NCBI GenBank assembly: GCA_947303585.1
Contig: CAMYYT010000005.1
Location: 1 to 49,953 of the forward strand
Length of the DNA stretch: 49,953 bases
Direction: 5' to 3'
Source of the DNA: an uncultured Pseudomonadota bacterium
Lineage (GTDB): Bacteria > Pseudomonadota > Alphaproteobacteria > Rs-D84
Part shown: positions 1 to 49,953 of the stretch, one piece after another
How the letters are laid out: each line of letters opens with the position of its first letter
Position numbering within the stretch: position 1 is the stretch's first letter
Program-made: the position numbers and the translations under genes
The notes under the pieces: generated by a model
What the model was told of the DNA's origin: nothing
Databases searched by the model: none
The model's input: the letters and a program-made list of their open reading frames with translations, nothing else

Positions 1-3000
1 AGTTTTTTGCAAACTCCGCTTCCTGATTTAGTTGAAATTCAGTATAATTCTTACAGAGATTTCTTACAGGCAGATGTAGCCCCAGAAAACAGAAAAAATA
101 TTGGGCTGCAAAATGTTTTCAAATCTATGTTCCCAATTAAAGACTATGCGGGAATTGCAGATTTGGAATTCATTGAATATACATTGGATAAACCTGTATA
201 TAATGTACAAGAATGTATGTTGCGTAATATGACATATTCCAGCAAACTGAAATTGAAGCTGAGATTGATTTTATGGGATATCGCGGAAGATGGTAAAAAA
301 TCTTTGCGTGATATCAAAGAACAAGAAATATTTATGGGCGATGTTCCGTTAATGACAGAACGTGGAAGTTTTATCGCTGCTGGTGTGGAACGCGTTGTTG
401 TGTCGCAGATGCATCGTGCCCAAGGTGTCGTATTTGGAACAACAAAAGAAGCAAAAGTTGCTGGTAATCCAGAAACATATACTGGACGCATTATTCCAGA
501 ACATGGTTCTTGGATTGATTTTGAAGAATCCAAAGGAATTATTTATGTTCGTATTGATCGCAGACGCAAAATACCTGCAACAGTTTTGTTGCGTTGTTTG
601 CCTTCAAAAGAAGATGAAAAGAAATTTGCTGCTGATCCACGCAAACCAAACATCAATGGTATGAGTCCGGAAGAAATTTTATCTACATTCTATAAACAAA
701 TTCCATTATCATTTGATGGTAAATTGTGGGTTGGCGATACGAATGTCTTTGAAGGTTTAGATAAATATCGTTTGAATTATGATTTGATTAATCCAAAAGA
801 CAAGAAAATTTTGGCATCCAAGGGTGATCGTTTGAACGCGAAACGTTTGGCAAAAATCGTTTCTGCATCTAAACAATTTGGTATTGAACGTGATGCTTTG
901 ATTGGTGAATATTTGTTCAGCGCGGTTAAAAATGGCGATGAAGTATTGTTTGCTGAAGGTACAGAAATCACAGATGAAGTATTAAACGAATTGGAAAAAT
1001 TGGGTGTAAAAAACATCTCGTTAATTTCTATCGATAATACAACTATTTCTGCACATATGCGTAATACTTTGGTTGCGGATAAAACATCAAGTCGTGAAGA
1101 AGCTTTGATTGCGATATACGATTTGGTACGTCCGGGCGAACGTCCAACTTTGGAAGCGGCAATCAATTTGTTCTTGCGTCAAGGTTTTGATGCTGCATAT
1201 TATGATTTGTCAGCGGTTGGTCGTTTCAAAATGAACAAACGTTTGAAAATTGATTCAGGTAAAAAACCAGAAGACGAACGCACATTGACCAAGACTGATT
1301 TCTTGGCTGTGTTAAAGACTTTGACAAATATTATTGATCACAAAGATGTGATAGATGATATTGATAATTTGTCTAATCGTCGTGTTCGTGCTGTGGGTGA
1401 ATTATTTGAACAAACTTTCCGTAATGGTATGTTGCGTATTGAAAGATTGGTTCGTGAAAGTTTGACTTCTCCAAATATTGCGACAATGCAACCTCAAGAT
1501 GTTATCAACGCAAAACCGTTGATGTCTTTGGTATCTGAATTTTTGGGAACATCTCAGTTGTCTCAATTTATGGATTCGTATAACCCATTGGCCGAAGTAG
1601 AACACAAACGTCTTATTTCTGCATTAGGACCTGGTGGTTTGAATCGTGAACGCGCTGGTATTGATGTCCGCGACGTGCATCCAACTCATTATGGAAGATT
1701 GTGTCCAATTCACACTCCTGAAGGTGCGAACATTGGTTTGATTTCTCACTTGTCTGCATATGCACGCGTGAATCCTTATGGATTTATTGAAACACCTTAC
1801 TATGTCGTTAAAAACAGCAAAATTACAGATGAAATGGTGTATTTGACTGCCGATGAAGAATTGGGTCATAAAATTGCCCAAGGAAACACACCAACAACAA
1901 ATTCTGGCGTTTTGGCTGAAGATATGGTGACGGCGCGCGTAGATGGCGAATTTACAATGGTTCCAAAAGAAGAAATTGATTTAATCGACGTGGCGCCTCG
2001 TCAAGTTGTATCTATTGCGACAGGTTTGATACCTTTCGTTGCTAACGACGACGCGAACCGTGCATTGATGGGATCGAACATGCAACGTCAAGGTGTTCCA
2101 TTAATGCGTGTCGAAGCACCACTTGTAGGAACAGGTATTGAACGCGAAGTTGCACGTGATTCCAGAACGGGTAAGGTTGCAAAACATAGCGGTATCGTGG
2201 AATCAGTAGACGCAAATCGTATTGTGGTTAAATGTATGAATTCACGTAATGTCGTGACAGGTGTAGATATTTACAACTTGGAAAAATTTGGTCGTTCTAA
2301 TGGTGAAACATTGGTTCATCAAAAACCATTGGTTCACGTTGGTGACAGAATTTCTGCTGGCGACATTATTGCAGATGGTTCATCTATGAATTATGGTGAA
2401 TTGGCTTTGGGACGTAATGTCTTGGTTGCATTTGTGCCATGGCGTGGTTATAACTACGAAGATGCTATCGTGATTTCTGAACGCATTTCTCGTGACGATG
2501 TTTATACATCTATCAAGATTGTAGAAAAAGAAATCAAATTGCGTGATACCCAACTGGGACCAGAAAGCTTTACTCGCGATATTCCAAATGTAGGTGAAGA
2601 AGCGTTAAAGAACTTGGATGAATCTGGTATTATCTATGTTGGCGCCCGCGTGAAACAAGGTGATATTTTGGTTGGTCGTGTTTCTCCAAAATCTGAAACA
2701 TTATTGACCCCAGAAGAAGCTTTGTTGCGTAACATCTTTGGTGAAAAAGCTTTGAATGTAAAAGATACTTCATTAAAGGTCGGACCAAACGAAGAAGGAA
2801 CAGTCATTGGTGTTAATGTTTTGACGCGTCACGGTGTTAAAAAAGACGACAGAACACAAATGATTGAATTGCAAAAAATCGAAACTATTAACAAACAACG
2901 CGATGAAGAAACAGCGATTGTTGAAAAAGGTTTTGCAGATCAAATCTTCCAGTTGGCTGAAAACGCTACGATTTCCGCAGGCACAGGCAGTTTGAAACCG

Positions 3001-4098
3001 TTTGTTGGTAAAAAATTGACAGCCGAAGTGTTCGAAGGTATTCGTGCATCTGACATGAAAAAATTGGTTGTATCTAACAAAGAAATTCAAGCCAAGATTG
3101 ATGAATTACGTGAACAACATATTTTGAAATTGAAAGACTTGAATGATCGCGCTGATGCTGAAATTGCAAAAGCAACAGAAAGCACAGCTTTGGGTGCGGG
3201 TGTTTTGAAAGAAGTCAAAGTTTACATCGCACACAAAATGAAATTGCAACCAGGTGATAAAATGGCTGGTCGTCATGGAAACAAAGGTATTGTATCCCGT
3301 GTTGTTCCTATTGAAGATATGCCACATATGGAAGACGGAACACCTGTTGATATCGTATTGAACCCACTTGGTGTGCCAAGCCGTATGAATATTGGTCAGA
3401 TATTTGAAACTCACCTTGGTATGGCTGCAAGAACACTAGGTCAACAGATTGGCGAAGTTTTGGACGAAGTAAAACAAAAACGCGCTGTGACGGACGATTT
3501 ACGCGCAATTATGGGCAAGATTTACGGCAAACAAGTTGCTGAAAAATTAGAAAAAATGACAGATACAGATGTCCGCGCCCAAGCAGCATTGTTGCGTAAT
3601 GGTGTTCCAATGGCGACTCCAACATTTGATGGTGCAACACCAGAAGAAATCAAAGCAATGTTAAAATTGGCTAAATTACCAGAATCTGGACAATTTACAT
3701 TGTATGATGGTGTAACTGGTGAAAAATTTGCCCGTCCAGTAACGGTTGGTGTAATGTACATGATGAAATTGCATCACTTGGTTGATGAAAAGATTCATGC
3801 TCGTTCAACCGGTAATTATTCTTTGGTCACACAACAACCGCTTTCCGGAAAAGCGCACATGGGTGGTCAGAGACTTGGAGAAATGGAAGTTTGGGCATTG
3901 GAAGCACATGGTGCGGCACACCTGTTGCGCGAAATGTTAACGGTTAAATCTGACGATATTGTTGGAAGAAATAAAATGTACGAAGCAATTATTTCTGGAA
4001 ACAACGATATTCAAATGGGAACACCAGAAGCATTTAATGTTTTGGTGCGCGAATTGCGCGGTCTAGGTTTGGCGTTAAACCCAAAGAAAATGGATTAG
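1..4098 (+). CDS. rpoB: DNA-directed RNA polymerase subunit beta (5' end truncated by window edge)
   Basis: Frame is open to base 1 (SFLQTPLPDLVEIQYNSY); RpoB motifs DVHPTHYGRLCPIHTPEGANIGLI, GRNVLVAFVPWRGYNYEDAIVISE, KMAGRHGNKGIVSRV, QQPLSGKAHMGGQRLGEMEVWALEAHGA. Confidence 0.98.
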   Translation, partial: SFLQTPLPDLVEIQYNSYRDFLQADVAPENRKNIGLQNVFKSMFPIKDYAGIADLEFIEYTLDKPVYNVQECMLRNMTYSSKLKLKLRLILWDIAEDGKKSLRDIKEQEIFMGDVPLMTERGSFIAAGVERVVVSQMHRAQGVVFGTTKEAKVAGNPETYTGRIIPEHGSWIDFEESKGIIYVRIDRRRKIPATVLLRCLPSKEDEKKFAADPRKPNINGMSPEEILSTFYKQIPLSFDGKLWVGDTNVFEGLDKYRLNYDLINPKDKKILASKGDRLNAKRLAKIVSASKQFGIERDALIGEYLFSAVKNGDEVLFAEGTEITDEVLNELEKLGVKNISLISIDNTTISAHMRNTLVADKTSSREEALIAIYDLVRPGERPTLEAAINLFLRQGFDAAYYDLSAVGRFKMNKRLKIDSGKKPEDERTLTKTDFLAVLKTLTNIIDHKDVIDDIDNLSNRRVRAVGELFEQTFRNGMLRIERLVRESLTSPNIATMQPQDVINAKPLMSLVSEFLGTSQLSQFMDSYNPLAEVEHKRLISALGPGGLNRERAGIDVRDVHPTHYGRLCPIHTPEGANIGLISHLSAYARVNPYGFIETPYYVVKNSKITDEMVYLTADEELGHKIAQGNTPTTNSGVLAEDMVTARVDGEFTMVPKEEIDLIDVAPRQVVSIATGLIPFVANDDANRALMGSNMQRQGVPLMRVEAPLVGTGIEREVARDSRTGKVAKHSGIVESVDANRIVVKCMNSRNVVTGVDIYNLEKFGRSNGETLVHQKPLVHVGDRISAGDIIADGSSMNYGELALGRNVLVAFVPWRGYNYEDAIVISERISRDDVYTSIKIVEKEIKLRDTQLGPESFTRDIPNVGEEALKNLDESGIIYVGARVKQGDILVGRVSPKSETLLTPEEALLRNIFGEKALNVKDTSLKVGPNEEGTVIGVNVLTRHGVKKDDRTQMIELQKIETINKQRDEETAIVEKGFADQIFQLAENATISAGTGSLKPFVGKKLTAEVFEGIRASDMKKLVVSNKEIQAKIDELREQHILKLKDLNDRADAEIAKATESTALGAGVLKEVKVYIAHKMKLQPGDKMAGRHGNKGIVSRVVPIEDMPHMEDGTPVDIVLNPLGVPSRMNIGQIFETHLGMAARTLGQQIGEVLDEVKQKRAVTDDLRAIMGKIYGKQVAEKLEKMTDTDVRAQAALLRNGVPMATPTFDGATPEEIKAMLKLAKLPESGQFTLYDGVTGEKFARPVTVGVMYMMKLHHLVDEKIHARSTGNYSLVTQQPLSGKAHMGGQRLGEMEVWALEAHGAAHLLREMLTVKSDDIVGRNKMYEAIISGNNDIQMGTPEAFNVLVRELRGLGLALNPKKMD

Positions 4099-4140
4099 TG
4101 GCCCGGCCATCAGGCAGTTGAAAAATTGCCTGCGGGCCAC
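4098..4140 (+). other. Long hairpin in the rpoB-rpoC intergenic region
   Basis: GTGGCCCG(4098-4105)/CGGGCCAC(4133-4140) and CAGGCA(4111-4116)/TGCCTG(4127-4132); no T-run follows. Confidence 0.6.
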
Positions 4141-4175
4141 AGGCACTTTTAGTGACTTAAAAGGAGCAAAAACAC

Positions 4176-7100
4176 ATGACAAATATGTTGCAAAAGATAT
4201 TTGGACAAATAGAAACCAAGGAACAATTTGATGCTTTGCGTATTTCTATTGCGTCCCCAGAAGAAATTCTGTCGTGGTCTCATGGTGAGGTTAAAAAACC
4301 AGAAACCATCAATTATCATTCCTTGAAACCAGAAGCAGAAGGTTTGTTCTGTCAACAAATTTTCGGTCCGGTCAAAGATTACGAATGTGCATGCGGAAAA
4401 TATAAACGTATTAAATTCCGTGGTGTTGTTTGTGAACGTTGCGGGGTCGAAGTGGGGTCTTCTGCTGTACGTCGTGAACGTATGGGGCATATCAAATTGG
4501 CGATTCCTGTGGCGCATACATGGTTTTTACGCGAAGGAAAAATCGCTACATTGTTAAACAATTTGCCACAAAAGAAATTAGAACAAGTTATTTCTTATGA
4601 TGCATATATTGTGACCGAACCAGGTCTTACTAGTTTGAAACAATACGATGTTATCAGTGAAGATGAATACCAGGCTGCTATTGAAGAATTTGGTGAAGAT
4701 TCTTTCCATGTTGGTATCGGCGCCGAAGGTATTCGTTCTATAATTGCGAATCTTGATATGGGTGATGAAAGAACCCGTCTGCGTGCAGAATTAGCAGAAA
4801 CAAAATCAGAATCGAAACGCAAATCTATTATCAAACAATTGAAATTGGTTGAATCTTTCTTGGATTCCAAGACAGAACCACAATGGATGTTGCCTGATAT
4901 TATACCTGTGATTCCACCAGATATGCGTCCACTTGTAAATTTGGATGCTGGGCACGTTGCGTCATCTGATTTGAACGATTTGTATCGTCGTGTGATTATC
5001 CGTAATAATCGTTTGAAAAGATTTATGGAAATGCATGCTCCTGAAATTATTGTTCGCAATGAAAAACGTATGTTACAAGAAGCAGTAGATTCCTTGTTTG
5101 ATAACGGACACAAGGCTCGTCCAATGGTTTCACAAAACCGTCGTCCATTGAAATCTTTGTCTGATTCTTTGCGTGGAAAACAAGGTCGTTTCCGTATGAA
5201 TATGTTGGGTAAACGTGTAGATTATTCTGGACGTAGTGTTATTACACCTGGGCCAACACTTCGTATGCACCAAGTTGGTTTGCCAAAAACGATGGCATTA
5301 GAATTGTTCAAACCATTTGTTTTTGCAAAATTAATGGCTGGTGATTATGCGAACACATTGAAGACTGCTCGCAGAATGGTTGAAAATGGCGAAGACATTG
5401 TGTGGGAAATTTTGGAAAAGGTTATTTATCAACATCCAGTGTTGTTAAACCGCGCTCCATCTTTGCATAGATTGTCATTGATTGCGTTTGAACCGGTTTT
5501 GATAGAAGGTAAAGCAATTCGTTTGCATCCATTGGTTTGCGCTGGGTTTAACGCGGACTTTGACGGAGACCAGATGTCCGTGCACGTTCCTATTTCTTTG
5601 GAAGCACAACTTGAAGCGCGCACATTAATGTTGTCTACAAATAATGTGTTATCGCCTGCAAACGGTGAACCAATGACAGTTCCTTCACAAGACATGGTTT
5701 TGGGTGTTTACTATATATCTTTGATTAATGGTGAACACGATGAAAAGAAATCACCGCGTTTTGTAAATATGGACGAAGTTAAATTGGCATTGGAAAACAA
5801 AACAATCACTTTGCATACACCAATTTATGCGCGTGTAAACGGCAAATTGTATGCCACTACCGCAGGTCGTATGATATTGGGAGAATTGTTGCCAAAATCT
5901 GATAAAATGCCATTTGATTTGGTAAACAAAGTTATGCCAAAGAAAGAAATCAAAAAATTGTTGGCTACTGCTTATGAAAACTGTGGTGACAAAGCGATGA
6001 TTTTATTGGCAGACGCTTTGAAAGATACTGGCTTTGAACAAGCAGTACGCAGTGGTATTTCCATTGGTTTTGATGATGTTGTTATTCCAGAAGATAAACA
6101 AGCGATTATCGAAAAATCAGAAAAAGCAGCTGCAGAAATCGAAGAACAATACCAAAACGGTTTGTTGTCTGGGGGTGAACGTCATAATAAATTGATTGAC
6201 CTTTGGATGCATACAACTGATGAATTGGGTGACAAGGCTTACGCTTCGTTAGGTAATACCAAAGGTGATAATTGGAATTCGATTCATATGATGGCTTTGT
6301 CTGGCGCTCGTGGATCCAAAGGTCAGATTCAACAGTTGGCAGGTATGCGTGGTATGATGCAGAAGCCAGACGGTTCGATTATCGAAGTTCCAATTATTTC
6401 GAACTTTAAAGAAGGTCTGACCATGTCTGAATACTTTACATCCACACACGGTGCGCGTAAAGGTATGTCGGATACGGCTTTGAAGACGGCTACTGCTGGG
6501 TATTTGACACGTCGTTTGGTTGATTTGGCTATTAACACAGTCATCACAGAACACGATTGTGGAACACACGAATTCATTACTGCAAAACCAGTATACCAAG
6601 GTTCAACATTATCTGTTGCGTTGGGTGATGTGGTTCTGGGACGCACAGCAGCACACGATGTTATACATCCATTGACCAAAGAAGTCATTGTAAAGGCTGG
6701 TGATTTGATTACAAAATCAGCAGCGCGTCAAATCAATGAATCTGGTCTTCCAAGCGTTGATATTCGCAGCGTTTTAACATGCCAAAGTGATGGTTTGTGT
6801 GCAAAATGTTATGGTATGGATTTGTCCAGAAACGCGTTGGTACACGTTGGCGAAGCGGTTGGTTTGGTTGCTGGTCAATCTATTGGTGAACCTGGAACTC
6901 AGTTGACATTGCGTACCTTCCACATTGGTGGTGTTGCCGAAGGTAATTCTGAATCGCACTTTATTGAAATGCCTGTATCTGGCACAATCAAATTGGAAAA
7001 TGTAAACACAATTACAAATTCTGTTGGTCGTGTAGTAGTTTTGTCTCGTACAGGTAAAATTGGTGTCATAGACAAAGACGGCAAAGAATTATTCTCGACA

Positions 7101-8288
7101 GCGTTGCCTTATGCATCTATGTTGTTGGTTAACGATGGTGATAAAGTCGAAAAAGGTCAAAAAGTTGCAGAATGGGATCCATACTCTAATACAATTATCG
7201 CGGAAAAAGATGGTATTGTGTCATACAATGATTTGATTGAAAATGTCTCTTACCAAGAAGAAATTGACGCGGTAACGGGTATTACTTCTCGCAAGGTTAT
7301 CAATTGGAAAACAAATACCAAGAAAGCATTGAACCCATCTATCAGATTGGTTGATGAAAACGGTAATGTGATTTCATTGGGTGGCAAGAAAATAGCTGAA
7401 TATTTATTGCCAACATATTCGACATTAAATGTTCCAAACGGCGAAAAGATTCATGCTGGTGACATTTTGGCTCGTATTCCTGTTCAAACCAAAAAGACAG
7501 GCGATATTACCGGTGGTCTTCCACGCGTTGAAGAATTATTGGAAATCCGTCGTCCTGCGAACCCAGCGTTATTGGCTGAAATTGACGGAACAGTCGAATT
7601 AGAAGATGCGAAATCAAAGATTATAATTCGTATTGAACCAACAGACGGAACTGCCCCGGTTGAATATGCTGTTCCAAAAGGAACAAACTTGTTGGTCCGC
7701 AGCGGCGACATGGTTCGCAAAGCTGATAAATTGGTCGATGGTGATCCTGTTCCACAAGACATCTTGCGTATCTTGGGTCAAAAAGCATTGGCGCAATTTA
7801 TGGTGGAACAAGTTCAACAAGTTTATCGCTTGCAGGGTGTGTCCATCAATGACAAACATATTGAAATTTTGATACGTGAAATGACTCGTCGTGTAGAAGT
7901 AAGCGATCCTGGTGATACTTCCTTCTTGGGCGGTGCGGTTGTTGACCGTGTTGATTTTGAAGAAGAAAATGCTCGTGTTGCCAAAGACGGTGGCCGTGTT
8001 GCTACAGCTTCTCAGGTCTTGGTTGGTTTGACACGTGCGTCCCTGACATCTCGTTCGTTTATATCCAATGCATCGTTCCAACAAACAACAAAAGTGTTGG
8101 TAGATGCGGCAATCAGCGGTTCTACGGACAGATTGATTGGTGTAAACGAAAACTTGATTGTTGGTCGTCTGATTCCAATTGGAACAGGTGCATATGTTCG
8201 TCGCGTTCGTGAAATTGCCAAAGAAGAAGAAAAAGCTGAAAAATTGGCACGCGAAGGTGGAAAACAACAACAGTTGTTGGATATATAA
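4176..8288 (+). CDS. rpoC: DNA-directed RNA polymerase subunit beta'
   Basis: NADFDGDQMSVHVP catalytic motif; CACGKYKRIKFRGVVCERCGVE zinc site; AGQSIGEPGTQLTLRTFHIGG. Confidence 0.98.
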   Translation: MTNMLQKIFGQIETKEQFDALRISIASPEEILSWSHGEVKKPETINYHSLKPEAEGLFCQQIFGPVKDYECACGKYKRIKFRGVVCERCGVEVGSSAVRRERMGHIKLAIPVAHTWFLREGKIATLLNNLPQKKLEQVISYDAYIVTEPGLTSLKQYDVISEDEYQAAIEEFGEDSFHVGIGAEGIRSIIANLDMGDERTRLRAELAETKSESKRKSIIKQLKLVESFLDSKTEPQWMLPDIIPVIPPDMRPLVNLDAGHVASSDLNDLYRRVIIRNNRLKRFMEMHAPEIIVRNEKRMLQEAVDSLFDNGHKARPMVSQNRRPLKSLSDSLRGKQGRFRMNMLGKRVDYSGRSVITPGPTLRMHQVGLPKTMALELFKPFVFAKLMAGDYANTLKTARRMVENGEDIVWEILEKVIYQHPVLLNRAPSLHRLSLIAFEPVLIEGKAIRLHPLVCAGFNADFDGDQMSVHVPISLEAQLEARTLMLSTNNVLSPANGEPMTVPSQDMVLGVYYISLINGEHDEKKSPRFVNMDEVKLALENKTITLHTPIYARVNGKLYATTAGRMILGELLPKSDKMPFDLVNKVMPKKEIKKLLATAYENCGDKAMILLADALKDTGFEQAVRSGISIGFDDVVIPEDKQAIIEKSEKAAAEIEEQYQNGLLSGGERHNKLIDLWMHTTDELGDKAYASLGNTKGDNWNSIHMMALSGARGSKGQIQQLAGMRGMMQKPDGSIIEVPIISNFKEGLTMSEYFTSTHGARKGMSDTALKTATAGYLTRRLVDLAINTVITEHDCGTHEFITAKPVYQGSTLSVALGDVVLGRTAAHDVIHPLTKEVIVKAGDLITKSAARQINESGLPSVDIRSVLTCQSDGLCAKCYGMDLSRNALVHVGEAVGLVAGQSIGEPGTQLTLRTFHIGGVAEGNSESHFIEMPVSGTIKLENVNTITNSVGRVVVLSRTGKIGVIDKDGKELFSTALPYASMLLVNDGDKVEKGQKVAEWDPYSNTIIAEKDGIVSYNDLIENVSYQEEIDAVTGITSRKVINWKTNTKKALNPSIRLVDENGNVISLGGKKIAEYLLPTYSTLNVPNGEKIHAGDILARIPVQTKKTGDITGGLPRVEELLEIRRPANPALLAEIDGTVELEDAKSKIIIRIEPTDGTAPVEYAVPKGTNLLVRSGDMVRKADKLVDGDPVPQDILRILGQKALAQFMVEQVQQVYRLQGVSINDKHIEILIREMTRRVEVSDPGDTSFLGGAVVDRVDFEEENARVAKDGGRVATASQVLVGLTRASLTSRSFISNASFQQTTKVLVDAAISGSTDRLIGVNENLIVGRLIPIGTGAYVRRVREIAKEEEKAEKLAREGGKQQQLLDI

Positions 8289-8300
8289 TTGAAAACTTGT

Positions 8301-8336
8301 ATACCCGGTTGGCGCGTTTGTGCGACATCCGGGTAT
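8301..8336 (+). terminator. Hairpin after rpoC, probable terminator
   Basis: ATACCCGG...CCGGGTAT inverted repeat with weak T-tract. Confidence 0.45.
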
Positions 8337-8376
8337 TATAGTGTGTCTGTATAAGAAATTAAGTCTGATTTTTTAC

Positions 8377-8404
8377 TTGCAAATGATTAATAATCAGGTA
8401 GAAT
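8377..8404 (+). promoter_or_regulatory. Putative sigma-70 promoter of rpmF-plsX
   Basis: TTGCAA-N16-TAGAAT, 30 bp upstream of rpmF. Confidence 0.55.
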
Positions 8405-8433
8405 AAAAGACTGTAAAATAAAAGGATTGTAAA

Positions 8434-8583
8434 ATGGCAACTCCAAAAAGTAAAACAAGTAAAGCTCGTTCTGCGCAACGTCGTTCACACGATGCATTGA
8501 CAGCTATGCCGGTATCAGTATGCAAAAAATGTGGCGAAAAGAAACGTCCACATCATGTTTGCCCTGCGTGCGGATCTAAATAA
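8434..8583 (+). CDS. rpmF: 50S ribosomal protein L32
   Basis: MATPKSKTSKARSAQRRSHDALTAMPVSVCKKCGEKKRPHHVCPACGSK with CxxC...CxxC; 49 aa, below the ORF track cut-off; followed by plsX as is typical. Confidence 0.93.
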   Translation: MATPKSKTSKARSAQRRSHDALTAMPVSVCKKCGEKKRPHHVCPACGSK

Positions 8584-8649
8584 TACTTGGAAAAGGAATT
8601 AAAAAGGGGGCAGGGATAATTTATCCGTGTTCCCTTTTTTTATATTAAA

Positions 8650-9723
8650 ATGTCAGAAACAAAAAGAATTATTTCTATAGATGCAATGGGCGGCGATCAT
8701 GCACCGTTGGCTGTTCTTGGTGGAATTAATCAGTTTTTATATCAATATGGCGAAGAAAGTGTGTTTTTCCGCCTTTTTGGTAACGAAAAGAAATTGCGTT
8801 CATTGTTAAAGAAATTCCCACGTGTTGCCCGTAATTGTGAGATTATACATGCAAGCGGTGTTATTTCTGGTACGGACAAAGTTCGCGATGTTATTCGTCA
8901 TGCCCAAGACACTTCGATGTATATGGCGGTCAAAGATGTCCGCGAAGGAAACTCTGCCGCGGTTGTATCTGCTGGAAATACTGGCGTTTTGATGGCGTTG
9001 TCGAAATTGGCTTTGAAAACGGTTGATGGTATATCTCGTCCAGCAATCACAACAATGTTGCCATCGGGGGATGGTGATACACGTGTTGTTGGTCTTGATT
9101 TGGGCGCTAATGTCCAATGTGACGAAGAAGTTTTATTTGATTTTGCTATTTTGGGCAGTGTTTACGCTGAAATTATTGGAAAAATGGAACGTCCGCGCGT
9201 TGGTATTTTGAATATCGGCGAAGAAGAAACCAAGGGCAGCGAAACATTGCAACATTTAAACAAAGTTTTAACCGAACATGCCAAAGAATTGCCTTATGAA
9301 TACATTGGCTTTGTAGAGGGTAATGATGTAACCGCTGGAAACGTCCAAGTAGTTGTCACAGATGGCTTTACAGGCAATGTTATGTTAAAAACGGTAGAAG
9401 GTACCGCGAAAATGATTTCTCGCATTGTAAAGGCAAATTACAAGCGTTCGCTATTGGCAATTCTTGGAACATTTTTCCTGATACATTTGTTCAAAAGATT
9501 AAAGAATAAAATTGACCCGCGTTCATATGCTGGGGCTGTGTTTTTGGGGCTTAATGGGTTTTCGATAAAAACGCATGGAAACAGCGACGCGCTTTCTTGG
9601 ACGCATGCCATAGAATATGCGGCAAATCTTTGTAAATCTGATTTTTATGGTATAATTCGTGAAAGAACTGATGCTTTGTCGAATATCAAAGAAGAATTGA
9701 AAAAATCTGAAAAAACAGAATAA
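8650..9723 (+). CDS. plsX: Phosphate acyltransferase PlsX
   Basis: IISIDAMGGDHAP start, VSAGNTGVLMA, GFVEGNDV, VVTDGFTGNVMLKTVEG. Confidence 0.96.
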   Translation: MSETKRIISIDAMGGDHAPLAVLGGINQFLYQYGEESVFFRLFGNEKKLRSLLKKFPRVARNCEIIHASGVISGTDKVRDVIRHAQDTSMYMAVKDVREGNSAAVVSAGNTGVLMALSKLALKTVDGISRPAITTMLPSGDGDTRVVGLDLGANVQCDEEVLFDFAILGSVYAEIIGKMERPRVGILNIGEEETKGSETLQHLNKVLTEHAKELPYEYIGFVEGNDVTAGNVQVVVTDGFTGNVMLKTVEGTAKMISRIVKANYKRSLLAILGTFFLIHLFKRLKNKIDPRSYAGAVFLGLNGFSIKTHGNSDALSWTHAIEYAANLCKSDFYGIIRERTDALSNIKEELKKSEKTE

Positions 9724-9728
9724 AAAAA

Positions 9729-9756
9729 ACGCCATATGAAAAATATGGCGTTTTTT
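9729..9756. terminator. Bidirectional terminator between convergent genes
   Basis: ACGCCATA...TATGGCGT flanked by A-run and T-run. Confidence 0.8.
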
Positions 9757-9778
9757 ATTTTGTTGTCTTTTATTATGG

Positions 9779-12226
9779 TTAAGGTATTGTGCAACCGTTA
9801 GATGCTGTTATGTCAATGCACACAAGTGTGCCTGCTTCACCAAGAATTTCGGTACCATTAAGAACATAGTCAGTATAACCAGATGGACAATTACAACGTG
9901 TCACCTGACCGCCCGAAGATGTCGCTGGGCTTGATGTAATACCATTACCGTTGAAACGTTTTAATGCGCAATTGTCATTTTGTTCGTAATACACAACGGC
10001 TGGATAACCACAAGCCTGACAATGAACAGGTGTGGTGCTGGTGCTGGTGCTGCTTGGGCTTCCAATACCATTATCAGCAAGATAAGTATTTACCGGGCAA
10101 TTTAACAATAACCCTGCAACCCAATCTGACATCATACGCAAAGTCAATCTTACGCCGTCGCTAACTTGATACCCAGCCACAGACATACATGTTGTAATTT
10201 CAGCAGAACAAGAATTCACAGCTGTTTTTGAAATTGTTGTATTTGGATTAGATTCATCATAACCATTTGTTGCCAAACAAGATTGAACATCAGCGCGACA
10301 ATTTTCGGCATAATCAGCCAAAATAGTATCTTGTTTCACTTTGATTGCAGCCAAAGTATTGTTTAAATACTGGCGCACAACTTCGTTATCTGGTTTATAT
10401 GTCTTTGAATTCTTTTTTGTGTCAAAAGCATAATCTTGACATTGTTTCATCACAGACGCACACATACCGTGAACCTTGTCGTTTTTATCGATATAACCAA
10501 TCTTTTGTAACAGATAAAGCGCCATATTGTTAGTTTTCGAAGCGTCTCCTGATTCTCTGTACACATTATCCCATTTTTCAAAAGAATCATCAATGTATGC
10601 CCCCAAGTTTTCACTTTTTCCAACACTCCACGCATTGTAAGAATTGTTATTGTAATTCCAAGTAGCATACAAATTATACATACCACCACTTGTCCATGTG
10701 TCAAGTTGAGTTTCAGTTGGTGGGTAGTTTCTTACTGTTTGTCCGCCAGCGACCCCAGGTGTTCCACCTTTTACAATTTCGCCATTAGCCAAATATTTTC
10801 CAGTTGGGTCCAAACATTTTTCATAATCGGAACCACAAACATATTCGTCTTGCATACAAGCATCAATCGCCGCAACACAACCACGCAAATCGTAAGAATT
10901 TCTGTTCTGAGCCAACATTAAACGAGCTTGTTGTAAAATGTTCGATGCATTAAATACATTGTTTCGCATTTCTTGGTTCGCTTCGTTAAGGTTGCGTTCA
11001 TAAGCGATACATTGTTTGTCTATTTCCAAATCATAAGAATTAGTAATAACATTCGCATCAACACCTTGGGCTGTGCAAGAATTTAATACATTTGCACGAC
11101 AGCGATTTTGAGCGGTTTTATACAACTGTTCGCCGCGTTGATTAGATACATTAGACGAACTTACCCCAGTCGTTCCTAAAAATGAACTTAAATCGAAACC
11201 GGCAGTAAAATCAGCATTTAACAAACCTGTCACATCCAAAGACAAACCATTTGTCACAGATGTGGAAGTTGCGGTTGGCGAAGATACATCAACAATCTTT
11301 TTCTTTATCGCATCCAAACTACTTTTTAATTTTGAATTATCAGTACTAGATTTCATAGATAATTCTGCTTCGGTTTCTGTGAACAGAGATTCAACTTGTT
11401 CGCCAGTCAAACCGATGTATCTAATTTTCTGAACGACTTCTTGAAATTCTTCGGTGGCTTTGGTCAAAGCTTCTTCTGTTTTTGCGTAATTTTTCAAATT
11501 TTTGGAACAAGAACATCTTCCCTGATTGTCGTCCAAAACATTGCAATAATTATCCATACACGCAGCATATTGGGCCTTGCAATAATCAGTCAATTCAGTC
11601 AAAGCGTTTAAATTATCAGCAGTAGCAGAAACATCTTCTTGGGTCACAACAGGTGTTGTTGGCGCAGTAACAGCAGTGGTTGCCAAACGAGTATTTGAAC
11701 GACGTGTTCCAACGCTTACGCGTGAAGAATTATACAAAGGTCTTCCAGAATCTGTCAAAGAAGTAGCGGTGCCAGAAGTTCCATATCTGTTGGTTGCTGG
11801 CATCGCATTATCTGATGCTCCAACGCGTGCCACCACTGGTTTGGTATTTTGTGCGTTGCGCGAAGTGACGCCTGTGCGTGTTGCGGTTGCGCTGCGTGAA
11901 GCCCTGCTTACCACATTAGCTGTTTTTGCAGTTCTTGCAGTTGTTGCGTTGCCCCTTGATGAAGCGACTGTGCGTGACGGAGTGTTTGTGCGCCCTGTTG
12001 TTGTGGATGCCTTGGCGCGAGAAACCGCCCCAGAACGATTAACAGTTGTTCTTTGAACGACATTTTGCTTTTGTTCGTTTGTGCTTTTTGTTTCGTCTTG
12101 TGTGGCGTTTTCGTCTTCAATCATTTCATCTGTGTATTCAACAATGTCTTCATAATACACAGGTGCGACTTCCGCAAAAGCCGGTAAAACCAACAAACTA
12201 CTTAAAACAGTTATAAATCTTTTCAT
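9779..12226 (-). CDS. Large secreted Cys-rich protein with Ser/Thr/Arg-rich N-terminal region, unknown function
   Basis: MKRFITVLSSLLVLPAFA signal peptide (start taken at 12226, not 12262); R/S/T-rich low-complexity region; many Cys; C-terminal CNCPSGYTDYVLNGTEILGEAGTLVCID. Confidence 0.75.
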   Translation of the reverse strand: MKRFITVLSSLLVLPAFAEVAPVYYEDIVEYTDEMIEDENATQDETKSTNEQKQNVVQRTTVNRSGAVSRAKASTTTGRTNTPSRTVASSRGNATTARTAKTANVVSRASRSATATRTGVTSRNAQNTKPVVARVGASDNAMPATNRYGTSGTATSLTDSGRPLYNSSRVSVGTRRSNTRLATTAVTAPTTPVVTQEDVSATADNLNALTELTDYCKAQYAACMDNYCNVLDDNQGRCSCSKNLKNYAKTEEALTKATEEFQEVVQKIRYIGLTGEQVESLFTETEAELSMKSSTDNSKLKSSLDAIKKKIVDVSSPTATSTSVTNGLSLDVTGLLNADFTAGFDLSSFLGTTGVSSSNVSNQRGEQLYKTAQNRCRANVLNSCTAQGVDANVITNSYDLEIDKQCIAYERNLNEANQEMRNNVFNASNILQQARLMLAQNRNSYDLRGCVAAIDACMQDEYVCGSDYEKCLDPTGKYLANGEIVKGGTPGVAGGQTVRNYPPTETQLDTWTSGGMYNLYATWNYNNNSYNAWSVGKSENLGAYIDDSFEKWDNVYRESGDASKTNNMALYLLQKIGYIDKNDKVHGMCASVMKQCQDYAFDTKKNSKTYKPDNEVVRQYLNNTLAAIKVKQDTILADYAENCRADVQSCLATNGYDESNPNTTISKTAVNSCSAEITTCMSVAGYQVSDGVRLTLRMMSDWVAGLLLNCPVNTYLADNGIGSPSSTSTSTTPVHCQACGYPAVVYYEQNDNCALKRFNGNGITSSPATSSGGQVTRCNCPSGYTDYVLNGTEILGEAGTLVCIDITASNGCTIP

Positions 12227-12298
12227 GTGCAGACATCCTTCCTTATTGAATAATTTTATCATAACCAGGATATTTTTACAAGCACAAAAAACAATAAT

Positions 12299-12748
12299 TT
12301 ATTCCGCTATTTTCAACGAAGGACGCGCTTTTCGAAGGTTGGTCATAGATGCTTGCTGGGTCTTGGAAAAATCATCAGGATTCCATATTTGAAAACTGTT
12401 TCCACGACCAACGAAAAGAGCCGTATCTTTGATGTTGGCGTGTTTTAATAATTCTTCTGGAATAACGATGCGTCCCGTCACATCAAACAAAAGTGGACGT
12501 GCGTCAGCAAAAAGCAAAGCGCTTAAATCATCTAAATCATTATCAAAAACGCCCATTTTATCGGTAGCATTGGCGATTTTTTCCATGCGCGACATCGATA
12601 AACCTTCGATGCAATTATGTGTAAAAGAACGATAAAGAACGACCCCAGCAAAATTTTCATTAATCAATGAAGAACGAAAAGCAGCCGGCACAGAAATTCG
12701 ACCTTTCGTATCCAAACGATTTTCATAAGAAGAAAGAAATAGACCCAT
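12299..12748 (-). CDS. mraZ: Transcriptional regulator MraZ
   Basis: MGLFLSSYENRLDTKGRISVPAAFRSSL and GRIVIPEELLKHANI (two AbrB-like repeats); start taken at 12748. Confidence 0.92.
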   Translation of the reverse strand: MGLFLSSYENRLDTKGRISVPAAFRSSLINENFAGVVLYRSFTHNCIEGLSMSRMEKIANATDKMGVFDNDLDDLSALLFADARPLLFDVTGRIVIPEELLKHANIKDTALFVGRGNSFQIWNPDDFSKTQQASMTNLRKARPSLKIAE

Positions 12749-12836
12749 TTTTTTGTGCCTTTTTATGCTGACTTTTGGTTCTTCGATAAAGAGCTTAGCA
12801 TTTGTTTTTATGGTTGTCAATGACAAACGATAGTTG

Positions 12837-12856
12837 TTTTATGGTATTTTATGGTT
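12837..12856. promoter_or_regulatory. Two direct 10-bp repeats upstream of mraZ
   Basis: TTTTATGGTA TTTTATGGTT in tandem; related TTTTTATGGTT at 12805-12815. Confidence 0.4.
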
Positions 12857-12911
12857 TTGTAAGTAAAATTAGCTTTTTTTGAAATAAAATTAAAATAATT
12901 AAATTTTATGC

Positions 12912-12941
12912 TTGACCTGCGATTCGTTTTTGTTCTAAGAT
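12912..12941 (+). promoter_or_regulatory. Putative sigma-70 promoter
   Basis: TTGACC-N18-TAAGAT. Confidence 0.45.
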
Positions 12942-12979
12942 GCTTGTATAGACAACGGGAAGGTCGATAGAAAGCCCCA

Positions 12980-13015
12980 GAAATCTGGAAAAAACCGGAA
13001 ATCTGGAAAAAATAA
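12980..13015 (+). repeat. 18-bp tandem direct repeat in the 5' leader of the 13119 gene
   Basis: GAAATCTGGAAAAAACCG GAAATCTGGAAAAAATAA. Confidence 0.7.
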
Positions 13016-13118
13016 AAAAACGGAAGGAAATTAAAAAAGTTTTTTGTAAATACATCAGTAAATACAAAAAAATTAGTTTTTTTCTTACAAAAAACATGTA
13101 TAAAGGGGGGAATACCAC

Positions 13119-13454
13119 ATGCCGAAAAATATAAAAGAAATTATGATTGCCCTTAATAAAGTGTTGACTACGACTGTATGGGTTAATGCAGATCGTCAAA
13201 TCGTATCATTAAGCGATGAATTGCATATTGGAAAAAATAATGCGCCTCGTTCTATTGAAGATTTGTCGCGTCCAGCATTGATTGGTGCGTATGTTTCGCT
13301 TCAAATAAGGACTGACAATTTTGATGTTCCGGCAGAAAGTTTAGAAACTGTTGATTTGGCATTGCGTGTCAAAGAAATGGTTTTTGCCGAAGCTAAAAAA
13401 ATTATGGATGCAGAACATACGGAAAGCAAATCTGCAAATCGTATGGCTGCATAA
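13119..13454 (+). CDS. Hypothetical protein (111 aa)
   Basis: ATG preceded by strong SD (aaaggggggaatacc); followed by terminator. Confidence 0.75.
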   Translation: MPKNIKEIMIALNKVLTTTVWVNADRQIVSLSDELHIGKNNAPRSIEDLSRPALIGAYVSLQIRTDNFDVPAESLETVDLALRVKEMVFAEAKKIMDAEHTESKSANRMAA

Positions 13455-13486
13455 AACAGTTTCCGTGTAACGGAAGGAAGGGAGCC

Positions 13487-13520
13487 CCGCCACAGACAAA
13501 AAATCTGTGGCGGTACTTTT
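13487..13520 (+). terminator. Rho-independent terminator
   Basis: CCGCCACAGA / TCTGTGGCGG then tacttttt. Confidence 0.75.
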
Positions 13521-13825
13521 TACCTTCCATTGTTCAACATGCGGACATCATCAAATTCTGGATGTTGTATAAAAATTTCAGAAATATATGGGCACAAAGA
13601 CATAACTTTTCGATGTTGATTACGTGCGATGTTTATTATTTCTTGAACAAGATAGAATTCGATTTCTTTTTCTTGTTGGTTTGGTTCTATATCTGCTTCG
13701 GAAATAATAATTTTGTCAGGACCGGCGCGCACAAAAAATATGTTGCCGATTGTTTTGCCGTTGCATATAGCGTATAATCGACACCCGTTATCACCAATTT
13801 GAAAAGTTATATCTTGTTTGTTCAT
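13520..13825 (-). CDS. GNAT-like (YjdJ-type) N-acetyltransferase family protein
   Basis: About 100 aa with C-terminal VMSLCPYISEIFIQHPEF, resembling the LCPF..y...HPEy ending of this family. Confidence 0.5.
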   Translation of the reverse strand: MNKQDITFQIGDNGCRLYAICNGKTIGNIFFVRAGPDKIIISEADIEPNQQEKEIEFYLVQEIINIARNQHRKVMSLCPYISEIFIQHPEFDDVRMLNNGR

Positions 13826-13896
13826 AAAAAAACTCGTGCTGTATCTAATAAAAAATATAACACGAGAAATTTTAAAGACTATAAGATTGATTTCTT

Positions 13897-14826
13897 TTAC
13901 AATAAATCGAAATTTTTTCTTATAATTCTGGCACTTTTGCGAAGAGCGTTTGATTCTGTTGAATTCATTTTTGTGCGTAAATTTGCACTTACACCCTTTG
14001 CACCAACAACGCGTGGCAAAGACATAGCGACAGCAGTTTTCCCCACACCATCAACCACAGATACAGTCAATATACGTTTTTCATCGTTGACTATTGCGTG
14101 TAATAAATCTGCGACTGCGGCGCCGATACCATCCCAAGTTGCTCCGCGTCCTTGAATAATTTCATAAGCAGCATTACGGACGCGATGTTCAATAGTGTTG
14201 CGCGTGGTTTGCGGCAAAGAAATTTTTGTCTGTTTGCAAAAATCATCCAAAGCAATTCCACCCACATAAACCGCAGACCAATTTATAACCGAAGAATCAC
14301 CGTGTTCGCCCAAAACATAAGAACTGATAGACCGCGCAGACACATCTAACTGGCGAGATAAAATAATTTTGAATCGTGCAGAATCAAGCATTGTCCCAGT
14401 TCCAATAACGCGCGCTGCTGGCAATCTGGATAATTTTTGTGCCAACATAACCATAACATCCAAAGGATTAGTGACAATAATAATCTTTACATTTTTTGCG
14501 TCTACATTAGCCATAACTTGTGGAACAATATCGCTTATCACGGCAGCATTTTTTTGTAATAAATCAGTTCGTGTTTCCCCAACTTTTTGATTTGCGCCTG
14601 CTGCAATAATTACTATCTCGCTTCCACGGATAGCGCGATAAGTGCTGACCGCGGTAATTTTTACATCATAAGAAAAAGCAGAAGCATGTCCTAAATCTTC
14701 CGCTGCAGCGCGAGCGCGAACGCCATCGCGATCGAATAAAACTATTTCGTGTGCCAGACCAGTGTTTTTAACGGCTGTTGCAACAGCGCTTCCCACAGAC
14801 CCAACACCAATAATTGCTATTTTCAT
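13897..14826 (-). CDS. Lactate/malate dehydrogenase family protein, probably L-lactate dehydrogenase
   Basis: IAIIGVGSVGSAVA Rossmann motif; GANQKVGETR (Gln at the specificity position, as in LDH); GTGTMLDSARF; LGEHGDSSV. Confidence 0.85.
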   Translation of the reverse strand: MKIAIIGVGSVGSAVATAVKNTGLAHEIVLFDRDGVRARAAAEDLGHASAFSYDVKITAVSTYRAIRGSEIVIIAAGANQKVGETRTDLLQKNAAVISDIVPQVMANVDAKNVKIIIVTNPLDVMVMLAQKLSRLPAARVIGTGTMLDSARFKIILSRQLDVSARSISSYVLGEHGDSSVINWSAVYVGGIALDDFCKQTKISLPQTTRNTIEHRVRNAAYEIIQGRGATWDGIGAAVADLLHAIVNDEKRILTVSVVDGVGKTAVAMSLPRVVGAKGVSANLRTKMNSTESNALRKSARIIRKNFDLL

Positions 14827-14929
14827 AAAAAACTCCTACCAAAGTTATAACAATTATATCACAAAAAAGTATTTGATAAAAACATTTATATTTTGCTAAT
14901 ATTCGGCAAAACGAAAAGGGAATAAAAAG

Positions 14930-15682
14930 ATGAAAAAAATCTTATGTTTTGGAAATGTCAGCGATAAATATAAAAACGCTATCGAAAACGCTATGCAAAA
15001 ATGTCCTGATATTATCGGTTGGGAACCAGCACCAGATGATGATGAATTGCCAAAAACTGATGATGAATTAATTTTGATGAAATGTGATATTCACAGCGAT
15101 GATTTTTTAAGACATATAATCGCAATCAATAAAAAACTATTTAATGGTGAAAAATTTTATTTAACTCATTGTGGGGTGTTTAAGGATACAACGGGAAAGC
15201 GTCCACCATTTATTTTAACAGACGCGGCGTGTGTGCCTTTTCCTGACGAAACCCAATTGACACATATTGTTCAAAACGCGGTTGTTTTGTTTAATCGTGT
15301 TTATGACGTATCTCGTCCACCATTTATATCATTAATATCAGCAGGTGGTGATACGAATACAAAAATGGCACCGGTTTTGTATTCTTGGTTTTCAAAGCAT
15401 ATAAATGAATTTCCAAAAGATACTTTGCGCTTGGAACAATTGGATGTTGCGCTGGATAAAAATGTTCGTGCGGAAAAACACCTTGGCGGCGAAAGCGCAG
15501 ATATTGTTGTTGTAGATAATATCAACACTGGCAACGCGATATTCAAATCTTTGTCAGTAGTGGCGGGAACTTTTGAGCCATTGTGTTTTTTAATGGGTGG
15601 AAAAAATATAACCATTTTAAATTCTCGTGGCGCAACAGAACAAACAATCACAGACAATATTATAATGTCATGCAAGAAATAA
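14930..15682 (+). CDS. Phosphate acetyl/butyryl transferase family-like protein
   Basis: C-terminal ADIVVVDNINTGNAIFKSLSVVAG...GGKNITILNSRGATEQTITDNI resembles the Pta/Ptb fold. Confidence 0.55.
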   Translation: MKKILCFGNVSDKYKNAIENAMQKCPDIIGWEPAPDDDELPKTDDELILMKCDIHSDDFLRHIIAINKKLFNGEKFYLTHCGVFKDTTGKRPPFILTDAACVPFPDETQLTHIVQNAVVLFNRVYDVSRPPFISLISAGGDTNTKMAPVLYSWFSKHINEFPKDTLRLEQLDVALDKNVRAEKHLGGESADIVVVDNINTGNAIFKSLSVVAGTFEPLCFLMGGKNITILNSRGATEQTITDNIIMSCKK

Positions 15683-15687
15683 AAAAT

Positions 15688-15715
15688 CACCGCCATAACG
15701 GCGGTGGTTGTTTTT
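15688..15715. terminator. Terminator between convergent genes
   Basis: CACCGCC ATAAC GGCGGTG then TTGTTTTT. Confidence 0.7.
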
Positions 15716-15743
15716 ATCGCGGCTTTGCGTCAGCAAAGACGGA

Positions 15744-17180
15744 TTAATATGATTTCGCAACAAAGACATATGTTGGGTCTTTGTCGTCCAGACATCTGCG
15801 ACTGATTTTATACTTTTCAATCAAGCCATCAAATTCTGTGTTTGTTGTTTGTTCGTATTTAATACGGAAGAATCCAATTTTACCAGATTCCAAAGCTGAT
15901 TCTAATTCTTTCAAATCTTTGATATCGGTAATCATTGTTTTATTACGTTCTTCAACAGCAACCAACATATCGTGTTGAATTGTGTTTAACATATTTTGTG
16001 CATCTTTGATAAAGTGTGCTGCCGCAACAGTTGTTTTAGAAGATTTGCCCAAATCACGACGAGTCACAGTCAAAGTGTCGTCGTTCATTTCTCTTTCACC
16101 AATTTCAACACGTAATGGTGCACCGCGTTTAATCCATTTCCACATTTTGTCAGAGCTTCGCATATCAGAATCATCGACGAATACGCGAATTCCAATGCTG
16201 TGTAATTTATCACCAATTTCGTGTGCATAAGAATTTAATTTGTCAGCATTTTCATCGCGTGTAATTGGAATGATAACAATTTGATAAGGTGCAACTGCTG
16301 GTGGCAAAACCAAACCATCATCATCAGAATGTGTCATAAATAAACCACCCATCATACGCGTAGATGTTCCCCAACTGGTGGTCCATCCATAATTTAATTT
16401 ACCATTATCGCCCAAATATTTTATGTCAAAAGATTTAGCAAAATGTTGTCCCAAATCATGAGAAGTCCCAGCTTGCAAGGCTTTGCCGTCTTGCATGATT
16501 TGTTCAACTGTATAGGTGTGGTCAGCACCTGCAAATCTTTCTTCTGGTGTTTTTTCGCCCATGATAACAGGTATAGCCAAAACATTTGCCATATATTCAG
16601 CATACATTTTATGCATTTTGCGTGCATCTTCATTGGCTTCTTCATGTGTTGCAAAAACATTATGACCTTCTTGCCAATTGAATTCAGCCGTTCTTAAAAA
16701 TAATCTTGGACGCATTTCCCAACGCATAACATTTACCCATTGATTTAATTTCAGTGGCAAATCACGATGAGATTGAACCCAACGAGACATCGCTTCGCCA
16801 ATAATTGTTTCAGAGGTTGGACGAATAATGTATGGTTCTGTTAATTTTGCATCTGGGTCAGGCTGCAAAGACCCATCAATCATTTTTAATCTGTGATGTG
16901 TAACAACTGCGCATTCTTTTGCGAAACCCGCAACATGTTCTGCTTCTTTGTTAAAGAAATTAATAGGTATCAATAATGGAAAGTTAGCATTTAACACGCC
17001 ATTTGCTTTGATGCGTTTATCCATTTCGTCACGCATTAATTCCCAAATTGCCCAACCATAAGGTTTAATAGTCATACACCCCCGCACAGGTGAATTTTCA
17101 GCTAAATCTGCGGCTACAATTAAGTTTTGATACCATTCGTTAAAATTCTCTTCTCTTGTTGGTGTAATTGCTGTTCTCAT
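15744..17180 (-). CDS. proS: Proline--tRNA ligase, short archaeal/eukaryotic-like (type 3) form
   Basis: About 478 aa; RPTSETIIGEAMSRWV, RTAEFNWQEGHNVFATHEEA, GTSHDLGQHFAKSFDIKY, TTSWGTSTRMMGGLFMTHSDDDGLVLPPAVAP. Confidence 0.93.
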   Translation of the reverse strand: MRTAITPTREENFNEWYQNLIVAADLAENSPVRGCMTIKPYGWAIWELMRDEMDKRIKANGVLNANFPLLIPINFFNKEAEHVAGFAKECAVVTHHRLKMIDGSLQPDPDAKLTEPYIIRPTSETIIGEAMSRWVQSHRDLPLKLNQWVNVMRWEMRPRLFLRTAEFNWQEGHNVFATHEEANEDARKMHKMYAEYMANVLAIPVIMGEKTPEERFAGADHTYTVEQIMQDGKALQAGTSHDLGQHFAKSFDIKYLGDNGKLNYGWTTSWGTSTRMMGGLFMTHSDDDGLVLPPAVAPYQIVIIPITRDENADKLNSYAHEIGDKLHSIGIRVFVDDSDMRSSDKMWKWIKRGAPLRVEIGEREMNDDTLTVTRRDLGKSSKTTVAAAHFIKDAQNMLNTIQHDMLVAVEERNKTMITDIKDLKELESALESGKIGFFRIKYEQTTNTEFDGLIEKYKISRRCLDDKDPTYVFVAKSY

Positions 17181-17207
17181 TTTTATCACTCTTTGCTTAA
17201 TTATTTT

Positions 17208-18017
17208 TTATTTATTTTTCATATATTCTTTTGAAACTATTTGATGCAGTGTATCTGCTATTTGTTTTCTGTCCATACCCGATAAATCGGGAACGGGCAA
17301 CACATCAATTTCAACCAAGAAACCGCCCAAAGTCATGATATGAAAGACTTGCATAAATGCGCTGCGTTCAATTTTGCAGAACGGACCACAATCTTGTTTT
17401 GCATTATCAAAGTAAGCAAAATGATTTGCCAAATCTTCATCGCTTATTTTTGTTCCGTCTTTCAAACGATAGTGTATAACCACAGGCTGTACAGTCACAC
17501 CAGTTTTTTCCACTACATCGAACATAGAACTTTTGAATTGTTTTACATAAGCACCGTTAGTTGTTGTTCCTTCGGGAAAAATGAATAACGGATAATCTAC
17601 GCGTTCCAATTCGCTTTGGATAGCGTCCAAAGCTTCCTTGGCATGCGAAGGCCGTCTGTCAATAAATATGACACCGAATTTTTTTGCAATCCAACCAACC
17701 AATGGCCAAGTAGATATTTCTTTTTTTCCAAAGAACGAACCACCAAATGCCACAGGCATAGTTGCCATTTCAAAAACAGAAATATGATTGCACACGCAAA
17801 GCAAAGGGCGCTTTGTGGAAAGTTTGCCGTTAACTTTGAATTTTACGCCAGTCATAAAATTAAATTGGCGCATAAAGAAACGCATATATTTCACAGAATA
17901 TTTTCCCTGGGGAACAAAGCAAAGAACCAATGCGTTCGCCAGCACCATAAACCACGCAACCATGAACCATAAAAATTTAATGGGTATAATTAAAACGTTT
18001 GGTTTACGAATTTGCAT
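17208..18017 (-). CDS. 1-acyl-sn-glycerol-3-phosphate acyltransferase family (PlsC/OlsA-like)
   Basis: NHISVFEM (NHxxxxE variant of HX4D), FIDRRP, FPEGTTTNG; start is 2 bp from the upstream OlsB-like gene stop. Confidence 0.85.
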   Translation of the reverse strand: MQIRKPNVLIIPIKFLWFMVAWFMVLANALVLCFVPQGKYSVKYMRFFMRQFNFMTGVKFKVNGKLSTKRPLLCVCNHISVFEMATMPVAFGGSFFGKKEISTWPLVGWIAKKFGVIFIDRRPSHAKEALDAIQSELERVDYPLFIFPEGTTTNGAYVKQFKSSMFDVVEKTGVTVQPVVIHYRLKDGTKISDEDLANHFAYFDNAKQDCGPFCKIERSAFMQVFHIMTLGGFLVEIDVLPVPDLSGMDRKQIADTLHQIVSKEYMKNK

Positions 18018-18019
18018 TT

Positions 18020-18985
18020 TTATTCGTCCTCGTTTTCCACATCGTCTGTATTTTCTTTGTCGATATATTCAATATCATCGGCATCTTCGCGCATAAACAA
18101 TTCAGCAAACGCGCGTATAGCCTTGGCTGTGCCGGTAATAGGCGACATTACAATTTTGCCCAACATATGCAAAGGTCCTTCTTTGATATCGAAATCATCG
18201 AACGCATTTTCAGACCCAGCAAAATGTTTTTGATAAGTCTTGTCAACATTCTTGGTTTGCACCAATACAAACACATCGTATGTTCCAAAAGGTTTATCAA
18301 TAAATACACCACGACCAAAAGTTGCCCCCAAACGCAAATAGCCCTTAATCAATGGGGTCATTTGTTTTTTTGCTTCTGCTTCATCGACAAAAACTTCTGG
18401 TAAAATATTCATCTGTGTCATGCGCGGATCAACGCTTGGGTCCAGATTTTCTTTTAACACAGTTGCGCGCAAATGAGATGGCGACAAACTGTTGTAATAA
18501 AGATAAGATAACGCTTGGGCAGATTTTGCAGGATTAGTTCCAACAAAAGACGGCACACCAAACAAAATAGAAACCTTGCGTTTTACAACATATTCGCAAA
18601 GCCCAACCCAAAGCAGTCTCATAACCAAACCATTTTCGCGATATTCAGCCTTTACACAAGCGCGCGACATTTCAGCAATATTGCCTTTGACTTTTTTAAT
18701 TTTTGATAAATTAAATTCTTTTTCAGTATAAAAACCACCCATTTTTTCAGCAGCATCTCTGTCGATTATACGATAAGTCCCAACAATCTGTTTGTTGTGG
18801 AAAACCGCCATATAATCAGCATAAGTATCATATGCATCATATTCTTCGCCCAAGTTTTTTTGTTCTTCACTTGCGGATGCGCCTTCTTCTAAACAGAACA
18901 CTTCATAGCGCAATTGACGCACCATCTTTCTTTCTTCTTTGGTGCGGGTTAATCGAACCTCAAAATCGCGAACTTTAATAGCCAT
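18020..18985 (-). CDS. OlsB-like GNAT N-acyltransferase (ornithine-acyl-ACP acyltransferase family)
   Basis: VRQLRYEVFCLEEG, DYMAVFHNKQIVGTYRII, EMSRACVKAEYRENGLVMRLLWVGLCEY, LFGVPSF. Confidence 0.72.
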   Translation of the reverse strand: MAIKVRDFEVRLTRTKEERKMVRQLRYEVFCLEEGASASEEQKNLGEEYDAYDTYADYMAVFHNKQIVGTYRIIDRDAAEKMGGFYTEKEFNLSKIKKVKGNIAEMSRACVKAEYRENGLVMRLLWVGLCEYVVKRKVSILFGVPSFVGTNPAKSAQALSYLYYNSLSPSHLRATVLKENLDPSVDPRMTQMNILPEVFVDEAEAKKQMTPLIKGYLRLGATFGRGVFIDKPFGTYDVFVLVQTKNVDKTYQKHFAGSENAFDDFDIKEGPLHMLGKIVMSPITGTAKAIRAFAELFMREDADDIEYIDKENTDDVENEDE

Positions 18986-19156
18986 AATATATCCTTTATA
19001 AGATTATCGAACAAATGGTACCAGAGAAAAGTCTTATAATCAAATATTTTATTTTGTTCACAAAAAATATAAAAATATGATTGATTGAAAAATTGAAATT
19101 TGATAAAATGGGAACATAAAGAAAATAAAAAACGAACCAACAAGGGGGGAAGAAAA

Positions 19157-20052
<896 letters not shown>

Positions 20053-20056
20053 AAAA

Positions 20057-20079
20057 GTTTCTTTCCCCAAGAAAGAAAC
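20057..20079. other. Perfect 9-bp stem hairpin just after the stop codon
   Basis: GTTTCTTTC CCCAA GAAAGAAAC. Confidence 0.8.
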
Positions 20080-20106
20080 CGTCCCTGTGTGTGGGGACGG
20101 TTTTTT
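20079..20106 (+). terminator. Rho-independent terminator
   Basis: CCGTCCC ... GGGACGG followed by TTTTTT. Confidence 0.85.
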
Positions 20107-20151
20107 GTTTCTGCAGTACTGTGCTTGCGACCCGAAGTTTTAACGAAGGGT

Positions 20152-20299
20152 TGTCATGCTGAGCGCAGCGTGAGCATCCAGGTGTATCAATGTGTCTGGC
20201 GTTATGCCAGACTACTTTTTTATTAACCTAGATTGCCACAGTCGTTCGCCGGGCATTGTGCTGGTGCACAATTTCGTCGAACTCCTTCGCAATGACAAT
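20152..20299. repeat. Composite palindromic intergenic repeat element (candidate dispersed repeat)
   Basis: Outer TGTCAT...ATGACA, internal hairpins GTCTGGC-GTTAT-GCCAGAC and ATTGTGC-TGGT-GCACAAT, and TGTCATGCTGAGCGCAGCGTGAGCATCC. Confidence 0.5.
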
Positions 20300-20352
20300 A
20301 CTCTGGAATAATTGGCAAGAATTACAAACACATCGGGAAAATACCAAACCCC

Positions 20353-21411
20353 TTACTTCAACTTATCTGCCAATTCGCCAATCGCGATTGCATACCAAGA
20401 TGAATTGTTCCATTTTTTTATGCGGTAAAAGTTTGGGTATGTTAAATATGCCTTTATCACAGGACTTGGGGCGACATCGCTGTCCACAGATTGTCCGTCT
20501 TCATATCTTTGTGGTTGATATAAATCGCGTTCTGCTATCGCTTTGGTATCTGCAATCAAACCAACAACAGTATCGCGTTGAGGCAGCGGTGTTCCGTCTA
20601 AATTCATAACGCCCATTTGCGCCCATTCTTTGAAACTTTTTTTTGTATCGCCATTTAACACAACACGGTCAAAATCAGCAGGCAAAGTCACACGATAAAT
20701 AATCGGTTCATTTTTATTCCAACCCAATTTATTAAGGTAATTACCCGCGCTCATCATCGCATCGCCAATGCTGTTTATAATATCAACGCGTCCGTCAGCA
20801 TTACCGTCAACGCCGTATTGAGTTAATGTAGTCGGTATAAACTGGAAATGTCCCATTGCGCCCGCCCAAGACCCATGAATATCGTTCACAGATAATTTGT
20901 TTTTGTCTGCGATTTTCATTAGCGCCAATAATTGCTTTGAAAAAAATTCTTCGCGACGCCCTTCGTAAATAAGCGTGATGAAAGCGCTTGTTAATTGATA
21001 TCTTGATTTGACAGCACCATAATTAGATTCCATACCCCAAAAGGCCAGCGTCACATTACGCGGCACACCGTATTTTTGTTCCACGCGTGACAAAAGTGAC
21101 GGATATTCTGCGCGTTTTTTGCGACCATTTTTTACGCGTTCGTTGCTTACCGTGCGGTTTAAGTATTGTTCCAAAGTCAAAGTAAATTCAGTTTGTTTTC
21201 TGTCAGATTTTACAATACCCGGAATAAAAGCAGGGGATTTCAAAGTTTCGTCTATCACAGATTTGCTGATGTTTTGATTGACTGCCGCAGTTCTTATTTT
21301 TTCCAACACATTATCCCAACGTTCTAAATCAAATACACCACGATCAGCGAACGCACCACCAAACATCGAGATAAACAACATCCCACAAAATACAGGTATT
21401 TTACACCACAT
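20353..21411 (-). CDS. Lytic murein transglycosylase, MltB family
   Basis: FWGMESNYGA catalytic region, GSWAGAMGHFQFIPTTLTQYGVDGNADGRVDIINSIGDAMMSAGNYL. Confidence 0.92.
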   Translation of the reverse strand: MWCKIPVFCGMLFISMFGGAFADRGVFDLERWDNVLEKIRTAAVNQNISKSVIDETLKSPAFIPGIVKSDRKQTEFTLTLEQYLNRTVSNERVKNGRKKRAEYPSLLSRVEQKYGVPRNVTLAFWGMESNYGAVKSRYQLTSAFITLIYEGRREEFFSKQLLALMKIADKNKLSVNDIHGSWAGAMGHFQFIPTTLTQYGVDGNADGRVDIINSIGDAMMSAGNYLNKLGWNKNEPIIYRVTLPADFDRVVLNGDTKKSFKEWAQMGVMNLDGTPLPQRDTVVGLIADTKAIAERDLYQPQRYEDGQSVDSDVAPSPVIKAYLTYPNFYRIKKWNNSSWYAIAIGELADKLK

Positions 21412-21425
21412 AATTCCCCGCCTGG

Positions 21426-22913
21426 TTAAAAGGAATATTTAAGCCCAAGATAAAGCCCAAAAGATTTCCAAGTTGCTTCTTTCAAAGAATCTGAGACATG
21501 TTCGGTATATGCCGATTGTGTTTCTGCAATCCAATTTCCTGGATTATTAGGATCTTCGTAATACACGATAGATTCTGCAACATACAATTCACCCGGTATT
21601 TTACCAACATGGAAATAATTTGTGTCTGCTTTCAAAGATAATTGCAAGCGGTCCGTTAAGTTATAAGAATATTCCATTTCTGCTTCGTAAGCGAAAGCGC
21701 CATTATCGCCTTCGTCCAAGAAACTTGGGTTCTGTTGCCAATCGTCACGATTAGGCCATGTTCCTTCGGCAGAATATTTTGGCATGCTGACTTGGAAATA
21801 AAAACGCAATTTGTCCGCCAAAGTCATTTGTTTTTCAAATTCCAACCCCAAATAAAAACCAGACCATGTTGTGTCATAGATATGAGTTGTACCTTCAACT
21901 TTGATAGCGCCATCGCCACCAATAACAACGCATTCACCTTCTGCCACGCCCCAAGGCAAAGTTCCCATGCTGGAACTGTAATCAACAGTTGTCAAAGTGT
22001 TTCCCAATGGATACAAAGTAGAACTTGTCCCAGCACCGCCCGCCAATACCACCTTGATATCTTCGGGACCCATACAGATTTGAATCAACCCAGAATCGTC
22101 ATTGATATACACATCTGTCGGCACAGCATAATAATTACCCGCAGTATCCCCAAACACATAATCGCCATTATTAGTCATTAACGGCAAATATATCCCAGGA
22201 TTTGGATATAAATGATTGCTCATTTCCAAATTGTGTTTGAAAATTTCGTATCCAATATGAGGTGTTATTTTCCATCCGCCTAAATTCCAAATATGATGCG
22301 CAGCAACGCCCAACTTTAACTTGCTGGTATCGCCAGACTGTTCGCCCATAGAAATAGTGAAAATACCGTCTGTTGGATAAACATAATCATACGGTTCCAA
22401 ATCGTAATCCATAGACATACCACCGCTGGATAAATCGCCATATGAATATTCACCATAAAGTGCCAAATCAAATCCACGAATGCCAAAAACATGCTTAAGG
22501 CCGACATTGACTTCGTTAAAAATCATATCGTCCCATTCCAATATGGAATTAACCCCAGTCTTAAATTCAAAATCAGCAAATCTGCGTGAATATCCCGCAT
22601 AGAAACTGGTTCTTTGTTCACTAACCGGTTTTGCAATACCATTAGTCGTCATTGCGCCGCGTGACACAGATTCAACATCAAGTGTCTGTTTGCGCGGAAC
22701 CTGATATGAATAAGTTTGTGATGATACGACCTTTTTCCCACCCGAAGTCCCAACATATTTGTTATAACCATAATCTTTATATTTTGCATAACCAGCACTA
22801 TTGGCATTAGGTGTCGTTTTTTCTGTGTAAAAAGAAGGTGTGCCCTCATTAGAAGCAAAACATGCCAATGGCGCAGAAATCAGATATAAAAAAGATAAAA
22901 ATTTATTTTTCAT
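21426..22913 (-). CDS. Outer-membrane beta-barrel-like protein
   Basis: Signal peptide MKNKFLSFLYLISAPLACFA; alternating aromatic/hydrophobic strands; terminal LGLKYSF. Confidence 0.65.
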   Translation of the reverse strand: MKNKFLSFLYLISAPLACFASNEGTPSFYTEKTTPNANSAGYAKYKDYGYNKYVGTSGGKKVVSSQTYSYQVPRKQTLDVESVSRGAMTTNGIAKPVSEQRTSFYAGYSRRFADFEFKTGVNSILEWDDMIFNEVNVGLKHVFGIRGFDLALYGEYSYGDLSSGGMSMDYDLEPYDYVYPTDGIFTISMGEQSGDTSKLKLGVAAHHIWNLGGWKITPHIGYEIFKHNLEMSNHLYPNPGIYLPLMTNNGDYVFGDTAGNYYAVPTDVYINDDSGLIQICMGPEDIKVVLAGGAGTSSTLYPLGNTLTTVDYSSSMGTLPWGVAEGECVVIGGDGAIKVEGTTHIYDTTWSGFYLGLEFEKQMTLADKLRFYFQVSMPKYSAEGTWPNRDDWQQNPSFLDEGDNGAFAYEAEMEYSYNLTDRLQLSLKADTNYFHVGKIPGELYVAESIVYYEDPNNPGNWIAETQSAYTEHVSDSLKEATWKSFGLYLGLKYSF

Positions 22914-23008
22914 CGCCTTTCCTGAGACACATTATACAATAAAAAGAAAATTAAAAGCAAGCATTTGTTTATGTTGAATTTTATTTTTCTTAATATATTA
23001 TTTTTCGT

Positions 23009-24064
23009 ATGAATTGTTCGCATAATCTTTATATTCATGTTCCGTTTTGTATGTCAAAATGCAATTATTGTGCATTTTTTTCTCGGGCTTGCAGCAACCC
23101 AGATTGGCAAAAATACGCAAATGATATATGTGATGAATTAAATTTTTGGTCCGAAAAGTTGGGAAAAATAAATATCCCTACGATTTTTTTTGGTGGAGGC
23201 ACTCCATCTTTGATGCCTGTTGAATTTTTTGAACAAATTATGAATTGTATAAATGAAAGATTTAATGTTTTACCTGATTGTGAAATAACATTGGAATCTA
23301 ATCCAGGAACAATTGATAAAAATAAATTAATAGATTTTGTTTCAAATGGTGTAAATCGATTGTCTGTGGGTGTTCAATCGTTAAAGGATGAAGAATTGGT
23401 TTTTCTGGGGCGTCGTCATAATGTGGTCCAAGCATTGAATTTATTAGATAGTGCAAAAGAAATAAATTTGCGCATATCCGCAGATTTTATTTATGGTCTT
23501 CCAAATCACAATGTTGAATCTGTGATTAATCTGTGTAACCAGATAAATAAATTGGGGTTAAAGCATGTGTCTATGTACGAATTGACTATCGAAGAAAATA
23601 CCCTGTTTGGCAAGATGAATCTGAAAATGCCAGACAATGACACAATGGCAGAAATGTATAACGCAATTGGTGAAAAATTGAATTTGCCAAGATATGAAGT
23701 GTCTAATTATGCGCTGGAAAACGAACATTGTAAGCACAATGTAAGTATTTGGAATGGTGATGCTTATGTTGGTATTGGTCATGGCGGGGCAGGTCGTGTG
23801 TGTTTGAACGGTATTTGGTATGAACAAAAGGGTAATCACGAATTGTTTGAAAAAATGAGTGACGAAACACGCGCTACAGAAAAAATTTTGACAGGTTTGC
23901 GCACAATGCGTGGTGTAAAATTAACACAAGACGTAAAAAATATGATAAATTTTGCTTGGGTTAATACTCATAAAGATTTAGTTGAAATAGATGGCGAATA
24001 TTTGCATACTACGGCGAACGGATTATTAATCTTGGACGATTTAACATTGGATTTAATAAAATGA
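23009..24064 (+). CDS. hemW: Radical SAM heme chaperone HemW / CPO III-like
   Basis: LYIHVPFCMSKCNYCAFFS (CxxxCxxC), FFGGGTPSLM, RLSVGVQSLKDEELVFLGRRH. Confidence 0.93.
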   Translation: MNCSHNLYIHVPFCMSKCNYCAFFSRACSNPDWQKYANDICDELNFWSEKLGKINIPTIFFGGGTPSLMPVEFFEQIMNCINERFNVLPDCEITLESNPGTIDKNKLIDFVSNGVNRLSVGVQSLKDEELVFLGRRHNVVQALNLLDSAKEINLRISADFIYGLPNHNVESVINLCNQINKLGLKHVSMYELTIEENTLFGKMNLKMPDNDTMAEMYNAIGEKLNLPRYEVSNYALENEHCKHNVSIWNGDAYVGIGHGGAGRVCLNGIWYEQKGNHELFEKMSDETRATEKILTGLRTMRGVKLTQDVKNMINFAWVNTHKDLVEIDGEYLHTTANGLLILDDLTLDLIK

Positions 24065-26043
24065 AAAATAAATTACTTAACATAATTGGAATAATCGCTG
24101 TGTGTGTCGCGGCATTGATAGCAGTTTTTATAACAAAGGAGAAAACTATGCAAGTTGGAATCAAAACAGAAAACATGGATACATCTGTAAAACCTGGTAA
24201 AGACTTTTATGATTATGCAACGGCTGGTTGGCGTATTAAAAATCCATTGCCTAATGATTATACCAGGTATGGTTCTTTTGAAGCATTAAACGAAGAAAAC
24301 AACAAACGGGTTCGTGAAATTGTAGAAAAAGACAATGGTAAAATAGGTTTGCTTTATAACCTGGCAATGAATGAACAAAAATTAAATACTGATAAAACAT
24401 CGCCTGTCCAAAAATATCTTGATGAAATAGACAACATTAAAACAAAAGAAGATTTACCGAAATATCTTGGAAGTATGCATAAATTTTCATCTGCGTTTTG
24501 GGGTGACGGTGTTGGTCTGGATGAAATGGACAGCAACCATTATCTCTATAATATTTTCCAAGGTGGGACGGGTTTATCTCGTGACTATTATTTTGATGAC
24601 GATGAAAAATCAAAAAATATTCGTAAAAAATATAAACAATATATCAAAAATATAATGAATAATTTTTCTGTCAAAGTAGATGCTGAAAAATTATATGCAA
24701 TGGAAGAAAGAATGGCAAAATCTTTTTATAAAAAAGAAAAATTGCGTAATCCATTGGCAAATTATCACAAAAAATCTTATGAAGAATTAAAGAAAGAATT
24801 TTCAGGGTTTGATTGGGATGCTTATTTTGATGCTCGTGGTGTTAAACCAGAATATATAAATGTTGCACAACCCGAAGCAATCAAAGAATCTGTTGCGATA
24901 ATTAATGATACAAATATCGAATTGTTAAAAATATATTTGAAATACAGAATTATAAATGGTGCCGCGACATTTTTAGACGATAAAACGTATGATATTGCAT
25001 TTGATTTTTATAATCGCGAAATGAGCGGGCAAAAAGAAAAAAAACCGCGTTGGAAAAGAGCTGTTGCTATGATAGATGGCTCTCTTGGTGAATTGGTTGG
25101 TCAAATTTATGTTAAAAAATATTTCCCTGCATCTGCAAAAAAACGTATGGAAAAATTGGTTGATAATTTGCAGCGCGCATTGGGCGATAGAATTAAGAAT
25201 TTGACTTGGATGAGTGGCGAAACAAAAAAACAAGCGCTTAAAAAATTAAACACATTTAAAGCGAAAATTGGTTATCCAGATAAATGGCGAGATTATTCGA
25301 AACTTGATATTGAAAACGATTCTTTGTATGCAAATATGATGCGCGTAAGTGAATTTGAAGATGCTTTTTGGTTGGACAAAGTAGGTAAAGAAAAAGATTC
25401 AACGATTTGGTATATGAACGCACACGAAGTAAACGCATATTATGATCCATCAACAAATGAAATTTGTTTTCCTGCGGGAATTTTGCAGTATCCATTTTTT
25501 GATATGAATGCAGACGATGCGTTTAATTACGGTGCAATTGGTTCTGTAATTGGACACGAAATGACTCATGGTTTTGATGATAGTGGTCGTCATTTCGATA
25601 TGGATGGAAATATGAAAGATTGGTGGAATGAAACAGATGCTGCACAATTTGAACAGCGCGCTAATATAATGAAAGAACACTTTAATAATATTTTAGTTGC
25701 AACAAATACACACGCTAATGGAGAATTTACTTTGGGTGAAAATTTGGCAGATTATGGTGGGGTAACTGTGGCTTTTGATGCGTATAAAAAATTCGGTGAA
25801 CCAAGCGAAGATGCGCTGGGTTTAACCGCAGACCAAAGATTTTTTATCGCATACAGTATGACCGAAGCATCAAATATCACAGATGAAGCGTTATTAAAAC
25901 AAACAAAAACAAATGAACACTCGTTATCGCGTTGGCGTGTGAACGGTATATTACCACACGTAGAAAAATGGTACGAAGTATTTGATATTAAACCAGGTGA
26001 TGCTTTGTATGTTGCCCCAGAAAAACGCGTAAAATTATGGTAA
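24061..26043 (+). CDS. M13 family (neprilysin/PepO-like) metallopeptidase
   Basis: VIGHEMTHGFDDSGRHFD (HExxH), NAYYDPSTNEICFPAGILQ, GENLADYGGV; ATGA overlap with hemW. Confidence 0.93.
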   Translation: MKNKLLNIIGIIAVCVAALIAVFITKEKTMQVGIKTENMDTSVKPGKDFYDYATAGWRIKNPLPNDYTRYGSFEALNEENNKRVREIVEKDNGKIGLLYNLAMNEQKLNTDKTSPVQKYLDEIDNIKTKEDLPKYLGSMHKFSSAFWGDGVGLDEMDSNHYLYNIFQGGTGLSRDYYFDDDEKSKNIRKKYKQYIKNIMNNFSVKVDAEKLYAMEERMAKSFYKKEKLRNPLANYHKKSYEELKKEFSGFDWDAYFDARGVKPEYINVAQPEAIKESVAIINDTNIELLKIYLKYRIINGAATFLDDKTYDIAFDFYNREMSGQKEKKPRWKRAVAMIDGSLGELVGQIYVKKYFPASAKKRMEKLVDNLQRALGDRIKNLTWMSGETKKQALKKLNTFKAKIGYPDKWRDYSKLDIENDSLYANMMRVSEFEDAFWLDKVGKEKDSTIWYMNAHEVNAYYDPSTNEICFPAGILQYPFFDMNADDAFNYGAIGSVIGHEMTHGFDDSGRHFDMDGNMKDWWNETDAAQFEQRANIMKEHFNNILVATNTHANGEFTLGENLADYGGVTVAFDAYKKFGEPSEDALGLTADQRFFIAYSMTEASNITDEALLKQTKTNEHSLSRWRVNGILPHVEKWYEVFDIKPGDALYVAPEKRVKLW

Positions 26044-26046
26044 AAA

Positions 26047-26072
26047 AAACCGCCATTTTGGCGGTTTTTTTT
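26047..26072. terminator. Bidirectional terminator
   Basis: AACCGCC ATTTT GGCGGTT with T-run. Confidence 0.8.
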
Positions 26073-26361
26073 ATTTCTTTTTTGCAACCATTTCTTTGAA
26101 TTCTGTGCTGGGACGGAAAGTTGCAACATTACGCGCAGATATCACCGCCGGAACCCCAGTTTTAGGGTTGCGCCCAATACGTGCAGATTTAGATAATATC
26201 TTAAATGAACCAAAACCTGTAATTTTTACTTCTTCGCCGTTTACCAAGGCTTCTCCTATTTCATCAAAGATGATATCAATCATTTTATAAGAATCTGCAG
26301 CTGTCAAACCAAAACGGTCGCGCAACGCATTTGCCAAATCTATACGAGTTATTGTTGCCAT
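26071..26361 (-). CDS. ihfA: Integration host factor alpha / HU family DNA-binding protein
   Basis: MATITRIDLANALRDRFGLTAADS...VKITGFGSFKILSKSARIGRNPKTGVPAVISARNVATFRPS. Confidence 0.85.
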   Translation of the reverse strand: MATITRIDLANALRDRFGLTAADSYKMIDIIFDEIGEALVNGEEVKITGFGSFKILSKSARIGRNPKTGVPAVISARNVATFRPSTEFKEMVAKKK

Positions 26362-26463
26362 AATATAAAGCCCTTTGTTTTCTTATATTATACAAATGGT
26401 TTTAAATAAAGCAATCACTAAATGTTGATTTATTTTTTTTAAGGTGTAAAATCTAACCTGTCT

Positions 26464-26539
26464 GTCCCCATAGTTCAACAGGATAGAACAAATCCCTCCT
26501 AAGGATTAGATGCAGATTCGAATTCTGCTGGGGACGCCA
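26464..26539 (+). tRNA. tRNA-Arg (anticodon CCT)
   Basis: Acceptor GTCCCCA/TGGGGAC; anticodon arm AATCC-CTCCTAA-GGATT; TTCGAAT T-loop; encoded CCA. Confidence 0.93.
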
Positions 26540-26591
26540 CCGATTTCCGTTATTGCGCGCAAAGCGGATAAGTCATAAAAAGGGAAGCAAA

Positions 26592-26918
26592 ATGAAAAAC
26601 AAAGCTGTTAAAATAGGTATCATCGCATCGCTTTTGCCACATTTGTTTTGTTGTGTTTTACCAATAGTTTTATCTTTGATTGGGCTTTTTGCCCCAGAAA
26701 TTTCACATACATCTTTTATCCCAGAATGGATAGAACCTTGGTTGTTCGTGTTTTCAGCTTTGATGTTGGGATTATCTTGGGTTTTAACTTTCCAGGATTG
26801 TCCATGTGCAGAATGCGGGGCAGAAAAGTCTCATAAAAAGCAAAAAATAATATTGGCAATTATCACTATGATATTTATCGTTAGTGTTATTTTACATCTA
26901 GTTGCAGAATGTCATTAA
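26592..26918 (+). CDS. Small membrane protein with CC and CPCAEC motifs, possibly metal-related
   Basis: MKNKAVKIGIIASLLPHLFCCVLPIVLSLIGLF...FQDCPCAECGAEKSHKK...; three hydrophobic segments; start taken at 26592. Confidence 0.65.
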   Translation: MKNKAVKIGIIASLLPHLFCCVLPIVLSLIGLFAPEISHTSFIPEWIEPWLFVFSALMLGLSWVLTFQDCPCAECGAEKSHKKQKIILAIITMIFIVSVILHLVAECH

Positions 26919-26920
26919 TT

Positions 26921-27709
26921 TTACAAAGAAGAATTTAGTGTCTGTACATTGTCGATAACAGCTTCTATAACATTGAGTTGTCCGGAAATAAAGCTTCCGT
27001 GTAAGGAACTGTAATTTCCACCAGTATAATAACAATTTTCAGCAGTGGTATCAGGGTTTTCAAAGGTCGCATTGTCAGCGATATAAACATAGTTACCGGT
27101 TGAATCTTGAAATTCGTCTATATAACAATCTGCAAAAGTTCTAACTTTCCATGCTGTATGTATGTTATTTTGAGAATCTAATACAACTGTTGATGGTTTG
27201 ACTTTTGCATTATTAGGACAAGGTGAACATTCAGCTTGCTTGGATGAATCAAAACGGTTGCACATATTTGTTAACACTGTGTAACGGTCATTTGCAACAT
27301 CTTCTGGTGAAGCTGTAAGTATCTGTGAACCATCGTTATATAACAAAGATGAATTACCATTAAAAAATCCGCGCATTTGTTCCAATCGGTCTAATTTATT
27401 TGTCACGCCGTTATAATAGTTGCGTGTGGTCAAAGTTGAATTCGGATCCGTTGGGTTTGTGAAAGTCGCGCTTCGCAACCAATTAAAACCTAATTTTTTG
27501 CCACCACATTTGGCAAGATATGTTCCTTCGGGACAAATAGTATCTACCACAGCATTCGCAGGTTCGGCTACCAACGATGTGAATACATAATCACTAGGGT
27601 TAAATACAGCGGGTGTTCCACCACCAACAGCCATCGCACTTTGGTTAACAGAACAAACGGTCAACGCACCAAAAAACAACATAAAAAAATGATTATGTCC
27701 AAGGTTCAT
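26921..27709 (-). CDS. Secreted Cys-containing protein of unknown function
   Basis: Signal peptide MNLGHNHFFMLFFGALTVCSVNQSAMA; CPEGTYLAKCGGKKLGFNWL; CSPCPNNA. Confidence 0.65.
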   Translation of the reverse strand: MNLGHNHFFMLFFGALTVCSVNQSAMAVGGGTPAVFNPSDYVFTSLVAEPANAVVDTICPEGTYLAKCGGKKLGFNWLRSATFTNPTDPNSTLTTRNYYNGVTNKLDRLEQMRGFFNGNSSLLYNDGSQILTASPEDVANDRYTVLTNMCNRFDSSKQAECSPCPNNAKVKPSTVVLDSQNNIHTAWKVRTFADCYIDEFQDSTGNYVYIADNATFENPDTTAENCYYTGGNYSSLHGSFISGQLNVIEAVIDNVQTLNSSL

Positions 27710-27785
27710 CTCTTTTCCCAAATAATACTTACATTTTAATTGCTTTGACTATTCAAGGCAAGTGAAAAAATAAAATAAAAAATGC

Positions 27786-27815
27786 TTGCATTTATTCTTT
27801 TAATTTTTTTATAAT
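27786..27815 (+). promoter_or_regulatory. Putative sigma-70 promoter of the thioredoxin-fold gene
   Basis: TTGCAT-N18-TATAAT; position argues for CDS start at 27847 rather than 27820. Confidence 0.55.
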
Positions 27816-27846
27816 CAACTTGCGAAATGAGAAAGGAGTTTTATCT

Positions 27847-28335
27847 ATGAAAACATCAAAGATTATTTTTGGTTTGATTTGCGGGGCATTTATTGGAACA
27901 GCGAACGCCGCAGACATTTCAATTTTCTATGCGCCAACATGTCCACATTGTCATCATGCGCGTGAATTTATCAGTTCTACATTGATATATGAATATGATA
28001 ACTTAAATGTGACCGAAGTAAATGTCACAAAAAACGAAAACAAACAGGCTTTCGTTGATGCACTTTTTAAATGCGGATATCAAAGGGGTGGCGTGCCAGT
28101 AATTGTAATTGGTGATGTCAATAAAAAAGATGGATTTAAGTGTTTTCAAGGATATGCAGATTCGATGCAATCTCAATTACGCGAAGCTGTCGAAATTGAT
28201 TTGACAGTTGAACAGAAAAATGCTGCTGCTGCAAACAAAGCAGAAATGACCAAAGACAAAGACGCATTTGTTGCTGCGCATGCGGATAGAAAAGGTGCAA
28301 TCAAAGAAATTGAACCTCAAAAAAAAAATAACTAG
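27847..28335 (+). CDS. Periplasmic thioredoxin/glutaredoxin-fold protein (CPHC)
   Basis: Signal peptide MKTSKIIFGLICGAFIGTANAA; ISIFYAPTCPHCHHAREF; GGVPVIVIGD cis-Pro region; stop lies just after an A10 run. Confidence 0.75.
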   Translation: MKTSKIIFGLICGAFIGTANAADISIFYAPTCPHCHHAREFISSTLIYEYDNLNVTEVNVTKNENKQAFVDALFKCGYQRGGVPVIVIGDVNKKDGFKCFQGYADSMQSQLREAVEIDLTVEQKNAAAANKAEMTKDKDAFVAAHADRKGAIKEIEPQKKNN

Positions 28336-28429
28336 TTTAAACGATACAACAACAAACATAGTGTTGATAGGTTTATTAATACTTTTACTAGCAGGTTTTG
28401 TTTTTGTTGTATTTAAGAAAAGAAAATAA
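28319..28429 (+). other. Alternate-frame extension (TM helix plus basic tail) beyond the A10 tract
   Basis: Frame +1 after A10 (28319-28328): KKITSLNDTTTNIVLIGLLILLLAGFVFVVFKKRK-stop at 28427-28429. Confidence 0.6.
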
Positions 28430-28440
28430 GGCATAACAAG

Positions 28441-29151
28441 ATGTTTGATTTAACTGTTTTAGATTATATTTATGTATTAGTTATTTTGGCATCTACTGTT
28501 TGGGGAACAATCCGTGGTGGTGTGTATGAAACCATCGCAACGATGTCATGGGTTGTCGCTGCTATCTCGGCACGATTTGCTTCACCATTTTTGGATGGTA
28601 TGTTGCAGAAATGGTTTAATCTGCCAGATTCAACGGTTGTGACTTTGGTTGTTTCGTATTTCATAGTGTTCTTTGTAATCTTGGTTATTGTTGGATTTAT
28701 AAACCAAAAGATTCGTGAACGTGTCCAGGATAGCTTCTTGTCTGTTGTAGATAAAACTTTGGGGGTTGTATTTGGTATAATCCGCAGTATTATCATAATG
28801 GGCTTTGTTTATTGGGGATTGCTTTGGTATTATTCAGATATGCCGCGTGGGCTGCCGGTTTGGATTGCTGATGCCAGAACCCGTCCAGTTATGCAATTGA
28901 CAGCGGTAAAAATGGATGATTGGTTCTTGTTTGGAAACAGTAAATTATTAAAGCGCGATCTCCAAGCAGACAGGGAACAGCATGCTAATTTAATAAACCC
29001 TGCTGTGGAAAGAAAACAAGTTTCTAAAAATCAGGATAAATCTGGTGAAGACAAAGAAACAGGATACAAGACAGGTGAACGTGCAGCGCTGGAAAATCAG
29101 TTGTTGCAAATAGAATCTGTTGCAAATGCAGTTCAAGGAAGGGAAAAATAA
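28441..29151 (+). CDS. CvpA family protein
   Basis: LDYIYVLVILASTVWGTIRGGVYETIATMSWVVAAISA...DKTLGVVFGIIRSIIIMG; four hydrophobic segments. Confidence 0.85.
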   Translation: MFDLTVLDYIYVLVILASTVWGTIRGGVYETIATMSWVVAAISARFASPFLDGMLQKWFNLPDSTVVTLVVSYFIVFFVILVIVGFINQKIRERVQDSFLSVVDKTLGVVFGIIRSIIIMGFVYWGLLWYYSDMPRGLPVWIADARTRPVMQLTAVKMDDWFLFGNSKLLKRDLQADREQHANLINPAVERKQVSKNQDKSGEDKETGYKTGERAALENQLLQIESVANAVQGREK

Positions 29152-29154
29152 AAT

Positions 29155-29180
29155 CCGCCCAAACGGGCGGTTTTTATTTT
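29155..29180 (+). terminator. Rho-independent terminator
   Basis: CCGCCC AAAC GGGCGG TTTTTATTTT. Confidence 0.85.
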
Positions 29181-29205
29181 GGAATAGCGTCCTGTTAATT
29201 AATCT

Positions 29206-29592
29206 GTGCAGATAAAGTATTATTATGTTATGCACAAGATGAAAATATTTATAACTATTTTGGCTTTGTATGAATTTGCTGTGTTAACCATATTGCAAAT
29301 TCCTGATTATTGTAGTGTGTTTTTTAATTCTAATTTTTGTGTCGCAACGCACTTTAAATATTTTCTGTTGTGTTTTATGTTGCCTGTTTTAATAGGGCTT
29401 TTTTTCTGGTGGCTGCCAGAAATATCGAGATTATTTTGCAAGAACAAATGTCAATGCCAAACAGAATTTGATAATAATTTGCTTTCAAAACAAAACATTG
29501 AAAGATTAATCACAGCAGCAATAGTTATGGGCATAGATAAATTCATAGCGCATATTCAAAAAACAAAAAAACAAGGCAAAGCAAAAAAATAA
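29206..29592 (+). CDS. Hypothetical membrane protein
   Basis: Two hydrophobic segments; start uncertain (ATG at 29242, MKIFITIL, equally plausible). Confidence 0.5.
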   Translation: MQIKYYYVMHKMKIFITILALYEFAVLTILQIPDYCSVFFNSNFCVATHFKYFLLCFMLPVLIGLFFWWLPEISRLFCKNKCQCQTEFDNNLLSKQNIERLITAAIVMGIDKFIAHIQKTKKQGKAKK

Positions 29593-29623
29593 GCCCGCAC
29601 TTTTGTACGGGCTAATAATTTTC
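29592..29623. terminator. Hairpin terminator
   Basis: AGCCCG...CGGGCT then AATAATTTT. Confidence 0.55.
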
Positions 29624-29625
29624 TA

Positions 29626-29701
29626 TGGTGCCGGTTGTCGGACTTGAACCAACGACCCTCTGATTACAAATCAGATGCTCTACCAGCTGAGCTAAACCGG
29701 C
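29626..29701 (-). tRNA. tRNA-Thr (anticodon TGT)
   Basis: Reverse strand GCCGGTTTAGCTCAGCTGGTAGAGCATCTGATTTGTAATCAGAGGGTCGTTGGTTCAAGTCCGACAACCGGCACCA; anticodon loop TTTGTAA. Confidence 0.95.
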
Positions 29702-29813
29702 AATGTGAAACTATCTTATATGTTTTGTTTCATAAAATCAAGAAGTTTTTTAAAAAAATTGATTTTGAAGAATTTTATGGTAGAATATATCGCATAAAGC
29801 AAAGGATATAAAA

Positions 29814-30224
29814 ATGATTTTAATATTTAATAAGCAATTTCGCACAGAAGAGAAAATTATTTCTGAATTAATGAAAAAAATTAAAAAATCCGCAACAGTT
29901 AACAAGTCTTATGAAGGCAACACCGAAAAATACGAATTTGATAATTTGGATGTGTTTTTTGGTCTCATAGATAGAAAGGTGGTTGTTACCAATAAAATGG
30001 GCGATAAAATTATGTCCATGGATTGTAATTATGATGCATATGATGAAATGCAAAAAGCACGCGCTAATTGGTTTACCGAATTACTAGACAAGGCCAGGGC
30101 GCGTGAAGATAAAGAAAAAGATAAAAAAATGCGTACGGCAACAGCCAAGGTAAAAGCACCGAAGCAATCAGCTTCTCAAGAAATAGCAATGGCGAAAGCA
30201 TTGGAACAAATCAGAGGTTTATAA
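29814..30224 (+). CDS. Hypothetical protein (136 aa)
   Basis: Upstream TTGATT-N16-TAGAAT promoter-like sequence; terminator follows. Confidence 0.65.
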   Translation: MILIFNKQFRTEEKIISELMKKIKKSATVNKSYEGNTEKYEFDNLDVFFGLIDRKVVVTNKMGDKIMSMDCNYDAYDEMQKARANWFTELLDKARAREDKEKDKKMRTATAKVKAPKQSASQEIAMAKALEQIRGL

Positions 30225-30228
30225 AAAG

Positions 30229-30250
30229 ACGGGCGATTTGCCCGTTTTTT
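30229..30250 (+). terminator. Rho-independent terminator
   Basis: ACGGGC GATTT GCCCGT TTTTT. Confidence 0.85.
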
Positions 30251-30289
30251 AATGTTGCAATACAAAAAATCGTTGATACAATAATCGGC

Positions 30290-31534
30290 ATGAAAAAAAT
30301 ACCAGAACTTTTGGCACCAGCGGGAACGTTGGATGCGTTTAAAACTGCGATACTTTATGGCGCAGACGCTATTTATGCGGGGCTGCCTGGTTTTTCAATG
30401 CGTGCGCGTGCTAAAATTACTGTGGACGAAGTGAAGCAAGGCATAGATTTTGCACACGAACATGGTAAAAAGGTTTATTTGGCTTTTAATTTATTTGCGC
30501 ATGACCGTGATTATGAAAATATGGACCGTGTTAGCGAAGTTTTGAATTATTTGCGCCCAGATGCGCTTATTATATCGGATGCAGGCGTTTTAATGTGGGT
30601 ACGCGAACATCATCCAGATATTCCAATTCATATATCAACCCAGGCGAATATTTGCAGCGCATCTACGGTTAAATTTTGGCAAAAAGCAGGTGCTGTTCAG
30701 TGTGTTTTGGCTCGCGAAGTTTCTCACAATGAATTTAAGTCGATTCGCGAACAATGCCCGGATATTGGTTTAGAAATATTTATTCATGGTGCGATGTGTA
30801 TGTCTTATTCTGGGCGGTGTTTACTGTCGAATTATATAACAGGGCGGCCGTCTAACCGTGGTGCATGCGCACAACTTTGTCGTTGGAAATACGATGTGAT
30901 TTTGCGCGAACGGGAAAGCGGTGTCGAAATGCCAATCGAAGAAGACGAACGCGGTGCTTATATTATGAACAGCAAAGATTTATGTTTAATGCCGCGTTTA
31001 AAAGAAGTTATAGAATCTGAGCCTGATACACTTAAAATCGAAGGTCGTAATCGCAGCGAATATTACGTAGGCAGTGTCACACGCGCATATCGTAATGCAT
31101 TGGATGCATATGCTGCTGACCCAGAACATTTTAATCCTGCGCCATTTATGGACGATTTAAACTTGCTTGAAACGCGTGGCTATACAACAGCGTTCTTTGA
31201 TGGGCCATTACCAAGTGATGCGCATGATTATGAAACAACACATTCTAATTCAGATTGGCACGCTGCAGGTGTGATTACAAATGTAGATAGTAAAAACATC
31301 ACACTAGAATTGCGTAATGAAATCAAGGCTGGGGATACAATTCATTTTATATTACCGCTAACCACAGACAAAGTTTCTGTATGTCTGGATAAAATCATAA
31401 ACGCCAAAGACGGCATAGAATTACCAAAAATGTCTGCTGGGCAAAAGAATTCTTTGTTGATACCAATCGAAAAAATTCCAGAACAATACCGCGATAAAAT
31501 GGTTCCGTTGGTTTTGGCGTATAAGCATAAATAA
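30290..31534 (+). CDS. U32 family peptidase (TrhP/YegQ-like)
   Basis: PELLAPAGTLDAFKTAILYGADAIYAG; EIFIHGAMCMSYSGRCLLSNYITGRPSNRGACAQLCRWKY. Confidence 0.92.
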   Translation: MKKIPELLAPAGTLDAFKTAILYGADAIYAGLPGFSMRARAKITVDEVKQGIDFAHEHGKKVYLAFNLFAHDRDYENMDRVSEVLNYLRPDALIISDAGVLMWVREHHPDIPIHISTQANICSASTVKFWQKAGAVQCVLAREVSHNEFKSIREQCPDIGLEIFIHGAMCMSYSGRCLLSNYITGRPSNRGACAQLCRWKYDVILRERESGVEMPIEEDERGAYIMNSKDLCLMPRLKEVIESEPDTLKIEGRNRSEYYVGSVTRAYRNALDAYAADPEHFNPAPFMDDLNLLETRGYTTAFFDGPLPSDAHDYETTHSNSDWHAAGVITNVDSKNITLELRNEIKAGDTIHFILPLTTDKVSVCLDKIINAKDGIELPKMSAGQKNSLLIPIEKIPEQYRDKMVPLVLAYKHK

Positions 31535-31540
31535 GAATAT

Positions 31541-33325
31541 TTATTCTTGGGTTGGGTTTTCTTTGATCAATACTGGATCATTGTATCTAACAATATATTT
31601 ATTGCCAGTAGAACACATAAACTTACTCAGAGATTCTTCATAATTACGCAGTTCTTCAGCATAACGTTCTTGGACTTCACTTTTTGCGCCTTCGTATCCA
31701 GACAAACCACCCAAAGCACCGCCAGTCCCGGCACCAACCAAAGTCGCCTTAAGACGTGCTTGGTTGTTCAAATCTACCAATTCACCATCATCGGCATCGC
31801 GTGACGATGGTGTAAACTCATACTTTTCAGCCCATTTTTTATCTTCTTCTACTTTGAATTCGCTACCAGCGGTACCATCTGAGTTTCTGGCATAATATGT
31901 TATAGAGTTTCCGCTTGCGTCGGCAGCATCTTTAAGTTCGTTCCAATTCTTATACCCGAACATTTTCTTTGGGACGCCTTGCGCAAATACTGCATATGCA
32001 TAGCGTGAACTTTTCAGCCCAATAGCGTAGGTGATTTTGAAGAATTTGTCGGATGGATCAATAGAATCATCTTGGTGCTCTTTAAAAGCATCAGGTTTTG
32101 TATTTTCTTTGTCTAGAATATAATGTTTCAAGTTAAGGATAGCATCTTCATCACGATTTCCGTTTTTGGGTTTAAATATATCCTTAAAAGACGTTTTGTT
32201 CCCAGAAGCTTTTTCTTTTTGCTCTAAACTAATATCAGTTAAATTCATAGAAGCAGGTTTACATATAAGGGCGTCGTCTGTGGAATTACAAGATGAATTA
32301 CAGTATGTTGAAGTTGCTTCAGGACACTTACAGCAATGACGTACGGTACTGTTTTGGTTAATAATATAAAAGTCATTATCTTCTGGCTTTATTGGGTCAC
32401 CGCGTTCCGAGACCTTTCCGATGACACAATCGCGTTCAGTTGCAGCCGCGCCTTCGCCCACAGAACATTTTGTTATCGCCACCACGCTGTCGCCGCTACT
32501 GGCCCCAGCCATCATATTTCCAACAACCATACCGGATGCCGCATTCACAGCCGTAGATTTAATAGTGTCACCCGCAACCTTGCCAGAATAAGTGCTGGCC
32601 GCCATAATACCCGCGCCAGCAGTTGCGCCAACCGCGGTGCTTATCAAACGAGATTTGCCAACACCCAAAGTCTTTTTATCATTAGCGGCCTTTGGCCCCA
32701 AAAGATTCCCCGCAACCCCGGCAATCAAAGCGCCCGCGGCAATCTTGACCCCGGCGTTTTGTTTTTGTTCTTGGTTCATAACCGCGATGACATCTTCCAT
32801 CGTTGGTGGGTTGTCAGCAGGCAATTCAATTTCTCTTTCTCTGGACACAGAAGTGCGCCAACCAGACCTTGGGAAAGAATCGATATTGCAATCCATTGTA
32901 TCACCCACAGCCAAAGTGGTTGTCGCCAAAATTTCTTGGGAATCAGCTTCGCGCAAATCTACAACAACCAAACAACGCGGTTCACCATTGCGCAATCTGC
33001 CCGATTCAGGGACACCCCATTTGAAATTGCCCCCAATAAGAGTCATGGAACACTTTTCCAAATCATCAACAGTAGTAGTGGATGTATTGTTCGCAATCGC
33101 ATCAGCCAGATTGGAATCGTCAACCGCCACAGGCAAATTATCACCCGTTACAACTTGTTGTTGTTCGTAAATCTGTTGTTGAGATATCGCGGCAACTTGA
33201 TTATACGCCCCGGCATAATTAGTCCGATTAGAATTTTTTGTTTTCACAGCCGCATCCGCTGGCATTGCTGCAACAATTGCCAAAATAAACGAAAACAAAG
33301 ACAATCTACATATTTTCTCTCTCAT
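31541..33325 (-). CDS. Secreted protein with two glycine-zipper-like regions, unknown function
   Basis: Signal peptide LSLFSFILAIVAAMPADA; VKIAAGALIAGVAGNLLGPKA and ATLVGAGTGGALGGLSGYEGA; CCKCPEATSTYCNSSC. Confidence 0.65.
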   Translation of the reverse strand: MREKICRLSLFSFILAIVAAMPADAAVKTKNSNRTNYAGAYNQVAAISQQQIYEQQQVVTGDNLPVAVDDSNLADAIANNTSTTTVDDLEKCSMTLIGGNFKWGVPESGRLRNGEPRCLVVVDLREADSQEILATTTLAVGDTMDCNIDSFPRSGWRTSVSREREIELPADNPPTMEDVIAVMNQEQKQNAGVKIAAGALIAGVAGNLLGPKAANDKKTLGVGKSRLISTAVGATAGAGIMAASTYSGKVAGDTIKSTAVNAASGMVVGNMMAGASSGDSVVAITKCSVGEGAAATERDCVIGKVSERGDPIKPEDNDFYIINQNSTVRHCCKCPEATSTYCNSSCNSTDDALICKPASMNLTDISLEQKEKASGNKTSFKDIFKPKNGNRDEDAILNLKHYILDKENTKPDAFKEHQDDSIDPSDKFFKITYAIGLKSSRYAYAVFAQGVPKKMFGYKNWNELKDAADASGNSITYYARNSDGTAGSEFKVEEDKKWAEKYEFTPSSRDADDGELVDLNNQARLKATLVGAGTGGALGGLSGYEGAKSEVQERYAEELRNYEESLSKFMCSTGNKYIVRYNDPVLIKENPTQE

Positions 33326-33367
33326 ATCCAATCCTGTTTATGCCCCCCTGGCAATATAGAATTTGCC

Positions 33368-34510
33368 TTAAAATTCCAATCTTAATCTGACACCAACATC
33401 CAAACTGCTTAATCTGCCGCTTTCTGTCCAATTGGTGTAATGGAAAACACTGTCATAAGGTGCTTCGTATTCGTCCCCCGCGCCGTCAGATAACCATTCT
33501 GTCTGAGATACAACAATAGACCCAGATGTTTTTACTTTACCCAAATTCAAATATCTGATAAAGAAATCGAGTTTAAGTCCGTCACTCATCGAAGTTGTGA
33601 CACCACCTTCTAATTGAAAAGCCAACTGTTCTGTTGTGCCACCATTATGATACCCATAAACATCAGAAATACCAGTTAACCCGCCAGGTTGAACACTTCC
33701 TGGTCCCAAATCGTCTGTGTTATCATAAAAAGTATTATCAAAAACAACATAATCACCGATGGTATTCAATGCAACACCGACGCCCGCACCAACATAAGGG
33801 CGTAAAGAACCGCCAGCGACATAACCAGTAAACGAATCGATGTTATAATACACATTTAACATTGTAGAATTAGAAGTGATTGCGCCGCCACTAACCTTGG
33901 CATCAACGAATTCTCCGTTCCCTTGGGAAGTTTGCGCATTCACAGCATAAGAAATTCCAGACAGGCGCAAGAACGAAAAATCAACGCGAACATCGCTGTT
34001 AATTGCTGCACCCAAAGAAACCTGCAAAGGAATAACAGTATCAGATTCAAAATCAGAAACGCGGAACGAACCCGGTGCAAAGAACGCGTTTTCTTCACCA
34101 GCATAATCTGCGGACATGCTGCCTTTGATCATGGTGCTGTACGCCGCGGATAAACCGATATACAAACCGCTATCAGCTAATCTGTCGTAATCTGCAGATT
34201 GATAATATTGACGCCCCGCATTAGTTGCAGAAGACCCCACGCGTGGCAAAGCCCCAGTCACACGATTAGGTTTTGTCACCGCAACATTATTTCCCATCGG
34301 TTGACCGTTTGCGCTTGATGCTGCCACCAACTGACGCGTAGAAATATTAGAATTTGCTGCAACAGGCTTGTCGTTATAATATTGCGTATTTATAACATAT
34401 CCTTGACGTGCCAACTGTTGAGGATTATATACAGGATACGCAGCGTTCACCGCAGCCGGCGCAACAGATGTCAATCCTGCGAAAAATGCGAGAAATTTGA
34501 ACTTTTTCAT
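33368..34510 (-). CDS. Outer-membrane beta-barrel protein (OmpA/Omp25-like barrel)
   Basis: Signal peptide MKKFKFLAFFAGLTSVAPAAVNA; DSGLYIGLSAAYS; RPYVGAGVGVALN; C-terminal DVGVRLRLEF. Confidence 0.72.
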   Translation of the reverse strand: MKKFKFLAFFAGLTSVAPAAVNAAYPVYNPQQLARQGYVINTQYYNDKPVAANSNISTRQLVAASSANGQPMGNNVAVTKPNRVTGALPRVGSSATNAGRQYYQSADYDRLADSGLYIGLSAAYSTMIKGSMSADYAGEENAFFAPGSFRVSDFESDTVIPLQVSLGAAINSDVRVDFSFLRLSGISYAVNAQTSQGNGEFVDAKVSGGAITSNSTMLNVYYNIDSFTGYVAGGSLRPYVGAGVGVALNTIGDYVVFDNTFYDNTDDLGPGSVQPGGLTGISDVYGYHNGGTTEQLAFQLEGGVTTSMSDGLKLDFFIRYLNLGKVKTSGSIVVSQTEWLSDGAGDEYEAPYDSVFHYTNWTESGRLSSLDVGVRLRLEF

Positions 34511-34648
34511 CTTTTACTAAACTTCCTTTGCGAATATTATAACATAAAATAAAATTCAAGGAAAGCGTAAAATGGGGAATCTAAACAAAAAAATGCACCC
34601 AAAAAATGGGTGCAATTTGTCCAATATAAGTTTATTTTTTGTGTAATC

Positions 34649-35665
34649 TTAGAATCTAGCGTTAAATCTAACACCTGTTTCTAATTTTACATCTGTTCCA
34701 TTTTGAGAGCCAGAATGAGAATCATCAAATGTGTATTCTGTGAACAAAGTCAATTGCATAGAATCATTCAATTGATTTGCAATATTGAGTTTCAACACAT
34801 ATTCATCCCAACCGTCTTTCATGTTTTTGGTTGCCGCCAATAATGCGTTCTTTACAGCGTTTTGTTGTGCAACAGCTGTTGCTCCCATTGCTGAAACGTC
34901 AGGCAACTTTGTATGAATACTTTTTACACCATTATCATGATGTTCATAATATTCAAACCCGGCACCAATAGACCAAGAATCTGTTATCTGAAAACCTGTA
35001 TCAAATCCGGCACATGTTTCATGTTGAGATTTTAGATTTACAGAAATTTCATCTGGGAACAATGCAGCCCAAGGTTGAGCGGGATCAATAGCAATCTTGT
35101 TATTGTGATTACCAAATGTTTGCAAGTATTCTGCGTGTGCAGCAACTGTAAAGAAATCCCAAGTTTTACCCAATCTTGTTCCGACAATTATACCGTAACG
35201 ACCGTTGGAATAGTTGTCAAATTTGAAACCGCGGGTTGTATAAGTCCCTTTCATTGGTGAAACGCCAGAAAGGAATACTTCTGAATACAAATCTAAAACG
35301 ACTGGTTGTGCATCATCCAAAATACGATACATTAAACCAGCGCGTCCACGATGCATACCCCTGCGGTCAATGTCATCGTCATGAGTATAACCAAAGCGAC
35401 CAATCAAAGCCAATCTATCGGTAATACCATAACCTAAATCTTCGGTGAAACGCCATACTGGGAATTCTTCTGTATGGTCCAAACCACGATTTTTTAATGC
35501 TGGTGTGTCGTCTGTTTTTTTATACATAACCGCCGCACCTGTTTTCAAATACACTTCACGATTTTGTGGCATGTAAAGTGGATTTTCCATATTTGATGCT
35601 GCAAAAGCTTGTGCTGAAACAACAGATGCAGTTGCTGCTATCAAACATTTCAAAGACTTTTTCAT
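34649..35665 (-). CDS. Outer-membrane beta-barrel-like protein
   Basis: Signal peptide MKKSLKCLIAATASVVSAQAFAA (start 35665); repeated amphipathic strands; ends TGVRFNARF. Confidence 0.7.
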   Translation of the reverse strand: MKKSLKCLIAATASVVSAQAFAASNMENPLYMPQNREVYLKTGAAVMYKKTDDTPALKNRGLDHTEEFPVWRFTEDLGYGITDRLALIGRFGYTHDDDIDRRGMHRGRAGLMYRILDDAQPVVLDLYSEVFLSGVSPMKGTYTTRGFKFDNYSNGRYGIIVGTRLGKTWDFFTVAAHAEYLQTFGNHNNKIAIDPAQPWAALFPDEISVNLKSQHETCAGFDTGFQITDSWSIGAGFEYYEHHDNGVKSIHTKLPDVSAMGATAVAQQNAVKNALLAATKNMKDGWDEYVLKLNIANQLNDSMQLTLFTEYTFDDSHSGSQNGTDVKLETGVRFNARF

Positions 35666-35701
35666 CCATTTCTCCTTTTTTATTTGATGAAATAACCAAC
35701 C

Positions 35702-35751
35702 CCCATTATTGGCAAGATTGGCGCTATATCCATACCACCCATTATTGGCAA
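35702..35751. repeat. 14-bp direct repeats upstream of the 34649-35665 gene
   Basis: CCCATTATTGGCAA at 35702-35715 and 35738-35751. Confidence 0.85.
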
Positions 35752-35907
35752 TAGTATGCTTTGCGATATAACTTTGCATATTCTGATACATTATGAACAA
35801 TAAGTCAAAATATAAATTATCTTGACAAGAAACTTGAAATATGTCACGCGATTCCTATATATACTTTGGAGTGGGGTGGAGAGCCCGGAAAACCAAAGGA
35901 GTCCGCC

Positions 35908-36501
35908 ATGACACAGATGTTTGAAAACAGTATGCAAAATTTTGAATTGCAACAAAAAATGAAAAATCTTGAATTACAACAAAAGCAAATTATGATGATG
36001 GGTGGTTTGATTAATAAAAACCAAAAAAAATTATCCCAAGAAGAAATCAAGCAGCTGAAAAAAGATTACAGTATGATGTATTTTGGTTTTGTTTCAATAA
36101 ATTGGGGCCAAGGAAAAACTCTTGGTGTGTCTTGGCAGAAAGGTTTGGAACAAATGGATGCGTATATTGAATCCAAATCTAAAATAATGGGACATCCAGT
36201 CAATAATGAACTGGTAAAAATACACAGCGAATTCCGTAAACACATGGCAAAAACAATTATGACTAATCCTTATGTCGATGAAAAATTAGATGAACGCTTA
36301 AAGGAAAAATTCCTTAAACTTGGAATGAAAGATTTAAGAAAAGGCAAAGACGCATTAGATGCAACATATGAAAAATACATGCCAGAACAAACGGTTAACA
36401 AAACTGTGGATGCAAACAAATTCAATGTTGCAAATCAAAATGCTCGACAAATGTTTCAAATGTTGATGTTGCAAAATATGCAACAACGACAAGCCGCGTA
36501 A
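35908..36501 (+). CDS. Hypothetical protein
   Basis: SD ccaaaggag upstream of ATG 35908; Gln/Met/Leu-rich N-terminus. Confidence 0.65.
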   Translation: MTQMFENSMQNFELQQKMKNLELQQKQIMMMGGLINKNQKKLSQEEIKQLKKDYSMMYFGFVSINWGQGKTLGVSWQKGLEQMDAYIESKSKIMGHPVNNELVKIHSEFRKHMAKTIMTNPYVDEKLDERLKEKFLKLGMKDLRKGKDALDATYEKYMPEQTVNKTVDANKFNVANQNARQMFQMLMLQNMQQRQAA

Positions 36502-36518
36502 AACCAAAGGCATAAAAT

Positions 36519-37025
36519 ATGAATTTTGATACAGAAAAATTATTGGCAAAAGTCGCTGGTGAAAATGTAGAAAATTTTGCTAACTGTGTTATCAGCGATT
36601 TTGCCAGAACACAGATTGATTTTGCTTTTAATCAAATGTTTCAAGGACTATCGCTGTTGCAATGGATGGAAAATATAACTTTGATGAATGCGTGGCAAAA
36701 TACATTGGAAACTATGACAGAATTTGTGTTTTCTTTGCCCGAAAAAAATTGTGTTGCAGATTATTTGCATGTCGCTGTTTTTGACTTTAAAAAGAATATG
36801 TTAAAAACAGTAAAAAACAGTATTCATGCAAATGAATATTTTAATTGTCCTGTGGATAAACAGAATGAATTAAAACAATCGGCGAATGAAAAAGTCCAAC
36901 AAGGCATAGAAATTATAAAAAATTTGGTGTCTGCCCCAGGCAAATGTATCACAGAAAAAACGCAAAACGTTGAAAAAAACAACTTTCACGAAAAAACGCG
37001 TGAATACGAACGCGAAAGAAAATAA
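36519..37025 (+). CDS. Hypothetical protein
   Basis: 18 bp downstream of the preceding gene, terminator follows. Confidence 0.6.
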   Translation: MNFDTEKLLAKVAGENVENFANCVISDFARTQIDFAFNQMFQGLSLLQWMENITLMNAWQNTLETMTEFVFSLPEKNCVADYLHVAVFDFKKNMLKTVKNSIHANEYFNCPVDKQNELKQSANEKVQQGIEIIKNLVSAPGKCITEKTQNVEKNNFHEKTREYERERK

Positions 37026-37027
37026 AA

Positions 37028-37050
37028 AAACGCCAAAACGGCGTTTTTTT
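37028..37050. terminator. Bidirectional terminator
   Basis: AACGCC AAAAC GGCGTT with T-run. Confidence 0.8.
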
Positions 37051-38415
37051 TTATTGATTTACAATTTCAAGAACTTTTTTAACTATGTCATCTACTTTGA
37101 TGCGTTCTTGTTCCATTGAATCGCGATGACGCATTGTAACCGTGCCGTCTTCCAAAGTTTGATGGTCGACAGTTATGCAAACAGGTGTCCCAATTTCATC
37201 GTGTCTGCGATAGTTCTTACCAATGTTCCCAGAATTTTCTAATTCGATTTTGCCAATACCAAGTTTGCGCAAATCATTTACGATTTTGTTCGACATATCT
37301 ACGATTTCAGGAACATTACGAACCAATGGTATAACGGCAGCTTTGACCGGAGCCAGCCACGGTTTTAATTTCAATACTGTGCGTGTTTTGCCATCGCCTA
37401 AACCTTCTTCTTCGTATGCTTCCAGCATTACTGTCAACATAGCGCGATTTGTTCCCATTGCGGTTTCAATAACATATGGAATAAAGTTTTCGCCTGTTTG
37501 AGCATCGCTGTAAGATAATTTGGTTGTAGAATCTTTGTTTTCCATAACATGCGCGGCCAATTTAAATTCACTTTGACCCTTGGTATGAGAACCCAAATCA
37601 AAATCTTGACGATTGTGAATTCCTTCGACTTCATCAAATCCGCCTTCTGGAAAATCGTATTCGATATCACCTGCTGCTTTGGCATAATGAGCCAATTTTT
37701 CATGCGGTTGAAAACGTAGTTTATTCGCAGGAATACCTAATACATTTATCCACCAATCCATACGAGTCTTTTTCCAATATTCAAAATATTGTTCGTCTTC
37801 ATCAGGTTTAACAAAATATTGCATCTCGGCCTGTTCGAATTCTCGCATACGGAAAACAAAGCCGCGTGGTGAAATTTCGTTGCGGAAAGACTTTCCAATC
37901 TGAGCGATTCCAAACGGTAATTTATGAGGTTTTGCATCCAACACATTTTTGAAGTTAACATAAGTTGTTGTTGCTGTTTCGGGACGCAAATAAGCATTGA
38001 TTTCACCGTCAGCAGTTGCACCAATAGATAAACCCATCATTAATTGATATGCGCGTGGTTCTGTGATTTCGCTGCTGCCACAGTTGTCGCATTTTGTTGG
38101 ATCTTTCATTTTGTCTTGACGCATGCGGGCGCCGCATTTTTTACATTCAACCAGCGGGTCAGAAAAACTTCCTTCGTGTCCAGAATATTTCCACATTAAA
38201 CGATTAGTAATAACAGACGCGTCCAACCCTTCAATATCGTTTCTGGAATAAATCATAGCGTTCCACCAAGCATTACGGATATTACGCATCATTTCTATTC
38301 CGTATGGACCATAATCGTACGCACCACCAAGTCCGCCATATATTTCAGATCCTGTAAAAATAAAACCGCGTCTTTTGCAAAGTGCAACTATGTCGTTAAC
38401 TGATTTTGCTGGCAT
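37051..38415 (-). CDS. glyS: Glycine--tRNA ligase, homodimeric (alpha2) type
   Basis: GGLGGAYDYGPYGIEMMRNIRNAWW, LRPETATTTYVNFKN, IGKSFRNEISPRGFVFRMREFEQAEMQYF. Confidence 0.95.
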   Translation of the reverse strand: MPAKSVNDIVALCKRRGFIFTGSEIYGGLGGAYDYGPYGIEMMRNIRNAWWNAMIYSRNDIEGLDASVITNRLMWKYSGHEGSFSDPLVECKKCGARMRQDKMKDPTKCDNCGSSEITEPRAYQLMMGLSIGATADGEINAYLRPETATTTYVNFKNVLDAKPHKLPFGIAQIGKSFRNEISPRGFVFRMREFEQAEMQYFVKPDEDEQYFEYWKKTRMDWWINVLGIPANKLRFQPHEKLAHYAKAAGDIEYDFPEGGFDEVEGIHNRQDFDLGSHTKGQSEFKLAAHVMENKDSTTKLSYSDAQTGENFIPYVIETAMGTNRAMLTVMLEAYEEEGLGDGKTRTVLKLKPWLAPVKAAVIPLVRNVPEIVDMSNKIVNDLRKLGIGKIELENSGNIGKNYRRHDEIGTPVCITVDHQTLEDGTVTMRHRDSMEQERIKVDDIVKKVLEIVNQ

Positions 38416-38435
38416 TTTAAAAACCTCTAAATTCT

Positions 38436-38618
38436 TTATTGTAAATCTGGTTCAATAGCATTTACAGGACACACAGCAGCACAAGTTCCGCATCCCATAC
38501 ATTTTGTTTTATCTATTTTGCATTTGCCACCTTCGCCATCAACAATAGCCATCGCAGGACAAACCCCCATGCAAGTATGACAACCAATACATTTATTAGA
38601 ATCTATTTTATAAGCCAT
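38436..38618 (-). CDS. 2[4Fe-4S] ferredoxin
   Basis: CIGCHTCMGVCP and CMGCGTCAAVCP motifs in 60 aa. Confidence 0.93.
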   Translation of the reverse strand: MAYKIDSNKCIGCHTCMGVCPAMAIVDGEGGKCKIDKTKCMGCGTCAAVCPVNAIEPDLQ

Positions 38619-38646
38619 TTTTTATCCCTTTTATTTTATGTACAAA

Positions 38647-39348
38647 TTAATCTCTGCTGTTCAAAAATCCCAGTATATATTCAAACATCGCTACAAACGA
38701 AATGTACATGTGTAACGCGCCAAGTACCGCCAGTTGGTCTTTTTGTTCACCATTACCGATTGCGTAATAAGCGTTCTTCAAATTTTGCATATCATATGCT
38801 GCAAACAAAGCAAACACCAATACACCAATCAAACAGATAACTTGATTGAACACGACGCCAAGAGGACCAGTAAATATAGATATAATACCAACTAAAATCA
38901 AACCAATCATACCAATAAACAAGAAGGCGCCCAAAAATGATAAATCTTTAACTGTTTTATATCCAAAAAGTGCCATGCAACCAAACATTACTGCGGCTAA
39001 AACTAAGGCGATTATTATAGAAATAGGGCTGGATACCAAAATCATAGGTGTGACCGCAATACCCATCAAAATCGAATACAAAAACAACAAAAGTTTAGCA
39101 GTTGCTGGCTTCATTGAAAAAGCGCGAACTTGGGCCCACAAAGATAAGCCCAGACCACCAAACGCGATGATGTAGTAAGTAATTGATAACCCGCCGTTGT
39201 GAATCAAAGCAGTAAAGGCGCCTGTTATCAACATAACGAAAGTCGTCAATGCTGTTACCCCCACAGCAGCCGTCATCAAACCAAATATTTTTTTCAAATA
39301 AGATTCAATTCCGCCTTGGGTTCTTGAAACTGATTTTTTTGTAATCAT
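38647..39348 (-). CDS. Bax inhibitor-1/YccA family membrane protein
   Basis: Seven hydrophobic segments; FALFAAYDMQNLKN and ALHMYISFVAMFEYILGFL; start taken at 39348. Confidence 0.88.
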   Translation of the reverse strand: MITKKSVSRTQGGIESYLKKIFGLMTAAVGVTALTTFVMLITGAFTALIHNGGLSITYYIIAFGGLGLSLWAQVRAFSMKPATAKLLLFLYSILMGIAVTPMILVSSPISIIIALVLAAVMFGCMALFGYKTVKDLSFLGAFLFIGMIGLILVGIISIFTGPLGVVFNQVICLIGVLVFALFAAYDMQNLKNAYYAIGNGEQKDQLAVLGALHMYISFVAMFEYILGFLNSRD

Positions 39349-39456
39349 AGCTTTCTCCTTAAAATTTATGATTTGTGTAAAAAGAATATAATACAGTCTG
39401 GGGAATAATTCAAGCGATATAAAAAATGTGATTTTAATTTTTTTTGACCGCAACAC

Positions 39457-39484
39457 TTGACAAATGAAAAATTGTCAATATAAT
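39457..39484 (+). promoter_or_regulatory. Consensus sigma-70 promoter with overlapping inverted repeat
   Basis: TTGACA-N16-TATAAT; TTGACAA(39457-39463)/TTGTCAA(39472-39478). Confidence 0.75.
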
Positions 39485-39521
39485 ATATCGCGGTAATCAA
39501 CAAAAACAAAGGGAGTTTATA

Positions 39522-39869
39522 ATGAAGCAAAGATACGATATACCAAAAAACGTAGCTAACACAGGCTATGTTGGGGCGGGTCAAAAAGCAGAAGCAATTA
39601 AAACTATTTGTTCTTTTATCATAAAAAATTGGGAACAGAAACAAGAAATAAACAAAGAAATCGCAGCAGCTCATGGACGTGCTGACGAAACACAGTCAAG
39701 AAGATTAGCAAGATGTGAAGAAAACATAGATAATAACATCGGTTGTTTTGAAAGACAATTGGAAGACGGAAGATGGTTTAAACAATGCGAAGCCGCTGTG
39801 AAGACTATCAAAATTCCAGAAGTGAAACAAATGTTGATGAAACGTTTGGAAGCGGTGCGTAATGCGTAA
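39522..39869 (+). CDS. Hypothetical protein (115 aa)
   Basis: SD gggag and consensus promoter upstream. Confidence 0.7.
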   Translation: MKQRYDIPKNVANTGYVGAGQKAEAIKTICSFIIKNWEQKQEINKEIAAAHGRADETQSRRLARCEENIDNNIGCFERQLEDGRWFKQCEAAVKTIKIPEVKQMLMKRLEAVRNA

Positions 39870-39893
39870 ATAATTAATCACAAGAGATAAAAA

Positions 39894-40070
39894 ATGACAA
39901 AAACGTATGAATCAAAATCTTTTGTTCCAAGTGGTCGTTTGCCTTACGACAGTATTGTTCGTTTAGTGGACAAGGCTTGTAAAACAGGGGATTTTCAATT
40001 ACAACGATTGATTGATGCGGGACCTCGTGTTTCATTAAAAGATGTTGCGAAATTCAGAGAGTCTCGTTAA
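39894..40070 (+). CDS. Hypothetical small protein (58 aa)
   Basis: MTKTYESKSFVPSGRLPYDSIVRLVDKACKTGDFQLQRLIDAGPRVSLKDVAKFRESR; SD aagaga upstream, terminator downstream; below ORF track cut-off. Confidence 0.6.
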   Translation: MTKTYESKSFVPSGRLPYDSIVRLVDKACKTGDFQLQRLIDAGPRVSLKDVAKFRESR

Positions 40071-40081
40071 AACAAAATAAA

Positions 40082-40113
40082 TTAAAGTCGCCAAATTGGC
40101 GACTTTAATTTTT
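40082..40113 (+). terminator. Rho-independent terminator
   Basis: TTAAAGTCGCC AAATT GGCGACTTTAA TTTTT. Confidence 0.88.
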
Positions 40114-40165
40114 GGTTGAAAAGAATATGGCTTTGATAATACAATGACCAAAAAGGAAACTTATT

Positions 40166-40984
40166 ATGGCTATCGTTATAAATCCAATTAATCCAGTTGC
40201 TTTTTCTGTTTTGGGTTTGCCAATTCGTTGGTATGCGCTGGCGTATATCGCGGGTTTTATCATTGGTTATTATTTGTTTAGATATTTAACCAGAAACAAA
40301 GATTCTGCGATTTGTGTTTCTAAAAAGCAACTAGACGATTTATTAACATATATCGTTTTGGGCGTAATTTTGGGTGGCAGGTTAGGTTATGTATTGTTCT
40401 ATAATTTGCCATATTTCATAGAAAACCCATTGGAAATATTTATGCTTTGGCATGGTGGGATGAGTTTTCATGGGGGACTGCTTGGTGTAATATTCGCGAC
40501 ATTTTTATTTGTATCAAAACAAAAATTTCAAGACAAATCAACATTACGAAATTCGTTTAGAATCTTAGATGTGTTATCGGTGGTTGTTCCAGTTGGTTTA
40601 GGATTGGGACGCATAGCCAATTTTATAAATATGGAAATAATGGGACGTGTAACAAATTCCCCCTTGGGTGTAGTGTTTAATGGTGTGTCATCTGAACCGC
40701 GTCATGCCAGTCCGCTTTACGAAGCTACTCTCGAAGGATTGGTTTTGTTTATAATTATGTGGTTGCTTTATACCAAAACAAATCTTAAAAATAAACCAGG
40801 CGCAATAAGTGGTCTGCTTTGCGTGTTCTATGCTATATTCAGGATTTTTTGTGAACAATTCCGTCAACCAGACGCCCAGATTGGTTTTCTTACTTCGTGG
40901 GGGCTTACCATGGGGCAAACTTTGTCTGGGATAATGTTTGTTGTTGGTATAACAATTTTTATTTGCGCGCTGCGTAATAGATAA
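40166..40984 (+). CDS. lgt: Prolipoprotein diacylglyceryl transferase
   Basis: LPIRWYALAYIAGF, LGGRLGYVLFYN, MLWHGGMSFHGGLLG, GRIANFINMEIMGRVT. Confidence 0.96.
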   Translation: MAIVINPINPVAFSVLGLPIRWYALAYIAGFIIGYYLFRYLTRNKDSAICVSKKQLDDLLTYIVLGVILGGRLGYVLFYNLPYFIENPLEIFMLWHGGMSFHGGLLGVIFATFLFVSKQKFQDKSTLRNSFRILDVLSVVVPVGLGLGRIANFINMEIMGRVTNSPLGVVFNGVSSEPRHASPLYEATLEGLVLFIIMWLLYTKTNLKNKPGAISGLLCVFYAIFRIFCEQFRQPDAQIGFLTSWGLTMGQTLSGIMFVVGITIFICALRNR

Positions 40985-40987
40985 ACA

Positions 40988-41335
40988 ATGTCTGTGGAAA
41001 GATGGTCTTTTGATAACGATGAATTATTTGATTTAGTTGCAACAAATCGCAAGCATGGAACTTGTTGTCTTTATCAAGATGATAAAAGTATGTCAAAAGT
41101 CGGCGAAACAAACATAATTTACAATTCAAAAAACGAAGAAATAAAAATCAAAATTGTAAATGTTCGCAAATGCCGTTTTTGTGATGTTGATGAACAATGG
41201 GCAAAAACAGAAGGCGAAGGTGATTTATCATTAGAATACTGGCGAACAATTCATCAAGATTTTTTCAAAAACGAAAATCCAGATTTTAAAATCACAGATA
41301 TGCTGGAATTAAATGAATTTGTTGTTTTGCAATGA
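40988..41335 (+). CDS. ASCH domain-containing protein
   Basis: DEQWAKTEGEGDLSLEYWRTIHQDFF matches the ASCH signature (A..EGEGD.SLEYWR..H..FF). Confidence 0.78.
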   Translation: MSVERWSFDNDELFDLVATNRKHGTCCLYQDDKSMSKVGETNIIYNSKNEEIKIKIVNVRKCRFCDVDEQWAKTEGEGDLSLEYWRTIHQDFFKNENPDFKITDMLELNEFVVLQ

Positions 41336-41340
41336 TTAAA

Positions 41341-43107
41341 TTATTCTTGTAAAAACCCACCAGATTGCATTTTCCACAATTTTGCATAAAGACCATTTTT
41401 GCGCAACAAAGACTTGTGTGTTCCGCTTTCAACAATTTGACCATGGTCCAAAACAATTATTCTGTTCATATTTCTTAACGTGGATAATCTGTGGGCAATA
41501 ACGATGGTTGTTCGCCCTTTGGATAATTTTAGAAACGATTGTTGAATTAAATCTTCTGTTTCACTATCCAAAGCAGAAGTTGCTTCATCCAGTATCAAAA
41601 TAGGTGCATCTTTTAAAAACGCCCGTGCGACAGCAATCCGTTGTCTTTGTCCACCGGATAATTTAATTCCCCTGTCACCAATATAAGTATCGTATTTTTG
41701 TGGTGCAGACAATATAAATTTATCTGCAGCAGCATTTTTCGCAGCACGGAAAATTTCTTCATCTGTTGCGTCTATGCGACCATATTGAATATTTTCTTTA
41801 ATGGTTCTGTTGAACATAGTTGAATCTTGGGGGATAAAAGATATATTTTCACGTAAAGATTGTTGTGTCACATTTTTTATATCTTGCCCATCAATATAAA
41901 TCGCACCACGTATCGGATCATAAAGTCGTAATATTAAATTTACCAACGTGGTTTTGCCGGCACCACTCATACCAACCAAACCTATGCGTTCACCGGGCTT
42001 TATATTTAACGAGAAATCTTTCAACACATGTTTTTTTGAATACTTGAAATTAAGATTTCTTATTTCTATGGCAGCATGTTTTACAACCAGTTTTTTTGCA
42101 TCTGGTTTATCAACAATTTTTATTGGTTTGATTAAAACATTATAAGAACCAACCGCAGTCCCCCACTTTTCAACAAAATTCTTTATTTCCATAATCAAAC
42201 CAAAGGTCAAAGCATCCATCCCAACAAAAACACTTAATGCAAAAGATACATCTGCGATGGAAGATTGACCTGTGGCATACATATAACCACATAAAACAAT
42301 TAACGCGGTCATTCCAATAACATCCATCACAAAATTCCCAGGTCCCCAAAACCAACGCGACGAAGCATGAGCGGCGCGTCCGTCTTTTTCATACTTTTTA
42401 CGATAAGTCTGTGCACATTTTTGTTCCCAATCTGCGTGTGCAAATGTTTTCACCGCTAAAAAATTAGATAGCGCTTCCAATAAACGCCCTTGTAAATGAT
42501 TTAATGTCTGTGAAGATTTTGCCGAAGCACGCAAAGCATATTTAATACGCCAACATCCCCATCCAACACGTATTGATGCAGCCAATATAATCACCAAAGC
42601 ATATTGCCAACCAATAGCAAACAATCCGCCAATTCCTAAAATAAAAGCACCTAATGTTGCCACCAAACTGCCAAATACTATGTTTAAAGTTTCGTAAAAA
42701 CCAGTCGCAACACCGCTTATTTGTGAATTTATTTTTCCCGGCATTGAATCAGTATAAAATGTGATGCTTTGTTTAAAAACATAATCATATAAATCTTGGG
42801 AAATTTTATTATAAGAACGGTATCTGATACAATTATCAAATATAACCCAACGCATTACTGCCCCAGCAACCAAAATTGTTCGAACAACAAAATAAGCAAT
42901 TGCTATAGGTATAATACCAACAAACGCGTCTGCCACTGGTGTCGCTTCCAATATCGCGATGACTTTTTTGACAAAAAAAGCCGGAACAACCGTCCACCCA
43001 GATGTATCAAAAATCGACACCAACAGATATACAAACGGCCAACCTTTTGCGTAACGAAACAAGTTTTTGAAATAAAACGTCAAAACTGAATTTGGGAATT
43101 TTTTCAT
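41341..43107 (-). CDS. ABC transporter, fused permease and ATP-binding protein
   Basis: GLVGMSGAGKTTLVN Walker A, LSGGQRQRIAVARAFLKDAPILILDEATSALD, N-terminal TM domain. Confidence 0.95.
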   Translation of the reverse strand: MKKFPNSVLTFYFKNLFRYAKGWPFVYLLVSIFDTSGWTVVPAFFVKKVIAILEATPVADAFVGIIPIAIAYFVVRTILVAGAVMRWVIFDNCIRYRSYNKISQDLYDYVFKQSITFYTDSMPGKINSQISGVATGFYETLNIVFGSLVATLGAFILGIGGLFAIGWQYALVIILAASIRVGWGCWRIKYALRASAKSSQTLNHLQGRLLEALSNFLAVKTFAHADWEQKCAQTYRKKYEKDGRAAHASSRWFWGPGNFVMDVIGMTALIVLCGYMYATGQSSIADVSFALSVFVGMDALTFGLIMEIKNFVEKWGTAVGSYNVLIKPIKIVDKPDAKKLVVKHAAIEIRNLNFKYSKKHVLKDFSLNIKPGERIGLVGMSGAGKTTLVNLILRLYDPIRGAIYIDGQDIKNVTQQSLRENISFIPQDSTMFNRTIKENIQYGRIDATDEEIFRAAKNAAADKFILSAPQKYDTYIGDRGIKLSGGQRQRIAVARAFLKDAPILILDEATSALDSETEDLIQQSFLKLSKGRTTIVIAHRLSTLRNMNRIIVLDHGQIVESGTHKSLLRKNGLYAKLWKMQSGGFLQE

Positions 43108-43186
43108 GTGCTAAATCATAAAAAAATTATTTTTTCTTTGCAAGAAAAATCGGAATAAATTATGATAATAACCAAAGGATGCAGTT

Positions 43187-43696
43187 ATGGAAATGATTGA
43201 TTTATATAACAACGCGCGACAAATTGTTTGTACGGCAGAAAAACACGACCCAATTCCAGATGGATTAAACAAAGTTGCTGTTCATATATGGGTTGTTAAT
43301 TCCAAAGGTGAATTTTTATTACAACAACGTCTTGCGACTGCTAAGAAATTACCAAATATGTGGGGGCAGATTGGTGGTGGCGTTCAAACGGGTGAAACAA
43401 GTTGGGATGCTTGTGTTCGTGAATGTAGCGAAGAAATGGGGTTAACACCGACACTTAAAAATTCCATATTAGTTGGAACTTGGAAACGGCTAAACGATTT
43501 TGTGGATGTTTGGTTGGTGTATTCCGATGTAAATGTAAACGATTTAAAATTGCAACCCAGCGAAGTGCAAAACGCAAAATGGGCTTCGCGTCAAGATATT
43601 GAACAAATGCAACAAAACGGAACATTTATTCCATCTATATTGCCAGGGCTAAAAATGGTTTATGCATATCTTGATATGTTGCAACAAAGGAAATAA
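43187..43696 (+). CDS. NUDIX hydrolase
   Basis: Nudix box GGGVQTGETSWDACVRECSEEMGL. Confidence 0.93.
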   Translation: MEMIDLYNNARQIVCTAEKHDPIPDGLNKVAVHIWVVNSKGEFLLQQRLATAKKLPNMWGQIGGGVQTGETSWDACVRECSEEMGLTPTLKNSILVGTWKRLNDFVDVWLVYSDVNVNDLKLQPSEVQNAKWASRQDIEQMQQNGTFIPSILPGLKMVYAYLDMLQQRK

Positions 43697-43705
43697 AAAA
43701 ATTTT

Positions 43706-43947
43706 TTATATTTTACTAATAATTGGCAAGATGTGTTGTGCAAAATATTCGCGCTCGTCAGCGAACCCTATAACACTCTTGTCCAACAAAGACCCAGCAT
43801 CCAACCAAACAACGCGAACATTGTCAGAACATTTTTCACAAAAAACTATTTCCATATCGGATGATACAGGTGCAACAAACATAAAATGTGTTTCGCTTCG
43901 CGCAGAACGTATGCTGCATAACGTTTATCCTTGATTTCTGTAAACAT
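43706..43947 (-). pseudogene. Small ORF apparently split by a frameshift (either frame may be the real one)
   Basis: Frame A from SD/ATG 43947 (MFTEIKDKRYAAYVLREAKHIL...) meets frame B (ATG 43882, MFVAPVSSDMEIVFCEKCSDNVRVVWLDAGSLLDKSVIGFADEREYFAQHILPIISKI) at TTTTA. Confidence 0.4.
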
Positions 43948-43974
43948 AAAACACCCCTATTAAGTATTATATCT

Positions 43975-45045
43975 TCACAATACCGCGCTTTCTAATATTG
44001 AAACCTTTTTATTTATAGGGTCTATTTCTGTTAATGCACCATAAGGCAGTATTATTTGTGGCACAGTATGACCAAAATCCATATTCGTAACAATTGGCAT
44101 ATCGCTGCGACCGTATTCTGCACATATCTTAACAAGGCATTTCTCAAACTGTGGATAAAGAGACAGCCACTTATCTTGTTCGGATTCTTTACCTGCTGAA
44201 AATTCTCCACCTGGGCGTCCAAATAATATACCAGACAAATTTTCCAGTATCCCCATCGCTGCAATATTGTGCAAAAAATCGCCGAACTGTTCTGGTGTGG
44301 CTTGCAGTTCACTATTTTCAACAAACAAAATAGCACCATCCCAATCGTCCATTTTTGGCCATATTTTTGTTCCATTTGTCATTGCCAGTAATTCCATACA
44401 TCCGCCCAGCAACCGTCCACGAACAGGTTTATTTCCTTGGATAAAATGCCATCCATCGGTGTGTGTTCGTTTTCTTAACACATCGTTTTTATCATCCCAA
44501 TAAACTTTTTCTACAATAAATTCATCAGATTGTGGTAATTCACCAATTGGAGAATTATCAAATAAAGTCTTTTTGGTATTTTCAACCATAATTTTTGGAA
44601 TACCACAATTTTCACCATAACCAAACATAAGAGATGCGCTGTAAAAAGAAGAAACACCCGCATGAAAAAACATCAAATGATTACCTGTTGTATCAGACAT
44701 ACCCAAAAATATTTTTGGATTATTACGAATAATCTCAAAATGTTCATCGGTCATATGACGCAATAAACGCACAGTATCATCTCCCCCAATGTTTGTAAGA
44801 ATCGCTTTGATTGAAGGGTCTTTTATCGCCATCATCATATCATCTAAACGTAATTGCGGGTTATCATATAAATCTGTTCTTAAAGAATTTGGCATTTCAA
44901 CAATACGCACACCAAAAGTTTCTTCAAATTGTTTTTTGCCATGCTGATAACGTGCCGGAAATTTTCCAGCCGAGCAACCAGACAAAGATACAGTTGCGAT
45001 CAAATCATTTTTTTGTAATTTTTGTGGTTTGATAAGTTGTTTCAT
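43975..45045 (-). CDS. S66 family peptidase (LD-carboxypeptidase / MccF-like)
   Basis: KAILTNIGGDDTVRLL, FLGMSDTTGNHLMF, RGRLLGGCMELLAM, FVENSE. Confidence 0.88.
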   Translation of the reverse strand: MKQLIKPQKLQKNDLIATVSLSGCSAGKFPARYQHGKKQFEETFGVRIVEMPNSLRTDLYDNPQLRLDDMMMAIKDPSIKAILTNIGGDDTVRLLRHMTDEHFEIIRNNPKIFLGMSDTTGNHLMFFHAGVSSFYSASLMFGYGENCGIPKIMVENTKKTLFDNSPIGELPQSDEFIVEKVYWDDKNDVLRKRTHTDGWHFIQGNKPVRGRLLGGCMELLAMTNGTKIWPKMDDWDGAILFVENSELQATPEQFGDFLHNIAAMGILENLSGILFGRPGGEFSAGKESEQDKWLSLYPQFEKCLVKICAEYGRSDMPIVTNMDFGHTVPQIILPYGALTEIDPINKKVSILESAVL

Positions 45046-45155
45046 GTCCAGACCTTTTTTCTTATATGATTTATATTATAAATATTCTGCAAATAAGTTC
45101 AACTTGTTTCAGTTTTGTGGCATCGGAAAAATAGGGGCGTATAGAAAGCAAATAA

Positions 45156-45179
45156 AAAATGTCCCAACCGGGACATTTT
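45156..45179. terminator. Terminator hairpin (stronger T-run on the minus strand)
   Basis: AATGTCCC AACC GGGACATT; minus strand followed by TTTTTTATT. Confidence 0.65.
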
Positions 45180-45190
45180 CCATTACTGGC

Positions 45191-45337
45191 GGATGGTGAG
45201 GGGCGCCTCGATACACAATAACAAAAATCTATAAAAACTCGTGGGGACACAAACTCCGTTTTTATGATTTTTTTAATTGTGTATTCTCGTATTGGTCATG
45301 CGTGCCTATCGGCACTCTGACCTATCCCCCACCATCC
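45191..45337. ncRNA. Candidate structured non-coding RNA (three-way junction), strand unresolved
   Basis: GGATGGTGaGGGG(45191)/CCCCCACCATCC(45337); ATACACAAT(45211)/ATTGTGTAT(45276); ATAAAAAC(45231)/GTTTTTAT(45258); GGTCA..GTGCC/GGCAC..TGACC(45294-45322); no ORF in region. Confidence 0.6.
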
Positions 45338-45341
45338 TTTG

Positions 45342-45388
45342 TTAAAATCAAAAAAACCACCGCTGGTGGTTTTTTAAGATTTTAATCT
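45342..45388. terminator. Bidirectional terminator
   Basis: TTAAAATC...ACCACC GC TGGTGGT...GATTTTAA with T6 (plus) and T7 (minus). Confidence 0.75.
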
Positions 45389-45634
45389 GGCGGGACAGAA
45401 GATATTCGAAAGGTCGGATTTTTTTGCCACGTGTGCGAATTTCTTCTTTTTACACAAAGTATTGTCATGATATTTTTTTTACCCCACAAAAGCCAAAATT
45501 TCGAATGTTTCCAGGGATTGTTTTTATAAAAAATATATTGTACAAATATTGGTGTCTTATAAAAACGTGCATATCGTTTGGCATATAAACAAGAACGTCG
45601 AAAAGGTAGAATATAGAGCAGTTTTGTTACCGGA

Positions 45635-46477
45635 TTAACAAGATGGTAAAAACAACCAATTATATTCTGGAAATGTTATAGGTTTATCGTATCCCAAATC
45701 TTGCAAGATTTGTATAACTTCTTCTGCATGACAGGGCAAGTAGTCGTGACAATATGCAGGAAAGCTTTCTATGAAGATAGTGGGTTTGTGTTTTTTTATC
45801 GTATTTATCATTCCTTTTAAAACTTCTATTTCAAAGCCTTCCACGTCTATTTTTATAAAATCTATTTTATTTACGTTTAATTTGAATTTATCCAAAGATA
45901 CAATTGAAATGGCAAATTTGTTTTGTGTGTTTGATACCTTGATGCTGGTTCCTCCAATATTGTCAGACGCCATAAAATCAATTTCTCCGTCCTCGCAATC
46001 GTGCCCCAGACCGACATTATATGCAGTCACAATTTTATCAAGATTATTTATTTTAATGTTGTTTCGTAGCATTCTGAAAGTTTCTTGAACCGGCTCAAAA
46101 GCAATTACACGCTTTGCGCCGCCGATTGTTGAAAAAAACACCGAATGATTACCGATATTTGCGCCGATGTCCAATATGGTGGCATTTTTCGGTAAATATT
46201 TCAACAGAGTGTAAAGGATGTCTTGCTCAAAAAATTTAGATGTGTTCACGATAGTGCGTTGTATTACGTCCCACGGATACAAAGGGCAATACATTTTTAC
46301 AGAATTTGGCATTGTAAAAACATCACCGTTTTGTATCAAAGACATTTTCCTGCAAATCGTATCTGTATCAGAAAAAAACGGAATATATTTTGGTAATATA
46401 CTGTGCTTTCGTTGGAATTTGCGACGTTTGTCTTTTGATATAATAAAAAAAGATATTATTTTCAGTATGCCTTTCAT
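45635..46477 (-). CDS. FkbM family methyltransferase
   Basis: ILDIGANIGNHSVFF SAM motif, VIAFEPVQETFRMLRNNIKIN, VSLDKF...IDFIKIDVEGFEIEVLKG. Confidence 0.92.
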   Translation of the reverse strand: MKGILKIISFFIISKDKRRKFQRKHSILPKYIPFFSDTDTICRKMSLIQNGDVFTMPNSVKMYCPLYPWDVIQRTIVNTSKFFEQDILYTLLKYLPKNATILDIGANIGNHSVFFSTIGGAKRVIAFEPVQETFRMLRNNIKINNLDKIVTAYNVGLGHDCEDGEIDFMASDNIGGTSIKVSNTQNKFAISIVSLDKFKLNVNKIDFIKIDVEGFEIEVLKGMINTIKKHKPTIFIESFPAYCHDYLPCHAEEVIQILQDLGYDKPITFPEYNWLFLPSC

Positions 46478-46495
46478 GGTGCGTCCATATTGTGT

Positions 46496-47149
46496 TTAAT
46501 ATATTTCTATTTTTTTATCCCAATCAATGTTGCGCTTCACAATTTTTGCAGGATTTCCTGCAAAAACTGTATTTGTTTCGTAGAATGCCTTTGATACAAC
46601 AGCAGAATTTGCGACGACCGAGTTGTTCGGGATTTTTGCCCGCTTTGTCAAGATGGCATTTGCACCAATCCAACAATGGTCGCCAATGACCACAGAATCC
46701 TGTGGAATATTTATAACCTGTTTTGTTTTTTTATCAATCAGCGCATGAAAATCAGATGCCCATATTTGAATATTACTTGAAATTAAACAGTCTTTTCCGA
46801 TATCGCATTTTGCACCGGCGGATATATAAATGTGTATTTCTTGGATGTACGTGTTGTCACCGATACAAAGGTAATTACCATTTCCGCGTTCCATCAATAT
46901 ATTTGTGTCGTTAACTATACAATTTTTGCCCAATTTTACAACATTATTATCGGATAATATCGTGATGTTTATATGTGCGGGGTTTAACGGTAGCCCCACA
47001 TAAATTGTGTTGTTATTCCCATGTATTTTGATTTTGCCCAATTTGCCAATTTCTTGGCGACCCAACTTAAAAAGTTTGTCGTCCTCAACAGCAACGACAA
47101 TGTTGTTTTTACCCTTGATATCAAATTTATTAAAACCGAATATTGACAT
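46496..47149 (-). CDS. Left-handed beta-helix (hexapeptide repeat) acyltransferase
   Basis: VVIGDHCWIGANAILTKRAKIPNNSVVANSAVVSKAF, VFAGNPAKIVKR. Confidence 0.92.
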   Translation of the reverse strand: MSIFGFNKFDIKGKNNIVVAVEDDKLFKLGRQEIGKLGKIKIHGNNNTIYVGLPLNPAHINITILSDNNVVKLGKNCIVNDTNILMERGNGNYLCIGDNTYIQEIHIYISAGAKCDIGKDCLISSNIQIWASDFHALIDKKTKQVINIPQDSVVIGDHCWIGANAILTKRAKIPNNSVVANSAVVSKAFYETNTVFAGNPAKIVKRNIDWDKKIEIY

Positions 47150-47247
47150 ATCGTATGGTATTGTAATTTATAGTGTTGTTTTTTCAAGCTTTTTTTTTGA
47201 CATTTGGTGTTTTATGTACAATCATAATAAAAAAAAGAGGTTTTGCA

Positions 47248-48009
47248 ATGGTGCCAAAAATTTCCGTTTTTATGCCCGCGTATAATTCTGAAGCATTTAT
47301 AGCAGAGGCCATAGAAAGTATTTTAAATCAAACTTTCAAAGACTTTGAATTTATAATAATAAACGATGGCTCCACAGATAATACGTGGAATATAATACAA
47401 AAATATGCAAAACAAGATGACAGAATTCGTGCGTATTCCAGATGTAAAAACAAAGGAATTGTTTATACGGCAAATGAAGGTTTTGATCTGGTCAGGGGTG
47501 AATATATTGCCCGCATGGACAGCGATGATGTGTCTTTGCCCGGACGTTTTGAAAAACAGATAACATATATGGATGAACATCCAGATGTCGGGTTGCTTGG
47601 GGCATGGACACAATATTTTCCTGGATTTGATATTTCCAAACGACCAGAGAATATAGATTTGTTTTATCTGTTAAAAGATTGTCCGGTGGACCAACCTGTT
47701 GTAATGATAAGAAAATCAGTCATAGATAAATATAAGTTACGATATGATGAAGATTATTTGGCATGTGAAGATCAAGAATTATGGTTTAGATTGATCAAGG
47801 TTTCCAAAATAGCAAACTTGCAAGAATTGTTATTGATGCACAGATGGCATGGAAATAATATATCAATCAAAATGGGCGATGTTCAACAACAGAATATTCA
47901 AAAAATTAGAAAACAGATTTTGAATTTCATAACGACTTCGAAAAAAGAGCAGGACGCCATAGCAAAAATTATACCGGAAATGTTTGAGCCATTGCTATTA
48001 AAATCTTGA
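47248..48009 (+). CDS. Glycosyltransferase family 2
   Basis: ISVFMPAYNSEAFIAEAIESILNQTFKDFEFIIINDGSTDNTW, ARMDSDDVSLPGRF; start taken at 47248. Confidence 0.93.
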   Translation: MVPKISVFMPAYNSEAFIAEAIESILNQTFKDFEFIIINDGSTDNTWNIIQKYAKQDDRIRAYSRCKNKGIVYTANEGFDLVRGEYIARMDSDDVSLPGRFEKQITYMDEHPDVGLLGAWTQYFPGFDISKRPENIDLFYLLKDCPVDQPVVMIRKSVIDKYKLRYDEDYLACEDQELWFRLIKVSKIANLQELLLMHRWHGNNISIKMGDVQQQNIQKIRKQILNFITTSKKEQDAIAKIIPEMFEPLLLKS

Positions 48010-48056
48010 CAGCAACATATTTTGTGCTAAATTGCATATGAACAAAAGGTAAGAAC

Positions 48057-49508
48057 GTGAAGTTTGAAGATGGCACCACTTTGGTACAATTATATGATAA
48101 TGTGTACTGTTTAAATAACGCTTATCGTCAGTCGCAAATTTTTGGTGACCGTACATTAAAAGATGTTTTTGAGAATTTATCCAAAAATAATTATGTAAAT
48201 TCTGATACTTATGATATGCTGTCACATAATAATTTTTTAACAAATCAAAGACCAGATGCATACAAGCAAAAATTATTACAAGATTCTGTTAAATATAGTG
48301 TACAACCAAAATTTAATTTGTTGCGAATTTTGCTGACTGATGTTTGTAATTTAAATTGTGATTATTGCAAAGTTATAAGATTAATAGATGCGCCGGCGGC
48401 AAAACCAACACAACCAGACCGTTTAGAAAAGGCTATAAAATTTTTCTTTGAAAATTCTATTGCGGCAGAACCAAAAATAATTCATATTACTGGTGGTGAA
48501 CCCACATTATTTTTTGATAGTATAAGACAAATAATACAATTCAAAAACACTTATGCGCGCTTAAATGAAAATTGTTGGATTGTTTTGGGAACAAATGCCG
48601 TTGCGATAACACCAGAAAAGGCAAAATTTTTGGCTGACAACAATATAAAATGTATTGTGTCAATGGACGGACCAGAACAAGTACATAATATTTTACGAAA
48701 AAATCATGCTGGTCAGGGAACATGGGCAATCGTTGATAAAAATATTAAAATGTTACAATCGTATGGCATAGAGGTCTCTATTTCTGCGGTGATGGGGAAA
48801 CACACGATTTATAATGCTGATGAAAACATCTCTTTTTTGATAAACGAATATAATCCAACTGGCCTAGGTATTAACTTTATGAAGCCGCCGACTACAAATT
48901 CTGGCGATTATAAATATTTAATTGATGAAAAATTATATGCGGAAACAATGTACGGATTACATCAAAAATATCGTGCGCGTGGCGTGTTTTTCGAACTTAT
49001 TTTCAGACACTTAGAGCCTTTTGTAAAACAAAATTTCAGATTTCATGATTGTGGGGCCGCTGCTAGCAAGAATTTGAATATTGATGCCAAAGGCAATATT
49101 GGTCCATGTAAATCTTTCCTGTTATTAAACAAGATGGCAATGAAGAATATAGATAGCCAAGAATACGTTGATATTGTATCTGCAAATTGGGAAAAAAGAT
49201 CGCCGATTCATTTTGAACATTGTCAAAATTGCCAAAGCATCGGTATATGTGGAAACGGCTGTGCATATGATGCTTTTGTGAATAATCAGGATATGTTGGC
49301 CATAGATACGCGTGGTTGTAAATATGTAAAACATTTTTATGATTTGTTTTTAAAAGATTTATATGACATATCGTGCAAAACACATGATGGGCAAAATATT
49401 TTTATGCCATCTCAAGCGGACAGACAACAAATGTTAGGAAAAGTAAAGGAAATTCAAAATTCTTTAAGTTATTCAATTGGACATCAAACAAAACAGTTTC
49501 AAAAATGA
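48057..49508 (+). CDS. Radical SAM/SPASM domain protein
   Basis: CNLNCDYC; HITGGEP; SPASM Cys pattern C-X13-G-X4-C (CGAAASKNLNIDAKGNIGPC) then CX2CX5CX3C (CQNCQSIGICGNGC) and a final C. Confidence 0.93.
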   Translation: MKFEDGTTLVQLYDNVYCLNNAYRQSQIFGDRTLKDVFENLSKNNYVNSDTYDMLSHNNFLTNQRPDAYKQKLLQDSVKYSVQPKFNLLRILLTDVCNLNCDYCKVIRLIDAPAAKPTQPDRLEKAIKFFFENSIAAEPKIIHITGGEPTLFFDSIRQIIQFKNTYARLNENCWIVLGTNAVAITPEKAKFLADNNIKCIVSMDGPEQVHNILRKNHAGQGTWAIVDKNIKMLQSYGIEVSISAVMGKHTIYNADENISFLINEYNPTGLGINFMKPPTTNSGDYKYLIDEKLYAETMYGLHQKYRARGVFFELIFRHLEPFVKQNFRFHDCGAAASKNLNIDAKGNIGPCKSFLLLNKMAMKNIDSQEYVDIVSANWEKRSPIHFEHCQNCQSIGICGNGCAYDAFVNNQDMLAIDTRGCKYVKHFYDLFLKDLYDISCKTHDGQNIFMPSQADRQQMLGKVKEIQNSLSYSIGHQTKQFQK

Positions 49509-49953
49509 TAAAAAGAAATACTTTGTTTTCTGTTTTAATAACTGGATACAGTATTTTGAATCGCCGCAATAATTTTGTTCATAATTTTAATCATTGCAGA
49601 CGTGTGTTTCTTAATAATGTTCGTGTTTTGGGATTGCGGTCTTTGCCCGTGCTTCATATTTTGTTATTGGCAGCAATGTGGCATGATGTCGGACAAAACG
49701 ATTTTAAACAACAGACCAAATATCATCATATATATTCTGCCAGATTATTCAAATATTTTACCAAAGAAAATAAATACACAGATATCGTTGTGAATATAAT
49801 TTTATGTCACAGAAATCGTGGTGCAAATGCGCAATATTGCCCAAAAACATTATTACAACAGGCCTTTTTTGATGCTGATAAATTGGACGTGTTAAATATA
49901 CCACGGTCAAAAAAATTGATAAAAATGTATTCGCGTGGTTTTTCATGTGGTGA
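49505..49953 (+). CDS. HD-domain phosphohydrolase, 3' truncated by window edge
   Basis: ATGA overlap with the upstream gene; FNHCRRVF...MWHDVGQND...HHIYSA...CHRNRG...FDADKLDVL; absent from ORF track because it runs off the end. Confidence 0.75.
   Translation, partial: MIKRNTLFSVLITGYSILNRRNNFVHNFNHCRRVFLNNVRVLGLRSLPVLHILLLAAMWHDVGQNDFKQQTKYHHIYSARLFKYFTKENKYTDIVVNIILCHRNRGANAQYCPKTLLQQAFFDADKLDVLNIPRSKKLIKMYSRGFSCG

Follow-up and report, generated by a model that had tools for sequence, protein, structure and literature searches.

A conserved run of nine or ten adenines as a putative slippage site between soluble and membrane-anchored forms of a periplasmic thioredoxin-fold protein

Introduction

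A gene for an exported thioredoxin-fold protein in an uncultured alphaproteobacterium (Rs-D84 lineage) ends its annotated reading frame directly after ten consecutive adenines, and a second frame that would encode a membrane anchor opens at the same point. The question raised by this locus is whether one gene supplies both a soluble and an anchored protein, and by what means. The window analysed here is the whole stretch of 49,953 nucleotides (positions 1 to 49,953 of contig CAMYYT010000005.1, assembly GCA_947303585.1), from a genome of 0.85 Mb in 27 contigs; its close relatives are MAGs of alphaproteobacteria from rumen and gut.

Among bacterial chromosomal genes, conserved cases of programmed transcriptional slippage have seldom been documented apart from dnaX, insertion sequences and a few secretion genes. 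The candidate case described here spans approximately 130 same-genus loci and seven further genera, with codon choice, stop codons and off-frame selection in agreement. If true, a soluble and a membrane-anchored periplasmic enzyme would be obtained from a single gene in the absence of splicing, proteolysis or a second gene, and frame-by-frame annotation would miss the anchor in about one fifth of these thioredoxin-like genes.

The Locus and Its Reading Frames

The preliminary description of this DNA had placed a run of ten adenines (A10) at 28319-28328, with the annotated frame ending EPQKKNN-stop, and had proposed that nine adenines would open a frame for a clean transmembrane helix followed by a basic tail. 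The first statement holds exactly in the sequence, where the open reading frame from the ATG at 27847 ends ...EPQKKNN-TAG. The second is also borne out: nine adenines give a product of 193 amino acids with a KKRK end, and twelve give 194, both terminating in ...KKITSLNDTTTNIVLIGLLILLLAGFVFVVFKKRK-TAA (stop 28427-28429). With eight, ten or eleven adenines the products are 160-162 amino acids long, stop at the run and end in ...PQKK, ...PQKKNN or ...PQKKK, respectively. The A10 run is the only run of at least nine adenines on the forward strand of the window, and approximately 27 distinct sites of this length were counted on both strands of the 852 kb genome. The features of the locus are listed in Table 1.

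Table 1. Sequence features at and around the adenine run, in coordinates of the window.
Feature	Position	Strand	Basis
N-terminal signal peptide MKTSKIIFGLICGAFIGTANA, cleavage site approximate	27847..27909	+	Read by eye from sequence; ANA(A) invariant in alignment
0-frame ORF, 162 aa, exported CPHC thioredoxin/glutaredoxin-fold protein, soluble form	27847..28335	+	Sequence, Pfam PF00462, AF2 model
CPHC redox motif	27940..27951	+	Sequence; invariant in alignment
A10 slippage site (putative)	28319..28328	+	Sequence; A9/A10 at same position in 129/146 same-genus helix-bearing homologues, A12 in one more
TAA met straight after the run with one A added (A11)	28329..28331	+	Sequence; equivalent stop placement in genus
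0-frame stop codon TAG of soluble form	28333..28335	+	Sequence
C-terminal extension in frame reached with A9 (or A12), including stop TAA 28427-28429	28329..28429	+	Sequence; purifying selection in off-frame clades
Transmembrane helix IVLIGLLILLLAGFVFVVF	28358..28414	+	Best 17-mer mean Kyte-Doolittle 3.26
Basic cytoplasmic tail KKRK	28415..28426	+	Sequence; Lys/Arg-rich tail after helix in relatives too
CvpA (Colicin V production protein), next gene, start 11 nt past anchor-form stop	28441..29151	+	Pfam PF02674 3.6e-23

The window protein is of the thioredoxin/glutaredoxin fold with a CxxC redox motif. Pfam Glutaredoxin (PF00462) matches it at 8e-7 with 29.6 bits against a cut-off of 22.9, and a Foldseek search with its AF2 model (pLDDT 76) returned thioredoxins and PDI at a probability of up to 1.0, yet with a best E value of 0.01. 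The DSBA profile PF01323 is not among its Pfam matches, and a separate PF01323 gene is present in 19 of 21 order-level genomes (G000-G012, G035-G042); thus, the protein is not the DsbA of these organisms. When a DsbB partner was sought in the same 21 genomes, the PF02600 profile gave no match. Upstream of the gene (~26592-26918) lies a small membrane protein that carries the cysteine motifs CC and CPCAEC and weakly resembles MerT/MerC; it was rejected as a functional partner, given that it adjoins the gene in the window's near clade only.

Conservation of the Anchor and the Run

A homologue is present in 150 of the 156 same-genus genomes, from which 149 distinct loci, mostly from MAGs, were measured. 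The comparison of homologues with and without an anchor, put forward earlier as a check, comes out largely in favour of the anchor: a C-terminal helix is encoded in some frame in 146 of the 149 loci, and the three homologues without it belong to one clade, in which the run is absent as well. Just before the helix, 130 of the 146 anchor loci carry the run as A9 (70), A10 (59) or A12 (1), and neither A8 nor A11 occurs there in any of the 146. The thioredoxin and cvpA coding strands outside this site, 146,490 nt in all, contain no further run of at least nine adenines. That the frame encoding the helix is unlikely to stand behind the run by chance, as first suspected, is upheld by this recurrence at the same place, which goes well beyond what chance would give. 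In a complete relative of 1.0 Mb (G060), six sites of at least nine adenines were counted over both strands, one of which is the run described here.

The 16 anchor loci without the run indicate that dual forms are not essential in every species. Fifteen of them have the anchor in frame. The remaining one, L047, is the sole run-less locus with an off-frame anchor; its helix is intact and its run is interrupted (A7-G-A), which may mean that the soluble form alone is made, possibly after a recent loss of the switch.

Beyond the genus, the same family shows A9 or A10 before the helix in seven genera (g18, g19, g21, g24, g26, g29 and g30) and A8 in g25. Not every anchor in the family is preceded by a run, which is missing in several other genera (g20, g27, g28) and in some members of g30. 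Genus g6, from another family of the order, has a homologous thioredoxin domain with a CxxC motif, and an A10 run marks its junction with a polytopic membrane domain. This junction is in frame in G044 (L279, G044:C6) and off frame in G039 (L168, G039:C64), where the product of the genome frame stops shortly after the run. Drawn from the sequences of two genomes, this apparent second occurrence is a lead, not proof. The polytopic domain has an NPC motif in both G039 and G044, and a scan of the G039 protein against viral contigs found nothing. In G036, from a third family, a thioredoxin-membrane domain fusion is found without the run.

Selection on the Run and on Hidden Stops

The first adenine of the run falls on codon position 1, 2 or 3 depending on the species, which means that KKK, QKKN, EKKS or AKKN may be encoded while the run itself stays. 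All lysine codons lying fully within the runs are AAA (285/285), compared with 77% AAA and 23% AAG elsewhere in the same genes. Of 133 linkers with KK, 130 contain a run of at least nine adenines, whereas KK at other places is written AAAAAA in 52% of cases (p = 1e-32). A hidden stop follows the run-ending codon in 63% of cases, compared with 9.0% for N/S/T codons at other places of the gene (p = 3e-52). Both p values treat related loci as independent and codon context is partly controlled, such that the argument is carried by the effect size. Counted over the 130 loci and relative to the anchor frame, one added adenine meets a stop no more than 2 nt from the run in 82 and no more than 12 nt from it in 123; with one adenine fewer, the two counts are 35 and 47. 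Such placement would cut the soluble product cleanly at the run, in the layout of Thermus dnaX (PMC5009743).

Another account of these observations would be a Lys-rich linker in an AT-rich genome, with the off-frame cases explained by gene decay or errors of assembly. The linker is indeed hydrophilic and in most cases contains KK, the loci have approximately 40% GC, and run-less loci are somewhat more GC-rich than loci with the run (0.445 vs. 0.405), so base composition helps to maintain the run. A plain linker is nevertheless rejected by the codon choice, by the single location of the run and by the control gene dnaX of the same genus, whose Lys-containing linker has A9 in 3 of 30 cases. Errors and decay are opposed by sister genomes that share off-frame states and by an anchor that stays under selection. 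Furthermore, the sequencing or assembly indel considered in the preliminary description is excluded by A9/A10 at the same site in more than 130 genomes, and by the run length that sister genomes have in common. Together with stop placement and the 12 of 12 close pairs that agree in run length and frame (below), run location and off-frame selection refute the linker and error account, which we regard as scarcely credible.

Frame States Among Relatives

In 102 loci the genome encodes the anchor in frame; 12 others, the window among them, need one adenine fewer, and 16 need one more. Most relatives thus have the anchor in frame, and in those slippage would remove the anchor and not add it. On a tree of the thioredoxin domain, the few columns of which make change counts rough, 10 changes between in-frame and off-frame were counted, with 22 over all states and 30 in run length. 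The frame states are clustered on this tree, as none of 200 shuffles gave a value as low.

In the off-frame clades, the anchor frame has pN/pS of 0.24, 0.33, 0.33, 0.50, 0.57 and 0.71 and no stops, whereas the other frames have 0.79 to 3.8 and stops in every clade; pooled over the anchor segment, pN/pS is 0.28 for off-frame pairs and 0.22 for in-frame pairs, these ratios being descriptive because pairs within a clade are not independent. Judged by these values, the off-frame anchor segment is under purifying selection, and the anchor is therefore very probably made and of use also in organisms whose chromosome has it off frame.

Phase variation, another of the explanations offered at the outset, would produce such frame changes by replication slippage that alters run length between cells, leaving any one clone either anchored or soluble. 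Homopolymers of 9-10 are typical phase-variable tracts, and both run length and frame do change on the tree, as counted above. Poly-A cases of phase variation have been listed as well (PMC3711429). Strain-level mixing would be expected from such a process; instead, run length and frame are equal in 12 of 12 locus pairs with at least 90% nucleotide identity. In addition, the lengths are confined to A9 and A10 except for the one A12, with the neighbouring lengths A8 and A11 unoccupied, and off-frame states span clades of clearly distinct species (L001/L031/L032; L005/L009/L012/L075/L086/L088). Phase variation is thus disfavoured, and we consider it quite improbable here.

Transcriptional Slippage as the Proposed Mechanism

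The explanation that we favour with good confidence, on comparative sequence data, is programmed transcriptional slippage at the A run, giving soluble and anchored forms in every cell. The A10 run would be the site at which RNA polymerase realigns within the exported thioredoxin-fold gene, yielding mixed mRNAs with one adenine fewer or more. From transcripts with 9 or 12 adenines, translation would give a protein whose C-terminus consists of a membrane anchor and a basic cytoplasmic tail, and from those with 8, 10 or 11 a soluble periplasmic protein ending at the run. With slippage taking place in the RNA, both proteins would accumulate in each cell, in proportions governed by slippage no matter which frame the chromosome encodes, and both would presumably be useful. 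We infer two roles: free periplasmic disulfide chemistry for the soluble form and, for the anchored form, chemistry of the same domain at the inner membrane, where a membrane partner or substrate may be close by.

Several observations point to RNA polymerase. The homopolymer of at least nine lies in coding sequence at one conserved position and is followed by a selected alternative frame, features by which transcriptional slippage is recognised. Orthologues that differ in the direction of the frameshift are a sign of transcriptional realignment (PMC3711429), and since 12 loci here need one adenine fewer and 16 need one more, transcriptional slippage fits best. Slippage by bacterial RNA polymerase has been reported at lengths of 9-10 adenines (PMC1088944, PMC5009743). 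Counting against this explanation, the E. coli enzyme is less prone to slippage on runs of A than on runs of T (PMC6260861).

Programmed ribosomal frameshifting or sliding on A_AAA_AAA would instead generate the second form from a homogeneous mRNA. An in-frame A_AAA_AAA heptamer lies within every run of at least nine adenines, and a -1 shift in the in-frame loci would lead to a stop-proximal soluble product, as in E. coli dnaX. However, the direction of ribosomal frameshifting is conserved (PMC3711429), whereas the window and 11 other loci need one nucleotide fewer and 16 need one more. A7 or A6G would be enough for the ribosome, yet it is A9/A10 that is conserved, a length that exceeds the ribosomal slippery heptamer and falls short of that for ribosome sliding; marked sliding in E. 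coli needed A11, and little product was made at A9/A10 (PMC4363877). No clear downstream structure was found (mean fold z -0.35 to -0.71), and a Shine-Dalgarno-like sequence lies upstream in 14 of 130 loci only. We therefore hold a ribosomal origin of the second form to be highly unlikely.

The position of cvpA bears on what slippage by RNA polymerase might serve. Its start follows the anchor stop in 146 of 146 anchor loci at a median distance of 18 nt, and the soluble stop lies approximately 100 nt upstream. The switch might thus mainly tune cvpA, in that only anchor-frame translation reaches the cvpA start and would couple its translation, which is compatible with slippage; a parallel is found in Shigella, where spa13 slippage affects spa32 expression (PMC5009743). 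However, the extension encodes a hydrophobic helix and a basic tail that are conserved, and it is selected at the protein level; coupling alone would require none of this. Translational coupling to cvpA is possible as a further effect and, as the main role of the switch, seems doubtful.

The proposal that the A run switches the protein between soluble and anchored forms is, therefore, strongly supported by the comparative data, with transcriptional slippage as the best fit among the explanations first listed, phase variation disfavoured and an assembly indel excluded. A broader reading, which seems to us finely balanced, is that the switch is ancient and indifferent to frame, with RNA polymerase slippage governing the membrane attachment of periplasmic thioredoxin-fold proteins throughout a whole order of reduced-genome gut alphaproteobacteria. 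Selection would then keep the A9/A10 tract and not the frame, so that the chromosome may encode either form, and the junction in genus g6 would be a further instance. The natural variants, which comprise both directions, three phases and losses, make the rules of slippage testable in these organisms.

Other Adenine Runs in These Genomes

Inspection of 20 regions around further A9 sites placed two sites of the window's genome deep within long sense ORFs, of which one is dnaX and the other unknown. In dnaX (L233 / L248, G000:C1, ~68841-68849, minus strand), the sequence A9-CTGA stands at codon 383, and one added adenine leads to a stop 1 nt past the run, as in the tau/gamma arrangement of Thermus. 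With A9 in only 3 of the 30 same-genus dnaX genes examined, dnaX was rejected as a second slippage gene conserved in the genus. L242 (G000:C13:2728-2736) carries A9 near codon 86 of an open frame of 486 codons, which encodes a hydrophobic helix at its N-terminus, and is a candidate slippage gene. Longer runs were also seen, namely an uninterrupted 19-A run at G000:C9:32144-32162 and a 15-A run at G028:C1 ~147356-147370.

Comparison With Known Systems

Programmed transcriptional slippage is known; the gene family, the purpose and the breadth of the present case are those for which no precedent was found. A search of the open-access literature found no earlier report of slippage in this thioredoxin-like gene family, nor of a bacterial slippage switch between soluble and anchored forms. 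The dnaX gene of Thermus thermophilus (tau/gamma) has a 9 A/T run mid-gene, nearby stops in the other frames, and long and short products (PMC5009743), a layout nearly the same as that of the in-frame loci of the thioredoxin-like gene. In contrast, the short form of the Thermus protein loses a DNA polymerase domain and not a membrane anchor, and the run of the thioredoxin-like gene may lie in or out of frame.

The tssM genes of Citrobacter rodentium and Yersinia pseudotuberculosis (A11) also have poly-A just before a stop, where slippage extends the product by a C-terminal part; the two forms are both important, as is their ratio, and slippage lengthens the product in one species and shortens it in the other (PMC4256274). 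However, this occurs in two species only and is not conserved in the family, and what is gained or lost is a periplasmic domain, whereas the site in the thioredoxin-like gene is kept in well over 100 species and is predicted to decide membrane attachment. In Shigella mxiE, mxiA, spa13 and spa33 and in the transposases of insertion sequences, RNA polymerase slips on A or T runs at sites that are often conserved, and IS630-type families use both directions (PMC3711429, PMC5009743, PMC1088944). Unlike the site proposed here, none of these is known to toggle the C-terminal membrane anchor of an exported enzyme.

In the AT-rich reduced genomes of Buchnera and Blochmannia, frameshifts in A runs are reportedly tolerated through polymerase infidelity (Wernegreen 2010, among the references of PMC6260861). 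Poly-A rescued genes of both genera are also mentioned elsewhere (PMC5009743). Slippage there repairs a broken gene, whereas codon choice and stop placement in the thioredoxin-like gene indicate selection for two products. The functionally closest analogue is the editing of the Ebola virus glycoprotein, in which polymerase slippage on an A run leads to soluble and transmembrane glycoproteins (PMC5009743), although in that case the enzyme is a viral RNA-dependent polymerase and the protein is unrelated.
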